Of a stretch of DNA of 64,000 bases, positions 1 through 64,000 are shown in pieces. Location: assembly GCF_023822025.1 (NCBI RefSeq), contig NZ_CP082909.1, positions 5,500,001-5,564,000 of the forward strand, in the 5' to 3' direction. The notes under the pieces are model-generated. The model was not told where the DNA came from, did no database searches, and saw only the letters and a program-made list of their open reading frames with translations. Position numbers and translations under genes: made by a program. Position 1 is the stretch's first letter; the number at the start of each line of letters is the position of its first letter. This DNA is from Endozoicomonas sp. 4G (GTDB lineage Bacteria; Pseudomonadota; Gammaproteobacteria; Pseudomonadales; Endozoicomonadaceae).

Positions 1-131
1 CCTTGTTCTATGCAAGGCCATTGCTTGCGTCCTGAATTTGGGGATTTTCACGGCAAAGAAACCTCCGACCTCTCCAGATTTTTACTAACCTGACTTCCCA
101 ATAAACAGTTCAACCACTGGGAAGCCAAACC

Positions 132-1607
132 TTGCTATCTAACAAAACATTGATTTTGATCTTCACCATGGTCTTTTCTGTGCATAGCTCTAATGGCCAT
201 GCTCAGGAAAAACAACTCTGCTTAGGAAATAACCAACCCACCCGGATAAGGCTTCTACTTGACGAGCACCTGAAAATTGTTCTTCACCCACCGGGCGTCG
301 AAAACAGGCTTCTCCCTCTGTTAGAAGAGAGTGAGACCATCGAATGGTGGGAGTTGAAACAGGAATTCGAGGAGAACCACGGCGACATGCCACGAGTCTG
401 CTTCGGTGATGGCATTCTCTTAAAACCAGACACTCGTTATTGCTTTTCTCCCGATTCTGGCGTCGAAACTTTAGCTCACAGTCGGGCAGACTCTGATGAG
501 GGTTCTGGCAGTGAAGACAGCGGAACCTCTGATGAAAACAGCGGCAACCGTTCTGACGAAGACGAAACTGATACCGAAACTGATGTTCAGTGTGTACACA
601 CGAGAGTTAGTCCTTTTCGGGCGTTAGACGAAACCAGTCAGTTTTGTGTGATGCTGGCACTGGAAATGATTCAGCAGGCGTTCATTTCAAACAATGAAAT
701 ACTCACTGAGCCAGAGGCAGACGTGACAAAAGCGGAGTCTGTTAACCACCTGAAAGTCACCTCACCTGTTTACAACACCGACCGCATGAGGCACCTGAAA
801 ACGCACAAACAGAAACAGCTCCGCCTGCCTGCCAACCAGAGACCCAAGGTGCACCAGTGTGACCATGAGGGCTGCGACTACAGCACGAACCGGGCGGCCA
901 ATCTGAGAATGCACAAACAGACCCACCTGTCTGCTGACCAAAGAACCAGGGTGCACCAGTGTGACCATGAGGGCTGCGACTACAGCACGAACCGGGCGGC
1001 CAATCTGAGAATGCACAAACAGACCCACCTGTCTGCCGACCAAAGAATCAGGGTGCACCAGTGTGACCATGAGGGCTGCGACTACAGCGCGTTCTGGTCG
1101 AGCAATCTGAACGCGCACAAACAGACCCACCTGCCTGCCGACCAAAGACCCAAGGTGCACCAATGTGACCATGAGGGCTGCGACTACAGCACGAACCGGT
1201 CGAACAATCTGAAAGCGCACAAACAGATCCACCTGCCTACCGACCAAAGACCCAAGGAGCACCATTGTGACCATGAGGGCTGCGACTACAGCACGAATCG
1301 GGCGGCCAGTCTGAGAATGCACAAACAGACCCACCTGCCTGCTGACCAAAGACCCAAGATGCACCAATGTGACCATGAGGGCTGCCACTACATCACGAAC
1401 CGGTTGAGCAATCTGAAAAAGCACAAACGGATCCACCTGCCCACCGACCAGAGACCTGAAAGAATTAAAAGAAAAGCGTATGGCCAGCCGCCATCTAACA
1501 AGAAAAGAAAGAAGGATTATAAAGAATGGTCCGCTTCCCAACCTGCCTCAAATTCTACATTGCAGAATGTGTCGTATAAGAAGTGGGGACTGAAACTGGA
1601 AAAATAA
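132..1607 (+). CDS. Putative secreted C2H2 zinc-finger protein (candidate nucleomodulin)
   Basis: Product of 491 aa starting at TTG 132; an internal ATG at 168 is possible but would cut into the hydrophobic leader. Residues 1-24 look like a Sec signal peptide ending near AQ. Residues about 114-152 are Asp/Glu/Ser-rich. From about residue 241 there are six tandem 34-aa units with spacing C-x4-C-x12-H-x3-H, the classical eukaryotic C2H2 finger, joined by LPADQRPKV-type linkers. Helix positions -1/2/3/6 read mostly R-A-N-M, so DNA binding is plausible. The tail carries KRK (446-448) and KKRKK (457-461), which resemble a bipartite nuclear localisation signal. Leader plus fingers plus NLS suggests an exported host-nucleus effector. 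The function is inferred; the finger architecture is seen directly. Confidence 0.85.
   Translation: MLSNKTLILIFTMVFSVHSSNGHAQEKQLCLGNNQPTRIRLLLDEHLKIVLHPPGVENRLLPLLEESETIEWWELKQEFEENHGDMPRVCFGDGILLKPDTRYCFSPDSGVETLAHSRADSDEGSGSEDSGTSDENSGNRSDEDETDTETDVQCVHTRVSPFRALDETSQFCVMLALEMIQQAFISNNEILTEPEADVTKAESVNHLKVTSPVYNTDRMRHLKTHKQKQLRLPANQRPKVHQCDHEGCDYSTNRAANLRMHKQTHLSADQRTRVHQCDHEGCDYSTNRAANLRMHKQTHLSADQRIRVHQCDHEGCDYSAFWSSNLNAHKQTHLPADQRPKVHQCDHEGCDYSTNRSNNLKAHKQIHLPTDQRPKEHHCDHEGCDYSTNRAASLRMHKQTHLPADQRPKMHQCDHEGCHYITNRLSNLKKHKRIHLPTDQRPERIKRKAYGQPPSNKKRKKDYKEWSASQPASNSTLQNVSYKKWGLKLEK
852..1463 (+). repeat. Six tandem 102-bp zinc-finger coding repeats
   Basis: Near-identical units of 102 bp begin at 852, 954, 1056, 1158, 1260 and 1362, each encoding one C2H2 finger and linker. 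Units 1 and 2 are almost identical. Units 3, 4 and 6 differ mainly at the recognition-helix codons. This is the pattern expected of recent duplication with change at DNA-contact positions. Confidence 0.9.
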
Positions 1608-1616
1608 GCAGGTACG

Positions 1617-1656
1617 AAAAAGCCCCAGATAGTGCTGAGGCTTTTGGGGCTTTTCT
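1617..1656 (+). terminator. Rho-independent terminator after the zinc-finger gene
   Basis: Perfect arms AAAAGCCCC and GGGGCTTTT flank a loop of about 17 nt and are followed by T-rich sequence, 9 nt past the stop codon of the zinc-finger gene. Confidence 0.75.
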
Positions 1657-1828
1657 GTTTGTGGACTTTTTGCACCGCAATGGTCGCCTGCTCAACATCT
1701 GCCACGGTGACATTGCCCCGCTCAAAGCACTGGTAGAAATTTAGAGGCCACCCACAATGTGGATGGTACATCCTGAGAGTCAAGAGTGTGCCACTACACA
1801 CTCAACCCGATAATATCGAACACTTTAG

Positions 1829-1849
1829 CATGGTGTCCGTGCTACCATG
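1829..1849. promoter_or_regulatory. Inverted-repeat operator candidate upstream of higBA
   Basis: CATGGT (1829-1834) and ACCATG (1844-1849) form an inverted repeat with a 9-nt spacer, overlapping a second one (TAGCA/TGCTA, 1826-1844). It lies just before the toxin start and downstream of a TAATAT -10-like box (1811-1816). HigA antitoxins usually autorepress at such palindromes, so this is the likely operator. The assignment is inferred from position and symmetry. Confidence 0.45.
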
Positions 1850-1855
1850 TAATCC

Positions 1856-2149
1856 ATGATCGCTTCCTTCAAAGACAAGGCTACAGCAGATATTTTTAAC
1901 GGCAAGGCTTCCCGCCTGGCCCGCAAAGTCTGTCCCCAGTCGCTTTGGCGAATTGCCGCAAGAAAGCTGGATCAGCTGGATTCTGTGCTAATCCTGGATG
2001 AACTGAAGGTTCCACCGGGTAACTGTCTTGAAGCCTTGACCCGAGACCGGAAAGGGCAACACAGTATCAGGATTAATGACCAGTATCGAATCTGCTTCCG
2101 GTGGGGAAACAAAGGACCGGAAAATGTTGAAGTCACCGATTACCACTAG
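1856..2149 (+). CDS. higB: HigB-type RelE-superfamily toxin
   Basis: Small basic protein of 97 aa, the usual HigB length. It starts with an IASFKDKATADIFNG-type N terminus and ends with the conserved YRICFRW strand and a VEVTDYH tail of the HigB/plasmid maintenance killer family. Members are ribosome-dependent mRNA endonucleases held inactive by HigA. The antitoxin gene follows after 9 nt in the toxin-first order typical of higBA. A palindromic operator candidate sits directly upstream. The start is the ATG at 1856. Confidence 0.92.
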   Translation: MIASFKDKATADIFNGKASRLARKVCPQSLWRIAARKLDQLDSVLILDELKVPPGNCLEALTRDRKGQHSIRINDQYRICFRWGNKGPENVEVTDYH

Positions 2150-2158
2150 GAGCAACGG

Positions 2159-2470
2159 ATGACCAGAGTGCCTGAAAACCGACCACCGACCCATCCCGGT
2201 GAAATGTTGCTGGAAGAGTTCCTGATGCCTATGAATATTTCACAAAGGGAGCTAGCGGATGCCATTCACGTGCCTTATCAGCGAGTGAATGAACTGGTCA
2301 ATAAAAAGCGTGGGATCACACCCAGTACAGCGCTGAGGCTAGCCCGCTTTTTCGGAATGTCACCAGACTTCTGGTTGAGTCTGCAGGTTCGCTGGGATTT
2401 GTATAACGTTCAAACTGCAGAAAAAAGCGACCTTGAAAAAATACAGGCATTCCAGCAGAAAACAGCCTGA
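2159..2470 (+). CDS. higA: HigA-type HTH antitoxin
   Basis: Product of 103 aa with an XRE-type helix-turn-helix: the HPGEMLLEEFL start, then ISQRELADAIHV and VNELVNKKRGITP, then ALRLARFFGMSPDFWLSLQ, a HigA hallmark. It neutralises HigB and represses the operon. A GGAG ribosome-binding site overlaps the toxin stop region just before the ATG, so translation is probably coupled. Nothing suggests loss of function. Confidence 0.93.
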   Translation: MTRVPENRPPTHPGEMLLEEFLMPMNISQRELADAIHVPYQRVNELVNKKRGITPSTALRLARFFGMSPDFWLSLQVRWDLYNVQTAEKSDLEKIQAFQQKTA

Positions 2471-2628
2471 CCCGCTTTTCTGAACTCAACTCCCTCAGCC
2501 AAAACAAGCAGAATTTTGCTCTCATCATCCTCAAAGTCGATCTGTTTAGTCCTGGAAATTAAATGCTTTGACTGAATCTGTAAGTTTTCTGCTGACGGGT
2601 CATAGGCTGGAAAAAACTGGTCAGCTAT

Positions 2629-2757
2629 TCAACAATGGGAGGTGAATATGGCAGGGGCCAGATTCTCTTGCCAGTACTGGTTACGCAAACGGCCTTTTTC
2701 GGCATCGTCGGCCTGTTGGAAACGAGGCTCTGCGGTGTAGTCCTGCCAGTTGGTCAT
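2629..2757 (-). pseudogene. N-terminal fragment of a phage virion-type protein
   Basis: Minus-strand frame of 42 codons, ATG at 2757 to TGA at 2629. It begins MTNWQDYTAEPRFQQAD and continues with a KGRLRNQYWQENLAPAI-type stretch. The pattern resembles N termini of phage tape-measure, internal virion or lytic proteins (DPRFQQADPAEQQRVRN...). It stops abruptly with no partner genes around it, so it reads as a relic of a lost prophage. The family assignment is from memory of the motif and is tentative. Confidence 0.4.
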
Positions 2758-2804
2758 AATGTCATCCCTGGTCTATGCTGTGGTTCTGTTGTGTCGGAGT
2801 CGTT

Positions 2805-3197
2805 ATGGAAAAGTCGTTATTTTCAGAATTAAAACGTATTGGCATTGATGAAGAACTGGCCAGCAAGGTCAGTGCTTCTCTTGACCCGGAATACAATGCC
2901 AGTAAAAAAGATATCCTGGTACTGCAAGAAGCCATTATGCAAGTACAACTTCAAAGTGAGCGCAGTTATCAGGCACTCAGTTCAGCACTGCATACCGAGA
3001 TAGCGGGTGTTCGTGCTCAAATCAGTGATGTTCGGGCAGAAATCACCGATGTTCGGGCAGAAATTACCGATGTTCGCACTGAAATCACCGATGTTCGCAC
3101 TGAAATGGGTTCCTTTAACCGGCAATACATCACTACTTTCCTCGGCTTGATTACTACCATTATCAGCGTCTTTGTCATCAACTTGTATTTCAAGTAG
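2805..3197 (+). CDS. Coiled-coil protein with C-terminal membrane anchor (DUF1640-like)
   Basis: Start chosen at ATG 2805, which has GGAG 5 nt upstream; an in-frame ATG at 2775 lacks a site and adds an unlikely Cys-rich leader. The 130-aa product has a helical N-terminal half and then a heptad array of DVRAEIT units (about residues 68-103). It ends in one transmembrane helix (about 108-128, ITTFLGLITTIISVFVINLYF). The layout matches small DUF1640-type coiled-coil membrane proteins, whose bacterial role is unknown. No operon partner is evident. Confidence 0.7.
   Translation: MEKSLFSELKRIGIDEELASKVSASLDPEYNASKKDILVLQEAIMQVQLQSERSYQALSSALHTEIAGVRAQISDVRAEITDVRAEITDVRTEITDVRTEMGSFNRQYITTFLGLITTIISVFVINLYFK
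3027..3110 (+). repeat. Four 21-bp heptad repeats
   Basis: Units GATGTTCG..GAAATCACC start at 3027, 3048, 3069 and 3090, with a degenerate fifth at 3006. Each encodes one DVRxEIT heptad of the coiled coil. An exact seven-codon period gives in-frame length variation by slippage. Confidence 0.8.
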
Positions 3198-3424
3198 CGC
3201 CCACTCAATGCCCGTAAGGCTGACCGGGAGCCAGTTCGCCCGTTTTTGGCAAACGATTCAAGAATACCTTTTTCTTTCATATTCCTTCAATAAGCCAATT
3301 TCTATAGCCCGACAAATGTCAGTAATGCGGCTTTCATATCGACGATTAGGCAAAAACAGAAAAAATTAAGGTTTATGACACATGTCGCAGACGTGTCACT
3401 GTAGGTTTTTTTGAGGGCATAAAA

Positions 3425-3450
3425 AAGGGCTTCCTAACTAGGAAGCCCTT
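3425..3450. terminator. Stem-loop terminator left of attL
   Basis: AAGGGCTTCC (3425-3434) pairs with GGAAGCCCTT (3441-3450) around a 6-nt loop, with A and T runs outside. Before the island inserted, this would have lain just 3' of the minus-strand tRNA-Thr and probably terminated it. Confidence 0.7.
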
Positions 3451-3458
3451 CTGTTGTA

Positions 3459-3503
3459 TGGTGCCGGCACCAAGAGTCGAACTCGGGACCCACTGATTAC
3501 AAG
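3459..3503 (-). repeat. attL: displaced 3' half of tRNA-Thr
   Basis: These 45 bp are identical to 12374-12418, the CCA end through the anticodon loop of the intact tRNA-Thr. Downstream the sequence diverges from the tRNA. This is the classic duplicated target of a tyrosine-integrase island inserted in a tRNA 3' end. The crossover lies within the 45 bp. Confidence 0.95.
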
Positions 3504-3633
3504 CCGCGCTTATAAGGTTTTTATGGGGTTTTATGGGTTTTCACTTATAATTACTAACCCTTTGTATTTAAAGGCTTATAGCCATGTTTTGTCCCATAAA
3601 TATTTTTTTCTGCACGTTTCAACCCTGTCTCAT

Positions 3634-3674
3634 ACCTGCACTAATACCTGCACTAAATTTTGCTAGTGCAGGTA
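3634..3674. promoter_or_regulatory. Left arm-type integrase-binding repeats (candidate)
   Basis: Two direct copies of ACCTGCACTAA (3634-3657) are followed by an inverted TAGTGCAGGTA (3664-3674), just upstream of the integrase. The 24-bp doublet recurs with two mismatches at 12294-12317 near the other att site. Paired short repeats inside both ends of an island are typical arm-type sites for tyrosine recombinases. Confidence 0.55.
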
Positions 3675-3702
3675 CGTACAAACTAGGGAAAGGTGCCAGG
3701 AT

Positions 3703-5094
3703 ATGAGCCGTATTACAGACCCGGATTTAAAGAGCCTGAAAACAGGCAAGGATGAAGTTGAGAGCTTTGGTAAAGGTCATGGTGCAATGGTCTTTCGTAA
3801 GCAGGGTGAAACTACTACGGGTTACTACCGTTACTGGAAAGGCAGGAAGTCTGTATTTGTCCTGTTAGGGCGTTACAAGCCACCCAGAACCAAGACGGCA
3901 GGTTTCAGCCTGAAAGAAATAAGAGAAAAGGCCACCGAACTGGCTACCCTGCGACAGCAGGTCAGCCCGCAGGACTTGAAAGAATATCTTGAACAGCAAG
4001 AAGCTGACCGGCAGCAGAAGGCTGAAGAAAGAAAGCAGCAAGAGGCTATCGAGGCCAGCAAGGGCACATTTATAGATTTGATTAAGTTATACAGCGACTT
4101 GTTGTTTAGAAAAGAGGCATCCTCTGCACGAGATGTCACTACATCATTAAAAACCAATGTCATCAAAGCTCACCCAAGCATTGCGAACAAGAAAGCTGCT
4201 GATGTTACCACGGATGATATCATCAAGATTCTGGGAGAAGTTTATGCCCGTGGATGTAAAACCAATTACGTCAGAATAAGAAGTTATCTTCAAACAGCAT
4301 TTAATGAAGGCATGAAGATTGATAATGACCCACTTCATTTATCCGAACAGGGTAAAAGGTTTGGCATTTTATTTAATCCAGTTTCAGCCATACCACGACA
4401 TTCTGAGCTTGAGAATGTCAGGAAAAGAGTGCTTGATAATGAAGAAATTAGAAATGCTTGGCAAGGTATTAGTAATGGTAGGCCCGGCTACAGCCCTTTG
4501 TATTGGCTACTGATAAAGTTATGTTTCTGTCTGTATGGCAACAGGCCGAAACAGTTATCCCGATGTTTATGGGAAGATGTGAACTTTCAGCAACGAACAC
4601 TCACCTTTATTGACCGAAAAGGCAAAAACGCAAAAGCCAAGAAACGGATAATCCCGTTAACTGACAGAGCTATATCTGTATTAAGAGAAATACAGATTTA
4701 TTCTGGCAATAATCCAGGCCCTTTCTATATCAGAAATAAAGTACCTATCAGTGAAAGAAATCTTTCAAAGTTTGTGAAGAGTTATAACGACTGGTTAATG
4801 CAGCAAGCCCGTGACCAGGATGAACCCATACCTGAACAATGGACGGCTAAAGACATTCGCCGGACAGCTATTCGTCTTTTTACTGATTGCCGGGTGCCAA
4901 GAGAACAGCGCTATCTTTTGCAGTCCAGGGAAGATGGTAGTGTGGAATCAAAGCACTACGATCATGACGACCGGCTGCCTGAAAAACGTGATACAGCCAA
5001 GGTGTACGACAGTTACCTTGAAAAAATATTAACCGACACTGTACCGGCCAAGTTAGTAGACCTTGAACACTACCGGCAGCTTAAGGGGCGTTAG
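3703..5094 (+). CDS. Tyrosine-type site-specific integrase
   Basis: Product of 463 aa of the P4-like phage/island integrase family. An N-terminal arm-binding region (about 1-120, ending in a Lys/Glu/Gln-rich helix) and a SAM-like core-binding domain lead into the catalytic domain. Visible catalytic elements are Arg in YGNRPKQL (box I), KDIRRT replacing the HxxR box (K for H, a known variation), His in SKHYDHDD, and the adjacent Tyr as likely nucleophile. It sits next to attL and reads inward, so it should catalyse integration and excision at tRNA-Thr. A strong terminator follows. The start ATG 3703 has a weak upstream site. Confidence 0.93.
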   Translation: MSRITDPDLKSLKTGKDEVESFGKGHGAMVFRKQGETTTGYYRYWKGRKSVFVLLGRYKPPRTKTAGFSLKEIREKATELATLRQQVSPQDLKEYLEQQEADRQQKAEERKQQEAIEASKGTFIDLIKLYSDLLFRKEASSARDVTTSLKTNVIKAHPSIANKKAADVTTDDIIKILGEVYARGCKTNYVRIRSYLQTAFNEGMKIDNDPLHLSEQGKRFGILFNPVSAIPRHSELENVRKRVLDNEEIRNAWQGISNGRPGYSPLYWLLIKLCFCLYGNRPKQLSRCLWEDVNFQQRTLTFIDRKGKNAKAKKRIIPLTDRAISVLREIQIYSGNNPGPFYIRNKVPISERNLSKFVKSYNDWLMQQARDQDEPIPEQWTAKDIRRTAIRLFTDCRVPREQRYLLQSREDGSVESKHYDHDDRLPEKRDTAKVYDSYLEKILTDTVPAKLVDLEHYRQLKGR

Positions 5095-5115
5095 AAACTA
5101 TACTGCTGAACAGGT

Positions 5116-5150
5116 AAGGGCGCAGCTTGCGACACTGCGCCCTTTTTGTA
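5116..5150 (+). terminator. Terminator after the integrase
   Basis: AGGGCGCAG and CTGCGCCCT enclose about 11 nt and are followed by TTTTT, 22 nt past the integrase stop. It separates the integrase from the following genes. Confidence 0.85.
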
Positions 5151-5174
5151 TCTGGATACCAGCAGGACAATGCT

Positions 5175-5753
5175 ATGAAACCAGACAGAGTAGATTATAG
5201 CCTTGATGAAGTGGCTTTGATGAAAGCTGACATTGATCCAATGGTTTGCCGGGACAGTGTCAAGTGTGCAATAAAACGTCAATTACTACCCGGTTGCTAC
5301 CAGGCTGAGGCGTATCTGATGCAACTGATTGAACAGGTCGAAGCTGGGATATTGAAGCCAACACGGACAATAGAGCCACCACCAGGAATAATAGGTTCTG
5401 ATGAAATCTATATCAGCAAAGAGGTTGCTGAAAACTGGCAGCCTGAAGCGCCAGCACTATCACCCGCCAACTGTGAACCCATCCCAGTAGAGACAAAATC
5501 AGCAAAAGACAAGCGAAGCACCCTGTTGGCCGTTGCCATTCTTGCCAGGTATACCGGGCTTTACCAAAAATATGACGAACAGGGCAGGAAAGGCGGACAA
5601 AAAGCCATAGCGCAATTAATCAGGGATACTGCCGAACATCTTGGGTATTCGTTGCAGGGCTTAAGTCTGCCAACGCTTCAACAGTTATTGAAGGATGCCG
5701 ATAGCGCCCTGAAAGAACAACAAGCAACAACTGTCGTTAAATCTGAAATCTGA
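5175..5753 (+). CDS. Satellite hypothetical protein
   Basis: Start taken at ATG 5175, which has AGGA 8 nt upstream. An earlier in-frame start at 5127 would begin inside the integrase terminator. The 192-aa product is not recognised. It has a Pro-rich middle (about residues 70-110) and a helical C-terminal half with KRSTLLAVAILARYTGLYQKYDE, GQKAIAQLIRDTAEHLG and a final leucine-rich helix. It lies between integrase and AlpA-like regulator, a position often held by small regulatory or interference genes in satellites. No function is assigned. Confidence 0.6.
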   Translation: MKPDRVDYSLDEVALMKADIDPMVCRDSVKCAIKRQLLPGCYQAEAYLMQLIEQVEAGILKPTRTIEPPPGIIGSDEIYISKEVAENWQPEAPALSPANCEPIPVETKSAKDKRSTLLAVAILARYTGLYQKYDEQGRKGGQKAIAQLIRDTAEHLGYSLQGLSLPTLQQLLKDADSALKEQQATTVVKSEI

Positions 5754-5770
5754 ATCAGATGAAGATTCGC

Positions 5771-5785
5771 TTCAGACCGTCTGAA
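5771..5785. promoter_or_regulatory. Palindromic operator candidate upstream of alpA-like gene
   Basis: TTCAGAC-C-GTCTGAA is a perfect 7-bp inverted repeat around a single base, 36 bp before the AlpA-like start. Position and symmetry suggest binding by a small regulator; the binder is unknown. Confidence 0.35.
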
Positions 5786-5820
5786 ATAAAGGTTGTCTTT
5801 TTTTACCGAGGCAACCTGTC

Positions 5821-6018
5821 ATGTCCCAGAATGATTTCAGCAAACAATACCTGACCTATAAAGAGGTTTGTTCACGCTATGGCATAGGCTCAACCACGCT
5901 TTACCGCTGGATTGCTGATAAGAAAATGCCAGAAGGTGACAAGATAGGGCCAAGGGCGCGCCGCTGGAATATCAAAGACCTGTTGAAGTGGGAACGGGAA
6001 AGGATGGGGGCAGCATGA
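5821..6018 (+). CDS. AlpA-like winged-helix regulator/excisionase
   Basis: Product of 65 aa with the AlpA/MerR-like HTH pattern: YLTYKEVCSRYGIGSTTLYRWIADKKMP, then the wing IGPRARRWNIKDLLKWERER. AlpA proteins of P4-type and PICI elements activate the integrase or excision genes and help start the replication module. A GAGG ribosome-binding site precedes ATG 5821. Length and motif order are complete. Its place just ahead of the leader RNA and primase operon suits a control switch. Confidence 0.88.
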   Translation: MSQNDFSKQYLTYKEVCSRYGIGSTTLYRWIADKKMPEGDKIGPRARRWNIKDLLKWERERMGAA

Positions 6019-6212
6019 TTGTTTTTAAATCGGCAGCCCCCCAGGAGAATCGAAAGGAAAGGGCCGCCAGCGTACCCAACGCCAACCCCAGTTTAGCCAA
6101 TAAATCCTGTGATTGTCTTTTATTCATATTGACGACTGCCGGTTCAGGCTTTATCGTTGTCCCTGTTCTGGCACAATCCAGAACCCGGATTAGCACCCGG
6201 AACCACAAAAGG

Positions 6213-6379
6213 CGCAACAGTCGCCACCAGTGCGGCTTTTTTATTGTTGCGACATTTCAGCACGTCCAGTTTATGACGGGCTGGGAGGGCTGCCTTCGGG
6301 CAGGCCGGTTCCCTTTTGTGCCGGTAGTGCTAACCCTTCCAGCCTGTCACCAGTCAGACTTAGCACTCTGGGTGACAGG
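6213..6379 (+). ncRNA. Structured leader with A-B-A'-B' interlocking stems
   Basis: No convincing protein gene lies in 6019-6405. The stretch holds stem CGCAACA/TGTTGCG (6213-6219, 6245-6251) and a C(UUCG)G hairpin (6290-6303). Two perfect interlocked pairings follow: AGTGCTAA 6326-6333 with 6360-6367, and CCTGTCACC 6343-6351 with 6371-6379. They form a pseudoknot or are mutually exclusive. In P4 the same position encodes the CI immunity RNA and transcription-termination control, so a regulatory leader is likely. Transcript ends are unknown. Confidence 0.5.
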
Positions 6380-6405
6380 TTCCAGTTACAAAAGGAGCCT
6401 ATCCC

Positions 6406-6564
6406 ATGCTTTACCGAATCGCGATCCTGTCGGGCGACACTGCCCGCCTATCTGCCTGCACCGTCCAGCGCTTCACCGAACTATCAGCCAGCTCATACCA
6501 GGCGGCTGTCGCACAGGCTTTGCGCCTGAATGGTTTGGTGATTGGCTGGAGGGTTCAGGGATGA
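6406..6564 (+). CDS. Small satellite protein, translationally coupled
   Basis: A 52-codon gene with AGGAG 9 nt before ATG 6406 and a TGA that overlaps the next start (ATGA at 6561-6564). The product begins MLYRIAILSGDTARLSACTVQ and is mostly helical, with no recognised motif. Its position before the primase is where P4-type elements carry short Icd-like genes, but the resemblance is too weak to name it. The good ribosome-binding site and stop-start overlap are the main support. Confidence 0.55.
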   Translation: MLYRIAILSGDTARLSACTVQRFTELSASSYQAAVAQALRLNGLVIGWRVQG

Positions 6565-6824
6565 TCATCAAGGCCATTCGCAACCATAAAGACCATTCAC
6601 CGGCTGTCACTGTTGAGCTGACCGAGAGGCAACTGGTCACCTTATGCAACACCGCCAGTGAACTTGAGATTGTGCTCATTGAGCAATACCGGCACCTGCA
6701 CCCGGCGCAGAAGCGTTACATCAAGGTCAGTGTCCGGCACTGGCGCAAGTTCCGTGTCTGGGATGTTTTGGAAGCAGCCCTTGAACAGGCCAGCAGCCTG
6801 GTAGGGGGTAGCTGCCATGAATAA
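6561..6824 (+). CDS. Satellite hypothetical protein
   Basis: Starts at ATG 6561, overlapping the previous stop by 4 nt, and overlaps the next gene by 8 nt, so it belongs to one coupled operon. The 87-aa product is basic and helical, with TVELTERQLVTLCNTASELE and a VRHWRKFRVWDVLEAALEQA segment. The family is not recognised. Longer in-frame extensions upstream run through the structured leader and are unlikely to be translated. Confidence 0.65.
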   Translation: MIIKAIRNHKDHSPAVTVELTERQLVTLCNTASELEIVLIEQYRHLHPAQKRYIKVSVRHWRKFRVWDVLEAALEQASSLVGGSCHE

Positions 6825-7074
6825 GTTCAAGATCCTTGAGAATGCCCTGTGCGCTGTCAACCACAGGCAGACTGAAGCCCGGAACCAGGTTCGCGATTGC
6901 CGTGACTTGGGCAATGAAGAGGCTATGCAGTACTGGGAGAAGGAAATCGATAAGGCCGAAGCCACTTACCAGGGCTTGCTGGAGATGCTGTCAGACCTGT
7001 ATGGCGGCGAATTAAATGGCGAATTAAAAGCGAAGCCGGGCGAATTAAATTCAGGGCAGGGGGTTAGGCCATGA
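6817..7074 (+). CDS. Satellite hypothetical protein
   Basis: Product of 85 aa, predicted helical, with many charged residues (VNHRQTEARNQVRDCRDLGN, YWEKEIDKAEATYQGLLEML). Near the 3' end GGCGAATTAAA-like units recur three times (about 7008-7050), encoding GELN/GELK repeats. The stop overlaps the primase start by 4 nt (ATGA). No family is recognised. Coupling to the primase suggests an accessory role in replication control. Confidence 0.65.
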   Translation: MNKFKILENALCAVNHRQTEARNQVRDCRDLGNEEAMQYWEKEIDKAEATYQGLLEMLSDLYGGELNGELKAKPGELNSGQGVRP

Positions 7075-8036
7075 CACACCGTAATTTTACGGCGGCTGTC
7101 AAGGGGGCTGCCTTCGGGCAGTGGCCTTATATCCTGCAACAGCTGGCCGGGTTGACTGACCTGCAGGTCGATACCAGGACCCGATCCACAGGCACGGCCT
7201 GCCCCCTGTGTGGTGGCCATGACCGCTACAGCTTCAAGTCTGACGATGAGGGCGGCTGGGCCTGCCGCCATTGCGGCGGCGGTGACGGTTTCACCCTGCT
7301 GATGAAGCTGCACGGCTGGGACTTCACCCGGACAGTGCAACAGGTGGCCAGCCTGCTGGGGCTGAGTCAGGACTTCCCTGAAGAACTGGATCGGCTGCGA
7401 AAGGAAGCCGAAGAGCGCCGTCGTGTGCATGAGCAGCAGAACCAGCAGAAGAAGCAACAGCAACAGGCGGAAGGCATCCAGGAGGCTAACCGGTTCTGGG
7501 ACAATTCAGTGCCCTATCGGCGGCATCCTTACGCCGAATACAAGCGGTTCAGCCCCTTTCTGAAAAGCCTGTGCCGCCAGCTTGATGACTGGCTACTGGT
7601 GCCCGTATACAGCCCGGACGGCTTCCTGATGAATATCCAGCGCTTTGTCAACTACATGCCAACCGATGGCAGCCGCTGGCCCCGTTACTTTGTCCGTAAT
7701 GCACCAGTCAAAGGGGGCTGGCTGGCTTACGGACCGGACTCACACCACGTCCTGATCACGGAAGGGGTGGCTGATGCGGACGCCTGTTACCAGATCGAAA
7801 GCGGAGCTTGCAAGGTGGTCTGCGCCTTTTCAGCGAATCAGTTTTCATCGGTGGCGAAGCTGGTTCGCCAGTATCATCCGGACTCTGAAATTATTTTGTG
7901 CCCGGACAGTGACCCGGCAGGGCTGAAGCATGCCATTAAAGCCACAACAGAGGTACATGGCTGCCTGATTTCACAACCGCCAACACCTTACAAGGACTGG
8001 TCAGATTTCTTTATTAGTCAACAGGAGGTGGCGTGA
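7071..8036 (+). CDS. P4-type DNA primase (zinc-binding and Toprim domains)
   Basis: Product of 321 aa. The N-terminal zinc ribbon CPLCGGHDRYSFK...WACRHCGGGDGFTLLMKLHGWDF (about residues 43-85) matches the Zn-binding domain of P4 alpha-like primases. A Gln/Lys-rich helix follows. The C-terminal Toprim part has ITEGVADADACYQI with the catalytic Glu, and IILCPDSDPAG with the metal-binding DxD. It synthesises primers for satellite replication. In P4 these parts are fused to the helicase, whereas here they are separate genes overlapping by 1 nt. A copy of the UUCG hairpin (7108-7121) lies within its first codons. Confidence 0.92.
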   Translation: MTHRNFTAAVKGAAFGQWPYILQQLAGLTDLQVDTRTRSTGTACPLCGGHDRYSFKSDDEGGWACRHCGGGDGFTLLMKLHGWDFTRTVQQVASLLGLSQDFPEELDRLRKEAEERRRVHEQQNQQKKQQQQAEGIQEANRFWDNSVPYRRHPYAEYKRFSPFLKSLCRQLDDWLLVPVYSPDGFLMNIQRFVNYMPTDGSRWPRYFVRNAPVKGGWLAYGPDSHHVLITEGVADADACYQIESGACKVVCAFSANQFSSVAKLVRQYHPDSEIILCPDSDPAGLKHAIKATTEVHGCLISQPPTPYKDWSDFFISQQEVA

Positions 8037-9430
8037 TGTCAGATAAAACCACGCCAAAATCACGAGCGGTTGAAGCAAAAGACATAAAACAACCAGAGTG
8101 TGAACCACAGACACCACAGCATCTGATGCAGGCCGGTGGCAAAAAGCTGTCACTGGCTGAGGTAGAACGGCTAAAAGAATTCAACCAGTACTATACCCAT
8201 ACAGTGCTGTCAGGCAAGCACTTCATCGCCCTGAAACGCTATAGCGCCGTTAATGGCAAGTTGGTCATAACATTTGACCCATTGCCACAATTCAAAAACT
8301 ACTTTCTTGCTGATCCCGAAGTGGCGGGCATGAATCCCGGTAAAGCCTGGTTGTGCTGGCCGGGCAAGAACTTCATGCCCGGCGGTGTGACCTTTCAGCC
8401 AAATGTGGAAGCCTGCCCCAAGGACGTGTTTAACATGTGGCAGGGTTTCGATGTGACTGCTGAAGAGGGCGACGTCGGCACCTTTACGCACCATGTACGG
8501 CAGGTGTTGTGTGGGGGTGATGAGGAGGTCAGTCGGTACTTTATCCAGTGGTTAGCGCACATGCTGCAGAAGCCGGACGTAAGGCCGTCGGTGGCCATCC
8601 TGTTGAAGTCAGTCGAGGGCACGGGCAAGGGGACGATGGTTAGGCCGTTAGCGGAGATCCTGGGCCCGCACTTTGTCCAGCTGAACGGGGACAGCCTGCT
8701 GACCGGACGGTTTAACTCCATTGTTGCCAACCGGCTGCTGGTGTTCGCCGATGAGGTCCAACTTACTGATCAAAAGGTTGCCGACACGCTTAAGGCGATG
8801 ATCAGTGAACCCACGGTCAGCATGGAGCGCAAGAATATCGACGCGGAGCCGATGCCCAACTTTGCGCGCTTCATCTTTGCCAGTAATCATGACCATGTAT
8901 TGCTGGCTGGCCAGAGGGAGCGGCGTTACCTGGTGATTGAACCCGATGCTAAGTACGCTCAGAACCAGGCGCACTTTAACCAGTTCTATAGCTGGCTGAA
9001 CCAGGGTGGTGGGGCCAGCAAGCTGTTGCACTACCTGTTGCACCTGGACATTAATGATTTTAACCCCCATAAGGCACCTGTCACCCGTGGCCTGATTGCC
9101 GAAAAGCTGCAAAGCATGAAGCCGGTTCAACAGTGGTGCTATGAGTGGCTTGAGAAGGCGGCTACGGTTGACCCCTTACCGGCAAGGATTGATGGCAAGG
9201 ATCTGGCCGGGAAGTATCGGGACTGGGCCAAGCTCAACATGCACATGGATATACTTCAAAGAGCGGCTGAAACCGAAGTCGGCAACCTTATGAAAGCGAT
9301 GCAAATCAGCAAGAAACGGCCAGATCCGAAAGGGCCAAGGCTTTACCAGCTGGCCGAAGCCAAAGAAATGTGTAAGCGTTTTGCCGGTATATTGGGGCAT
9401 TCGGAAGATGAGGTTTTTTCAGAACTTTAA
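8036..9430 (+). CDS. SF3-type replicative helicase (D5/DUF5906-like)
   Basis: ATG 8036 is preferred over GTG 8033 because AGGAGG lies 7 nt upstream; the stop of the primase overlaps by one base (TGATG). The 464-aa product has the superfamily 3 core: Walker A SVEGTGKGT (about residue 195), Walker B LLVFADEV, and the sensor segment ARFIFASNHDHVL with RERRYLVIE. A winged-helix-like C terminus follows. It should unwind the origin together with the primase. The iteron-rich region directly downstream is the natural target. Confidence 0.9.
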   Translation: MSDKTTPKSRAVEAKDIKQPECEPQTPQHLMQAGGKKLSLAEVERLKEFNQYYTHTVLSGKHFIALKRYSAVNGKLVITFDPLPQFKNYFLADPEVAGMNPGKAWLCWPGKNFMPGGVTFQPNVEACPKDVFNMWQGFDVTAEEGDVGTFTHHVRQVLCGGDEEVSRYFIQWLAHMLQKPDVRPSVAILLKSVEGTGKGTMVRPLAEILGPHFVQLNGDSLLTGRFNSIVANRLLVFADEVQLTDQKVADTLKAMISEPTVSMERKNIDAEPMPNFARFIFASNHDHVLLAGQRERRYLVIEPDAKYAQNQAHFNQFYSWLNQGGGASKLLHYLLHLDINDFNPHKAPVTRGLIAEKLQSMKPVQQWCYEWLEKAATVDPLPARIDGKDLAGKYRDWAKLNMHMDILQRAAETEVGNLMKAMQISKKRPDPKGPRLYQLAEAKEMCKRFAGILGHSEDEVFSEL

Positions 9431-9433
9431 ATA

Positions 9434-9660
9434 TTGGTTGGCTAGCTTGGCTAGGTTGGCAGAAGTCATAGTTACCAAGGGTTAAGAACTAGCCAACTTT
9501 AATATTATTTTTTAAAAAAATATATAAGTTGGCTAATAAAAGAAAAACCACAGGCCAACCTAAACACTGTAGCCAACCCCTAACCACCCATGAAAAATAG
9601 GTTGGATAGCCATTAGGGCTTGCGCTGCAAGGCATGAAGGGCAACAAGCCAACTTAGCCA
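9434..9660. other. Putative replication origin with iterons
   Basis: About nine copies of an octamer close to RGTTGGCT/AGCCAACY in both orientations occur at 9436, 9446, 9454, 9491, 9527, 9553, 9571, 9600 and 9647. They surround an AT-rich core (about 9498-9530). No gene is present in 9431-9707. P4-type satellites have iterons bound by the alpha protein in ori and crr, and position after the helicase gene fits. Origin activity is inferred. Confidence 0.65.
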
Positions 9661-9707
9661 CCCAAAAACCGGTTTTTTTCCATGGTTTTAACAGTAGGAT
9701 TCAAGAC

Positions 9708-10013
9708 ATGACCCCATCTGAACGCTACCACCAACGACTGGATGACCAGCTGGCACTATACCGGCTGCTCCAGGATCGCCTTGAACTGATGAAAGAACAG
9801 CTGTCGTTTCTGGCGAAGCACAAGGCTTTTGAACCCGGTTACTACATGAATGGCTGCATGGGTGCGGCAGGGGAGGACTTGGCCAAACTGATCAGCCTGG
9901 CTGAACAGCAAACCGATCTGTACCGGCGAATGATCCAGTATGGAGAACGCAAGACCGGACTGGATCAGCCACCCGTGAAGAAAGACCGAAGCCATTTAAC
10001 CTGTGTGAAATAG
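9708..10013 (+). CDS. Satellite hypothetical helical protein
   Basis: Product of 101 aa, predicted largely alpha-helical with a coiled-coil-like N terminus (YHQRLDDQLALYRLLQDRLELMKEQLSFL) and a second amphipathic helix (LAKLISLAEQQTDLYRRMIQYGE). No family is recognised. It lies alone just after the origin region, and the ATG at 9708 has only a weak AGGA-like site about 13 nt upstream. It is probably an accessory or packaging-interference gene by position, which is speculation. Confidence 0.55.
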   Translation: MTPSERYHQRLDDQLALYRLLQDRLELMKEQLSFLAKHKAFEPGYYMNGCMGAAGEDLAKLISLAEQQTDLYRRMIQYGERKTGLDQPPVKKDRSHLTCVK

Positions 10014-10367
10014 CGGGTGACAAAAAAAGCCCGAAGTTGCACGCATAAAAATCTGGGGCACGGCGGCGGTTTACGTCGGCGAGCCGCAGGTTTTCGACCC
10101 CCCCTACCCATTGGCTATGACTGGCCCGAGGGCTGGCCTTCTGGCTGCGGATATTCTTGGCGGCATTCAGGATGGCCTTTTCATTCAGTGCCACTAGGTG
10201 CCGCTGCTCATACTCTGGCAGGGTGGCCACGTCGGCGGCCACCGACACTTTGACATCGCCTGCATCCACTTTCCTGATTAGTTCGGGGATGCCCTGGGTT
10301 TGGACTTTTTTGGCACGATGAACAGATCTTTCTGAAACATTCATCAGTTCAGAAGCTTGATCATTTG

Positions 10368-10395
10368 AAAAAGTCTGCCAATTGGCAGACTTTTT
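10368..10395. repeat. Perfect 28-nt AATT-centred palindrome
   Basis: AAAAAGTCTGCCAA and its exact reverse complement meet at 10381/10382. It coincides with the second frameshift of the ParB-like remnant. It could act as a bidirectional terminator because A and T runs flank the stem. Confidence 0.85.
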
Positions 10396-10453
10396 TGGCT
10401 GACTTTATACTTCTTTCTGAAACATTTAATAAGTCAGCAGCCTGGCCATTACT

Positions 10454-10479
10454 GAGGTCGGGCAAATTTGCCTGACCTC
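10454..10479. repeat. 26-nt near-perfect palindrome
   Basis: GAGGTC-G-GGCAAATTTGCC-T-GACCTC has one G-T mismatch pair. It lies inside the ParB-like remnant, where the coding strand reads ANLPDL. Confidence 0.8.
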
Positions 10480-10608
10480 TTTCTGTATGTTGATTATCAC
10501 CTGCTCGCATGTTTGCCAACTTCCCTGCCACCATCGCCCTCTGACTTTCTGTCAGGTGCCGCCTATGCAGAGATTCAACGACACCACAAACCCCATTAAT
10601 AAATCAAG

Positions 10609-10708
10609 GGGCAAATTTGCCCACTGAAAAAACGATTGAGATACCGACAGATCAAGTGGTCAATTGGCCACTTGATCTGATTTTCTTATTGGACGAATTC
10701 GTCCAATA
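10609..10708. repeat. Cluster of three further palindromes
   Basis: A 14-nt GGGCAAATTTGCCC (10609-10622), a 32-nt palindrome with one mismatch pair (10648-10679, core CAATTG) and a perfect 22-nt one (10687-10708, core GAATTC). All share an AATT centre with the two palindromes further left. They lie upstream of the capsid gene and of the broken ParB-like gene. Confidence 0.8.
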
Positions 10709-10813
10709 GCGCGCTACGTGAAATCTGGCAGGCCAACACCCGCACTTTGTCATTTCATGCGCGTATCGTCGCCTATGCTATCAATACCACCCACGATTAA
10801 AGGAGTCTTCACC

Positions 10814-12271
10814 ATGAAGATGCAGATCAAAAACTTTGACGTTATTAATAAGCATTGCCCGGAAGCGATCGATATTCTGAAGCGTTACTACCATTCGGAA
10901 GATGGCAAAGGCGATATTCAAATCAGCCCCATAGAGATTTATGCCGAAGACCTGTTGGATGCCGGTAATTCACTGCTCAGGTGCATGAAGATAATGATTA
11001 ACAAGGCTACCCAGGAAAACCGGGATTTTAATGAACCAGAGAGGGCAGCTTACGAAGCAATTAAGGGCTGGCAGATCCGGTTTTTTGAAAAGTACGAACT
11101 TGAAAAGCCATCGAATCCACTACCCAAGCAAACCCGAACCTATATCAAAGATGATTATGGCATCCCCATACGCCCAGCCATGAATAGCGATAGCCGTGAA
11201 CTTAATCAATTTGAACCCCTGGCCAAAGACCAGCGCATGAGCGACTGGTGCCAGAAGTTCGTAAGTTCTGAAGACCTGTCTGGCCTGAAGCTGGGTGACT
11301 ACGTGCGGTCCTGGGTGACTGGGGATCATAACGACCTGACCCGGCGTGCCATGACCACTACCGGCACCGGCGGCGTACTGATCCCTACTCCACTGTCGGC
11401 TAGCATTATCGACCTGGCAAGAAACAAGGCCAGGGTGATGCAGGCTGGCGCTGTCGTCTGGCCCATGGATGCCACCACCCTGACGGTGCCAAGGCAGACC
11501 GGCGACGCTTCAGGGGCATGGCGCCCAGAGCTGGGCAAGATTCATCGCACAGACGTGGCACTTGAGCCGGTGGTGCTGAAGTCGTGCAGCTTCGGCGCAC
11601 TGGTGACACTGTCCATGGAACTGATGGAGGACGCTATCGGGCTTGATGTCTTCCTGACCCAGACACTGAGCAATATCATTGCCGAAGGCGTAGACCTGGC
11701 GGCACTGAGCGGGGAGGGCGCAACCGACAGTGAAAGCAACGAACGCATCGAGCCGGTGGGCGTGCTTAATACCTTGGGCGTGCAGGAGATCGACCTGAAC
11801 GCCGCCCTGACCAGCTATGCGCCATTCTCACAGGCTGTCACCATGATCAGGCAAGTGAACGGTGAACCCGGTGGCCTGATGATGGCCCCGGTTAATTTCG
11901 GCATCCTGGACGCACTGACCGCCAGCGATGGCCAGCCCTTGATGCCACCACCCAGCTGGGGCCAGATCAGCCATTACGACACCAACCAGGTGGACGAATC
12001 CACTGCCATTGTAGGCAACTGGTCACAACTGGCCATCGGCATTCGCCATAACATTCGCCTGGAATACGCTTACACCGGCAACATTGCCGCACAAGCCCCC
12101 CAGAAAGAAGTAGACCTGTTCAGTCAGAACGCAGTGGCAATCAGGGTGCTATGGCGGGGTGACGTGGCAGTACAGCGGCCTGACCAGTTCGTGAAGGTGA
12201 TTAACATGAACCCGGATGCCTATTCCGTGAAGGCCGAACAGGGGGCAAGGAATAAAAGCAAGGCCGCTTGA
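10814..12271 (+). CDS. HK97-type phage major capsid protein
   Basis: Start set at ATG 10814, with AAAGGAG 8 nt upstream; earlier in-frame starts lack a site. The product is 485 aa. A charged helical N-terminal region of about 175 residues (delta/scaffold-like) precedes the capsid core beginning TTTGTGGVLIPTPLSASIID. The core continues through VPRQTGDASGAWRPELG and ALVTLSMELMEDAIGLDVFL to the C-terminal AVAIRVLWRGDVAVQRPDQFVKV, typical of HK97-fold capsids. No protease, portal or terminase accompanies it, so it would assemble with, or interfere with, helper-phage heads. A terminator follows. Confidence 0.9.
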   Translation: MKMQIKNFDVINKHCPEAIDILKRYYHSEDGKGDIQISPIEIYAEDLLDAGNSLLRCMKIMINKATQENRDFNEPERAAYEAIKGWQIRFFEKYELEKPSNPLPKQTRTYIKDDYGIPIRPAMNSDSRELNQFEPLAKDQRMSDWCQKFVSSEDLSGLKLGDYVRSWVTGDHNDLTRRAMTTTGTGGVLIPTPLSASIIDLARNKARVMQAGAVVWPMDATTLTVPRQTGDASGAWRPELGKIHRTDVALEPVVLKSCSFGALVTLSMELMEDAIGLDVFLTQTLSNIIAEGVDLAALSGEGATDSESNERIEPVGVLNTLGVQEIDLNAALTSYAPFSQAVTMIRQVNGEPGGLMMAPVNFGILDALTASDGQPLMPPPSWGQISHYDTNQVDESTAIVGNWSQLAIGIRHNIRLEYAYTGNIAAQAPQKEVDLFSQNAVAIRVLWRGDVAVQRPDQFVKVINMNPDAYSVKAEQGARNKSKAA

Positions 12272-12293
12272 ACCTGCCCTAGCAATGTCGCTT

Positions 12294-12317
12294 ACCTGCA
12301 CTAGTACCTACACTAAA
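12294..12317. promoter_or_regulatory. Right arm-type integrase-binding repeat (candidate)
   Basis: ACCTGCACTAG-TACCTACACTAAA matches 3634-3657 at 22 of 24 positions and lies 57 bp inside attR. Its pairing with the left copy supports use by the integrase or AlpA-controlled excision complex. Confidence 0.55.
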
Positions 12318-12331
12318 ACGACAGACACAAA

Positions 12332-12365
12332 AAAGCCCGTAGTGTTCGCTAACGCTACGGGCTTT
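12332..12365. terminator. Terminator between capsid gene and tRNA-Thr
   Basis: AAAGCCCGTAG (12332-12342) pairs with CTACGGGCTTT (12355-12365), with A and T runs on both sides. It can end the capsid transcript and, from the other strand, the tRNA-Thr transcript, replacing the terminator displaced to 3425. Confidence 0.85.
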
Positions 12366-12373
12366 GTTTTATT

Positions 12374-12449
<76 letters not shown>

Positions 12450-12504
12450 AAAGAACGAGGTGCATAATATGTATGAGCGGATTCTTTGTCAATATCCCCG
12501 ATAC

Positions 12505-12746
12505 AAAAAACAGACCTTGTGGTCTGCTTTTTGTACGATCTTTGTGAATCTCTTTCCTTGCCCTGTGTTTCGGGGCTTCCTGCCCTGAAATGAGCTTCCT
12601 GCAAGCTGTCATCCTGACTTCAAAGCTTCCTGCTTTGTCCGCTCCCTGCGGTGTTCAAGTCTTCCTGACTGTCTTGAGGCGTCCTGCCTGTATCTTTGTC
12701 AGCTTAAGTCTTCCTGACTTTGTGAACATCCTGTTCGCAGCTGACG
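12505..12746 (-). ncRNA. csrB: CsrB/RsmZ-type CsrA-sequestering small RNA
   Basis: On the minus strand about ten GGA motifs occur, mostly CAGGAAG, CAGGATG, CAGGACG and CAGGGAG. Most sit in the loop of a short stem (for example AAAGC-AGGAA-GCTTT, GAAC-AGGAT-GTTC, AAGTC-AGGAA-GACTT). The RNA ends in an intrinsic terminator, CAGACC/GGTCTG then TTTTTT at 12526-12505. This is the defining architecture of CsrB/CsrC/RsmX/Y/Z RNAs, which titrate the translational regulator CsrA/RsmA. No protein gene overlaps convincingly. Length is about 240 nt. The 5' end is estimated from the promoter. Confidence 0.9.
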
Positions 12747-12752
12747 ATTCCT

Positions 12753-12780
12753 ATTATCCATGGCCAGATGTTTTGTGAAA
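12753..12780 (-). promoter_or_regulatory. Promoter of the CsrB-type RNA
   Basis: Minus-strand TTTCAC (12780-12775) and GATAAT (12758-12753) are separated by 16 bp, placing the start near 12746. A TGTGAGA half-site (12802-12808) upstream resembles half of the UvrY/GacA box TGTGAGAGATCTCTTACA; the other half is not conserved, so activator control is only suggested. Confidence 0.55.
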
Positions 12781-12831
12781 CCGGAGGTTTTCCTCTTCGT
12801 TTGTGAGACATTGACCATAGTGCCGTTAGGA

Positions 12832-13446
12832 CTATAACCGCTCGCTGCCAGCCAGAAGCCCGCCGCAGGCTATAAACATTGAGCCAAACAGCCGGTTTTG
12901 CAGCTTTCCGTACTTATTCAGAATGGGCATCAGTTTCAGGGCGAAGCTGGCGTAACCGATCATAACCAAACTATCAACGGTAACCATGGTGATTCCCATA
13001 ATCAGATATTGAGGCCAGAGCATCAGGGCAGGGTCGATAAACTGTGGCAGGAAAGCAGCCTGAAACACAATGGCCTTGGGGTTAGTCAGATTGACCAGAA
13101 TGGCACTGGCGAAGGATTTTCTATGACTAATATGGGTTTGGCTCTCTACAGAAAGCTCATTCGACGCTTCGCGCCATTTCATGATGCCCAGGAAAATCAG
13201 GTAAAAAGCGCCTGTCCACTTGATCAGGGTAAACAGTGTCTCTGAGGCGGCAAGAATGGCCCCAAGGCCTGCGGCGACGATGATCAAAAATAGAATCAGG
13301 GCGACCTGGAGCCCCATGATGGATGGCAGGGTTCTGACCAACCCTGAGCGAATGGCGGTGGCCATGGTATTAACCGCACCGGCCCCCGGCGTCACGCTGA
13401 TGATGATGGTTGCGGCCAGAAAAGCCAGCCAAGTATTAAGTGCCAT
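12832..13446 (-). CDS. LysE/RhtB-family amino-acid exporter
   Basis: Integral membrane protein of 204 aa, the usual RhtB length, with about six hydrophobic segments. The family signature region appears at the N terminus (SVTPGAGAVNTMATAIRSG) and in the middle (SFASAILVNLTNPKAIVFQAAFLPQF). Members export homoserine, threonine, lysine or similar amino acids from the cytoplasm. Substrate cannot be read from sequence. It is convergent with nothing nearby and is followed downstream by the CsrB-type RNA on the same strand. Confidence 0.88.
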   Translation of the reverse strand: MALNTWLAFLAATIIISVTPGAGAVNTMATAIRSGLVRTLPSIMGLQVALILFLIIVAAGLGAILAASETLFTLIKWTGAFYLIFLGIMKWREASNELSVESQTHISHRKSFASAILVNLTNPKAIVFQAAFLPQFIDPALMLWPQYLIMGITMVTVDSLVMIGYASFALKLMPILNKYGKLQNRLFGSMFIACGGLLAGSERL

Positions 13447-13578
13447 TGAACACTCTAGGTCAGACTGTCGGCATCAAGGAATTAAGAGTGTGCAATATAA
13501 ATCAAAAGAAGAGAAAATTTTTCGAGATTCAGAGACTAAAAAAGCCGATCAAAGATCAGCTTTTTAAAGTCTGTGATA

Positions 13579-13665
13579 TGGTGCCCAGGAGAAGACTCGA
13601 ACTTCCACGCCCTTTCGGACACTAGCACCTGAAGCTAGCGCGTCTACCAATTCCGCCACCTGGGC
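13579..13665 (-). tRNA. tRNA-Leu (anticodon CAG), copy 1
   Basis: An 87-nt class II tRNA with encoded CCA: acceptor GCCCAGG/CCTGGGC, anticodon loop TTCAGGT between CTAGC and GCTAG, and a long variable arm. It is identical to the copy at 13719-13805 and separated from it by 53 bp. Confidence 0.98.
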
Positions 13666-13718
13666 CTATCACTTAAATTGTATGGACTTTGCGTCCAGAC
13701 CAATCATCATTGAATGAT

Positions 13719-13805
13719 TGGTGCCCAGGAGAAGACTCGAACTTCCACGCCCTTTCGGACACTAGCACCTGAAGCTAGCGCGTCTACCAATTCCGCCACC
13801 TGGGC
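13719..13805 (-). tRNA. tRNA-Leu (anticodon CAG), copy 2
   Basis: An 87-nt gene identical in sequence to 13579-13665. On the minus strand it is the first of the pair, and the two are probably co-transcribed. Tandem duplication of the CTG-decoding tRNA fits frequent use of that codon. Confidence 0.98.
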
Positions 13806-13932
13806 CCTGCGATCAGCAATGTTCTGTTCAACAAGTGCGGCGAATGTTAGGGATATAAGGTGAAAGTGTCAACACTCTGGTCGAAAATTAGGGGTTCGGA
13901 AAGTACGTTATAAGTTATTTTCGGGAGGCATT

Positions 13933-15024
13933 ATGAAAGTGAATGGAAAACAGTTCCGTTTTCTGCAAAAAACTCTGGAGAACTGGTCTCGTGATGGCCT
14001 TCTGGATGAAGAGAAAAAAGCAGCTCTGCTGGGCTCTCTGGATGTGAAATCCTTTCAGTGGCGTCTGTTGGCTCAGTACGCATTCTGGGCTGCATTGTCT
14101 TCCATGGTGTTGTCCCTGTTAGCCGTAGTGATGGATGAGGCCCTGATGGCATGGCTGGAGCATTTATTTAGCCTTCAGGACGACACCCGAAGTGTGTTTT
14201 TTGCTGCATTGTCGGTAGCCATTTACCTGTTTGGCGGCTGGTTCAAGTCCCGTCAGAAAGGCCGTGTCTTTAGTCAGGAGCTTATTTTTTTCCTGGGAGC
14301 TGTATCCACAGTGGCTTCCATTTACTACCTGGGCAAAGTCTTTTATACAGTCGATGGTCACTATTCGCTGTTATTGTTGCTTGCGGCTGCGATCTATCTG
14401 ATAGTCGCGATACTGCTGGAATCACTGTTGCTTTGGGTACTGGGCTTAGGGGCACTGGCTTGCTGGTTTTTAGCCGAAATGGCTTACTGGGCTGGTGATA
14501 ATGATTTGCCATTTTTCGGGATGAGTTATCTAGTGCGATTTCTTGTCTTCAGTCTGGTGATCCTTTTGCTGGGTTATGGCCTGCCACTATTTAATCGGAC
14601 CAGGGCTTTTTTTAATGTGACCCGGTTTTGCTCGTTAATGATGCTCTTCCTGTGTTTGTGGGTATTGTCCATGATAGGTAATTACGATCCTACGCTTGAG
14701 CCCCCCGAGGCATCGCAAATGGAGCTTTGGTTATGGCAACTGGCCATGATGGCAGCGTCATGTTTGGCGATTTTTATCGGTTTTCGCCGGGACGACGCCA
14801 TTCTGAGAATCATGGGTGTCTGTTTTCTGTTGTTGAATCTCTACACCCGGTTCTTTGAGTACGGCTGGGACGAAATGCATAAAGCATTGTTTTTTGCACT
14901 GCTGGCGCTCAGTTTCTGGCTACTGGGAAGATACTCAGAAAGGCTGTGGCTGGGGTTGTCAGGAAAAAGGTTGTCAGGAAAAAGGTTGTCAGGAAAAAGG
15001 TTGTCAGGAAAAAGAAAGGTCTGA
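13933..15024 (+). CDS. DUF2157-like polytopic membrane protein
   Basis: Product of 363 aa with a soluble N-terminal helix pair (QFRFLQKTLENWSRDGLLDEEKKAALLGSL), the usual start of DUF2157 proteins, then about ten transmembrane helices. Function of the family is unknown. GGGAGG lies 6 nt before the ATG. The C terminus is a run of LSGKR units encoded by a 15-bp tandem repeat, giving a strongly basic cytoplasmic or periplasmic tail not expected in the family. A strong hairpin follows the stop. Confidence 0.7.
   Translation: MKVNGKQFRFLQKTLENWSRDGLLDEEKKAALLGSLDVKSFQWRLLAQYAFWAALSSMVLSLLAVVMDEALMAWLEHLFSLQDDTRSVFFAALSVAIYLFGGWFKSRQKGRVFSQELIFFLGAVSTVASIYYLGKVFYTVDGHYSLLLLLAAAIYLIVAILLESLLLWVLGLGALACWFLAEMAYWAGDNDLPFFGMSYLVRFLVFSLVILLLGYGLPLFNRTRAFFNVTRFCSLMMLFLCLWVLSMIGNYDPTLEPPEASQMELWLWQLAMMAASCLAIFIGFRRDDAILRIMGVCFLLLNLYTRFFEYGWDEMHKALFFALLALSFWLLGRYSERLWLGLSGKRLSGKRLSGKRLSGKRKV
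14956..15015 (+). repeat. 15-bp tandem repeat, four copies
   Basis: TTGTCAGGAAAAAGG repeats at 14956, 14971, 14986 and 15001 (the last with one change), adding LSGKR units to the C terminus of the membrane protein. Perfect identity suggests recent slippage. Confidence 0.9.
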
Positions 15025-15030
15025 ATGAAT

Positions 15031-15058
15031 GAGGTTGCTCTGTCGGCAGAGCAACCTC
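15031..15058. terminator. Convergent-gene hairpin
   Basis: A perfect 12-bp stem GAGGTTGCTCTG/CAGAGCAACCTC with loop TCGG lies between the convergent membrane-protein and HU genes. T runs are weak but the stem is very stable, so it probably serves both strands. Confidence 0.65.
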
Positions 15059-15081
15059 GGGAATTGTGGGCTCTGCCGGTA

Positions 15082-15357
15082 TCAGCTGTTAACGGCGTCT
15101 TTGAGGGCTTTGCCTGGTTTAAAGGCTACGGTATTGCTGGCAGCAATTTGAATCGGTTCACCAGTTTGTGGATTTTTGCCTGTACGTGCGGCCCTGCTGC
15201 GCTGCAGGAATGTACCAAAGCCTATAAGGTTGACACTGTCTTCTTCTTTCAGGGCGGAGGTTATGGCTTCAATCATGGCATTGAGTGCCTGATTAGCCTG
15301 TTCTTTTGTCAGATCTGCCTGATCGGCAATGGCGTTGACGAGTTCTGGTTTACGCAT
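15082..15357 (-). CDS. HU-family nucleoid DNA-binding protein
   Basis: Product of 91 aa from ATG 15357, which gives the standard HU length (MRKPELVNAIADQADLTKEQA). It ends with the conserved DNA-binding arm and core (GFGTFLQRSRAARTGKNPQTG, then AFKPGKALKDAV). HU dimers bend DNA without sequence specificity and compact the nucleoid. An AAGGAG site lies 11 nt upstream. Longer in-frame starts exist but add a non-homologous leader. Whether it is the alpha or beta type cannot be decided. Confidence 0.93.
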   Translation of the reverse strand: MRKPELVNAIADQADLTKEQANQALNAMIEAITSALKEEDSVNLIGFGTFLQRSRAARTGKNPQTGEPIQIAASNTVAFKPGKALKDAVNS

Positions 15358-15487
15358 GTTGTCATGCACTCCTTCTTGTTTTTTATCGTCCGTTGGATAG
15401 GCAACCATCAACAGACTAAAACACTGTTGAGGTTAGGGCAATAGCCTTTCTCGCGAAAAATGCAGGAATTGGACTATTTCTACACAA

Positions 15488-15655
15488 TCAGCCGACTCTG
15501 ACCATTTCAAAGTCGTCTTTGCTGACACCGCAGTCAGGGCAAAGCCAGTCTTCAGGAACATCTTCCCAGCGAGTTCCCGGCTCGATCCCATCATCTGGCC
15601 AGCCCTGTTCTTCGTCATAGATAAAACCGCACACCATACACTGCCATTTTTTCAT
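15488..15655 (-). CDS. Rubredoxin
   Basis: Product of 55 aa from ATG 15655 with GGAGG 7 nt upstream. The two iron-binding pairs are present, CMVCG near the start and CPDCG near the end, with the conserved [16 protein letters not shown] and WEDVPEDW between them. Rubredoxins are cytoplasmic one-electron carriers, used for example by alkane hydroxylases or oxygen/peroxide reductases. No reductase partner is adjacent. Confidence 0.95.
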
Positions 15656-15778
15656 ATTTGCCTCCATAAGGTCATAGCCGTTTAAAAGAGTGGCGACAGT
15701 GGCAATTTTATACAACAGAAGCCATCCATGGATAAAAAAGAGTTTGGCAGAACTCTGCATTCAGAATCCTGCATTCAA

Positions 15779-17005
15779 TCAGTTCATGGACACTTTGACA
15801 GCGTTGTCTGCTTCAGATTTCAGCTGTTGATACCACTGTCCCAGTAACTGACGCTCTTCTTCCGTCATCTCAGTGCGGTTTGCCAGGGGCATGATATGGG
15901 TTAAAACGGCCTGACTGTAGATCTTGTCCGCTTTGCTGGCGATGGATTCATAGTCATCAAAGATCAACCCACCCGGAGCGACCCGAAAGAGAGGGTCGGT
16001 TGGTTTAGCCGCATGACAGGTAGAACAACGGTTAGTGACAATCTCGACAATGGCTTGTTCGTCAAAAGCCGGTGCTTCTGCCACCTCGGGCATAGGGGCC
16101 ATTTGCGGTCGGATAACAAAAGCCAGGCTCAACATCACTACCGCAGCCGTGGGCCATAGCCAGGTTAATACAGCGCCCTGATTACGACGGTTAAAGAAGT
16201 GTCGGATCAGAATGGCAGCCAGTGACAGGGCGGCAAGAATCGCCCAGTTCAGTTCATGGCCATAAGTCATCGGGTAGTGACCGCTGATCATGATAAACAA
16301 CAGTGGCAAGGTAAAATAGTTGTTGTGCCTTGAGCGAAGCAGCGCATGTTGAGCAATGGCCGGGTCAAAGCTGCTATCACCTCTTTGGGCCGCATCAACC
16401 AGCTTTCTTTGGGACGGGATGATAATCTGAAAGACATTACCCACCATCAGGGTTCCGATCAGGGCGCCGACGTGGATATAAGCCGCTCTGTCGCTGAACA
16501 GTTGAGCATATCCCCAGGCTGAAAAAACAATCAGCCCGAACAGTACCGCACTGAACTGTTTTTCATGGTTAAACAAGCGGGTACGGCAAAGAAAGTCGTA
16601 AGCCAGCCAGCTCAGGAACAGGCTGAATACACTGACTGCAATGGCTGAGGCCGATGACAGTGGCGAGTCCGCGGCTAACAGATAACTTTCTGCGCCCCAG
16701 TAGTAGATAATCGCCAGCAAACCAAAGCCACTGAGCCAGGTGACATAAGCTTCCCATTTGAACCAGTGCAGGGTTTCCGGCATTTTCTCCGGTGCCAGAC
16801 GGTATTTATTCACTTCATAGAAACCGCCGCCGTGCACCGCCCATAACTCTCCTTTAATGCCTTTTTTCTGTTTCGCCTGAGGGGCATTTTCCAGTCGGCC
16901 TTCCAGCCAGTTGAAGTAAAAGGAGGCACCGATCCAGGCAATGCCCGCGGTGACGTGCAACCAGCGGAAAATCAGATTCAGCCAGTCTTGTATATAAGAT
17001 TCCAT
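15779..17005 (-). CDS. puuD: Membrane urate oxidase PuuD with cytochrome c domain
   Basis: Product of 408 aa. The N-terminal urate oxidase membrane domain (about 1-300) begins with FRWLHVTAGIAWIGASFYFNW and has about eight helices. A C-terminal domain with a single heme-c motif CSTCH (about residue 329) follows, so electrons probably leave through the respiratory chain. PuuD converts urate to 5-hydroxyisourate without a soluble uricase. It ends the minus-strand purine operon, 2 nt after guaD. Confidence 0.93.
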   Translation of the reverse strand: MESYIQDWLNLIFRWLHVTAGIAWIGASFYFNWLEGRLENAPQAKQKKGIKGELWAVHGGGFYEVNKYRLAPEKMPETLHWFKWEAYVTWLSGFGLLAIIYYWGAESYLLAADSPLSSASAIAVSVFSLFLSWLAYDFLCRTRLFNHEKQFSAVLFGLIVFSAWGYAQLFSDRAAYIHVGALIGTLMVGNVFQIIIPSQRKLVDAAQRGDSSFDPAIAQHALLRSRHNNYFTLPLLFIMISGHYPMTYGHELNWAILAALSLAAILIRHFFNRRNQGAVLTWLWPTAAVVMLSLAFVIRPQMAPMPEVAEAPAFDEQAIVEIVTNRCSTCHAAKPTDPLFRVAPGGLIFDDYESIASKADKIYSQAVLTHIMPLANRTEMTEEERQLLGQWYQQLKSEADNAVKVSMN

Positions 17006-17007
17006 AG

Positions 17008-18321
17008 TCAGTTTCTTCCTCGAGTCTCCCGGCCCATGACAATGGTTTTTTCAATGACCCGGTCGTCACCCATCACCATCAGGACACCCAGCAACTCTTC
17101 CAGTGTTTTCGTTTTTTCTGTTCTGAATTTCAACAAAGGTGTGGCGTTGGGGTTAAGCACCAGAAAGTCTGCCTCGTTACCGATCCGGAAACTGCCGATG
17201 CGGTCGTCGAGATGCAGGGCTCGGGCGCCCCCCAGAGTGGCCAGGTAGAAAGCTTGAAGAGGAGATATCGTATGCTCACTCAACTGAGATACCTGATAAG
17301 CGTCTTTCATCGTGTTAAACAGGCATAGACTGGTGCCACCACCCACGTCTGTGCCCAGCCCAACGCGAATATTTTTGTTTTTTGCCCTGGCAAAATTGAA
17401 TAAACCGCTGCCCAGGAACAGGTTGGAACCCGGACAGCAGGCAATGGATGAGTCACTTTCAGCCATTCGCTCCCAACTCTGGTCGCACAGATGGATGGAA
17501 TGGGCAAAAACCGATCGAGGACCCAGCAGGCCATGCTGGTCATAAACATCCAGGTAATGTTCGCTGTCAGGAAACAGTTGCTGAACCCACTCTATCTCTT
17601 TGGGATTTTCAGACAGGTGGGTATGCAGGTAGAGGTCGTTATGTTCTTTGAGTAGCTGTCCGGCCAGAGTAAGTTGCTCAGCAGAAGAAGTCGGCGCAAA
17701 GCGGGGCGTGACGGCATAAGACAGTCGACCTTTATTGTGCCAGCGATTGATCAATTGTTTTGAATCTTCGTAGCTGCTTTGTGGTGTGTCGAGCAGATAC
17801 TCTGGCGCGTTGCGATCCATCATGACCTTGCCAGCAATCATACGCAGGTTGCGTTTGTGCGCAGCTTCAAAGAAAGCATCAACCGACTGGGGCGCAACCG
17901 TGCCGAAAACCAGTGCCGTGGTGGTGCCACTGTTCAGGCACTGATCCAGAAATAACTCGGCAATCTCGCTGGCATATTCAGGGTCTGAAAAGCGGGCTTC
18001 AGCCGGAAAGGTATACTGTTCCAGCCAGTCGAGCAGTTGTACTCCGCAGCCTGCCATGACTTCCAGCTGGGGGTAATGGACATGAGTATCTACAAATCCC
18101 GGAATAATCATCCTGCCTGAGAGATCCCGGATTTCACAGCCTTCCGGCAGTTGTTGCAATAAGGTTTTGGCAGGGCCGCAAGCCTTGATATAGCCTGATT
18201 CAACCAGTAAGCCACCGTCGTCAAAGTATTCCCAGTTCTGCTCTCCCTTATCGGGATCATCCAGAAAGTGAAGTACCGACGCCCGCCAGAAAACAGGGGT
18301 TGTCATCGTCGTCGTATTCAT
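17008..18321 (-). CDS. guaD: Guanine deaminase
   Basis: Product of 437 aa of the amidohydrolase family, close to the 439 aa of E. coli GuaD. Metal-site motifs are visible: VDTHVHYPQ (HxH), LHTHLSENPKE, FAHSIHL and GTDVGGGTS with the catalytic Asp. It hydrolyses guanine to xanthine and ammonia. Its start overlaps the allA stop by 4 nt. A xanthine dehydrogenase needed to reach urate is not in the window. Confidence 0.95.
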   Translation of the reverse strand: MNTTTMTTPVFWRASVLHFLDDPDKGEQNWEYFDDGGLLVESGYIKACGPAKTLLQQLPEGCEIRDLSGRMIIPGFVDTHVHYPQLEVMAGCGVQLLDWLEQYTFPAEARFSDPEYASEIAELFLDQCLNSGTTTALVFGTVAPQSVDAFFEAAHKRNLRMIAGKVMMDRNAPEYLLDTPQSSYEDSKQLINRWHNKGRLSYAVTPRFAPTSSAEQLTLAGQLLKEHNDLYLHTHLSENPKEIEWVQQLFPDSEHYLDVYDQHGLLGPRSVFAHSIHLCDQSWERMAESDSSIACCPGSNLFLGSGLFNFARAKNKNIRVGLGTDVGGGTSLCLFNTMKDAYQVSQLSEHTISPLQAFYLATLGGARALHLDDRIGSFRIGNEADFLVLNPNATPLLKFRTEKTKTLEELLGVLMVMGDDRVIEKTIVMGRETRGRN

Positions 18322-18836
18322 ATCGGGGCTCCCACTGTCAGAGAAAGGTGGGCCGGGATTAAAACTTCGTCACAATTGTGCCCCGGCCCGGCCCGGTCAA
18401 TCACCAGATAGGCCATTCCATCACCGGCAGAAAGCAGTGGATGGTGCCAAGTGCCCGGATGGTAGTTAATGCCCTGGGAGCCATCAGTAATGAAGCAGCG
18501 AATATGATTAAAGTCCGGTTCCTGATGATGATCAGGGGCGACAACAATCAAAAATGGCTGTTGCTCAAGGGGCATAAAAGTCTGGCTGCCCAGAGGATGA
18601 CGTTCCAGTAAGTCCAGTCGGTAGGGCTGTTTGATGGCTTGCGTGTGGTAAATGTGGACAGCCACTTCCCCCCCGGCATCGGTTTGAATACGGGTGAGGT
18701 CGCTGAACTTACGACAACGGCCCTGATTGATGATCGTGGCGTCACCACGGGCTTCGATCACATCGCCAAAAGGTTTGAACGCTTCAGCAGACAAGGGCTC
18801 TACGGGGAGAGCCCGGGTGGTTACTGTGGCTGGCAT
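18318..18836 (-). CDS. allA: Ureidoglycolate lyase
   Basis: Product of 172 aa, AllA family: the LSAEAFKPFGDVIEARGD start, FSDLTRI in the middle, ERHPLGSQTFMPL, and the C-terminal GINYHPGTWHHPLL with metal-binding His residues. It splits ureidoglycolate into glyoxylate and urea, the last step of the pathway encoded here. It lies 7 nt after uraH and overlaps guaD by 4 nt. Confidence 0.94.
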   Translation of the reverse strand: MPATVTTRALPVEPLSAEAFKPFGDVIEARGDATIINQGRCRKFSDLTRIQTDAGGEVAVHIYHTQAIKQPYRLDLLERHPLGSQTFMPLEQQPFLIVVAPDHHQEPDFNHIRCFITDGSQGINYHPGTWHHPLLSAGDGMAYLVIDRAGPGHNCDEVLIPAHLSLTVGAPI

Positions 18837-18843
18837 GTGGCAA

Positions 18844-19182
18844 TCAGCTCCCCCGGTAAGTCGAATATCCGAAGGGGGATATCAGCAACGGCACATGGTG
18901 GTGACGATCATCACTGACCTCAAAAATGACCGGGACCTGCGGATAAAAGTACTTTTGCTCCAGCCGGTTAAAGTAATCCGCAATGGCAAAGTCCAGCTTA
19001 TAAATGCCTTCAGGAAGGTTGACTTCGTCCGTAGCCAGACTGTTTATTCTTCCATCGTCGTTCGTTGTACCCTGCCCTACCTCTATCCAGTTGTCTTCTA
19101 CCTGCTTGTACAGGGTGACAGGAACCCGGTCGGCAGGGTGGCCGCGGGCGGTGTCGAGGATATGAGTGCTGATCCCGGTCAT
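18844..19182 (-). CDS. uraH: 5-hydroxyisourate hydrolase
   Basis: Product of 112 aa from ATG 19182, which overlaps the uraD stop (ATGA). It has the transthyretin-related signature at both ends: ISTHILDTARGHPA and the invariant C-terminal YSTYRGS. It converts 5-hydroxyisourate to OHCU. Longer starts exist upstream but lack homology. It acts directly after PuuD and before UraD. Confidence 0.95.
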   Translation of the reverse strand: MTGISTHILDTARGHPADRVPVTLYKQVEDNWIEVGQGTTNDDGRINSLATDEVNLPEGIYKLDFAIADYFNRLEQKYFYPQVPVIFEVSDDRHHHVPLLISPFGYSTYRGS

Positions 19183-19715
19183 AAAATCGCTCCTTCTTTG
19201 GGCAAAGAGGTGTTCTTGAGCATTTTGCACAGGCGGATGCTGGTTATTTTATGCTGTTCAGCCGCTGCAATTGAGAGTTCATCCGCTGGCTCATTATGCA
19301 AACGTTCCTCCAGTAGCGTCAGCATCTCGCTGGCACTTTTGCCGGTCGCGCAGACAATGAAGATATAGCCAAACCGGCGCTCATATTTGCCATTGTTTTC
19401 AGCCAGTGCCTGCAGGGTTCCTGCATTGGCTTCATCGACACCAGACTGCTCATGGCCCGCCATGGCTTGAGTGTTTTGATATTTTTTTTTCAGGCTGTTG
19501 ATGTCACCGATTTTCGGGTGAGCATCAAAAGCTTCCAGGTAATCGGATTTCTGACAATGAGACCATACGGCGTTGGCAGCAATCAGCAGGCTTTCAATAT
19601 TGGCAAAGGGTCTTGCCGCCACCATGCACTCAACCCAGTGGCTGCTGGCACAGCACTGACGCAAGGTTTCTGTTGCCTGCTCTTCGCTCAGTGTATTCAG
19701 TTCACTCAATGTCAT
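19179..19715 (-). CDS. uraD: OHCU decarboxylase
   Basis: Product of 178 aa with the hallmark AHPKIGD motif (catalytic His) and FGYIFIVCATGKSA near the middle, then RLHNEPADEL. It decarboxylates 2-oxo-4-hydroxy-4-carboxy-5-ureidoimidazoline to S-allantoin. It overlaps alc upstream and uraH downstream by 4 nt each, so the three are translated as a coupled unit. Confidence 0.95.
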   Translation of the reverse strand: MTLSELNTLSEEQATETLRQCCASSHWVECMVAARPFANIESLLIAANAVWSHCQKSDYLEAFDAHPKIGDINSLKKKYQNTQAMAGHEQSGVDEANAGTLQALAENNGKYERRFGYIFIVCATGKSASEMLTLLEERLHNEPADELSIAAAEQHKITSIRLCKMLKNTSLPKEGAIL

Positions 19716-20740
19716 TTTGCTGGCTCCGGCTGACCGATGACCCGCAATCGGGATACGCCACCATCGGGGAAAATATTCAGACGGACATGGGTGTATATTT
19801 CCTGAGTATTTTCCAGATTCTCGACAAAAGAGTGATTACGATGGGCATGAAGTTTCTGTTCGCTCAGGATCGGTTGCCAACGTACACTGTCGTCTGGTAT
19901 TTCTCCTTCAAAATAACAGCCTTCCAGACTGCCTCTGTCGGGATAGTTACCTTTGAAATGCAGGGTATCCATTTCAACCCGGCCAATTTTACCCGGTGTT
20001 GCCAGCCTGATAATCATCCAGTCATGACCGCCAGCGCGTCTTCGGCGGGTTTCCCAGCCATCGTGCATATCGGCACCACGACCCGGACGCAGCAGATTTT
20101 GCATGGGGCTGAAGAACGCGTCGGAACAGCTGACTGGGTGGGCACCGTTCATCAGTGCCGATAGATCAACGGGTTCGTTGGGGAGCAGGTGTTGAGTGTT
20201 AAACATAATTTTTCCGTAGACTCTTAGCCGGGCAACACCGCCATCGGGAAAAATCGTCAGGCGAATATGAGTGGCTTCAACAGGCTGGTCCAAACGGATC
20301 AGGTTGCGGTGATCGGCTTCAACAGCCATCCTGTCGGTCATTGTCTGCCATTGGCTGTGCTCATCAGGGTCTGACTCGCTGGCGATGTATTCCAGCTGAA
20401 CGGCACCGGGGGCATTGCCTTTGAAGTGACGGGTATCGACTTCCAACCCTTCCACCATTCCCGGGGTTGCAAGCCTGACGACCACCCAGTCATGATCGCC
20501 AGTGCGGCGTCGGCGGGATTCCCAGCCGTCCATCCATTTGCCGTAAGCCGTGTATTTTTCCGGAAGAAAAACCGGCTCAGAATCCAGCAGCAGGTTGTCT
20601 TTTTCAGCAAAGAAGTCATCGCTTGCAGACAGCACATCACCACCCAAAGCACGGGCGGCCAGATCAACTTTTGTCTGTTGCCACAGCATGGCGTCGTTGG
20701 AGCCATTAGCTGGAAGAGAGCCATCAGCTATTTTTTTCAT
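19712..20740 (-). CDS. alc: Allantoicase
   Basis: Product of 342 aa built of two homologous beta-jellyroll halves, each with DGWE(S/T)RRRR followed by HDW and RLATPG (about residues 73 and 232). It hydrolyses allantoate to ureidoglycolate and urea. It is the first gene of the minus-strand operon, with its start 190 bp from the divergent puuE, so the shared intergenic region probably holds the promoters. Confidence 0.95.
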   Translation of the reverse strand: MKKIADGSLPANGSNDAMLWQQTKVDLAARALGGDVLSASDDFFAEKDNLLLDSEPVFLPEKYTAYGKWMDGWESRRRRTGDHDWVVVRLATPGMVEGLEVDTRHFKGNAPGAVQLEYIASESDPDEHSQWQTMTDRMAVEADHRNLIRLDQPVEATHIRLTIFPDGGVARLRVYGKIMFNTQHLLPNEPVDLSALMNGAHPVSCSDAFFSPMQNLLRPGRGADMHDGWETRRRRAGGHDWMIIRLATPGKIGRVEMDTLHFKGNYPDRGSLEGCYFEGEIPDDSVRWQPILSEQKLHAHRNHSFVENLENTQEIYTHVRLNIFPDGGVSRLRVIGQPEPAK

Positions 20741-20930
20741 TGCATATCCTGGTTTTTTGTTGGTTTTATCGGAATTTTATTGTCGCCCCAATTAAGAGGC
20801 TAAAAGGACATTTGTTTTTTTGTTCTAACAAAATGTTGACCAAATAGTCAGACTTTGGGAGTTTATGCCACAGATGCGGGTGCAATCAATATATTGGTTT
20901 AAAACCAACAAAAATAAGCCGGAGCTTGTC

Positions 20931-21851
20931 ATGGATAACAGAGAGAACAACTACCCAAGGGACTTAACAGGGTATGGAAATACTCCTCCCCATCCACAAT
21001 GGCCTGAACAGTCGCGGATTGCGGTTCAGTTTGTCATTAACTACGAGGAAGGGGGCGAGAACTCTGTGCTTCATGGTGACAAGGGTTCGGAAGCTTTCCT
21101 TTCCGAAATTATTGGTGCTCAGTCGTATGAAGGAATGCGCCATATCAGTATGGAGTCTATCTATGACTACGGGGCCAGGGCTGGCTTCTGGCGGCTTCAT
21201 CGTATCTTCATCCAGAGAAACATCCCTGTAACCGTCTATGCCGTGGCCATGGCTATGGAACGAAACCCCCGGGTTGTAGAGGCTATGTTGAATGCTGACT
21301 GGGAAATAGCCAGCCACGGTTATCGCTGGATTGATTATCAGTTTCACGATCCTGATGAAGAGCGTGAGCACATGCAGAAAGCCATTCAAATTCACACAGA
21401 AATGACCGGCCAGAGACCTTCGGGTTGGTACACAGGTCGTTGCAGCCCCCAGACGGAGCAGCTGGTGGCAGAAGAGGGTGGTTTTCTCTATCACGCCGAC
21501 AGTTATGCAGACGATCTGCCCTATTGGGATACCCGATTTGATCAGCCGCAGCTGGTGGTGCCTTATACACTGGACTGCAATGATATGCGTTTCGCTACCG
21601 CCCAGGGTTTTAACTCTGGCGATCAGTTTTTCAACTATTTGAAAGACGCCTTTGATGTGCTCTATGACGAGGGAGCCGATCAGCCAAAAATGATGTCGGT
21701 AGGTTTGCATTGTCGTTTGGTTGGCAGGCCGGGTCGTGCGGCTGCACTGATGCGTTTCCTGGATTATGTGCAGTCAAAGGAAAAAGTATGGCTATGCACC
21801 CGGGAGCAGATTGCCCGCCACTGGCATGAGCATCATCCTTTACCGGATTGA
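20931..21851 (+). CDS. puuE: Allantoinase PuuE (polysaccharide-deacetylase fold)
   Basis: ATG 20931 has GGAG 7 nt upstream and gives 306 aa, the usual length; an earlier start at 20865 lacks support. Features typical of PuuE are FVINYEEGGENSVLHGD, RAGFWRLHRIF, IASHGYRWIDY with metal-binding His, and GWYTGRCSPQT. It is the non-metallo-dependent-cyclic-amidase type that opens S-allantoin to allantoate. It is divergent from the alc operon and completes the allantoin branch. Confidence 0.95.
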   Translation: MDNRENNYPRDLTGYGNTPPHPQWPEQSRIAVQFVINYEEGGENSVLHGDKGSEAFLSEIIGAQSYEGMRHISMESIYDYGARAGFWRLHRIFIQRNIPVTVYAVAMAMERNPRVVEAMLNADWEIASHGYRWIDYQFHDPDEEREHMQKAIQIHTEMTGQRPSGWYTGRCSPQTEQLVAEEGGFLYHADSYADDLPYWDTRFDQPQLVVPYTLDCNDMRFATAQGFNSGDQFFNYLKDAFDVLYDEGADQPKMMSVGLHCRLVGRPGRAAALMRFLDYVQSKEKVWLCTREQIARHWHEHHPLPD

Positions 21852-22183
21852 CAGGGGATTCTGCGATAGCTACCTTTCCATCAGAGCCTTCGAGCTGGTG
21901 AACCACGCCTCGGAATTGAACCGGGGACAGTCGAATCAGACGAAGGCTTTCCTTGTTTCTGATGTATTTAAGCCTGCCTTTTTCGATCCAGTTTCGGTAT
22001 TGCCCCTCCGGTCTTCCATGTACAGTAACGACGCTGTTGACGATATGTCCTTTTCGGTTGTCAATTGACAACCGTTGACATTCATTAACAGGTAAACCGG
22101 ACAGTTTGGTATAAAATCGTATTTTCGCCAGTAAACAGTGGGCGTAGATATCCTGCCAACTGAATGAACAGAGGAGAAATATC
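21852..22183. other. Intergenic region, no clear gene
   Basis: Between puuE and the O-methyltransferase. A minus-strand frame with SVVTVHGRPEGQYRNWIEKGR is open but overlaps both neighbours, has no ribosome-binding site and no recognised family. A short inverted repeat, GTTGTCAATTGACAAC (about 22059-22074), is the only obvious structure. Confidence 0.4.
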
Positions 22184-22834
22184 ATGGCCAGAACCTCTCT
22201 GACCATAACGCCTGAAATTGCTGCTTATCTCACTGATCCGGGTATGCGTGATCACCCTGTATTAAGTGAGCTGCGAGCACGGATGGCAGACTTTGCCGAA
22301 GGGTATATGCAGATTTCGCCGGAGCAGGGCGCGTTCATGCAAATGCTGGTGAAGATCAGTGGCGCAAGAAGGGGAATAGAGATCGGTACATTCACTGGCT
22401 ACAGTGCTCTGGCAACGGTGCTGGCCATGCCAGAAGAGGGTCACCTGACTTGTCTGGATGTTTCTGAAGAATGGACGAGTATTGCCAGGGAGCATTGGCA
22501 GAAAGCGGGTGTGTCAGAAAAAATAACCTTGAAAATTCAGCCTGCCCTGGACAGCCTGGCTGAAATGAAAGACCAGAAGGGTTTATTCGACTGGCTGTTC
22601 ATTGATGCCGATAAAGAAAATTATCTGAATTACTACCAGCGCGGTATTGAATTACTGAAATCCGGCGGACTGGTGTTAGTGGATAACAGTCTCTGGAGCG
22701 GTTCGGTGGTGAATCCTCAGGATGCTGAGGCCAAAGCCATTGATGAATGCAACCGCTTTATTCAACAAGACGACAGGGTCGATATGGTGTTATTGCCAGT
22801 GAGCGACGGGTTGATGATCGCTCGCAAACGTTAA
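22184..22834 (+). CDS. Class I SAM-dependent O-methyltransferase
   Basis: Product of 216 aa of the caffeoyl-CoA/catechol O-methyltransferase-like family. Visible are the SAM motif EIGTFTGYSALA, CLDVSEEW, metal-site DWLFIDADKENY and VDNSLWSGSVV. Members methylate catechol-type hydroxyls using Mg2+; the substrate here is unknown. GAGGAG lies 8 nt before the ATG. It stands alone. Confidence 0.9.
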   Translation: MARTSLTITPEIAAYLTDPGMRDHPVLSELRARMADFAEGYMQISPEQGAFMQMLVKISGARRGIEIGTFTGYSALATVLAMPEEGHLTCLDVSEEWTSIAREHWQKAGVSEKITLKIQPALDSLAEMKDQKGLFDWLFIDADKENYLNYYQRGIELLKSGGLVLVDNSLWSGSVVNPQDAEAKAIDECNRFIQQDDRVDMVLLPVSDGLMIARKR

Positions 22835-22887
22835 CCATTTAAAGATCCTGAGCCGGAGCTTTTATAGCTCCAGCTTCACATCCGCTC

Positions 22888-23559
22888 CTATTTGACCCAC
22901 TGAACCAGCCGATCTTTTGGCGAGCGTGTTTTGGCCCTGGGCTCTTCCTGACGGTAGCCGAAAGCGACCAGGTAGCTGATGCCGAAGTGATGGCGATCCA
23001 ACAGATCTTCCTGTTCAAGAATATCCTCCAAAGGATCGCGGTCAAACCCTTCAATCGGGCAGGAATCTATACCGATCTGGGCGGCAACGCTCAGCATATT
23101 GCCCAGGGCGATGTAGGTTTGTTTGCAGGACCAGTCAAACATGGCTCTGGGCGACTCGGTCAACTTGAAGTGATCGGTCTGGAATGTTTTGTAGAAATCG
23201 CCCTTCAGATTAACAATCTCGTCAGGGAGCTGCTCTACTTCGCGCATGTGCTCTTCGATATAAGGAGAGCTGTAAATCATGCCGGGTTCCTTTCGAGCCA
23301 GAGTCACTACAAAGTGGCTGGCAGTGGGCAGCTGGCCTTCAGCACCCAGACACACCGGAAGCATTTTCTTTCTCAACTCTTGGTTATCGATCACCAGAAA
23401 TTTCCAGGGTTCGAACCCGAATGAACTGGGCGACAGTAGTCCTGCATCCAGGATGAAATCGAAATCTTCATCGGATATTTTTTTATCCGGATCAAAACTT
23501 TTGCAGGCATGACGGAACTGAAAAGCGTCCAGTATCTGCTGCTTGGTTGTTTCTTTCAT
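22888..23559 (-). CDS. Nitroreductase-family NAD(P)H oxidoreductase
   Basis: Product of 223 aa, NfsB-like FMN enzyme. It opens with FQFRHACKSFDPDKKISDEDF and LSPSSFGFEPWKFLVI, the flavin-binding start, and ends with GISYLVAFGYRQEEPRAKTR. IGIDSCPIEGFD matches the usual substrate/FMN segment. These reduce nitroaromatics, quinones or related acceptors. A GGGAG site lies just upstream of the ATG at 23559. It is monocistronic. Confidence 0.9.
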   Translation of the reverse strand: MKETTKQQILDAFQFRHACKSFDPDKKISDEDFDFILDAGLLSPSSFGFEPWKFLVIDNQELRKKMLPVCLGAEGQLPTASHFVVTLARKEPGMIYSSPYIEEHMREVEQLPDEIVNLKGDFYKTFQTDHFKLTESPRAMFDWSCKQTYIALGNMLSVAAQIGIDSCPIEGFDRDPLEDILEQEDLLDRHHFGISYLVAFGYRQEEPRAKTRSPKDRLVQWVK

Positions 23560-23796
23560 TGGGAGCCACCTACAGTGAAATCACAGGGCAAAGTGCACTA
23601 TATGCCTGTTGGTACAGGAAAGGAAGAACGTTCATTTTTTACCTGGAAGTAGCCACCAGAGCACTGAAAACTGTCCCGTGAAACAAAATGAAAAAAGTTT
23701 AATGTTTTAATCATCTTCCGGTTATCCGAGTCTGGCTATTCTAGGCCCATCTTTTAAACAAAGACTTACAGAGAACGAAAACCGGAGACTCAAATT

Positions 23797-24603
23797 ATGA
23801 AAAAGACACTGATGGCTTTAATGGTTGCTTCAACTTTCGCAATGACTGCTGGCACCGCATTTGCCGAGACCACTGAGCCTTGCCCTGAAAAGACCACTCA
23901 AGCAGCTGCCATTGAAGAAACTGCCGCTGATGAAACCAAGGTAGAACCAACCGGTTACATTCTGGCTCAGGCAGAAGAAGAGCCTAAAGTTGAACCAGCC
24001 AGCCAGAGCGCTGAAGAAGAGAAAGTAGAACCTGCAAGCTACCAGCTGGCCCAGGTTGAAGAAGAGCCTGCGGTAGAACCAGCCAGCCAGAGCGCTGAAG
24101 AAGAGAAAGTAGAACCAGCAAGCTACCAGCTGGCTCAGGTGGAAGAAGAGCCTGCGGTAGAACCAGCAAGCCAGAGCGCTGAAGAAGAGAAAGTAGAGCC
24201 TGCAAGCTACCAGCTGGCCCAGGTGGAAGAAGAGCCTGCGGTAGAACCAGCAAGCCAGAGCGCTGAAGAAGAGAAAGTAGAACCAGCAAGCTACCAGCTG
24301 GCTCAGGTGGAAGAAGAGCCTGCGGTAGAACCAGCCAGCCAGAGCGCTGAAGAAGAGAAAGTAGAACCTGCAAGCTACCAGCTGGCTCAGGTTGAAGAAG
24401 AGCCTGCGGTAGAACCAGCAAGCCAGAGCGCTGAAGAAGAGAAAGTAGAGCCTGCAAGCTACCAGCTGGCTCAGGTTGAAGAAGAGCCTGCGGTAGAACC
24501 AGCAAGCCAGAGCGCTGAAGAAGAGAAAGTAGAGCCTGCAAGCTATCAGCTGGCAAGCAGTGAAGAGATCAAACCTGAAACTGAAACAAAATCCTTTGCC
24601 TGA
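23797..24603 (+). CDS. Exported acidic tandem-repeat protein
   Basis: Product of 268 aa. A clear signal peptide (KKTLMALMVASTFAMTAGTAFAE, cleavage after AFA) is followed by seven nearly identical 28-residue units, VEPASYQLAQVEEEPA plus VEPASQSAEEEK. It is very Glu-rich, lacks Cys after the first unit and has no other domain, so it is probably an extended periplasmic or surface-released polypeptide. Family not recognised. GGAG lies 8 nt upstream of the start, and a terminator follows. Repeat number is likely to vary between strains. Confidence 0.8.
   Translation: MKKTLMALMVASTFAMTAGTAFAETTEPCPEKTTQAAAIEETAADETKVEPTGYILAQAEEEPKVEPASQSAEEEKVEPASYQLAQVEEEPAVEPASQSAEEEKVEPASYQLAQVEEEPAVEPASQSAEEEKVEPASYQLAQVEEEPAVEPASQSAEEEKVEPASYQLAQVEEEPAVEPASQSAEEEKVEPASYQLAQVEEEPAVEPASQSAEEEKVEPASYQLAQVEEEPAVEPASQSAEEEKVEPASYQLASSEEIKPETETKSFA
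23984..24556 (+). repeat. Seven 84-bp tandem repeats
   Basis: The period is exactly 84 bp (landmark CTGAAGAAGAG at 24011, 24095, 24179 and so on to 24515). Copies differ by only a few synonymous bases such as CCT/CCA and CCC/CTC. The reverse strand stays open through the array with a Leu-rich pattern, a by-product of codon composition. Confidence 0.93.
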
Positions 24604-24619
24604 ATAGGTCTTTAACTTG

Positions 24620-24653
24620 AAAAAAGGGTTGCCGGGATTCTTCCGGCAACCCC
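24620..24653 (+). terminator. Terminator after the repeat protein
   Basis: GGGTTGCCGG and CCGGCAACCC form a strong stem around GATTCTT, preceded by an A run. It lies about 25 nt beyond the stop. Confidence 0.75.
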
Positions 24654-24734
24654 AATCCAGTTGCAGAAGGTTTTCAAGTCAACGCAGTTTAGGTATCTTA
24701 CGCCAACTTTTCATTGGCAGACCACATACCTCTC

Positions 24735-25451
24735 ATGACCACCTCAGTTGAACCTGATCATACCCCTGATCCGACTAAACGTCGGGAAATCAAAAGTTTT
24801 GTCCTGCGCGCAGGTCGTATGACCACAGGGCAACGTCGTGGCTGGGATGAATGCTGGGACAAGTGGGGTCTTCGAAAAGAAGACGGCCCGTTAAACATCA
24901 CCGAAGCCTTTGGCCGGGAGGCACCGGTCGTACTGGAAATCGGTTACGGCATGGGTCTGTCACTGCTGGCCATGGCAAAAGCTGAGGGTGACAAAAACTT
25001 TATCGGTATTGAAGTTCATCGTCCGGGGGTCGGCAGCCTGCTGAATGAGTGCCAGCTGGCGGGTGTCACCAATGTTCGCAGCTACTGTGATGATGCGGTT
25101 GAAGTGCTTCGTGAATGCATTGCCGACGGTAGCCTGTCCAGAGTTCAGATTTATTTCCCCGACCCCTGGCATAAGAAGCGTCATCATAAGCGCCGCCTGA
25201 TTCAACCCGGATTTATTGCAGCCATCAGACCGAAACTGGCTATAGGCGGTGTTATTCACCTGGCCACAGACTGGGAAAACTATGCTGAGCAAATGATGGA
25301 AGTCATGACAGCGGCTGAAGGTTTTAACAATCAGGAAGGTGAAGGTCGCTATGCGCCCAGGCCAGACTTCAGACCTCTAACCAAGTTTGAAAAGCGCGGT
25401 CATCGGTTGGGTCATGGGGTTTGGGACCTTTTGTTTGAGAGAACGGAATAA
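24735..25451 (+). CDS. trmB: tRNA (guanine-N7)-methyltransferase
   Basis: Product of 238 aa from ATG 24735; a TTG at 24714 would add seven residues. It contains the SAM motif [27 protein letters not shown] and the TrmB signature [16 protein letters not shown]. It methylates G46 in the variable loop of tRNAs. The C terminus [19 protein letters not shown] is typical. It is monocistronic. Confidence 0.95.
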
Positions 25452-25501
25452 ACACTGCCCTTTCCGGAGTGGGCAAAGCGGCCATCGTTTTGCTCCTCTG
25501 C

Positions 25502-25831
25502 TCAACGTCCCAGCCTCTCCGACAATAACCCTACGCAGATGATGATCACCAGCAATACTGGAGCCAGAGTGAAATGATTGAAGTAGCTCAGTAAATGACC
25601 GAGCCATTGAGGGACAAAATAGAAGATGGCACCAAACAGGGCGAGATTCAAAACCGCTCTTACAGGAACTCTCAACACGGCATGAAGCCGGTCTAACCAA
25701 CGACTGCCCCATGAGGCAATAAAACGACCTATAAAGGCGGTTGCCACTGCCGTCAGGGCCATCGCAATAACATCAAGATGCTGACGAGCCAGCTTGGATA
25801 GAAAAATAATGCTGTCCGTTATCCATTCCAT
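25502..25831 (-). CDS. DUF3392 small membrane protein
   Basis: Product of 109 aa with three or four transmembrane helices (residues about 20-40, 58-80 and 86-104) and the sequence pattern of DUF3392 proteins found in marine gammaproteobacteria: SRWLDRLHAVLRVPVRAVLNL and FVPQWLGHLL. Function unknown. It is convergent with trmB, with a 50-bp gap. Confidence 0.75.
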   Translation of the reverse strand: MEWITDSIIFLSKLARQHLDVIAMALTAVATAFIGRFIASWGSRWLDRLHAVLRVPVRAVLNLALFGAIFYFVPQWLGHLLSYFNHFTLAPVLLVIIICVGLLSERLGR

Positions 25832-25945
25832 AGTTCACTCTTCGTTTTGTGCCCGTAAATAATTCACAACCGATTCGCAGGATACTCAGCCAGAGTCGTT
25901 TTGGCTACTGATTGCAGAATACCAGGCAGACAAAACGAGGGGCTT

Positions 25946-27376
25946 TTACAGAGCCGATAAAATGGCCAGCGTTGTTATGACGGCCAAGCCAGTAGTCACC
26001 AGGGTCGTAACTTCTGAAGAAGTGGCGAACGTGCCGTTAATGGCAGGCGTGTCGGTAATAGCAGTAGGGGATCCGGTTGCTGTCTGGCTGCTGTTCGACT
26101 CAAACAGGAACTGACCTTCGACGTTGATCAGTCCGCTGCTGGCAGTCGCCGTGGAGCCATTTATAGCCGTCCAGGTATTCATGATATGACCGGTTGAATT
26201 GAAGAAGCTTTCGCACTCTCTTGCCAGTGGTAATGGATCTACAGCTTTCAGGATGAATTGTGGTTGAAGTTGTTGCCACGGGTTGACTGCCTCCAGTTTA
26301 TTGCAAGCCAGAGCCAGTGCAAGGGGTGTGCTGACGGTTATGGCTGTCCCTGTTATATAGATCTCATTAGCGGCCAGATTAAAGAGAGGACGTTCTGCGT
26401 CGGTATCTGCATAACCTGTAAGAACAAAACCTCGTTGAGGTTGTTCGGCAATGTAAATCAAGAGTGTATTTCTGAAAACATCCATACTGGCTCGGGGTCC
26501 GAGATTAAACTCACCTGCATCTGCCATTGCGCCCATGAACAGGTTCCCAATAACTGCGACCCTCTCTGAATGGTTCATGATGTTAGGAAGATTAATATAG
26601 ACCCCTTCATCAGGAATAGTTCCATGGTGCATCGCACTGATGGTGTCAACTCTGAGTGTGTTATTGGCGAACAGCAGACCCGGGCCGGGACGTGTGGCAT
26701 TGGCCGATGCATTCAGAGGTTCTTTGCAATCAATGTAAACTGCAGCCCATTCAGGAAGAAAGAAAACGTTGTTTTGTACGATCAATCTCCGGTTATAGCA
26801 CTCTGCGAAAACAATGGTGTTGACCGGCCTGTGGTGTTTAGGCCCAGTGGACAGGAAAGTAATGTGTTCTATATGACTGTCTCTTGTTTTTTCAAACTGA
26901 AAGTTGTCAGTGGTTCCAGCCTTGATCATATCTTTCTTCTGATAATTTGAGTGAAACGTAATGACGATTATAAAACCGTCATCAGCAGCCCCGAGAATGT
27001 CGTGACCGTCCTTTAGAACTATCTCGCTGCCAATAAAGTACTTAACCGGAATTATCCTTGTTGCGTGGGCAGCAGTTGGCGCAGTCGTATTGGAAGAGAG
27101 CAATATAACGGTATTCTCGGGAATCTGTTGTATCAGCTCACTTAAATCATCCGCAGGGTTGGCAGTGAGAACAATGCACTGTCGTCCGCTAACAAGTTTT
27201 CTGTACTCGTATAGTCGTTTCTTAACCCCCGTCGTCTGTTCTTTAAGAGTGTTGCACGCTGTTGGACGGCTTGTTGTGGCTGGAGATTGAGTCGTTGTCT
27301 GGGCCTTTAAGCTCAGAGTATGAAACAGGAATACAGGGGCGATTAACCAGACCGTATAATGACGCAGCTTAGTCAT
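25946..27376 (-). CDS. Secreted protein of unknown function with C-terminal hydrophobic tail
   Basis: ATG 27376 is preferred because it opens on a signal peptide (KLRHYTVWLIAPVFLFHTLSLKA) after an AGAGGG site; a longer start at 27454 overlaps hemW. The 476-aa product has a Thr-rich linker, then many short beta-strand/Asn segments (IVFAECYNRRLIVQNNVFFL, LLFANNTLRVDT, VAVIGNLFMG) suggesting a right-handed beta-helix. The last 20 residues are a hydrophobic helix. Ser/Thr-rich stretches flank it. No family is recognised. It resembles accessory exported proteins of animal symbionts. Confidence 0.6.
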   Translation of the reverse strand: MTKLRHYTVWLIAPVFLFHTLSLKAQTTTQSPATTSRPTACNTLKEQTTGVKKRLYEYRKLVSGRQCIVLTANPADDLSELIQQIPENTVILLSSNTTAPTAAHATRIIPVKYFIGSEIVLKDGHDILGAADDGFIIVITFHSNYQKKDMIKAGTTDNFQFEKTRDSHIEHITFLSTGPKHHRPVNTIVFAECYNRRLIVQNNVFFLPEWAAVYIDCKEPLNASANATRPGPGLLFANNTLRVDTISAMHHGTIPDEGVYINLPNIMNHSERVAVIGNLFMGAMADAGEFNLGPRASMDVFRNTLLIYIAEQPQRGFVLTGYADTDAERPLFNLAANEIYITGTAITVSTPLALALACNKLEAVNPWQQLQPQFILKAVDPLPLARECESFFNSTGHIMNTWTAINGSTATASSGLINVEGQFLFESNSSQTATGSPTAITDTPAINGTFATSSEVTTLVTTGLAVITTLAILSAL

Positions 27377-27446
27377 TTTCTGAACCCTCTGGAAGATAAG
27401 GCTCCTAGGAAGCAGACAAGATGAGGGGCTTTTATTTTGAAGCCAC

Positions 27447-28586
27447 TCATCCATCAGTAAACAACGCCAACAGATCGTTCAAAAAGAGTCGCCCCTGCCT
27501 GGTTGGCTGTAAGCGATCCTGCTCCAGCAAACCTTTTTGAATCGCCTGCTGACGTTGCGAATCAATATCTGAGAATGCCATTCCGGTTCTGCGCTGAAAC
27601 AGTGAGTGATCAACGCCCTGGTTAAGTCGCAGAACATTCATCATGAATTCAATGGGCAGATCATCCCTGCTCAGTGTCCTGTTGCCCGCCTCGAAGGGTT
27701 TATCCGCTGCCAGATAATCGCTGGGCATCCGGGTTTTCCAGTTCCGATAAATCCTGCCCGTCTCCCGCTCGGTTATCTTGCCATGGGCTCCTGCGCCAAT
27801 ACCGATATAGTCGCCAAACTGCCAATAGTTAAGGTTATGTCTGGCCTGTTTACCGGGTCGGCTGTAGGCTGAAATTTCGTACTGCTGATACCCGGCCTCT
27901 GCCAGTAAATCCCACCCTTCTTCCTGAATGGACCAGAGGGTATCGTCCTCGGGCAAGATCGGCGTTTTTGAATAGAAAACTGTATTGGGTTCAATGGTGA
28001 GCTGATACCAGGAAATATGGGTTGGTGCCAGTGTAATGGCTTTTTGCAGATCGGACAGACCGTCCTGAATGCTCTGACCAGGCAGCCCGTGCATCAGATC
28101 AATATTGAAGTTGTCAAAGCCCATCCCCGTCAGGGACTCAATGGCTTTATGTGCTTCGTCTGAGCTGTGAATTCGGCCCAGTGCCTTGAGTTTTTCATCC
28201 TGAAAACTCTGAACTCCCAATGACAATCGGTTGATACCGGCTTTGCGATAGTCCTTGAACCGATCGTGTTCATAGGTGCCGGGGTTGGCTTCCATGGTGA
28301 TTTCAATCTCCGGCAAGAAACGGATTCTTTTTTCCAGCTCGCAGAGAAAACGATCAAAGCCGTTGGCAGACATCAAACTGGGAGTGCCACCACCGAAGAA
28401 AATCGTGTGAAGCGCTCTCCCCTGAAGGGTATTCACTTCGTTGTCAAAGTCTTCCAACAGGGCATCGACATAGGCTTCTTCAGGAATACCATGACTGAGC
28501 GCGTGGGAGTTGAAGTCACAATAAGGACATTTTTTGACACACCAGGGAATGTGCACATAAAGGCTCAATGGCGGGAGTTCGAGCAT
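27447..28586 (-). CDS. hemW: HemW radical-SAM heme chaperone
   Basis: Product of 379 aa with the HemW-type radical SAM cluster motif CVKKCPYCDF (residues 16-25), FFGGGTPSLM, and the C-terminal HemN-like region (IEFMMNVLRLNQGVD). It is thought to insert heme into respiratory enzymes rather than act as a coproporphyrinogen oxidase. It sits downstream of rdgB in the order common in Pseudomonas-like genomes. Confidence 0.94.
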   Translation of the reverse strand: MLELPPLSLYVHIPWCVKKCPYCDFNSHALSHGIPEEAYVDALLEDFDNEVNTLQGRALHTIFFGGGTPSLMSANGFDRFLCELEKRIRFLPEIEITMEANPGTYEHDRFKDYRKAGINRLSLGVQSFQDEKLKALGRIHSSDEAHKAIESLTGMGFDNFNIDLMHGLPGQSIQDGLSDLQKAITLAPTHISWYQLTIEPNTVFYSKTPILPEDDTLWSIQEEGWDLLAEAGYQQYEISAYSRPGKQARHNLNYWQFGDYIGIGAGAHGKITERETGRIYRNWKTRMPSDYLAADKPFEAGNRTLSRDDLPIEFMMNVLRLNQGVDHSLFQRRTGMAFSDIDSQRQQAIQKGLLEQDRLQPTRQGRLFLNDLLALFTDG

Positions 28587-28652
28587 ATTGACAATCGGAT
28601 CAGGTGATTAAAGCAGCCGGATGTTATCAACGGCTGCACGGAGAAAAAACCT

Positions 28653-29273
28653 TCAGGAGCGTTCTTTTAACTGCTCCAGAAGTTGCGCCATGGCTTTTGC
28701 CCGGTGGCTGATGCGGTTCTTTTGTTCCCGGCTGAGTTCAGCCGCCGCACAATCCTGATCAGGCACATAAAACAGCGGGTCATAACCAAAACCCTGATCA
28801 CCTACAGGTGCGTCCAGAATGTAGCCTTCCCAGCGGCCATGACAGATCAGGGGAGTAGGATCTTCTGCATGACGCAGATAGACCAGCACGCTGTGAAAAC
28901 GTGCGGTTCTTTGCTCTTTGGGCAATCCGTTCAAGCTCTGTAACAGCTTCTGGTTATTCGCTTTATCGGTGGCCTGCTCACCGGCAAAGCGTGCTGAGTA
29001 AATACCCGGTTGACCATTGAGGGCATCCACTTCAATCCCGGAATCATCAGCAATGGCTGCAAAACCCGATAGTTTCGCCGCATGTCTGGCCTTGATCAGA
29101 GCGTTCTCTACAAAGGTCAGTCCCGTTTCCTCAACAGAGTCGACGTTGAAATCACTTTGTGGAAACACTTCAAAGTCCAGCCCTGAGAGCATCTGCTGAA
29201 GCTCAATGAGCTTGCCCTGGTTACCGCTGGCCAATACCACTTTTTTTGGCGCTTTGTTTAGCAACGACTTCAT
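28653..29273 (-). CDS. rdgB: XTP/dITP pyrophosphatase
   Basis: Product of 206 aa of the Ham1/RdgB family: [17 protein letters not shown], the substrate-binding [20 protein letters not shown], and [12 protein letters not shown] followed by [10 protein letters not shown]. It removes deaminated purine triphosphates from the nucleotide pool. Its start overlaps the DUF4426 stop by 4 nt, placing it in the metX-metW operon. Confidence 0.95.
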
Positions 29274-29761
29274 TGGCCACCCTCGTAGAACTTCTGGCTG
29301 AACTGAATGGTATGACTCTGACTGGAGCCTTCGAGGCGTATTTTGATGGTGAATTTTAGCGTTTCTTCATTACTGAACCGAAAACCTGCCAGATAATAGA
29401 CGGCATCACCTTCGTCGATTTCCCTGAATTTCAGAGCAGACTGCTGACCCAGAAGGTTGCTGGTTTTGCCGTCAAAAGAGGCTTTTACCGCCGTGCCTTC
29501 TTCACTGTCCCTGACGTTTCTGACAACGATATTGACCAGACCGTTTTTTGGCCCACGTTCGAAACCGTACATCTTGGCCATATCGGGCTCAAGGAATGTG
29601 CTGGGGAAGGCACTGTAATACACTTCATAATCACCAAACCGGGCTGGCTCGTCATTGATAACACGGGCTTCAGGTACCGGCGCGGCATAAGCTTGTGAAA
29701 AAACGACAAGCGTCAACAGTAGACTGAACAGCCCAAAACGTTGCAGCCATAAACAGGCCAT
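29270..29761 (-). CDS. DUF4426 periplasmic protein
   Basis: Product of 163 aa with a signal peptide (about residues 1-26, ending AYA) and the DUF4426 core: [25 protein letters not shown] and GLVNIVVRN. Function unknown. It lies consistently between metW and rdgB in gammaproteobacteria, as here (4-nt gap to metW, overlap with rdgB). Confidence 0.88.
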
Positions 29762-29765
29762 GATT

Positions 29766-30368
29766 TTACTCTCCTCGAGTCAGATGATAGATAGCCACTT
29801 CTCCCATCAGATTGGGCAGCAAGCGGGTTCTCAAGCCGCCCCTGTTGGCACTATCGGTTACCATGCGATTAATGATCTTCAGCTTTTTCTGATGGCAAAG
29901 GTCTTCAAAATCCTTAAACGTACAGAAGTGTATATTAGGCGTGTTATACCAGGTATAAGGCATAAATTTGGATACCGGCATTCTACCTTTAGCCGCCAGA
30001 TACCAGCGGCAACGCCAATGGCCGAAGTTCGGAAAGGTGACAATGCATTCCCGACCCACCCTCAGCATTTCATCCAGTGCTAAATGGGGAAACTGCAAAG
30101 CCTGCAGAGCTTGCGTCATAACAACGGTATCAAAGCTTTGATCGCCAAAATTGCTCAGCCCCTGGTCAATGTTTTGCTCAAGAACATTGACGCCCTTCTC
30201 AATACACTTCTGGATATTTTGTGGATTAATCTCCAACCCATAACCCCTGACCTGCTTGTTGCTGCTCAGATCTGCCAGCAAAGTGCCTTCACCGCAGGCC
30301 AGATCAAGAATACGACTGTCCTGGTCAATCCAGTCACTAATGATGGCAAAATCAACACGAGTGCTCAT
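29766..30368 (-). CDS. metW: MetW methionine biosynthesis protein
   Basis: Product of 200 aa from ATG 30368, overlapping the metX stop (ATGA). SAM-methyltransferase-like fold: [37 protein letters not shown], and the MetW segment [15 protein letters not shown] with [15 protein letters not shown]. MetW is required with MetX for homoserine acylation in many proteobacteria. Confidence 0.95.
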
Positions 30369-31522
30369 ACAATGGCCTCCCTGCATTCGTCAGCGACTCG
30401 TGTCATATAGCTTGAAACAGCATCTACATATCGGGGAATGTTCATCAGGAATGCATCATGGCCCTGGGGAGCATCCACTTCCATATAGGAGACCTGCTTG
30501 CCTGCCTTCAGCAATGCATCGGTGATCTCTCTGGAGCGCTCCGGGGAGAAGCGCCAGTCGGTAGTGAATGAAATCAACAAAAAGTGTGCCTTGACCTGAG
30601 ACAGGGCACAGACAAGGTCATCATTAAACGGGCGAGCCGGATCAAAATAATCCAGGGCCCGAGTCATCAACAAATAGGTGTTGGCATCAAAACTGCCGGA
30701 GAAGTTTTCCCCCTGATAGCGAAGATAACTCTCTACCTGAAACTGAACGCCGTAATCAAAACTGTATTCTTTATTTTTGAGTTCACGGCCAAACTTCTGT
30801 CCCATGGCATCATCCGACAGGTAGGTAATGTGGCCTACCATTCTGGCTAATCCCAGGCCGTTCCTGGGCAGCGTTCCCGCTTCAAGATATTGCCCGTCCC
30901 GAAAGTTTTCATCGGAGCGAATGGCCTGACGGGCCACTTCATTGAAGGCAATATTCTGTGCCGACAGCTTGGGAGCCGAGGCAATCACAATGGCATGACG
31001 CACTCGTTCAGGATAAGCCATAGACCAGTAAAGCGCCTGCATACCACCGAGACTGCCACCCACAACAGATGCCCATTGTCGTATACCAAGATGGTCTGCC
31101 AGTCTGGCTTGACTCTCAACCCAGTCTTCCACGGTCACTATGGGGAAATCAGAGCCATAACGTTTTCCGGTTTGCGGGTTGATGCTGGTTGGGCCTGTAC
31201 TGCCATGGCAGCCGCCGAGGTTATTGAGACTGACAACAAAGAAATGCCGGGTATCCAGAGGTTTTCCCGGACCGATAAAATTATCCCACCAGCCAGGCTT
31301 GCGATCGTCCAGCGTGTGATAACCTGCCGCATGATGATGGCCACTGAGTGCGTGGCAGATCAAAACACCATTATTCTTTTCGGTATTCAGTTCGCCGTAG
31401 GTTTCAATTACCAGGTCATATTCTTTCAGAGTCTGACCGCAACTTAGCTGAAGGGGCTGGTCAAAATGAACCGTTCTCGATGCGACCAGACCCACCGAGT
31501 CAGGAGGAATAGTTTCTGGCAT
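30365..31522 (-). CDS. metX: Homoserine O-acyltransferase MetX
   Basis: Product of 385 aa, alpha/beta hydrolase. The nucleophile elbow is [13 protein letters not shown] (Ser), with the oxyanion-side [11 protein letters not shown] and the C-terminal catalytic His in [13 protein letters not shown]. It acylates homoserine in methionine synthesis. In gammaproteobacteria with MetW the acyl donor is often succinyl-CoA despite the MetX fold, so acetyl versus succinyl is undecided. It is first in a five-gene minus-strand run to hemW. Confidence 0.94.
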
Positions 31523-31713
31523 AGTTACTTATCTATCACTTGTTACCGTGAAACACTTTTTAGCACGTCGGGTGATGAACAACTGATGGCAATGTCCACA
31601 GATTGTCTATCGACATGCAGAATCACCAGGCTGACCACAGTCAGCCCGGAAGCCCGATCTGTATTCATATTCAAAGCGGGGAAGTGTATCTATTTGGTGG
31701 GTAGTTGTCAGTA

Positions 31714-31941
31714 TTATCGAGTACGAAGAAAACAACGATCCAGGGCCAACTCCGTCAAAGCCAGCAGATGGCTCAGAAAAACACTTTCCACCTGACGTGA
31801 AGAGAAGTAAAGATGCTGATCATGAATGTATTCGTCGACGCTCTGGTTGCAGGTCAGGGAGACGTAAAAAGCCTTCATGGCCTCATCCTTCACGTTGAGA
31901 ACAGAGACAATCGTTGCGTCGGGTAGTGTCGTTTCGCTCAT
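31714..31941 (-). CDS. Small hypothetical protein
   Basis: ATG 31941 has AAGGAG 8 nt upstream and gives a 75-aa product (MSETTLPDATIVSVLNVKDE, then FYVSLTCNQSVDEYIHDQHLYF and a Leu-rich C-terminal helix). An upstream in-frame start at 32037 lacks a ribosome-binding site. Not recognised. It stands alone between metX and the TIGR02449 gene. Confidence 0.6.
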   Translation of the reverse strand: MSETTLPDATIVSVLNVKDEAMKAFYVSLTCNQSVDEYIHDQHLYFSSRQVESVFLSHLLALTELALDRCFLRTR

Positions 31942-32037
31942 GCAAAACTCCTTGGGGCATTTCACCCCATCGCACAGGGTCAACGGTTGCCCTGTGCAAT
32001 TTTGAAAAGCACCAAGATTGCTGGCTGGTTTGAGCAA

Positions 32038-32450
32038 TACTCCGGTAGAACAGGCTAATGGCGCTTATCGCCGCACAAACGTGCTGCCCCGGCTTTAGAA
32101 AAGAATCTGGATTAAAGAAGGGCATTAAGCCGGTATCAGACGCCCGGTTAGTACATGATGCTAGTCGTCTTTAAAGCATTTCAAAGGCGGTGGATTCACA
32201 TCAGAACCGAGTCGTAAACATGCGTTTTTCACTCGCGTTCTTTTGTCATCACCTCGCAAGTATAGCCTGCATATACGTAACTTATCTGAACTTAGCCTGA
32301 AGTATGTGCTATCGTAGAGCCAGTGTAAAAGCCACCCTGAATTTTGCACACCAGCCCGCCAGACTAATGCTTTCAAAACAGGCAGGCAGCTGTCGGTTAC
32401 AGACCGGCTGATTTCGTCCAAACTATTTCCTGGTGAAAAAAGTAACAGTT
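32038..32450. other. Intergenic region without clear genes
   Basis: This stretch holds the promoters of the divergent 31941 and 32451 genes. A minus-strand frame of 86 codons (32161-32421) has no ribosome-binding site and a low-complexity, Leu/Arg/Ser-rich product, so it is not called. No RNA gene is recognised. Confidence 0.4.
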
Positions 32451-32684
32451 ATGTCTATCGAATCCTTAGGCCAACTAGAGAACAAACTTCAGAATCTGAT
32501 CGACAAACTTGAGCTCACTCGAATGGAGCTTGAAGAGTTGCGTTCGACCAATACCCGCCTGGAAGATGAAAATACTCATCTCAAGCAGGAACTGAGCTCC
32601 TGGAGTGACAGGGTGGGTAGCCTGCTGGGCAAACTGGACAGTGTATCTGATGAAGCTGAAGAAGTAGCCTACGAGCAGGCATAA
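32451..32684 (+). CDS. TIGR02449-family coiled-coil protein (ZapB-like)
   Basis: Product of 77 aa from ATG 32451. Almost entirely coiled coil: QLENKLQNLIDKLELTRMEL, then RLEDENTHLKQELSSW and VGSLLGKLDSV. It matches the small TIGR02449 proteins that usually sit upstream of zapA and 6S RNA; here neither follows, and the next gene is a convergent ABC-F protein. A role near the division ring is inferred from similarity to ZapB only. Confidence 0.8.
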   Translation: MSIESLGQLENKLQNLIDKLELTRMELEELRSTNTRLEDENTHLKQELSSWSDRVGSLLGKLDSVSDEAEEVAYEQA

Positions 32685-32870
32685 AAGGTCATCAGTCAGA
32701 TTCATGCCCCCTACTTAGGGAGTGTGCAGCTATGCATGCCCAGCTATACACGTCCAGCAAAGCCGTGCTGTCTGGTTGTTGTTTTGCCAGACAGCCCAAC
32801 AGAGATCGTGTGTAGGGTGTTGCGCTCAGCTGCATCAGGAACCTGGTCGTCGTCAGGCGTCGGCTGGCGT

Positions 32871-34772
32871 TTACTCGTTTTCCAGCGCTTCAAGTTGCTC
32901 CAGCGCCTCCATCCACTCTTCTTCGGTGTCAGCGATACTTTTCTTGTATTGAGTCTGCTGGTCCAGCAATAATTTCAAACGCTCTTTTTCTGAAGGTTCG
33001 TAGAGCTTTGGGTTGACCAGTTCCGATTCTACCTCAGCCAGCAATGTTTGCTGTTTCTCCAGTTTTTGCTCCAGAGAGTCTACTTTCTTTTTCATGGGTC
33101 TGAGCTGCTTACGACGTTCCGCATCCAGACGCTTCTGTTCTTTGCGGGCTTGTGCCGAGTGAGCCGGTTGTAAGGTTTCAGAAACGGTTTCTGATTTTTC
33201 TTTCTGGCGCTGCTGAGTTAACCAGACGCCATAATCTTCCAGATCCCCTTCGAAGGCTTCGACCCGGCCATCATAAACCAGCAAAAGATCATCTGTGGTG
33301 CTGCGCAGGAGATTACGATCGTGGGATACCAGTATCATGGCTCCTTCGAATGTTTGTAGAGCCATGGTCAAAGCATGACGCATTTCCAGGTCAAGATGGT
33401 TAGTCGGTTCATCCAGCAACAATAAGTTGGGCTTTTGCCAGGCTACTATGGCCAGAGCCAGTCTCGCCTGTTCACCACCAGAAAAACCTGCAATGGTTTC
33501 CAAAGCCTTGTCACCATGAAAACCAAAGCCACCCAGGAAATCTCTCAACTCCTGTTCCCGGGCTTCAGGCGACATTCGTTGTAAATGGAGCAGGGGGCTG
33601 GCGGCAGCATCGAGTTTTTCTAATTGATGTTGGGCGAAGTACCCGATTTTCAGGTGTTCTCCGTCATGCCTCTGGCCAGCGATCAGGGGTAGCTCTCCTG
33701 CCAGTGTCCGAATCAGGGTCGATTTGCCCGCACCATTGGCTCCCAGCAAACCGATGCGACTGCCGGGCAGGATATTCAGTTTCAGCCTGATCAGGGTATT
33801 GCCCTCATAACCCAGCTCTGCCCTGTCCAGGGTCAACAGTGGTGAAGACATTTTTTCAGGATCAGGAAAACTGAAGCGAAAAGGGGAATCGACATGGGCT
33901 GGCGCTATTTCTTCCAGCCTGGCCAGCGCTTTTAAGCGGCTCTGTGCCTGTTTGGCCTTGGCCGCCTTGGCACGAAACCGCTCAACGAACTTCTCCATGT
34001 GAGCGCGCTGCTTTTGTTGTTTTTCAAAGGCAACTTGTTGTTGCTGAAGACGCTCAGAGCGCATGCGTTCAAAAGCAGAATAATTGCCACGATAGGTGTT
34101 CAGCTTCTGATGTTCAATGTGAAGGGTGATATCAATCACGGCATCCAGAAAATCACGGTCGTGAGAGATAATGATCAGTGTGCCCTGATAACGTTTAAGA
34201 AAGCTTTCGAGCCAGACAATGGCATCCAGATCCAAATGGTTGGTTGGCTCATCAAGGAACAGCAAATCGGAAGGACACATGAGGGTGCGTGCCAGATTCA
34301 GTCTCATTCTCCAGCCACCGGAGAAATCTTTTACGCTACGGTCGATTTGTTCATCAGAAAATCCAAGACCATGGAGCAATTGTTCGGCACGGGCGTGCGC
34401 TGTATAGCCATCTGCCTGGAGCAGCTTTTCGTGAAGCTCTGCAAGCTCGCTGTGCGCTTCATCTCGTTCGGCACACTCAATGGCTTTTTCTATCGTTCGA
34501 AGTGTCTCATCACCATCCAACACATAATCAATGGCTTTCTGATCCAGGGCCAGAACTTCCTGGGCCATATGAGCAATCCCCCGACCGGCATCGAGGCTGA
34601 CCTCACCTTTATCTGGTTGCAGGTTACCCATAATCAGGGCCAGCAAGCTCGACTTGCCACACCCATTGGCACCTACCAATCCAACATGCTGACCGTGATG
34701 AATGATTGCGCTGCTTTCTTCCAGCAAAATCTTGCCAGAGCGCAGTAAACTGACTGAGTTCAAATTAATCAT
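32871..34772 (-). CDS. yheS: ABC-F ATPase, YheS-like
   Basis: Product of 633 aa with two ABC domains in tandem and no membrane segments. Walker A GANGCGKSS (about residue 34) and GANGAGKST (about 340); signatures FSGGWRMRL and FSGGEQARL; Walker B LLFLDEPTNHLD and LLLLDEPTNHLD. The interdomain ABC-tran linker and a C-terminal coiled coil are present. ABC-F proteins act on the ribosome to relieve stalled translation. The length and C-terminal extension match YheS. Confidence 0.92.
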   Translation of the reverse strand: MINLNSVSLLRSGKILLEESSAIIHHGQHVGLVGANGCGKSSLLALIMGNLQPDKGEVSLDAGRGIAHMAQEVLALDQKAIDYVLDGDETLRTIEKAIECAERDEAHSELAELHEKLLQADGYTAHARAEQLLHGLGFSDEQIDRSVKDFSGGWRMRLNLARTLMCPSDLLFLDEPTNHLDLDAIVWLESFLKRYQGTLIIISHDRDFLDAVIDITLHIEHQKLNTYRGNYSAFERMRSERLQQQQVAFEKQQKQRAHMEKFVERFRAKAAKAKQAQSRLKALARLEEIAPAHVDSPFRFSFPDPEKMSSPLLTLDRAELGYEGNTLIRLKLNILPGSRIGLLGANGAGKSTLIRTLAGELPLIAGQRHDGEHLKIGYFAQHQLEKLDAAASPLLHLQRMSPEAREQELRDFLGGFGFHGDKALETIAGFSGGEQARLALAIVAWQKPNLLLLDEPTNHLDLEMRHALTMALQTFEGAMILVSHDRNLLRSTTDDLLLVYDGRVEAFEGDLEDYGVWLTQQRQKEKSETVSETLQPAHSAQARKEQKRLDAERRKQLRPMKKKVDSLEQKLEKQQTLLAEVESELVNPKLYEPSEKERLKLLLDQQTQYKKSIADTEEEWMEALEQLEALENE

Positions 34773-35205
34773 GCGTGCATTATAAACAGTGTTTCACTGG
34801 CATTCCTAAGGGAATATGCGTTTCGAGATGAGCATTCAGGAAAGGTTACTTCCAACATTAGTCGCGGGGTTCTCCATCCTTTTGCGAAGCAATAGGGTGG
34901 AGGGGGATAGCGAGCAAGGCGCTAGCCTTGCCCTGTATACTGGTCACTGAAGAAAAAGACACTGAAAGAGCGGGTGCATCAATGCGAAGTCTGTGGTTGA
35001 ATGAGTTGGGGTCGGAAACCGGCCTACACAGAGCTTGCTCTGTAAAACCACCACCAAATCTTTAGAATTGGTGGTGGTAGTTTATAAAAGTGGCAACTGA
35101 TTCATTGCCACAAGGAAGTACTCGCAGGTAGCTGGCGAGAGGGAGACAGATATTTGGAATTATTGCAGGAGAGGGAACCCTCTCCTGCAGATACTGCTGT
35201 AGCGA
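34773..35205. other. Intergenic region with an 11-bp stem-loop
   Basis: No gene is convincing. ACCACCACCAA (35047-35057) and TTGGTGGTGGT (35068-35078) form a perfect stem. A second perfect palindrome, TGCAGGAGAGGGAA/TTCCC-type arms at 35164-35189, lies right after the H1-like gene and is likely its terminator. The first hairpin, with the surrounding GC-variable sequence, may be a mobile-element remnant. Confidence 0.45.
35164..35189. terminator. Hairpin terminator of the H1-like gene
   Basis: Perfect arms TGCAGGAGAGGG and CCCTCTCCTGCA with an AA loop, 16 nt beyond the minus-strand stop at 35206 and followed by AT-rich bases. Confidence 0.7.
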
Positions 35206-35682
35206 TCAGCGCTTGGCGCTTTTCTTAGCTGGCGCCTTCTTCTTGGCTGGAGCCTTTTTAGCAGTAGCCTTGCGAGCAGTAGCCTTCTTCGTGGCTACCG
35301 CTTTTTTGGCAGGTGCTTTACGGGCTGGTGCCTTTTTCTTGGCTGGAGCCTTACGAGCTGGAGCCTTTTTCTTGGCAGTGGTTTTTTTCGCTACGGTTTT
35401 CTTTTTAGCAGCGGCTTTCTTGGCGGGTGCTTTTTTAGCGGGAGCCTTTTTCTTGGCAGCGGCTTTAGCTTTTGTCTTTGCCTTCTTCAAAGACTCTTTA
35501 GCCTTATCCAGCTTTTTCTTGAGAGCTTCAACTTCTTTTTCCAGCTTCTTGACTGGATCTACCTTGCGGGTGGTTTTCTTAGCTGCAGTTTTTTTAGCAG
35601 CCGGTTTTTTAACTGCCGGTTTTTTAACTGCTGGTTTTTTAGCAGCCTTCTTGGCGGCTGGCTTCCTTTTAGCTACAGGCAT
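35206..35682 (-). CDS. algP: Histone H1-like AlgP-type protein
   Basis: Product of 158 aa made almost wholly of Lys, Ala and Pro in KKPAAKKA-type repeats, with one helical segment in the middle ([20 protein letters not shown]). This is the composition of AlgP/AlgR3 and other histone H1-like bacterial proteins that bind DNA and tune transcription. Its neighbour rsd/algQ supports the name, since algP and algQ are adjacent in Pseudomonas. The repeat length probably varies among strains. Confidence 0.85.
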
Positions 35683-35941
35683 TTAGTCGTCCCTCGTCAT
35701 TGCCCTTAGAAGTACTTCGGTATAAAAGCTGAATAATTTATATCCAGTTTTAATTAGAAAATAGAGTGCTTATCACACGACTGCAAATTTTTTTGTACAT
35801 TTTTTTTAATAAAATGTCATTTTTTTCCTTCAGGAAAAATGTGTCGTCTTTCGTTTTATTTTTGGTGGAAGCCATTTTACCCTTAAATTTCAGGCATTTT
35901 TGTAAAACTAATGTTCCATAACACGTGCTATCTCTTAACGT

Positions 35942-36124
35942 TTGCACAAAGAGGGAAAAACGATCGTACCAAGAAAAAAATGTGATCCTTGCTGTGTCGA
36001 GCTAAGCGACGTTGACACTGAACCAGGTCATCAAAAAGGCTGGGCTGAGGGCTTGCAACAGATGTCCAAGGCTCTGTTCGAGAACTTTATATTCCTCGAA
36101 GAATTGGACCTGATCGGATGCTGA
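35942..36124 (+). CDS. Possible small Cys-containing protein
   Basis: A 60-codon frame from TTG 35942. Coding-like codon use, with KKCDPCCVELSDVDTEPGHQKGWAEG and a C-terminal helix. No clear ribosome-binding site is visible, so it is uncertain. It lies between algP and rsd, where no conserved small gene is known to me. Confidence 0.3.
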   Translation: MHKEGKTIVPRKKCDPCCVELSDVDTEPGHQKGWAEGLQQMSKALFENFIFLEELDLIGC

Positions 36125-36145
36125 CTTTCAAAGGAGAGTTGTCGA

Positions 36146-36373
36146 GTGTTAAAAAAACTCACAGAAAAACAAGGGAAAAAGAGCCTGGCAACTCATCGTA
36201 AACTGAGCGGTTTACTTCGCACTGCTGGCAGATATGCAAACTATCCGCCAGCAGTATTACTGCTGCGAAGAGAGCAGCTCTCTGTGGGATTCGTGAAGCA
36301 TTTCAATCATCTGGTCTTCCAGAGAAAACCGCTCTTCCAGAGCTTCGCCCAGGTCGGACAGGTGGGTTTGTAA
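36146..36373 (+). CDS. Possible small protein antisense to rsd 3' end
   Basis: A 75-codon frame from GTG 36146 with AAAGGAG 9 nt upstream, starting LKKLTEKQGKKSLATHRKLSG. The last third overlaps the 3' end of rsd on the other strand and reads like a shadow there, so only the first 35 codons look plausible. The good ribosome-binding site is the reason to list it. Confidence 0.25.
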   Translation: MLKKLTEKQGKKSLATHRKLSGLLRTAGRYANYPPAVLLLRREQLSVGFVKHFNHLVFQRKPLFQSFAQVGQVGL

Positions 36374-36730
36374 CATGGTGATACTGCTGAGGGACTCACA
36401 ACCATCGTTAAAATCCAGACAAACCTGTGTATTTTTTTCCAGCTTGGGCAGAATAGATTGCACCCTTTCTACTCCCCCATCATTAAAATCAATACCTTCC
36501 TGAATCAGTTGTTCGTAGACTTCGAAGTGGCCGGCTGAAACATAATCAACCAGAATCTGACACATCTCTTTCAATTTGTTTGCAATAGGCCTTTTATCTT
36601 CGTGAAATTGATTCACTCCATTGACTGAACAGTAGAGAACGATCAGTGACTGTCGCTCGTTAAGCCAGCGGTCAATGATCTCTGATACTCCACCCCAACG
36701 TTCTCTGGCCGTTTTGCACCCCTCCAGCAT
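36257..36730 (-). CDS. rsd: Rsd/AlgQ anti-sigma-70 factor
   Basis: Product of 157 aa from ATG 36730 (MLEGCKTARERWGGVSEIIDRWLNERQ). The all-helical pattern with LIVLYCSVNG, LVDYVSAGHFEVYEQLI and LPKLEKNTQVCLDFNDGCE is diagnostic of Rsd/AlgQ. It binds the housekeeping sigma factor in stationary phase. The adjacency to an AlgP-like gene matches Pseudomonas. Confidence 0.93.
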   Translation of the reverse strand: MLEGCKTARERWGGVSEIIDRWLNERQSLIVLYCSVNGVNQFHEDKRPIANKLKEMCQILVDYVSAGHFEVYEQLIQEGIDFNDGGVERVQSILPKLEKNTQVCLDFNDGCESLSSITMLQTHLSDLGEALEERFSLEDQMIEMLHESHRELLSSQQ

Positions 36731-36757
36731 GACTATTCCTCTTGGTTTGGATCTCAT

Positions 36758-37129
36758 CTACTCGAAATGAGATCGCTTTATCGCGCCTTGGAAATGACGA
36801 CTCAGTTGCTAGGTTATGACAGTGAATTTTTTGCGGCAAGAGGTAATTTCAATTTACTGTAAATTTCGATCTTGGTTATATTTGGACACTCGCACCAAAA
36901 GTCGTTTTTTTCGGGGTTTTTAGGGTTTTTTAATTCTATTAAAGCTAAGCAAGTCAGCTTTGATTAAAAAAGATTATTTAAGAAATCAGTTAAAAAAACA
37001 GCACCTCGCCCTCATGCGCTGAGCTACAAGCTCACTCAAAAACACAAAGGCCACTGCTTGCCCGAACGAAAAGGCAAAAAGAGCAACCGATTTTTCGCAG
37101 GGACTGACCATCGATTGCATAAAACAACA
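36758..37129. other. AT-rich intergenic region
   Basis: Between rsd and gshA. It contains runs of T and A (for example near 36905-36935) and promoter-like sequence for rsd, but no open frame or structured RNA that I can support. Confidence 0.4.
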
Positions 37130-38770
37130 TTATTCAGATTCAAAATAGTGTTTCAAAAACGCATCAAAATCCATGGTATCTGACGTTTTTAACCGCTCCT
37201 GATCTTCTCTTGATTCTGTGGCTATACGTCCAAAATACTCTAGCCTTTCCGGGTCGATATCTCGCTGGCTGAAATAACGGGAGTGGATCTGGGACTGTTT
37301 GAGCATCCAATCAATATAATTATCGCCACTGCTTTTCAGCGCCTGCAGGATTCTGGCTGAGGGTGTGCATTCTGAATTTAACAGCTTCTCTCTCTGCTCA
37401 ACCAGGGATTCGGTGAATAGGTTGGAGTCATTGGCCTGATCCAGCATCCGGGCAACGGGCACCATTTTGTCGATTAAACTCATGCCCCAGTCAGTCAGAG
37501 TGACCGGCCCCTGCTCATTATTTAACTCCAGTCCGGGACGTCTTCCTTCTGAAACCGTTCGGGCAAAGTTTTCAGTCAATCTCTGGCACTCTGCATGATC
37601 TATTTCAGGACTGTCCATCAGGGCGGTAAATACCAGAAACACATCCAGAAATGCAGCATCAACCACAGACAACCCTAGCGGCTCCATGGGATTGATGTCC
37701 ATGCAGCGCACTTCAACATATTCAACGCCATGGTTCGATAATGCGGACAGGGGTTTCTCACCCCGTTTAGCAATTCGCTTGGGCCGAATATTGCTGTAAT
37801 ACTCGTTCTCTATCTGGAGAAGATTGGTATTCAGCTGCAGATAACGATCATCCTTTTTGAGCCCGATTTTTTCATAAGGCCGATAGGGGGTTTTAATCGC
37901 TTTGGTAAGACTGGAAACGTACTCTCCAAGCGTGTTGTAACAAACACTCAGGGATGATTGAGCGTTATTGGTATAACCCAGGTCACTCATTCTCAAAGAC
38001 GTTGCCCAGGGCAAATACAAGGTGTCTTCATCCAGTTGTGCCAGTGATTCGCAGGATCTTTCCTGAGTAAAGAAACTCTTGCTCACTGCGGGAGAAGCGC
38101 CAAACAGATACATCAGCAGCCAGGAATAACGACGAAAGTTTCTGATCATTGCCAGGTAGGATTCTGACTGGAACTCCTTCAGAGAAGGACTCGCAGACTC
38201 AGCGTCAGACAACAGTTGCCAGAGCGATTCCGGCAAAGAGAAGTTGTAATGAATACCAGCAATCGTTTGCATGGCCTTCCCATAACGATGCGCCAGCCCT
38301 TCGCGGTAGACAGATTTCATTTTGCCTGAATTGGAGTCACCATAACGGGCAATGGGAATACTCTGTTCGCCTTCCAGCAAAGCGGGCATGCTGCCTGCCC
38401 AGAGTAATTCGCCATTAAGATTTTTGCAGGTGTAGCTATGGAGCTCTTCCAGAAACTTCATAACATCTTCCAGCTTGCAGTGAACCGGAGTAATGAACTC
38501 GAGCAAGGCTTCAGAGTAGTCCGTCGTGATATAAGGGTGCGTCAGGGTTTTACCTAGCACCTCTGGATGAGAACACTGTGACAACCGTGCGTCAGCCGAT
38601 ACCCGCAACCCTTCACGTTCGATTCCGTGTCGTATACCACTGAGCAGGTTTTGGTTGGACGACTGCTGTAGTAGGTGCAGACGACTCTCGTACTGGTTAG
38701 TCAAAATACAATCCCAATCCAGGTGGCGTTTTCTAAGGAGCCTGTGAGCAGTGCAGAAGGCAGTAATCAT
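37130..38770 (-). CDS. gshA: Glutamate-cysteine ligase
   Basis: Product of 546 aa from ATG 38770, or 524 aa from TTG 38704, which is nearer the family length. The homology begins at GIRHGIEREGLRVSADARLS and includes FITPVHCKLEDVMKFLEELH, ARYGDSNSGKMKSVYREGLAHRYG and VEYVEVRCMDINPMEPLG. It makes gamma-glutamylcysteine, the first step of glutathione synthesis, in the cytoplasm. The start remains undecided. Confidence 0.94.
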   Translation of the reverse strand: MITAFCTAHRLLRKRHLDWDCILTNQYESRLHLLQQSSNQNLLSGIRHGIEREGLRVSADARLSQCSHPEVLGKTLTHPYITTDYSEALLEFITPVHCKLEDVMKFLEELHSYTCKNLNGELLWAGSMPALLEGEQSIPIARYGDSNSGKMKSVYREGLAHRYGKAMQTIAGIHYNFSLPESLWQLLSDAESASPSLKEFQSESYLAMIRNFRRYSWLLMYLFGASPAVSKSFFTQERSCESLAQLDEDTLYLPWATSLRMSDLGYTNNAQSSLSVCYNTLGEYVSSLTKAIKTPYRPYEKIGLKKDDRYLQLNTNLLQIENEYYSNIRPKRIAKRGEKPLSALSNHGVEYVEVRCMDINPMEPLGLSVVDAAFLDVFLVFTALMDSPEIDHAECQRLTENFARTVSEGRRPGLELNNEQGPVTLTDWGMSLIDKMVPVARMLDQANDSNLFTESLVEQREKLLNSECTPSARILQALKSSGDNYIDWMLKQSQIHSRYFSQRDIDPERLEYFGRIATESREDQERLKTSDTMDFDAFLKHYFESE

Positions 38771-38842
38771 TTTCCGGGAAGGACTATATAACGTTAGAAT
38801 CTTCCTTGCACCTATCGAAGGCTGCGAAAGCTTTCAGATGGT

Positions 38843-38867
38843 GAGCAGCCCCCCTCGGAGGCTGCTC
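38843..38867. terminator. Hairpin downstream of tex
   Basis: GAGCAGCC (38843-38850) and GGCTGCTC (38860-38867) form a GC-rich stem 12 nt past the tex stop. No T run follows, so it may stabilise the 3' end rather than terminate. Confidence 0.4.
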
Positions 38868-38878
38868 CTTTGACTCAC

Positions 38879-41224
38879 TTACTTTCTCAGCTTTTTAGCA
38901 TTGGCAAACAGGTCAGCAAAAGAGCCGGCAGACTGCTCTTTTTTAGCCTGATGGTTGTTTCTTTTGCCACCACGATGCTGAGGCTTGGTGTTACCAGAAC
39001 GTTCACCACGAGGTTGTTGTCTGGCCTGTGCCACTTCTTCCGCCTTGTCACTCATGCGCATGGAGAGCCCAATACGCTTGCGCTGGACGTCTACTTCCAT
39101 CACTTTGACTTTGACGATATCACCGGCCTTCACCACTTCAGCAGGATCTTTTACGAAGGTATTGGACAGCGCAGAAATATGCACCAGACCATCCTGATGA
39201 ACACCGACATCAACAAAAGCACCAAAGTTGGTGACGTTGGTGACAACGCCTTCCAGCTCCATGTTGAGCTTCAGGTCACTGATTTTTTCAACGCCTTCCT
39301 GGAATTCCGGCGCCTTGAATTCCGGGCGGGGGTCGCGTCCGGGCTTATCCAGTTCTGAAATAATGTCGGTCACAGTGGGCAAACCAAAGGTTTCATCCGT
39401 GAAGGTTTTTGGATCCAGGGACCTCAGGAACAGAGAGTCACCGATCAGACCTTGAACCGCACGCTCGGACTGACGGGCGATCTTCTCCACAATCGGATAA
39501 GACTCAGGGTGAACCGCCGAAGCATCGAGAGGGTTTTCGCCATTCATGACGCGCAGGAAGCCCGCAGCCTGTTCAAAGGCTTTAGGGCCAAAACGACCTA
39601 CTTTCCTGAGTGTTTCACGATCAGCAAACACACCGTTCTGGTCACGGAAGGCAACGATGTTATCAGCCAGCGTTCTGTTGAGACCGGAGACACGGGTCAG
39701 CAAAGCACTGGACGCTGTGTTGACATCAACCCCGACAGCATTTACACAATCTTCAACCACCGCTTCCAGGGAGCGTGACAACTGAGTCTGGCTGACATCG
39801 TGCTGATACTGACCAACACCGATGGCTTTAGGTTCAATCTTAACCAGCTCAGCCAGTGGGTCCTGTAGACGACGGGCAATGGATACCGCACCACGGATAG
39901 AAACATCCAGGTCAGGGAATTCACGAGCTGCCAGTTCAGAAGCAGAATAAACCGAGGCACCGGCTTCACTGACGACAATTTTGGTCAAACCCAGTTTTGG
40001 ATAAGCTCTCATCAGTTCAGCGACGAGACGATCCGTTTCACGAGACGCGGTACCGTTACCAATACTGACCAGCTCGACACCGTGGGTCAGGCAAAGTGTT
40101 GCCAGGGTGCCCAGGGCTTCTTTCCATTGACGCTGAGGCGCATGGGGGAAGATGGTGGTGTGTTCTACCAGTTTGCCCGTGGCGTCGACGACGGCCACTT
40201 TGACTCCCGTACGCAGACCCGGATCAAGACCCAGGGTGGGACGCAGACCGGCAGGGGCTGCCAAAAGCAGATCTTTGAGGTTTTTGGCAAACACTTTGAT
40301 CGCTTCTTCTTCTGCAGTTTCACGCACCCGGGTCATCAAGTCCGTTTCAAGCTGGGTCAGGAGTTTTACTCTCCAGGTCCAGCGTACGACATCTTTAAGC
40401 CACTTGTCCGCGGCTCTGCCCTGATCGGCAATGTCCCAGTGATCAGCAATAACTTTTTCGCAGGGGTGGGTTTCCAGACGTGACTCAGGCTCGTTCTCAA
40501 GACGAATATTAGACTGGAGCACGCCTTCATTACGGCCACGGAAAATAGCCAGGGCACGATGAGAAGGCACCTGTTTGATCGGCTCATCATGCTCAAAGTA
40601 ATCCCGGAATTTCGCCCCCTCTTCTTCCTTGCCTGCAATACCCCGGCTGGAAAGAATACCCTCATTCCAGAGCATATCCCTCAGTTTACCCAGCAGTTCA
40701 GCGTCTTCACTGAACCTTTCCATCAGAATGTAGCGTGCGCCTTCCAGTGCTGCCTTAGTGTCAGCAATGCCTTTGTCGGCATTAACAAAATCGACAGCGA
40801 CCGCTTCCGGATCGGTATCCGGCTCGTTGAACAGTCGATCAGCCAGTGGCTCCAGACCGGCTTCAATCGCGATTTGACCTTTGGTACGCCGCTTCGGTTT
40901 GTAGGGAAGATAAAGATCTTCAAGCCGGGTTTTAGTGTCCGCAGCACGAATATCCTTTTCCAGTTCCGGTGTCAGTTTCTCCTGATCGCGAATGCTGTTC
41001 AGAACCGTTTCACGCCGCTCTTCCAGTTCACGAAGATACCGCAGACGCTCTTCCAGCGTACGCAGCTGGGTGTCATCAAGAGCACCGGTAACTTCTTTAC
41101 GGTAACGGGCAATAAAAGGGACGGTAGCGCCATCGTCCAGCAGTGCAACCGCACTGGTGACTTGTGCTGTACGAACGTTCAGCTCTTCAGCGATACGCTG
41201 AAAGATGATCTCCATAAAATCCAC
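38879..41224 (-). CDS. tex: Tex RNA-binding transcription accessory protein
   Basis: Product of 781 aa, the usual Tex length. Order: helical N-terminal Tex domain ([21 protein letters not shown]), YqgF-like nuclease fold ([17 protein letters not shown]), helix-hairpin-helix region ([17 protein letters not shown]), and a C-terminal S1 domain ([28 protein letters not shown]) with a basic tail. It binds nucleic acid and affects transcription and stress tolerance. It stands alone. Confidence 0.96.
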
Positions 41225-41614
41225 TCAATGTTAGATTTGAATTATCGAATACGATGCAAACTATTCGCACCACTGGAGCAGGCTTCTGGATCAAAGTCCT
41301 GAAAACCGTTTCTGCTCCCAAAAAGCGTGGCCATACCTGCAATAGTCAGCCACTTCATGAATCCGGATGGCGAATTATAACGGATGGCGCTGAGTTGTCT
41401 TCCTTTCTGTGCAGATGGCTATACCTCAATCTGTCAAACGACCATAACGACCTCACCTGCTTCAAGGATCGACGGTCAATGATTTTAATCTGTCGCCCGT
41501 CATTCTCACTGTATTCTTTATTCAAAATCTATATCAAAAAAAATTGATATAGATTAAGACGGCTGTTAGACTTCGGCCTGTCTTTCGGTAAGTACGCATA
41601 ACAGGATTTTACCC
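41225..41614. other. Intergenic region holding the ahcY promoter
   Basis: This 390-bp gap has no gene. It holds the inverted repeat and promoter listed next. No S-adenosylhomocysteine riboswitch consensus is recognisable upstream of ahcY, although many gammaproteobacteria have one there. Confidence 0.5.
41527..41572 (+). promoter_or_regulatory. ahcY promoter overlapped by an 11-bp inverted repeat
   Basis: ATCTATATCAA (41527-41537) and TTGATATAGAT (41544-41554) form a perfect inverted repeat around six A. TTGATA in the right arm (41544-41549) and TAGACT (41567-41572) are separated by 17 bp, giving a good sigma-70 promoter. A repressor binding the repeat would occlude the -35 box. Confidence 0.55.
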
Positions 41615-43012
41615 ATGAGCGCCACTCCTGCAGCTGTTGAGAGCTTTACTGACTATCGGGTTGCCGACATTTCCCTGGCCCAATGGGGTCGCCGCGAAAT
41701 CCAGATAGCTGAAGGTGAAATGCCTGCCCTGATGGCTATCCGCCAGAAGTACCATGACCAGCAGCCTCTGAAAGGGGCGAAGATCATGGGCTGCATCCAC
41801 ATGACCATCCAAACCGCTGTACTGATTGAAACTCTGATCGATCTCGGGGCCGACGTTCGCTGGTCTTCCTGTAACATCTTCTCTACCCAGGATCACGCGG
41901 CTGCGGCCATCGCTGCTGCGGGTATTCCTGTATTCGCCTGGAAGGGGGAGACGGAAGAAGAATTCTGGTGGTGCATTGAACAAACCATTCTGACCGAAGG
42001 TGGCCAGCCCTGGGATGCCAATATGATTCTGGACGACGGTGGTGACCTGACTCTGATGCTACACGACAAGTATCCTGAAATTCTGGATAACATCCACGGT
42101 ATTTCTGAAGAGACCACCACCGGAGTACATCGGCTGCTGGAAATGCTGGAAAAAGGTACTCTGAAAGTACCGGCAATCAACGTTAACGACGCCGTTACCA
42201 AAAGCAAGAACGACAATAAATACGGCTGTCGTCATTCATTGAATGATGCTATCAAGCGGGGTACAGATCACTTGCTGGCAGGCAAAAAAGCCCTGGTGAT
42301 TGGTTATGGCGATGTTGGTAAAGGATCTGCGGCTTCCCTGCGTCAGGAAGGCATGATCGTAAAGGTGACCGAGATTGATCCTATCTGTGCCATGCAGGCC
42401 TGCATGGACGGTTTTGAAGTGGTTTCTCCCTACATTAACGGTGTCAACGAAGGCACGGCTGCCAGCATCAACAAGGAATTGCTCGGCACTACCGATCTGC
42501 TGGTAACCAGTACCGGTAATTTACACGTCTGTGACCGGGAAATGTTGAAGGCGCTGAAGAGCAGCTGTGTGGTCTGCAATATCGGTCACTTTGATACGGA
42601 AATTGATACGGCGTTCATGAGAGAGACATGGGAGTGGGAAGAAGTGAAACCTCAGGTCCACAAGATCTGGCGTGACAAGGGCAGCAACGACCATCTGATT
42701 CTGCTCTCTGAAGGTCGTCTGGTCAATCTGGGTAATGCCACCGGCCATCCATCCCGTATTATGGATGGTTCGTTTGCCAACCAGGTTCTGGCCCAGATTC
42801 ATCTGTATCAAGAAGGCTTTGCTCACCTGCCCGCTGCCGAGAAGGCTGAAAACCTGTATGTGAAGGTTCTGCCCAAGCAGCTGGATGAAGAGGTGGCCCT
42901 TTACATGGTTCAAGGCTTTGGCGGGGTGATTACCCAGCTGACCGAACAGCAGGCAGACTACATCAATGTTGCTGTGGAAGGTCCATTCAAGGCGGATGAG
43001 TATAAGTACTGA
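41615..43012 (+). CDS. ahcY: Adenosylhomocysteinase
   Basis: Product of 465 aa, full length, with [30 protein letters not shown] at the start and the NAD-binding [16 protein letters not shown] in the middle. The C terminus is [10 protein letters not shown], with Lys-Tyr contributing to the cofactor site. It hydrolyses S-adenosylhomocysteine to adenosine and homocysteine in the methyl cycle. metF follows 62 bp downstream, which supplies the methyl donor for methionine regeneration. Confidence 0.97.
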
Positions 43013-43019
43013 TCAGCAG

Positions 43020-43043
43020 GAGCCTGTGCTTCTGTACAGGCTC
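43020..43043 (+). other. Hairpin between ahcY and metF
   Basis: GAGCCTGT and ACAGGCTC form an 8-bp stem around an 8-nt loop, directly after the ahcY stop. No T run follows, so it may partially terminate or protect the upstream message and tune metF relative to ahcY. Confidence 0.4.
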
Positions 43044-43074
43044 ACAGGAACAGAGATGAAGGTTGTGACGAACG

Positions 43075-43926
43075 ATGACAACGAACAATAAAAAGCTGAC
43101 CATCAGCTTTGAGTTTTTTCCGACCAAAACGGAAGAGGGTGCTAAAAAGCTCGCTCAGACAGCGATTGAACTCTCCCAATGCCAGCCAGATTTTTTCTCT
43201 GTGACCTATGGTGCTGGTGGTTCCACCCGTGAGCGAACCTTCGATACCGTAATGGGCGTTCGCAATAGCACCGATATTCCCACTGCGCCTCACCTCTCCT
43301 GTGTGGGCGACAGCAAAGCCCGGTTAAAAGAACTGCTGGAGCTGTACCAGCGTCAGGGGATTAATCGCATTGTTGCTTTGCGCGGCGATCTGCCATCGGG
43401 TATGGGGCGTTCGAACGGTGAATTGCAGTACGCTAACGAACTGGTGGAATTTATCCGCGCCGAAACCGGAGACCACTTTCATCTGGAAGTCGCCGCTTAT
43501 CCGGAAGCTCACCCTCAGGCGCAAAACTTTGAAGCGGATCTGGTTCACTTTAAACGCAAGGTCGATGCGGGGGCCAGTTCAGCCATTACCCAGTATTTCT
43601 TTAATGCGGACAGCTATTTTTATTTTGTCGATCGTGCCAGGAGCCTGGGGATTGATCTGCCGATTATTCCGGGCATTATGCCTATCACCAACTACACCCG
43701 TTTAGCTCGTTTCTCTGATGCCTGTGGCGCCGAAATTCCACGCTGGATTCGCAAGCAGCTGGAAGCCTACGGTGACGATATCGACAGCATCAAACAGTTT
43801 GGTGAAGAAGTGGTCACCCGGATGTGTGAAAGGCTCATTGAGCAGGGCGTTCCGGGGTTGCATTTCTATGCCCTGAATCAGGCTGAACCTTCCAAAGCCA
43901 TCTGTCACAATCTCAAAATGCTTTGA
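43075..43926 (+). CDS. metF: 5,10-methylenetetrahydrofolate reductase
   Basis: Product of 283 aa, MetF family: SFEFFPTKTEEGAKKL, FFSVTYGAGGSTRERT, GDLPSGMGRSNGELQYANEL, and IIPGIMPITNYTRLARFSDACG. It reduces methylene-THF to methyl-THF for methionine synthase. It lies in tandem with ahcY, a common gammaproteobacterial pair. Confidence 0.96.
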   Translation: MTTNNKKLTISFEFFPTKTEEGAKKLAQTAIELSQCQPDFFSVTYGAGGSTRERTFDTVMGVRNSTDIPTAPHLSCVGDSKARLKELLELYQRQGINRIVALRGDLPSGMGRSNGELQYANELVEFIRAETGDHFHLEVAAYPEAHPQAQNFEADLVHFKRKVDAGASSAITQYFFNADSYFYFVDRARSLGIDLPIIPGIMPITNYTRLARFSDACGAEIPRWIRKQLEAYGDDIDSIKQFGEEVVTRMCERLIEQGVPGLHFYALNQAEPSKAICHNLKML

Positions 43927-44041
43927 TAACCCTGTGGCCAGAGTGCTTTAGGATGGGACGAAGCACTTTGATGATTTAAGAGATATATGGGAGTGACGAT
44001 CTAAACTATTAGAAACCATTACGTTCAAGGAGTGAACACCC

Positions 44042-44449
44042 ATGTCTCAGTTAATTCAGGAATTCAAAAAAGAACATGCGCAAATCAGTGACTTACTTTT
44101 ACAAGCTCGTGAAGTGGGTGTTGATAACCAGGAAGGACGGGATTTGATCCTTTCAGCTAAAAAGATGCTCCTGGCTCATTTAAACAAAGAAGATAAGTAC
44201 CTTTATCCCGTACTGAGAGAAGCCGCCGAGAATGATGAGCGCCTGAAATCTACCCTGACTGACTATGCGCTGGATATGGATAAGATTTCTGCCAAAGTGA
44301 TGGTTTTTTTCAACCTGTATGAAAATTACGATAACACTAACGAAAACTTTCAGCAGGACTGCAACAACATTATCAAAGCGCTGAGCAAGCGGATTACTAA
44401 GGAAGAAGCGATTCTCTACAAAACTTACGATGAAATCAAAGATGCCTGA
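44042..44449 (+). CDS. Hemerythrin-domain protein
   Basis: Product of 135 aa, an HHE four-helix bundle. Iron-ligand candidates are His in KKEHAQISDLL and His/Glu in AHLNKEDKYLYPVL, with further acidic residues in the later helices. Such single-domain proteins bind O2 or NO at a di-iron site. AAGGAG lies 9 nt before the ATG. A terminator follows. Confidence 0.85.
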   Translation: MSQLIQEFKKEHAQISDLLLQAREVGVDNQEGRDLILSAKKMLLAHLNKEDKYLYPVLREAAENDERLKSTLTDYALDMDKISAKVMVFFNLYENYDNTNENFQQDCNNIIKALSKRITKEEAILYKTYDEIKDA

Positions 44450-44462
44450 AACCACCGGCTCA

Positions 44463-44498
44463 AATGATCGACTGGTTCTCAGTCGATCATTCTTTTCC
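44463..44498 (+). terminator. Terminator after the hemerythrin gene
   Basis: A perfect 12-bp stem AATGATCGACTG/CAGTCGATCATT with loop GTTCT is followed by CTTTTCC, 14 nt past the stop. Confidence 0.75.
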
Positions 44499-44569
44499 AG
44501 AAGAATATAAATCCAGGCAACATGACACTAAAATCATCCGATGGATGACAAATGGCATAAACCCTAATC

Positions 44570-45382
44570 TTAAATACGAAATCTGTTAAAAATGATCTGA
44601 CTCATGGGTAAAATATCTTCATCGTCGGCAGACACCTTACTAATTTGTTTTTGTAATGATTCTTTTTCATCAGGAAGCTCGCTATCCGTCATCTCGTAGT
44701 GAAGCATCAAAATACTGTGCAAAAAGTTGAGACCTTCTACGCTCAAGCAATTGATTGCACGAGTCTTGAATAGTTTGTCATTTTCCGATACCTCATCCAC
44801 ATCAATAAAATTCAGCTTTGCACAGGCACAAACAAATTTATATAAAAAGCCTTTTTCACCTAATTGCGCTTTTAGTTTTTCGTTACCGACTATTGAACCT
44901 TCAACCTCATCAAAAAGAGCGCGCATTGCCAGGCCCAAATCATCTGGACTGGCCTTGCGACCTTCAGCAATTGAAAACGCTTTAAAAACAGTAGCGTCCA
45001 ACTCAATAAGGATCTCCATTAACTCACTGGTCAATGCTTTGGCTTTATCGGAGGAAAGGTCTTCGATACCAGCACCTCTTTCAACCAGATTTTCCAGAAA
45101 GTCATTCATTAACGATCTTGCTTTGTGCTCATTTCGTTCAAGGTGCCAGTAATGAAGCCTGGTCTTCACACTCCAGGGATTGGTTTTGCGTTTATAAATA
45201 GACTGATTAAATGCCAAATCGGTCCTGGGGGATTTTTTGACTTTGTCCAAAACCGTTGTTAGCCCTTCAAGAACGTGAACCAGTTTGCCAAAAATCTTCC
45301 CATATAATTTTTTACAATCGTTTTTAAAGCCGGAAAGACTTAAATGACTTGCAGCAAAAGACTTAACACCTTCAAAACTCAC
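44570..45382 (-). CDS. Hypothetical helical protein
   Basis: Start set at GTG 45382, which has GGAGGT 6 nt upstream; a TTG/ATG-type start at 45400 lacks a site. The 270-aa product is soluble and alpha-helical, with segments such as FGKLVHVLEGLTTVLDKVKK, SLMNDFLENLVERGAG and ALTSELMEILIELDATVF. No family is recognised. It is divergent from the adhesin secretion genes with a 215-bp AT-rich gap, and no functional link can be read. Confidence 0.6.
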   Translation of the reverse strand: MSFEGVKSFAASHLSLSGFKNDCKKLYGKIFGKLVHVLEGLTTVLDKVKKSPRTDLAFNQSIYKRKTNPWSVKTRLHYWHLERNEHKARSLMNDFLENLVERGAGIEDLSSDKAKALTSELMEILIELDATVFKAFSIAEGRKASPDDLGLAMRALFDEVEGSIVGNEKLKAQLGEKGFLYKFVCACAKLNFIDVDEVSENDKLFKTRAINCLSVEGLNFLHSILMLHYEMTDSELPDEKESLQKQISKVSADDEDILPMSQIIFNRFRI

Positions 45383-45597
45383 AAAACACCTCCATGCCAA
45401 AAAAGCATCATATTTAATGTCTTATTTGGTTAACAACAATCAGTCGTCAGATATAAGACAATTTTCAAATGATTTCTTATTAATTATTTAAGACCAATAA
45501 ACTACGCTACTATTAATTTCAGATACGCTTTTACAGAACAAGTTACAGAACAGGCAGTACCTCTGTATTTTATTTTATTAATTCAGTGGCAGAAACT

Positions 45598-47775
45598 ATG
45601 AATTACAGTGCAGCTGCAGAAGATGCAAACGAAGAGTGGGGTATACCAGAGAGCGACCAACTGGAGTTTGACCCTCTATTGGAATGCCTCAGTATTCTAA
45701 CCAAGCATTATGGAAAGCCCTTTTCTCACGATTCCCTTCGTGCCGGGTTACCCCTTGAAAACGGCAAACTGACCGCAGAGCTATTTTCCCGGGCAGCCGA
45801 AAGAGCAGGCCTTGCGTCGAAAACCCATAAGAGAGCATTAAAAGATATCTCTCCTCTGGTCACGCCTACGGTTCTTTTTCTAAAAGAACGTAAAGCCTGC
45901 ATTCTGATTGATATTGATCATGAAGAAGAAAAAGCCCGGGTGATTATTCCTGAAGCGGGAGAAGGTGTTCAAGACATCGACCTTTCGGATCTGGAAGAGC
46001 ACTATACCGGCTACACCATTTATGTCCGGGAAAAACACCGGTATGACAAGCGCACCCCCACGACGCTGAATATTCGCTCCCGACATTGGTTCTGGGGCAC
46101 GATTCTTGGCTCCTGGAGAATTTACCGGGATGTCTTGCTGGCTTCCTTGCTGATCAATATTTTTGTGGTGGCCAGCCCGCTGTTTGTCATGAATGTTTAC
46201 GACAGAGTGGTGCCCAACCAGGCTTTTGATACCCTCTGGGTGCTAGCTGTGGGTGCCATTATTATCTTCAGCTTTGACTTCGTTCTGAAAATGATTCGAA
46301 GTTACTTTATTGACCTTGCAGGCAAAAAGTCGGACATACTGCTCTCATCCCGGGTGATGGAGCGGGTGCTGGGATTAAGCATGTCGGCCAAACCGGTTTC
46401 GGTCGGTTCCTTTGCCAAGAGCCTTCAGGAATTTGAGAGCATCCGGGAATTTATCACTTCATCAACGGTGATTGCTCTGGTGGATCTGCCTTTCACCCTG
46501 ATCATATTGATGGTGATTTTCATTCTGGGTGGTCCATTAGCTTACATTCCTGTGTTCTGTATGGCTCTGATAGCCCTGTACAGTTTTGCCATTCAGGCAC
46601 CTCTCAAGCGTTCTGTTGAGAAAACCCTGCGCTCCAACTCCCAGAAAAACGCCACCCTGATTGAAAGCCTTTCTGGCATGGAAGCCCTGAAGATTGCCCA
46701 GGCAGAGAGCGAAATTCAGTACAAGTGGGAAAAAGCAGTAGGCCACATAGCTACCTGGAGTATCAAAACCAAGCTATTGAGTTCTTCCGCATCAACCGTC
46801 AGTGCTTATGTTCAACAGATGTGTAACATTGCCCTGGTGTCTTACGGTGTGTTCCTGATTTCTGAGGGTGACCTCAGTATGGGTGGTCTGATTGCTACCG
46901 TTATGTTGTCAGGTCGATGCCTCGCGCCCATGGCTCAGGTAGCTGGCCTTGCCACTCGCTACAACCAGGCTAAATCGGCCCTGGATGGACTTAACGACAT
47001 CATGGATATGCCGGTAGAACGTCCAGCGGACCGTGACTACGTCAATCGTCCTGAGCTGGCCGGAAGTATCGAATTTGATGGTGTCAATTTCACCTATCCG
47101 GGTCAGGAGATCCAGGCGCTCAGAAACATCAGCCTGAACATCAAGCCTGGTGAGAAAGTAGCCATTATCGGTCGTATCGGTTCTGGAAAAACGACCATAG
47201 AGAAGCTGATTCTTGGTCTTTATGAGCCTAATGAAGGTGCCATCCGAGTCGATGGTATTGACCTGAGACAGATCAATCCTTCGGACCTTCGAAGCAGCAT
47301 TGGCTGTGTCTCTCAGGACATCACCCTGTTTTACGGAAGCATTAAAGAAAACATCACCCTCGGTGCCAGCTTCGTTGACGACGCCGCCTTGCTGAAAGCG
47401 GCTGAAATATCCGGTGTGACGGAATTCGCCAACAAGCACCCCAATGGCATGGACATGATCGTGGGCGAAAGGGGACAAAACCTCTCAGGTGGACAGCGAC
47501 AAAGTATCGCCTTAGCCAGAGCACTCCTGATGGACCCACCGATTCTGGTTCTGGATGAACCCTCCAGCTCCATGGATAACACCACCGAGTTGCGGGTCAA
47601 AGAGCAACTGAAAAAGCAATGCAAGGATAAAACCATTGTTCTGGTCACTCATAAGGCTTCCATGCTGGAGCTGGTTGATCGCCTGATTCTGGTGGATAAC
47701 GGCAAGATTGTTGCGGACGGACCCAAGGATCAGGTTCACGCCGCCCTTAAGCAGGGCAAACTCAAAATCGAATAA
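45598..47775 (+). CDS. lapB: Type I secretion ABC transporter, LapB-like
   Basis: Product of 725 aa from ATG 45598 (GTG 45586 would add four residues). Order: an N-terminal C39-peptidase-like domain without the catalytic Cys (about 30-150), six transmembrane helices (about 160-440), then an ABC domain with Walker A GRIGSGKTT, signature LSGGQRQS and Walker B ILVLDEPSSS. It matches LapB/RtxB exporters of giant adhesins. The adaptor and adhesin follow. No TolC-type outer-membrane gene is in the window. Confidence 0.93.
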   Translation: MNYSAAAEDANEEWGIPESDQLEFDPLLECLSILTKHYGKPFSHDSLRAGLPLENGKLTAELFSRAAERAGLASKTHKRALKDISPLVTPTVLFLKERKACILIDIDHEEEKARVIIPEAGEGVQDIDLSDLEEHYTGYTIYVREKHRYDKRTPTTLNIRSRHWFWGTILGSWRIYRDVLLASLLINIFVVASPLFVMNVYDRVVPNQAFDTLWVLAVGAIIIFSFDFVLKMIRSYFIDLAGKKSDILLSSRVMERVLGLSMSAKPVSVGSFAKSLQEFESIREFITSSTVIALVDLPFTLIILMVIFILGGPLAYIPVFCMALIALYSFAIQAPLKRSVEKTLRSNSQKNATLIESLSGMEALKIAQAESEIQYKWEKAVGHIATWSIKTKLLSSSASTVSAYVQQMCNIALVSYGVFLISEGDLSMGGLIATVMLSGRCLAPMAQVAGLATRYNQAKSALDGLNDIMDMPVERPADRDYVNRPELAGSIEFDGVNFTYPGQEIQALRNISLNIKPGEKVAIIGRIGSGKTTIEKLILGLYEPNEGAIRVDGIDLRQINPSDLRSSIGCVSQDITLFYGSIKENITLGASFVDDAALLKAAEISGVTEFANKHPNGMDMIVGERGQNLSGGQRQSIALARALLMDPPILVLDEPSSSMDNTTELRVKEQLKKQCKDKTIVLVTHKASMLELVDRLILVDNGKIVADGPKDQVHAALKQGKLKIE

Positions 47776-47832
47776 CCCTGCAGTCAGCAATGAACTGCCA
47801 ATGACCTTGAATGGATTAAACAGGATCGTGCA

Positions 47833-49362
47833 ATGAGCGACTACAAGGACGATAAAAACGCTTCTGAATTACCAGAAGATCAACCGGCTTCAGATACTCA
47901 ACCAACGACTCCGCCGGAGACAGCGTATGAATCGAGTTCTGAGGATCAGCAAGCCGTGACTGAAGAAGTCATAGTGGATGATCGTGAAGAACTGGACAGA
48001 CAGGTTGAAGAAGAGGAAATCCTGGAGAATACGGCTTCATTAGAAGACAATGTCAGCCCGGAAGACCTGGAGTACATGTCTGATACCAGTGCCGCCATGC
48101 TTATGAAAGCACCAACAGGCGGCAGGTTGCTCATTTACACCATGTTGCTGGCTATTGGCTCAGCCATCACCTGGGCCAGTCTGGCACCATTGGATGAAAT
48201 CACCCGGGGTATGGGTGAAGTCGTTCCCTCTTCTCATCTACAGGTCATTCAGAACTTTGAAGGCGGCATACTGGAAGAGCTTTATGTCCGTGAGGGCGAG
48301 CTGGTCAAGGAAGGGCAGCCACTGCTGCAACTGGATGATACCCGCTTCAAATCTACTTTCAGGGAAGGCGCTGTTGAGTATTACAGTGAGCTGGCCAGAG
48401 CCGCCAGACTCAGGGCTGAACTGTCTGGCAATCCACTGAAGTTTCCTCCTCAATTAAATGATTATCAGGATTATGTTGACCGGGAAATCCAGATTTACCA
48501 GAGACGCGATGCCGGGCTCAAAGCTGAGCTGGATATTGTCAACAAACAAGCATCCCAGGCCAAACATGAACTGGCCGCTTCCGAGTCACAGCTGGAGTTT
48601 TTAACCACCAGTCTGGAGCTGGGAGAAGAAGAGCTGGAGCTGACCAACCCCCTGGCTGAGCAAGGCGTGGTTTCCCATGTAGAAATGATTCAACTCAAGC
48701 AGAGAGTGAATGATCTGGCTTCCGAGAAGAATATGACAGAGCTGTCCATTCCCAAGTTGAGCGAAGCTTACCAGGAGGCTCTGGCACGTAAGCGGGAACT
48801 GACGGTCAAATTCCGGGAAGAAGTGGTGCAGGAGCTGAAGGAATCTGAAGTCAAACTGGATCAAATGTCTGAAACACAAACCAGCCTGGAAGACCAGGTG
48901 GTCAGGACACTGCTTCGCTCACCGGTTGAAGGCATTGTTAAAAAGATTAATGTCAAAACGGTAGGCGGCGTTATACAGCCTGGCATGGATGTCATGGAAA
49001 TTGTTCCTGTAGAGGAATCCCTCTTGGTTGAAGCCCAGATCGCTCCTAAAGATATAGGCTTTCTCAGGGAAGGTATGAAGTCTGTGGTCAAACTGACAGC
49101 CTATGACTTTGCCGTCTATGGTGGGCTTGAGGGTGTGGTAGACCATATAAGTGCCGATACCATCAAAGATGAAAAAGGCGAAAGTTTCTACATCGTTCGC
49201 GTCAGAACCCATGAAAACCAGCTTGGCAACCCTGAAAAACCGCTGGAAATCATCCCGGGTATGAAGGCTAACATCGATATTATCACCGGAGAAAAAACCC
49301 TGATGGAATATCTGATGAAGCCAATTCTCAGGGCCAGGCAGAATGCTCTGACTGAGCGGTAG
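47833..49362 (+). CDS. lapC: HlyD-family type I secretion adaptor, LapC-like
   Basis: Product of 509 aa. An unusually long acidic cytoplasmic N terminus (about 1-95) precedes a single transmembrane helix (LLIYTMLLAIGSAITWASL). A barrel-sandwich/lipoyl motif (ILEELYVREGELVKEGQPLL), a long coiled coil and the beta-barrel C terminus (LRSPVEGIVKKINVKTVGGVIQPGM) follow. It bridges the inner-membrane ABC exporter to an outer-membrane channel. It lies 57 bp from lapB and 20 bp from the adhesin, one operon. Confidence 0.94.
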   Translation: MSDYKDDKNASELPEDQPASDTQPTTPPETAYESSSEDQQAVTEEVIVDDREELDRQVEEEEILENTASLEDNVSPEDLEYMSDTSAAMLMKAPTGGRLLIYTMLLAIGSAITWASLAPLDEITRGMGEVVPSSHLQVIQNFEGGILEELYVREGELVKEGQPLLQLDDTRFKSTFREGAVEYYSELARAARLRAELSGNPLKFPPQLNDYQDYVDREIQIYQRRDAGLKAELDIVNKQASQAKHELAASESQLEFLTTSLELGEEELELTNPLAEQGVVSHVEMIQLKQRVNDLASEKNMTELSIPKLSEAYQEALARKRELTVKFREEVVQELKESEVKLDQMSETQTSLEDQVVRTLLRSPVEGIVKKINVKTVGGVIQPGMDVMEIVPVEESLLVEAQIAPKDIGFLREGMKSVVKLTAYDFAVYGGLEGVVDHISADTIKDEKGESFYIVRVRTHENQLGNPEKPLEIIPGMKANIDIITGEKTLMEYLMKPILRARQNALTER

Positions 49363-49382
49363 ACGCTTCCCGGGAAGGGGCT

Positions 49383-52300
49383 ATGAATTCCAATTCTGAT
49401 GGTTCCAGACCTGTTATTGGTCATGTTCAGGATACCGATGGCGATGTATTCGCCATCGCTCCTGATGGCAGCAAACGCATTCTTAAGGAAGGAGATCCAC
49501 TCTATCTCAATGAGAGGGTCGTCTCCGAATCCAGTGGCCCTGTCTCTATTCTTCTCGTTAATAGTGAAGTCATTCAGCTGGAGGGGCAGTCCCAGCTGGT
49601 TATGCTGGAGAATATGCTTCAAACTGCATCACCTTCTGATGCTAAGCTGTCATCAGAAATCGAAGAGATACTGGATGCTAATGCAGACAGGGCAGGTTCT
49701 GCCGAAATTCCCCCTATTAAAGTTAATCCTGTTGACGTTGCTGAGCTCTCTTCATCAGAAGAGCCCGACAGTTCCTCTCAAGATCCTGGCCCGGAAGTAA
49801 GTAATGGCTTCTCCAGTGAAGTCGTAGTGGTGGAAAGAGAGGCCACAGAATTAGAAGAGCAAAGCAAGACAAAGCCGCTATCGGAATCATCAGAAGAGAT
49901 TGAACAACCGCTTAAATCCATCGAACCACTGCCGGTATCCGAACGATACCATGAAGTATTAACTGCTTCCGTTCCTGTCAATTATGCACCCACCGCTCAA
50001 AACATGGTGATGGGAAGCAGTGAAAGCGCGACAGAGCTTGAAGGCAAGCTCCAGGCTTACGACGCCAACTCCGGGGAAGCGCTAAAGTTCAGTCTGGTCA
50101 CTGCTCCTGACTCAGGGCAGTTGATACTGAATGACGATGGTAGCTTTCGCTTCCTGCCCGGCAGTGACTTCGATTACCTTGCGGCAGGTGAACAATCGGT
50201 TGTCACTTTTGTTTTTCAAGCCAAAGACAGCAGGGGTGCCAGCTCAAGAGCTTCTGTTGATATCACCATTACAGGTGAGAGTGATGTCGGCGATGCCCCG
50301 GAAACTGCCGAGCCTGTATTAGCCGAGCTTGTTCAGAGTGATGGGGAAACGACCATCGATCTGCTCTCTCAGGCTTTTGACAAGGATCCTTCAGAAACCC
50401 TCTCGGTGACTCAGTTACGCCTGACTGAGGGCAATGAGGCGGGTGTCAGTATTGGTCTGGACGGCAGCAGTCTGAGTGTTGACCCTGAGGCCTATAAATA
50501 TCTGGCTGCTGGAGAAACAGAAACCCTGACCTACGAATATCGGGTCACGAATTCCCGGGGAGAGTCTGTTTTAGAGTCTGTCACCATTACGCTCTCAGGC
50601 GACAATGATCAGCCTCAGGTCAGAGAAGCTGTCATCCAGACGTTCGATAAGAACAGCGATGACTTTAACGTTGACCTCTTGGCAGGTGCGTTCGACCTGG
50701 ATGCATCAGACAGCCTTAAGGCCGTCTCTCTCAAGATAACCGCCGGTGATCCTTCAGGTATTACTATCGCGGACGATGACAACAGCCTTGCTGTGGATGC
50801 ATCTGCTTATGAGCATCTGGCGGCAGGTGAATCTGAAGTGATCGAGTACAGCTACGAAATAGAAGACGGGCAGGGTGGTGTTGTCAGTCAGAGTGCGTCC
50901 ATTACCATTGAGGGCAGCAATGATAATCCGGAAGATATTGATCTATCCGGAACCCGTATTGATGAAAATCAGGATGGTGCAGTTGTGGGTACTTTGTCTA
51001 CCACAGACAAAGATCTTTCTGACACTCACACCTACACCGTCGATGACCATCGCTTTGAAGTGGTAGACGGCGATCTCAAGCTGAAAGAAGGTATAGCCCT
51101 TGACCACGAAACCGATGAATCCGTTGATGTTAAGGTGACAACGACTGATGTTGATGGTGCCGCCTATTCAGAGAGCTTTACCCTTGAAGTCAACGACATC
51201 AACGAAGCACCCGTTGTGGGGAATGTTGATCTCATCATTTCTGTCAATGATGCTCCGGTTTCGGCAGGTACGCTGGTGACATCCGACGAAGATACACCTT
51301 ATATCTTCAGCACATCCGACTTCGCCTTCACTGACCCGGATGCCGGGCAGACACTGCAAAGCATCAAAATTACTCAGTTGCCTCTGGCAGGTGCGCTGCT
51401 CTTTAACGGATCAGCTGTTACTGCGGGTATGGAAGTGACAAAAAGTGAGCTGTTGGCAGGCCGGTTGAAATTTGAGCCGACTCAAAACGAACATGGCAAC
51501 CTTTACGCCTCATTCGAATTTCAGGTCAGTGATGGCCAACTTTTCTCATCTTCAGCGACTTTCGACTTCAGCATTACATCGGTCAATGATGACCCAACGG
51601 TCAGCTCTGCCATTGCGAAAAATGTTGTTGAAGACTCGGCTTCAGTCAACATCGACCTGCTTGAGTCTGCTGCAGATGTTGATGTTGGTGATAATCTCTC
51701 CGTGACTCAGATCACCCTGTCATCTGGTGACGACTCTGGCATCACCATCAATGGCAACATCCTTACCATTGACCCCGGTGCCTATGACTATCTTCCCGAC
51801 GGAGTGACTGAAACCATTGTCTACAGCTATGACATTGAAGACGGCAATGGTGGTTCAGTTGCCCAGACTGCCACTCTGGTCATCACTGGTACAAACGACA
51901 CCGCACAGATAACAGGCCTTGATACAGTAACCGTAGCTGAAGACAGTCATGCCAGCACACTCACAACATCAGGCTCCCTGACTGTCATTGATGCTGACCA
52001 GGGAGAGGCCAGTTTCACCGCAGAGACCATCACCGGCAGTTACGGTTCACTGACCATTAATGCCAGTGGTAGTTGGAGCTATTCGGCCAGTAACAGCCAG
52101 GCCGATATTCAGGCTTTGGGCAATGGTGACAGCTTGACCGAGACCCTGACGGTTCGGTCTTTGGATGGCACTACACACAATATCGTTATTAACATCAATG
52201 GCACCAACGATGTGGCAGTTATCACTGGCGATGATACTGGCAGCGTCACTGAAGACGTCGGCAACACCTTGATGACCTCCGGCACTCTGAGTGTCACCGA

Positions 52301-55300
52301 TGTTGATGGCGGCGAAGCCAGTTTCACAGCAGAAACCATCACTGGCAGCTACGGTTCACTGGCCATCGCCAACAACGGAAGCTGGAACTATTCGGCCAGT
52401 AACAGTCAGGCCGATATTCAGACCTTGGGCAATGGTGACAGCCTGTCCGAGACCATCACCGTGAAGTCTCTGGATGGCACCACCCACAATATCGTCATTA
52501 CCATCAATGGCACCAACGATGTAGCGGTGATCACGGGCGATGACAGTGGCAGCGTCACTGAGGATGCTGGCAACACCCTGATGACCTCAGGCACCCTGAG
52601 TGTCACCGATGTTGATGGTGGCGAAGCCAGTTTTACCGCAGAGACCATCACCGGCAGCTACGGTTCACTGACCATCGCCAACAATGGAAGCTGGAACTAT
52701 TCGGCCAATAACAGTCAGGCCGATATTCAGGCTCTGGGCAATGGTGACAGCCTGACGGAGACCCTGACGGTTCGGTCTCTGGATGGCACCACCCACAATA
52801 TCGTCATTACCATCAACGGCACCAACGACGCGGCAGTCATCACTGGCGATGACAGTGGCAGCGTCACTGAGGATGCTGGCAACACTCTGATGACCTCCGG
52901 CACCCTGAGTGTCACCGATGTTGATGGTGGCGAAGCCAGTTTCACCGCAGAGACCATCACCGGCAGCTACGGTTCACTGTCCATTAATGCCAGTGGAAGC
53001 TGGAGCTATTCGGCCAGTAACAATCAGGCCGATATTCAGGCTCTGGGGGATGGTGACACCCTGACCGAGACCCTGACGGTGAAGTCTCTGGATGGCACCA
53101 CCCACAATATCGTTATTACCATCAATGGCACCAACGATGCAGCGGTGATCACTGGGGATGACAGTGGCAGCGTCACTGAGGACGCCGGCAACATCCTGAT
53201 GACCTCCGGCACCCTGAGTGTCACCGATGTTGATGGCGGCGAAGCCAGTTTCACCGCAGAGACCATCACTGGCAGCTACGGTTCACTGACTATTAATGGC
53301 AGTGGTAGCTGGAGCTATTCGGCTAATAACAACCAGGCTGATATTCAGGCTCTGGGGGATGGTGATACCCTGACCGAGACCGTCACCGTAAAGTCTCTGG
53401 ATGGCACTACCCACAATATTGTCATTACCATCAACGGCACCAACGACGCGGCGGTGATCACGGGTGATGACAGTGGCAGCGTTACTGAAGACGCCAGCAA
53501 CACCTTGGTGACCTCCGGCACCCTGAGTGTCACCGATGTTGATGGCGGCGAAGCCGGTTTTACCGCGGAGACCATCACCGGCAGCTATGGTTCACTGACC
53601 ATCGCCAACAACGGAAGCTGGAACTATTCGGCCAATAACAGTCAGGCCGATATTCAGGCTCTGGGCAATGGTGACAGCCTGACGGAGACCCTGACGGTTC
53701 GGTCTCTGGATGGCACCACCCACAATATCGTCATTACCATCAACGGCACCAACGACGCGGCAGTCATCACTGGCGATGACAGTGGCAGCGTCACTGAGGA
53801 TGCTGGCAACACTCTGATGACCTCCGGCACCCTGAGTGTCACCGATGTTGATGGTGGCGAAGCCAGTTTCACCGCAGAGACCATCACCGGCAGCTACGGT
53901 TCACTGACTATTAATGGCAGTGGTAGCTGGAGCTATTCGGCTAGTAACAACCATGCTGATATTCAGGCCTTAGGGGATGGTGACAGCTTGACCGAGACCA
54001 TCACAGTAAAGTCCCTGGATGGCACCACCCACAATATCGTTATTACCATCAATGGCACCAACGATGCAGCGGTGATCACTGGCGATGACAGTGGCAGCGT
54101 CACTGAGGACGCCGGCAACACCCTGATGACCTCAGGCACCCTGAGTGTCACCGATGTTGACGGAGGCGAAGCCAGTTTCACCGCAGAGACCATCACCGGC
54201 AGCTACGGTTCATTGATCATTGATGCCAGTGGTAGCTGGAGCTATTCGGCCAGTAACAGTCAGGCCGATATTAAGGCTCTGGGCAATGGTGACAGCTTGA
54301 CCGAGACCATCACCGTAAAGTCCCTGGATGGCACCACCCACAATATCGTCATTACCATCAATGGCACCAACGATGTAGCGGTGATCACGGGCGATGACAG
54401 TGGCAGCGTCACTGAGGATGCTGGCAACACCTTGATGACCTCCGGCACCCTGAGTGTCACCGATGTTGATGGTGGCGAAGCCAGTTTCACCGCAGAGACC
54501 ATCACCGGCAGCTACGGTTCACTGACTATTAATGGCAGTGGTAGCTGGAGCTATTCGGCTAATAACAACCGGGCTGATATTCAGGCTCTGGGGGATGGTG
54601 ATACCCTGACCGAGACCGTCACCGTAAAGTCTCTGGATGGCACTACCCACAATATTGTCATTACCATCAACGGCACCAACGACGCGGCGGTGATCACGGG
54701 TGATGACAGTGGCAGCGTTACTGAAGACGCCAGCAACACCTTGGTGACCTCCGGCACCCTGAGTGTCACCGATGCTGATGGCGGCGAAGCCAGTTTCACA
54801 GCAGAGACCATCACTGGCAGCTACGGTTCACTGACCATTAATACCAGTGGTAGCTGGAGCTATTCGGCCAGTAACAGTCAGGCCGATATTCAGGCTCTGG
54901 GCAATGGTGACAGCTTGACCGAGACCATCACCGTAAAGACTCTGGATGGCACCACCCACAATATCGTTATCACCGTTAACGGCACCAACGATGCGGCAGT
55001 AATCACTGGCGATGACAGTGGCAGCGTCACTGAGGACGCCGGCAACACCCTGATGACCTCAGGCACCCTGAGTGTCACCGATGTTGATGGCGGCGAAGCC
55101 GGTTTTACCGCGGAGACCATCACCGGCAGCTACGGTTCATTGATCATTGATGCCAGTGGTAGCTGGAGCTATTCGGCCAGTAACAACCATGCTGATATTC
55201 AGGCTCTGGGCGATGGTGACAGCCTGTCCGAGACCATCACCGTAAAATCTCTGGATGGCACCACCCACAATATCGTTATTACCATTAACGGCACCAACGA

Positions 55301-58300
55301 CGCGGCGGTGATCACGGGTGATGACAGTGGCAGCGTCACTGAAGACGCCAGCAACACCTTGGTGACCTCAGGCACCCTGACTGTCACCGATGTTGATGGC
55401 GGCGAAGCCAGTTTCACAGCAGAAACCATCACTGGCAGCTACGGTTCACTGACTATTAATGGCAGTGGTAGCTGGAGCTATTCGGCCAGTAACAGCCAGG
55501 CCGATATTCAGACTCTGGGCGATGGTGACGCCCTGACCGAGACCATCACCGTAAAGTCTCTGGATGGCACCACCCGCGATATCGTCATTACCATCAACGG
55601 CACCAACGACGCGGCAGTCATCACTGGCGATGACAGTGGCAGCGTCACTGAGGACGCCGGCAACACCCTGACGACCTCCGGCACCCTGACTGTCACCGAT
55701 GTCGATAGCGGCGAAGCCAGTTTCACCGCAGAGACCATCACCGGCACCTACGGTTCACTGACCATTAATGGCAGTGGTAGCTGGAGCTATTCGGCCAGTA
55801 ACAGCCAGGCCGATATTCAAACTCTGGGCAATGGTGACAGCCTGTCCGAGACCATCACCGTAAAATCTCTGGATGGCACCACCCACAATATCGTTATCAC
55901 CATTAACGGCACCAACGATGCTGCGGTCATCACTGGCGATGATACTGGTAGCGTCACTGAGGACGCCGGCAACACCCTGACGACCTCAGGCACCCTGACT
56001 GTCACCGATGTTGATGGCGGCGAAGCCAGTTTCACCGCAGAGACCATCACTGGCAGCTACGGTTCACTGGCCATCGCCAACAACGGAAGCTGGAACTATT
56101 CGGCCAGTAACAGTCAGGCCGATATTCAGACCTTGGGCAATGGTGACAGCCTGTCCGAGACCATCACCGTAAAGTCTCTGGATGGCACCACCCACAATAT
56201 CGTTATTACCATCAACGGCACCAACGACGCGGCGGTGATCACGGGTGATGACAGTGGCAGCGTCACTGAGGATGCCAGCAACACCTTGGTGACCTCCGGC
56301 ACCCTGACTGTCACTGATGTTGATGGCGGCGAAGCCGGTTTTACCGCGGAGACCATCACCGGCAGCTATGGTTCACTGACCATTAATGGCAGTGGTAGCT
56401 GGAGCTATTCGGCCAATAATAACCATGCTGATATTCAGGCTCTGGGCAATGGTGACAGCTTGACCGAGACCCTGACGGTTCGGTCTCTGGATGGCACTAC
56501 CCACAATATCGTTATTACCATCAACGGCACTAACGACGCGGCAGTCATCACTGGCGATGACAGTGGCAGCGTCACTGAGGATGCTGGCAACACCCTGATG
56601 ACCTCAGGCACCCTGATTGTCACCGATGTTGATGGCGGCGAAGCCAGTTTTACCGCAGAGACCATCACTGGCAGCTACGGTTCACTGACTATTAATGGCA
56701 GTGGTAGCTGGAGCTATTCGGCTAGTAACAACCATGCTGATATTCAGGCCTTAGGGGATGGTGACAGCTTGACCGAGACCATCACAGTAAAGTCCCTGGA
56801 TGGCACCACCCACAATATCGTTATTACCATCAATGGCACCAACGATGCAGCGGTGATCACTGGCGATGACAGTGGCAGCGTCACTGAGGACGTCGGCAAC
56901 ACCTTGATGACCTCCGGCACTCTGAGTATCACCGATGTTGATGGCGGCGAAGCCAGTTTCACCGCAGAGACCATCACCGGCAGCTACGGTTCACTGGCCA
57001 TTAATGGCAGTGGTAGCTGGAGCTATTCGGCCAGTAACAGCCAGGCCGATATTCAGACTCTGGGCGATGGTGACACCCTGACCGAGACCATCACCGTGAA
57101 GTCTCTGGATGGCACCACCCACAATATCGTTATTACTATTAATGGCACCAACGACGGTCCAGCTATTGATGCGGGTACGGCGGACCAGTCTGCAACCGAA
57201 GAACAGGCATTCAGCTACCAATTACCTGCAAACGCTTTTTCCGACATAGACGGTGACAACCTGACTTATTCTGCCACGCTGGATGATGGCAGTCCGTTAC
57301 CCGCATGGCTGTCATTCGATCCATCCAATGGCACTTTTTCCGGGACACCCGATGACCCGGATCTTGGACAAATCACCATCAAAGTGACTGCCAGCGACGG
57401 CGTCCTCAGTGTTTCAGACCAATTCAAGATTAATGTTGTCGGGGTCAACGATGCTCCGGAACTGGTTGGCAGCATTAATAATCAGACTGTGGCGGAAGAA
57501 TCTGCTTTCAGTTACACCATACCCGCCAATGCCTTCTCCGACGCAGAGGGCGACGCACTGACTTACAGTGCCAGCCTGGCCAATGGCAATCCCTTGCCCG
57601 CCTGGCTGACGTTCGATGCCGCAACCCGAACCTTTAGCGGAACACCTGATGATCCTGATGTTGGCAATCTGTCAGTCAGGATTTCCGTTTCGGATGGTTC
57701 AGAGACAACAGATGTTTTGTGGTCAATCGATGTCACAGCTGTCAACGATGCCCCTGAATTATCAAGCAGTCCTCTCATCGAAGGAGTTGAGGCAGCCTAC
57801 AGTTTCTCAGATAACACGGATATCTCAGGTAACGGTAACAACCTGACCCTGAATGGCAATGCCACATTGGGCAGCGGACATAACGGTGGCCAAGCCTTGG
57901 AACTGGATGGTAGCTCCAGTAGTAGTGGTGAGATTTCGGGGCTTAAGATAGGTGGAGCCCTGACCATTTCTGCCTGGGTGAAATACGACAGCTTTAGTCA
58001 AGGCTGGTCCAGGGTAATAGACTTCGGTGATGGCTTTGCTGACAACAATATTCTACTTTCCCGTGTCGGCACAGGTAGTGGTCTCGCCTTTCAAATTTTC
58101 GATGGAGCAGGCTACCCCGCAGACGGAGAGCTTATTATCAGCGACTTCTTTACTGAAGGAGAGTGGGTTCATGTGACCGCCACTGTTGATGATAGCGGGG
58201 CGATGCGGGTCTATAAAGACGGAGAGCTGGCCGGAGAGAATCTCAACGGGGCTTTGATTCCTGAGATTGTCAGATCAAACAACTACGTCGGCAGGAGTCA

Positions 58301-61300
58301 TGGGATCAATGATGCTAGTATGGACGGCTCAATAGGCGATCTTGCTATTTTCAACACTGGCCTCAGTGCTCATCAGGTCAAAGCCGCCTATCAAGCTGAC
58401 TCGGTAGCAAATCTCGTCAGCGATGCCTTCCATGTCATCGAACAGAGTGCCAACGGCACTGTCCTGGGTTCAGTAACGGCAACGGATGTTGATAGTGCCA
58501 GTAACCTACTGACTTACTCATTGACGAACGATGCCGGTGGCCGCTTCGCCATTAACAGTGTAACCGGTGAAATTTCCGTGGCTGACAGCACTCTGCTGGA
58601 TCATGACAGCAACGCTTCGCACACCATTACGGTGCAGGTCAGTGATGGCCAGCTCAGCAGCACCCACAATTACACGGTTTACCTGACAGAATCCACGCTA
58701 TTTTCCGATGAGGACACAAGCTACACCCTGACACTGACCGACCTGAGTAGCAGCGGTCAGGAAGCGGATGCAATGACTCAAATCAAGGTATCCACTTTAC
58801 CGGACGAGGGAAGCCTGAAGCTTAATGGCGTTGTTGTGACAGCAAATCAGGTCATCAGCAAAGCAGATATTGAAGCAGGCCTGCTGGTATTTGAGCCAGA
58901 CAGTGACGAGAACGGTAATAACTACACATCTTTCGGCTTTCAGGTATACGACGGCAGTAGCTATTCTGGTGAGCACACCCGGACATTTGATATTGTCGCG
59001 GTTAATGATGCACCTATTGCACCCGCAGCAGTGGTTGAAAAAATAGATTTTGTCTGGGGTGGCGCGTCCATTACCAACAAGTCTGCTGATTCTTTTAATT
59101 TGCCGAATGGCTTCGAGCTTGGTGATTCTGTCTGGTTGATTAAAACAGGCGGAAGTTACAGCAAAGGGGTCAAAATCCAGATCACCGAGAACCAGAACGG
59201 CACTCTCAACTTCAAAGCAATTGAAGCCAAATACACCGATCTGGCCACCTGGAACAGCCTCAGTAGCGCACAGAAAACGACCTACTTTGAAACAGCGGGT
59301 ACAGCGACATCGGTTGCGACGTCCAACAGCGATATAGGCTATGGCATCAGTGACATAGCCGTGAACGGTGGCAGTGCAGTCTCCGGATTCCTGGATACCG
59401 CTACGGGTAAAAACGTTGATCCTTTATCTGCCGTTGAAAACAGCTCAAATGGCACCGTAGTAGGCTCTGTCAAAGCCACCGACGCAGAGGGTGATAACCT
59501 GGTTTACAGCCTGACTAATGATGCAGGTGGCCGATTTGCTATCAATAGCGCTACCGGAGAAATTACTGTTGCCGACGGCAGTCTTCTGGATTATGAAGCA
59601 TCCAGCACCCACGCCATTGCCGTTCAGGTCAGTGACGGTCAGCTAACGTCACAACAGAACTACACCATTCAGATCAGCGATACCAACGATGCTCCTGAAC
59701 TCTTGGGCAGTCCCCTCATAAGCGGAGTTGAGGCCGCTTACAGTTTCTCAGATAACACGGACATTTCAGGCAATGGTAACAACCTGACCCTCAGTGGCAG
59801 TGCCACATTGGGCAGCGGACATAACGGTGGCCAGGCCTTTGAAATGGATGGTAGCTCCGGCAGTGGCGAAATTTCAGGGCTTAAGTTGGGTGGAGCCATG
59901 ACCATTTCTGCCTGGGTGAAATACGATAGCCTGAGCCAGAACTGGTCGAGGATAGTGGACTTCGGTGATGGTTCTGCCAACAACAACATTCTCCTTGCCC
60001 ATATTGGCACCGGTAATGCACTGGCGTTTGAAATCTTTGATGGAGGCTCCAAGGTCGGGCAGCTCCATATTAACAACTTCTTTACCGCGGGCGAGTGGCT
60101 TCATGTGACCGCTACTGTTGATGATAATGGGGTAATGCGGGTCTATAAAAACGGTGAGCTGGCCGGGGAGAATCTCAACGGAGCTGCACCTCCGGAGATT
60201 GTCAGATCAGGCAACTATATCGGAAAAAGTCACTGGAATGATGGTCATCTGGACGGTTCCATAGGTGAACTTGCTATTTTCAACACTGGCCTGGGTGCTC
60301 ATCAGGTCAAAGCCCTCTATGAAGCTGACTCGGTAGAAAATCTCGTCAGCGATGCCTTCCATGTCGTCGAACAGACTGCCAACGGCATTGTTCTGGGTTC
60401 AGTAGCGGCAACGGATGTTGATAATGCCAGTAACCAACTCACTTACTCATTGATTAACGACGCTGGTGGCCGCTTCACCATTAACAGTGCAACCGGTGAG
60501 ATTTCAGTGGCTGACAGCACACTGTTGGATCATGACAGCAACGCATCTCACACCATTAGGGTGCAGGTGAGTGATGGCCAGCTCAGCAGTACTCGCGATT
60601 ATACGGTTTATGTCAACAGCAGCACGCTGTCTGCCAATGAGGATACCAGCTATGCCCTCACTCTGACCGATCTGAGTCACAGCGCTCAGGAAGCGGCTGA
60701 CATGACCCAGATCAAGGTATCAACCTTACCTGATGAGGGAAGCCTGAAGCTGAATGGCGTTGCTGTGACGCAAGATCAGGTCATCAGCAAAGCGGATATT
60801 GAAGCAGGTCTTCTGGTCTTTGAACCAGACAGTAACGAAGCCGGTGATGACTACACTTCTATCGGCTTTAAAATACACGACGGTAATAGTTATTCTGGTG
60901 AGTATACCCGGACATTTGATGTGGCAGCGGTGGCGGACAGCGTCACTATGAATAATATCAGCTCTGAAGTATTGAATAGTACTTTTGATGGCAACAATGC
61001 TGACGGCTGGCAACGAAGCAACCCTTATGGCATCAATTATTCATTGGTTAAGAACAATCAGCTGCATAATTATCATTTAACTGAGAGCTATAGAAACATC
61101 GACACCAGTGACAGCTCAGTACAGACTTACGAATTAACATTTACTCTGAATCATATGAGGAATCTTCATCATACTACTAATATCTGGGTGAAATGGAATG
61201 GACAGACAGTCGCAACCTATTCAGAAGCTCCTGGTTCAGGTACCCATACATCAACCAAAACCATCCTGTTAAATGCTACCGGTAATCCCAGTACAGAGCT

Positions 61301-63008
61301 CCGATTCGACGAAAGCTCCAACGAATTCACTGCGGACAATATCCGAATCACCAAAGTGCGTGCTACGGATGAGGATACCGCTTTCAATCTGCCGGATCTC
61401 GGCATTACCCAGGTCGACACCGACGGTTCTGAAACGCTGACCGTTTCTGCCAATGGCGTACCTGCCGGAGCAGTCCTCACTGATGGCAGCCACTCGATAA
61501 CAGCAGATGGCACCGCTGTCGATATTTCCGGCTGGGACTTCGCTAACCTGCAGATAACACCACCGGCAGACAGCACAGATACCATGAATCTGACGTTCAC
61601 AGCCACCACGACAGAAAGTAACGGTGACAGTTCATCAGTCAGTGAGAGCTTGTCCATCAGGGTCAACTCGGTAGACGACAAGCCGGTATCATCAGACAAC
61701 AGTCTTTTATTAAAACAGACGGACAGTTACACCTTCAGTGCAGAAGATTTCAGCTTCACCGACGTTGATGCCGGTGACAGCCTGCAATCCGTTACTATCA
61801 CCACTCTGCCCGCTTCCGGATCTTTAACGTTGAATGGTGCAGCGGTGACGGCTAATCAGGTCATCACCGCAGCAGACCTTGGCAATCTGACCTATACAGC
61901 CCCAGCGACTAATCCGGATGTTGGCACCAGCTTTGGCTTTACGGTGAGCGATGGCAGTCTTTCCAGTGACCCACAGACGTTCACTCTAAATGTGAGAGGC
62001 GCCTACTCTCAAAACCTTCTGACCAATAGCAGTGGCCAGAATGGCACCTCGGACTGGAACATTATTGAAAACGGTGGTGACGGCTGGGCTTCAACACATA
62101 TCAGTCATGATGGCGACGGTAAGGGATGGGTTACCTCCCACGAATGGGCTAAAAAGTCACAAACGATAGACCTTGTGGCCAAAGGCTTCACCGAACAGTA
62201 TCTTGACTCCGCTCCTGACATCGGTGTCAGTGACTGGTTTAAAGATACCCACCTTGATGATGATTATTACCTGAAAGTTGAGCTGCGAGACGCCAGCAAT
62301 AATGTCATTACCTCTTACAATTCCGGGACACTGACTGCAAGCGACAACTGGCAGGAAGCTGCCAGCACGTTCAGTAATTATGGTGCCGGTGTCCGTTATA
62401 TTTATTTTGAACACGGTGGTAGAGACCAGGAAGGCTGGGCTGGCAACTACGGGGCTGTCATTGATGACTCGAAAGTGTTTTTAAAGGTTGGCGATGTTGA
62501 TCTCGTGGGTACCCATTCCGGAGAAATTATCGATGGTACAGCCCAGTCCGACACGATCAAAGGTGAAGGCGGTGCCGACACCCTTATCGGTGATGCCGGG
62601 GACGACCTGATCTTTGGTGGTGCGGGTGAGGATATCATCACAGGCGGAGTAGGCGATGACACTCTCACCGGTGGTGATGACAGCGACACCTTTGTCTGGC
62701 TCTCGTCTGACCTGGGGTCAGTGGCGACGCCTGCCCAGGATATCATCAAGGACTTTAACACAGGCTCCGGCGGGGACATTATCGATCTGAGTGATGTTCT
62801 GGTGGATGATTCAATTTCTCTGGATCAATACCTGAACCTGAATTTCAGTAACGGCGACACCACTATCGAAGTGATGCCGGGCGCTGACGGCAGTGTGACC
62901 CAGAAGATCAAGCTGGAAGGCGTTGATCTCTCAAACTACGGGGGAGGCGGCACCGAGGCGCAAATCCTGAACAACCTGCTCAACGACGGCAACCTTCAAA
63001 TCGACTGA
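49383..63008 (+). CDS. Giant LapA-type adhesin with VCBS repeats, LamG and FBA-like domains
   Basis: Product of 4,541 aa. Order: a LapA-type retention module (1-80, GHVQDTDGDVFAIAPDGSKR); an acidic linker; cadherin/Ig-like repeats (about 200-835); 17 VCBS-type 103-aa repeats (836-2587); two dystroglycan-cadherin-like domains; LamG-like domains (about 2795-3005 and 3440-3650) with cadherin-like modules between; a galactose-binding-like module (about 3857-3993); an F-box-associated-like domain (about 4208-4370); RTX GGxGxD repeats (about 4376-4438); and a type I secretion C terminus. AAGGGG precedes the start. No LapG-type TAAG/PAAG site is visible in the first 230 residues. It probably remains attached to the cell surface and binds host glycans and matrix. 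Confidence 0.94.
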   Translation: MNSNSDGSRPVIGHVQDTDGDVFAIAPDGSKRILKEGDPLYLNERVVSESSGPVSILLVNSEVIQLEGQSQLVMLENMLQTASPSDAKLSSEIEEILDANADRAGSAEIPPIKVNPVDVAELSSSEEPDSSSQDPGPEVSNGFSSEVVVVEREATELEEQSKTKPLSESSEEIEQPLKSIEPLPVSERYHEVLTASVPVNYAPTAQNMVMGSSESATELEGKLQAYDANSGEALKFSLVTAPDSGQLILNDDGSFRFLPGSDFDYLAAGEQSVVTFVFQAKDSRGASSRASVDITITGESDVGDAPETAEPVLAELVQSDGETTIDLLSQAFDKDPSETLSVTQLRLTEGNEAGVSIGLDGSSLSVDPEAYKYLAAGETETLTYEYRVTNSRGESVLESVTITLSGDNDQPQVREAVIQTFDKNSDDFNVDLLAGAFDLDASDSLKAVSLKITAGDPSGITIADDDNSLAVDASAYEHLAAGESEVIEYSYEIEDGQGGVVSQSASITIEGSNDNPEDIDLSGTRIDENQDGAVVGTLSTTDKDLSDTHTYTVDDHRFEVVDGDLKLKEGIALDHETDESVDVKVTTTDVDGAAYSESFTLEVNDINEAPVVGNVDLIISVNDAPVSAGTLVTSDEDTPYIFSTSDFAFTDPDAGQTLQSIKITQLPLAGALLFNGSAVTAGMEVTKSELLAGRLKFEPTQNEHGNLYASFEFQVSDGQLFSSSATFDFSITSVNDDPTVSSAIAKNVVEDSASVNIDLLESAADVDVGDNLSVTQITLSSGDDSGITINGNILTIDPGAYDYLPDGVTETIVYSYDIEDGNGGSVAQTATLVITGTNDTAQITGLDTVTVAEDSHASTLTTSGSLTVIDADQGEASFTAETITGSYGSLTINASGSWSYSASNSQADIQALGNGDSLTETLTVRSLDGTTHNIVININGTNDVAVITGDDTGSVTEDVGNTLMTSGTLSVTDVDGGEASFTAETITGSYGSLAIANNGSWNYSASNSQADIQTLGNGDSLSETITVKSLDGTTHNIVITINGTNDVAVITGDDSGSVTEDAGNTLMTSGTLSVTDVDGGEASFTAETITGSYGSLTIANNGSWNYSANNSQADIQALGNGDSLTETLTVRSLDGTTHNIVITINGTNDAAVITGDDSGSVTEDAGNTLMTSGTLSVTDVDGGEASFTAETITGSYGSLSINASGSWSYSASNNQADIQALGDGDTLTETLTVKSLDGTTHNIVITINGTNDAAVITGDDSGSVTEDAGNILMTSGTLSVTDVDGGEASFTAETITGSYGSLTINGSGSWSYSANNNQADIQALGDGDTLTETVTVKSLDGTTHNIVITINGTNDAAVITGDDSGSVTEDASNTLVTSGTLSVTDVDGGEAGFTAETITGSYGSLTIANNGSWNYSANNSQADIQALGNGDSLTETLTVRSLDGTTHNIVITINGTNDAAVITGDDSGSVTEDAGNTLMTSGTLSVTDVDGGEASFTAETITGSYGSLTINGSGSWSYSASNNHADIQALGDGDSLTETITVKSLDGTTHNIVITINGTNDAAVITGDDSGSVTEDAGNTLMTSGTLSVTDVDGGEASFTAETITGSYGSLIIDASGSWSYSASNSQADIKALGNGDSLTETITVKSLDGTTHNIVITINGTNDVAVITGDDSGSVTEDAGNTLMTSGTLSVTDVDGGEASFTAETITGSYGSLTINGSGSWSYSANNNRADIQALGDGDTLTETVTVKSLDGTTHNIVITINGTNDAAVITGDDSGSVTEDASNTLVTSGTLSVTDADGGEASFTAETITGSYGSLTINTSGSWSYSASNSQADIQALGNGDSLTETITVKTLDGTTHNIVITVNGTNDAAVITGDDSGSVTEDAGNTLMTSGTLSVTDVDGGEAGFTAETITGSYGSLIIDASGSWSYSASNNHADIQALGDGDSLSETITVKSLDGTTHNIVITINGTNDAAVITGDDSGSVTEDASNTLVTSGTLTVTDVDGGEASFTAETITGSYGSLTINGSGSWSYSASNSQADIQTLGDGDALTETITVKSLDGTTRDIVITINGTNDAAVITGDDSGSVTEDAGNTLTTSGTLTVTDVDSGEASFTAETITGTYGSLTINGSGSWSYSASNSQADIQTLGNGDSLSETITVKSLDGTTHNIVITINGTNDAAVITGDDTGSVTEDAGNTLTTSGTLTVTDVDGGEASFTAETITGSYGSLAIANNGSWNYSASNSQADIQTLGNGDSLSETITVKSLDGTTHNIVITINGTNDAAVITGDDSGSVTEDASNTLVTSGTLTVTDVDGGEAGFTAETITGSYGSLTINGSGSWSYSANNNHADIQALGNGDSLTETLTVRSLDGTTHNIVITINGTNDAAVITGDDSGSVTEDAGNTLMTSGTLIVTDVDGGEASFTAETITGSYGSLTINGSGSWSYSASNNHADIQALGDGDSLTETITVKSLDGTTHNIVITINGTNDAAVITGDDSGSVTEDVGNTLMTSGTLSITDVDGGEASFTAETITGSYGSLAINGSGSWSYSASNSQADIQTLGDGDTLTETITVKSLDGTTHNIVITINGTNDGPAIDAGTADQSATEEQAFSYQLPANAFSDIDGDNLTYSATLDDGSPLPAWLSFDPSNGTFSGTPDDPDLGQITIKVTASDGVLSVSDQFKINVVGVNDAPELVGSINNQTVAEESAFSYTIPANAFSDAEGDALTYSASLANGNPLPAWLTFDAATRTFSGTPDDPDVGNLSVRISVSDGSETTDVLWSIDVTAVNDAPELSSSPLIEGVEAAYSFSDNTDISGNGNNLTLNGNATLGSGHNGGQALELDGSSSSSGEISGLKIGGALTISAWVKYDSFSQGWSRVIDFGDGFADNNILLSRVGTGSGLAFQIFDGAGYPADGELIISDFFTEGEWVHVTATVDDSGAMRVYKDGELAGENLNGALIPEIVRSNNYVGRSHGINDASMDGSIGDLAIFNTGLSAHQVKAAYQADSVANLVSDAFHVIEQSANGTVLGSVTATDVDSASNLLTYSLTNDAGGRFAINSVTGEISVADSTLLDHDSNASHTITVQVSDGQLSSTHNYTVYLTESTLFSDEDTSYTLTLTDLSSSGQEADAMTQIKVSTLPDEGSLKLNGVVVTANQVISKADIEAGLLVFEPDSDENGNNYTSFGFQVYDGSSYSGEHTRTFDIVAVNDAPIAPAAVVEKIDFVWGGASITNKSADSFNLPNGFELGDSVWLIKTGGSYSKGVKIQITENQNGTLNFKAIEAKYTDLATWNSLSSAQKTTYFETAGTATSVATSNSDIGYGISDIAVNGGSAVSGFLDTATGKNVDPLSAVENSSNGTVVGSVKATDAEGDNLVYSLTNDAGGRFAINSATGEITVADGSLLDYEASSTHAIAVQVSDGQLTSQQNYTIQISDTNDAPELLGSPLISGVEAAYSFSDNTDISGNGNNLTLSGSATLGSGHNGGQAFEMDGSSGSGEISGLKLGGAMTISAWVKYDSLSQNWSRIVDFGDGSANNNILLAHIGTGNALAFEIFDGGSKVGQLHINNFFTAGEWLHVTATVDDNGVMRVYKNGELAGENLNGAAPPEIVRSGNYIGKSHWNDGHLDGSIGELAIFNTGLGAHQVKALYEADSVENLVSDAFHVVEQTANGIVLGSVAATDVDNASNQLTYSLINDAGGRFTINSATGEISVADSTLLDHDSNASHTIRVQVSDGQLSSTRDYTVYVNSSTLSANEDTSYALTLTDLSHSAQEAADMTQIKVSTLPDEGSLKLNGVAVTQDQVISKADIEAGLLVFEPDSNEAGDDYTSIGFKIHDGNSYSGEYTRTFDVAAVADSVTMNNISSEVLNSTFDGNNADGWQRSNPYGINYSLVKNNQLHNYHLTESYRNIDTSDSSVQTYELTFTLNHMRNLHHTTNIWVKWNGQTVATYSEAPGSGTHTSTKTILLNATGNPSTELRFDESSNEFTADNIRITKVRATDEDTAFNLPDLGITQVDTDGSETLTVSANGVPAGAVLTDGSHSITADGTAVDISGWDFANLQITPPADSTDTMNLTFTATTTESNGDSSSVSESLSIRVNSVDDKPVSSDNSLLLKQTDSYTFSAEDFSFTDVDAGDSLQSVTITTLPASGSLTLNGAAVTANQVITAADLGNLTYTAPATNPDVGTSFGFTVSDGSLSSDPQTFTLNVRGAYSQNLLTNSSGQNGTSDWNIIENGGDGWASTHISHDGDGKGWVTSHEWAKKSQTIDLVAKGFTEQYLDSAPDIGVSDWFKDTHLDDDYYLKVELRDASNNVITSYNSGTLTASDNWQEAASTFSNYGAGVRYIYFEHGGRDQEGWAGNYGAVIDDSKVFLKVGDVDLVGTHSGEIIDGTAQSDTIKGEGGADTLIGDAGDDLIFGGAGEDIITGGVGDDTLTGGDDSDTFVWLSSDLGSVATPAQDIIKDFNTGSGGDIIDLSDVLVDDSISLDQYLNLNFSNGDTTIEVMPGADGSVTQKIKLEGVDLSNYGGGGTEAQILNNLLNDGNLQID
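51888..57143 (+). repeat. Seventeen 309-bp VCBS-type repeats
   Basis: From the first GTND codon at 51888 to the last at 57144 the sequence is 17 units of 309 bp, the first longer by one codon. Units carry TGSVTEDAGNTLMTSGTL, DVDGGEASFTAETITGSYGS and SLDGTTHNIVITINGTND. They differ at a handful of bases and at a few switch positions (ANNGSWN versus NGSGSWS versus NASGSWS). Such near identity implies recent amplification and ongoing gene conversion. Confidence 0.95.
62004..62493 (+). other. FBA-like glycan-binding domain within the adhesin
   Basis: Residues about 4208-4370 follow the F-box-associated domain of FBXO2/FBXO6 and fish NCCRP-1 in order: NLLTNSSGQNG, NGGDGW, KKSQTIDLVAKGF..YLDS, VSDWF, YYLKVELRDASN, TFSNYGAGVRYIYFEHGGRDQEGW and YGAVIDDSKV. 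In FBXO2 this fold binds N-glycan chitobiose, and the contact Trp is kept while neighbouring Tyr and Lys are replaced. Confidence 0.8.
62517..62694 (+). other. RTX calcium-binding repeats of the adhesin
   Basis: About six nonapeptide-type units (GEGGADTLIGD, AGDDLIFGGAGED, GVGDDTLTGGDDSDTF) just before the C-terminal type I secretion region. They fold on Ca2+ outside the cell. Confidence 0.9.
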
Positions 63009-63016
63009 CCCGACAG

Positions 63017-63982
63017 TCATTCGATTAAAGTTTCCCCATCCAGATCTGTGCGGTTCAGAGTCCAGGCACCAACGTCAGAATCGCGAATCATAGCACCAAT
63101 AAAAGAGCTTTGATTAAACCGGGCATGACTGAACTCGGCCTGATCAATGGTAATGTGATCCAAACGACAGTGGTTAAATGATGGGCTTTCTTCCAGGCTG
63201 TAACACTCCCTGAACTGACCCTGATCAAAAATCACCTTGTTGAACTCGGTGCCTTCCATTAAAGCTGAATCCATCTCGACCCGGGTAAAATGACTGTTCG
63301 AGATCCGGGTCCGAACCAGCTGGGGAATATTGAATTCGCAATCTGTCATAACCACCTTGTTCAGAGTGCTACCTGAAAACACCGGCCCTTCCTGAAAACT
63401 GTCGCAGCCCCTGAACTGACACTCTTCCATCAACACATTATTGAAGTGAGTGCTGGTCAGTGTGCAATCCCTGAATTCCATATTCCTGAGCTGGGAACCG
63501 GTAAAGTTGGCATCATCCAAAAAGCCCTGAACCATCTGGCTGTTATGCATTTTTAAGCCCATGCATGAACTGTTATGAAAACTTTGAGCACCCATATTGC
63601 AGCTATCAATCACCGCATTATCCAGACAACTCTGGTCAAAATTAACAGCAAACAAATTGCAATCCACCAGACGGGCGTCATCCAGCCGACAATGCCTCAG
63701 GTCCGCACCTTCCAGAGAGGAATCTTCGAAGATAGCACCCTTCAGATCAGCACCTCTGAAATCAGCCCCTGATAAATCACAGCCTTTAAATCGGGCTCCC
63801 CGCAACCGAGCCTTTCTGAAGTTGCTGCCTTTCAGGTCCGTTTGGTTAAAACAAACCCTTTCAAGATCTCTGCCTTTCAGCATTGCACCTTTCAGTACCC
63901 ATCTGGAAGGCAGGTTCATTCCGGGATGTAAAAGATCAAGACGTTCGCTGGTCAAATCATCAGGTGCCGAAGTGCTGGTCAC
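63017..63982 (-). CDS. Pentapeptide-repeat protein
   Basis: Product of 321 aa from GTG 63982, but the frame stays open to the window edge, so the true start may lie outside and the gene may be 5' partial. From about residue 30 it is a continuous array of A(D/N)LxG-type pentapeptides (LKGSNFRKARLRGARFKGCDLSGADF and similar), predicted to form a right-handed quadrilateral beta-helix. Role unknown: some members mimic DNA and inhibit gyrase, others are scaffolds or secreted. It is convergent with the adhesin, with an 8-bp gap. Confidence 0.85.
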   Translation of the reverse strand: MTSTSAPDDLTSERLDLLHPGMNLPSRWVLKGAMLKGRDLERVCFNQTDLKGSNFRKARLRGARFKGCDLSGADFRGADLKGAIFEDSSLEGADLRHCRLDDARLVDCNLFAVNFDQSCLDNAVIDSCNMGAQSFHNSSCMGLKMHNSQMVQGFLDDANFTGSQLRNMEFRDCTLTSTHFNNVLMEECQFRGCDSFQEGPVFSGSTLNKVVMTDCEFNIPQLVRTRISNSHFTRVEMDSALMEGTEFNKVIFDQGQFRECYSLEESPSFNHCRLDHITIDQAEFSHARFNQSSFIGAMIRDSDVGAWTLNRTDLDGETLIE

Positions 63983-64000
63983 GATCCTTGATGCTCCGGC

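Follow-up and report, generated by a model that had tools for sequence, protein, structure and literature searches.

The window, by which we mean the whole 64,000-nucleotide stretch of the Endozoicomonas sp. 4G genome that was analysed, holds an open frame for a giant adhesin with an F-box-associated (FBA) domain close to its C-terminus, and the genes of a type I secretion system (T1SS) adjoin the adhesin gene. Endozoicomonas is a genus living with marine animals. The features of the locus are as follows:

45586..47775, + strand, type I secretion permease/ATPase of the LssB type (NCBIfam TIGR03375, 1008.9 bits vs 693.1)
47833..49362, + strand, HlyD-family periplasmic adaptor (NCBIfam TIGR01843, 413.2 bits vs 208.65)
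49383..63008, + strand, giant type I-secreted adhesin of 4,541 aa with VCBS/cadherin-like repeats (open frame; Pfam, NCBIfam)
49416..49679, + strand, possible LapA-type N-terminal retention module (NCBIfam NF033682, residues 12-99)
59868..60308, + strand, Laminin_G_3 (concanavalin A-like) domain (Pfam PF13385, better of two stretches, residues 3496-3642)
60936..61380, + strand, possible further jelly-roll domain (PF06439, E 2.3e-4; a weak match, 21.7 bits being below the cut-off of 26.8)
62004..62493, + strand, FBA domain (PF04300; adhesin residues 4208 to about 4370; Pfam, PDB and genome search)
62586..62690, + strand, best stretch of RTX calcium-binding nonapeptide repeats (Pfam PF00353, residues 4402-4436)
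62739..62996, + strand, C-terminal type I secretion target domain (NCBIfam TIGR03661, T1SS_VCA0849, E 5.2e-18)

Repeats of the adhesin were assigned to Pfam Cadherin_4 in 27 stretches and to NCBIfam VCBS_repeat in 18, and NCBIfam also placed the protein in the BapA/Bap/LapF family of large adhesins. The presence of both PF00353 repeats and a C-terminal T1SS target domain (TIGR03661) identifies it as an RTX adhesin; with the VCBS/cadherin-like repeats and the neighbouring secretion genes, this bears out the surface-adhesin context claimed in the first-pass annotation. The tip-proximal placement proposed there holds as well, the FBA domain being the last one ahead of the RTX repeats and the secretion signal and adjoining the C-terminal, distal end. 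A search of the N-terminal 300 residues matched NF033682 with E 4.1e-11 and 43.3 bits, below the 50-bit cut-off, and this family was absent from the whole-protein listing. A search for the LapG protease (PF06035) gave no match in the one genome covered, that of the strain itself (0/1; control matched in Caulobacter vibrioides). In T1SS export, long repeats and a ligand-binding region just before RTX, the protein resembles the LapA-type RTX adhesins (M. primoryensis, V. cholerae FrhA and A. hydrophila AhLap) as excerpted accounts describe them, whose own tip domains are given there as ice-binding, PA14, peptide-binding, carbohydrate-binding, RTX-like or vWFA. Excerpts of the AhLap paper, in which the term 'F-box' is absent, state that the tip domains of RTX adhesins decide which surface is held (PMC12077191).

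Pfam analysis of the excised domain led to FBA (PF04300) with E 8e-39, and the profile search proposed in the first-pass annotation thus gave 133.6 bits against a cut-off of 32.4 bits, with model positions 7-173 of 175 covered, reflecting a near-full-length match. In animals, FBA domains act in the intracellular recognition of sugar chains. When the whole 4,541-aa protein was used, FBA was detected with E 1.5e-36 at residues 4208-4365, corresponding to window positions 62004-62477, and a genome-wide search located the same segment as the sole FBA match in the genome; none of 14 control genomes matched PF04300, and against NCBIfam the excised piece hit nothing at E<=0.01. A sequence search of the PDB returned eight distinct chains at E<=1, all of them FBXO2, FBXO6 or FBXO44, so that the likeness to these proteins rests on both the profile and solved relatives, the best of which is Fbs1/FBXO2 (2rj2, E 1.7e-27). 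Alignment with Fbs1 showed 60 identical residues among 158 paired, and 30 positions that do not vary across 11 bacterial rows carry the same residue in Fbs1. The sequence blocks named beforehand are present in frame (NGGDGW, KSQTIDL, DW, SNYGAGVRY and FEHGGRD...W), and the claim of a eukaryotic FBA domain is confirmed by the Pfam and Fbs1 matches. Judged from its sequence, the domain is a genuine and complete FBA domain. A ten-stranded beta-sandwich fold is inferred from the 60/158 identity to solved Fbs1, and this assignment rests on sequence homology because the AlphaFold model, obtained from a two-row alignment of the window domain and an 88%-identical relative (L005), reached a mean pLDDT of only 35. 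Unlike Fbs1, the window protein has its FBA domain in a secreted adhesin and shows no F-box match: Pfam assigned 11 families to all 4,541 residues at E<=1, and the F-box is not one of them. Likewise, nine relatives, scanned at E<=0.001 over the stretches that bear FBA, gave no fusion of F-box and FBA.

The first-pass annotation had further suggested binding to high-mannose N-glycans of the host, which the pocket residues of the window copy do not support. Phe177, Tyr279 and Trp280 have been reported as essential in Fbs1 (PMC4603797), whereas His, Gly and Trp are aligned to them in the window copy, so that two of three are replaced and the pocket of the N-glycan-binding Fbs lectins is not found there. 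In addition, Leu and Ala are aligned to Fbs1 Asp216 and Lys281, and the window copy is shorter where it aligns to beta2-beta3 and beta5-beta6, with about 9 residues fewer between beta2 and beta3. Variation at the pocket positions was examined in 15 bacterial rows: Trp280 is retained in 12, positions 177 and 279 vary, and five rows show Tyr, Tyr, Trp as the set at the three key positions. FBXO44 also carries Tyr, Tyr, Trp but does not bind sugar (PMC4603797), and sugar binding can therefore not be predicted from sequence conservation alone. The near-full-length match, the identity to Fbs1, the retained Trp280, the position at the tip and the aromatic sets of the five other rows would agree with a window copy that works as an N-glycan lectin and, as Fbs1 does, binds high-mannose glycoproteins; the exchange of Phe177 for His and of Tyr279 for Gly, the shortened stretches and the non-binding FBXO44 nevertheless make this doubtful for the window copy. 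High-mannose specificity as the leading claim was set aside on the pocket residues. As the pocket differs at two of the three key positions, binding of the Man3GlcNAc2 core in the manner of Fbs1 is improbable for the window copy.

Profile searches detected FBA in 12 of 37 Endozoicomonadaceae genomes, and the bacterial rows are diverse, with pairwise identities down to 18%. Most unbroken FBA rows of the family (9/14) lie ahead of RTX repeats or of a C-terminal module of the window type, and since no FBA lies between the cadherin-like and RTX modules of two congeners (G002 and G003), the domain appears to behave as an exchangeable tip cassette. Alternatively, it might have a purely structural role beside RTX, as beta-sandwich spacer or folding cap, and no ligand of its own, as may be argued from an adhesin made of beta-sandwich-type repeats, from congeners that do without FBA and from the variable pocket positions. 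We regard this as unlikely, however, because the domain is present as a single, unrepeated copy at a site typical of ligand-binding domains, because Trp280 is so widely retained, and because FBA also occurs in three proteins that gave no RTX match (G017, G027b and G035).

Outside Endozoicomonadaceae, the order, class, phylum and second-class samples gave one sub-threshold match, which came from another family in the order sample. Besides the window's own genome, FBA was absent from the class (0/368) and phylum (0/397) samples, and also from the sample of another class (0/385), where nothing at all matched and no positive match serves as a control. Neither plasmid records (72,556) nor phage records (50,697) gave an FBA match, and viral contigs yielded no FBA relative when queried with the single protein or with a 12-row alignment. 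A single-protein scan of genome contigs, a method that detects close relatives only, returned Endozoicomonas sp. ISHI1 alone. Acquisition from an animal, raised earlier as a possible acquisition from a host, is the economical reading of this distribution (12/37 genomes in the family and one sub-threshold match beyond it in the samples). An animal is thus the probable source from which an ancestor inside Endozoicomonadaceae obtained the FBA module, the direction resting on distribution.

The genome samples searched by profile were phylum-internal, and FBXO2 was the only animal sequence in the trees. In a 16-row tree none of the 13 inner branches reached starred support and three long branches were seen (G184, G035 and G029b); FBXO2 was grouped with the divergent rows G035 and G027b (91/96) in this unreliable tree, which would allow for several transfers. 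When the four most divergent rows were left out, a long branch of the resulting 12-row tree led to FBXO2 only, and this tree gives no direction. In GC and GC3 the FBA stretch takes ranks 10/42 and 12/42 among segments of the 3' part of the adhesin gene; a recent transfer is unsupported, this composition being ordinary for that part. FBA could also be old in bacteria and have been passed to animals, or both could have received it from an unsampled source, as the diversity of the bacterial rows, the lack of a foreign composition and the sub-threshold relative in another family would permit. The near-absence from the remaining samples, the lack of matches in plasmid and phage records, and the occurrence of FBA proteins in many vertebrates, as stated in excerpts of PMC3210139, render such an origin improbable.

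We favour, with a probability of roughly 0.66, the reading that an animal-derived module with the FBA lectin fold is reused at the tip of a LapA-like RTX adhesin exported by type I secretion, where it serves as an exchangeable domain for ligand binding. The C-terminus would leave the cell first and become the far end, while the N-terminus would stay held at the outer membrane; in Fbs1 the F-box side and the sugar pocket are opposite each other, an arrangement that would turn both ends of the FBA domain towards the stalk and its pocket outwards, where the pocket may contact glycans or glycoproteins of the animal host. Support includes the weak retention-like N-terminus (below cut-off), the FBA homology and the adjacent T1SS genes. 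Counting against it are the sub-threshold score of that retention match, the missing LapG and the replaced pocket residues. To our knowledge, how Endozoicomonas recognises its hosts is largely open. An animal-type N-glycan-recognition fold at the adhesin tip, which among the genomes sampled occurs almost exclusively in one family of marine-animal symbionts, would link host glycobiology with symbiont attachment, would exemplify the extracellular reuse of an intracellular quality-control domain, and offers a single expressible domain as a handle on host recognition. More tentatively, Endozoicomonadaceae may have captured the lectin domain of the animal cytosolic glycoprotein surveillance, but not its ubiquitin-ligase half, and made an extracellular tip module of this domain, with a pocket that diversified between symbiont species, so that some copies are aromatic like those of Fbs/FBXO44 and others, including the window copy, are remodelled for different host glycans, and a domain of host origin helps to set host attachment. 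The five natural Tyr, Tyr, Trp copies and the remodelled ones form a comparison series for what lets FBA bind sugar.

Plant F-box-associated domains are filed under other Pfam entries and share only the name with the PF04300 match described here. NCCRP1 (FBXO50), compared by description, is alike in having an FBA domain; earlier work had placed it at the cell surface, and the authors of PMC3210139, in the excerpts considered, conclude that it is cytoplasmic.

The first-pass annotation had read window positions 62004-62493 as an F-box-associated (FBA) domain, and we found its claimed sequence blocks present in the translation, while a search with the FBA profile (PF04300) confirmed the domain itself with E 8e-39. 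When the excised stretch was searched against Pfam, PF04300 was the one family at E<=1, with 133.6 bits (cut-off 32.4) and a match spanning model positions 7-173 of 175. A PDB sequence search at E<=1 led to eight distinct chains, every one FBXO2, FBXO6 or FBXO44, with 2rj2 at the top (1.7e-27), and in our alignment 60 of the 158 residues paired with Fbs1 (FBXO2) were identical. The structure model of the domain, at pLDDT 35, was too low in confidence to inform on the fold. The FBA domain is thus real and unexpected, its functional position is plausible, and a genome search gave one FBA match in the window's own genome. Pfam places it at residues 4208-4365 of the whole adhesin, which is encoded downstream of two secretion genes:

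45586-47775, + strand, LssB-type type I secretion permease/ATPase
47833-49362, + strand, HlyD adaptor
49383-63008, + strand, adhesin, an open frame of 4,541 residues

The adhesin contains 18 VCBS stretches and, by Pfam, two Laminin_G_3 stretches; RTX nonapeptides (residues 4402-4436, Pfam) lie C-terminal of FBA, and the C-terminal end is a T1SS target domain. FBA occupies the place where RTX adhesins carry ligand-binding domains, and among the tip domains of such adhesins, an established kind, it is a new variant and putative ligand binder; the tip region may hold several such domains. The first 300 residues matched the LapA retention module NF033682 below its cut-off (E 4.1e-11, 43.3 of 50 bits), and the module was absent from the match list when the whole adhesin was scanned. 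As a PF06035 search found no LapG-type protease in the genome, LapA-style regulated release is unsupported. Between the second LamG and FBA, a possible jelly-roll domain (window 60936-61380) showed a weak, sub-threshold likeness to 3-keto-disaccharide hydrolase. The adhesin gene is followed by a convergent gene for a pentapeptide-repeat-like protein (63017-63982, - strand), for which all 19 of 19 NCBIfam matches fell below their cut-offs.

FBA was detected at 15 places in 12 of 37 Endozoicomonadaceae genomes and six of eight genera, and in the window's genus four of ten genomes carry it; Endozoicomonas sp. ISHI1 is a relative at 88% identity. One of the 15 places has an internal stop and was excluded from comparisons. 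An in-frame stop within the FBA match was seen in the FBA-RTX gene at L035 (genome G030, contig 119), with an uninterrupted counterpart in G029. In samples that may overlap, with profile searches within this phylum, FBA matches were found in 6/292 genomes of the order, 1/369 of the class and 1/398 of the phylum, the last two being the window's own genome; the 0/385 in another class of the phylum calls for caution, as nothing rang there. Tblastn found no FBA in plasmids and phages, and viral contigs also gave none. The single carrier outside the family in the order-wide sample was G184 (28.6 bits, below cut-off), from a family with an FBA match in one of five genomes. The 1,270-aa protein encoded at its locus L036 (contig 181) combines the FBA-like stretch, which scores below threshold, with an AbfB domain; inspection by eye also showed an HEFGH motif like that of zinc proteases.

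Nine of the 14 unbroken family FBA sequences lie before RTX repeats or a window-type C-terminal module, six by Pfam (window, G009, G004, G012, G013 and one copy in G029, G029a) and three by module match (G008, G030a, G029b). The remaining five do not. Among these, the proteins of G017, G027a and G018 (914, 914 and 1,939 aa) have another tail, similar among the three, and the one scanned with Pfam, from G017, gave no RTX match. In the 422-aa protein of G027b a single hydrophobic stretch lies ahead of FBA; the protein of G035 (536 aa) begins with a signal-like segment (both topologies by eye) and has a polysaccharide-lyase match slightly below cut-off.

The window's C-terminal module was matched in 33 of the 37 family genomes. 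Ten C-terminal tails without FBA were taken, of which all ten were Pfam-scanned with no FBA detected, seven BLASTed against the window and three aligned residue by residue. In G002 and G003, both of the window's genus, the same cadherin-like and RTX domains are separated by a few residues where G004, the window and others carry FBA, and in G010, the third tail aligned by residue, another domain stands at this site, so that FBA behaves like an exchangeable cassette. The residues remaining between the two domains resemble the first residues of FBA, which hints at FBA loss; alternatively, they may be a mere linker. In a tree of 14 modules (eight with FBA, six of the ten without), G004, with FBA, groups with G002 and G003, without it (83/89), and the FBA label requires three changes. 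The G012 protein carries RTX, PA14 and HpiC1-like domains C-terminal of FBA, of which the last two are possible further exchangeable tip modules. HpiC1-like domains (PF22825) were seen at L019 and L068, in the tails of G012 and G001 (E 3.8e-37 and 4.3e-33).

Binding of host glycans had also been proposed. Phe177, Tyr279 and Trp280 of Fbs1 are described as essential for the GlcNAc-GlcNAc contact in PMC4603797, according to which FBXO44 has Tyr, Tyr and Trp at the key positions, yet binds no sugar owing to differences in its loops. Across 15 bacterial sequences (14 of the family and G184), position 177 is His in six, including the window, Tyr in five, another residue in four and never Phe; Tyr279 is kept in six, with Gly in the window, and Trp280 in 12, the window among them. 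Opposite Asp216 and Lys281 the window has Leu and Ala, and the beta2-beta3 alignment is uncertain because the window sequence is nine residues shorter there. Five sequences (G012, G013, G017, G027a, G035) have the Tyr, Tyr, Trp set. Tyr at position 177 is compatible with binding, since an Fbs1 variant engineered to carry Tyr at the equivalent position, along with other changes, is reported to bind N-glycans well (PMC5457524). Among the 11 closer sequences, positions 177, 279 and 280 are more variable than 73%, 85% and 24% of 157 columns, a ranking against the whole domain instead of other loops and hence no test of selection. With its His and Gly, the window FBA should not be presumed to bind the N-glycan core.

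As to the suggested acquisition from a host, the trees contain a single animal sequence (FBXO2) and are unrooted as to transfer direction. The base composition of the FBA stretch has no foreign signature, so that a transfer, if any, was not recent. No description of a bacterial FBA domain was found among the papers listed by literature searches, as judged by titles and abstract openings in a collection with preprints absent and subscription papers sparse; the nearest publication is a family review that notes an enrichment of F-box domains in Kistimonas (PMC12491435). No F-box was detected in the whole window adhesin or in the scanned FBA-bearing stretches of relatives. Elsewhere in Endozoicomonadaceae, F-box domains are widely and sometimes hugely expanded, with PF00646 matches in 28 of 37 genomes, at least 118 in G009, 141 in G033 and 51 in G008. 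The window's own genome has eight, with sites outside the window on contig 1 near 429735-434012 and 5707904.
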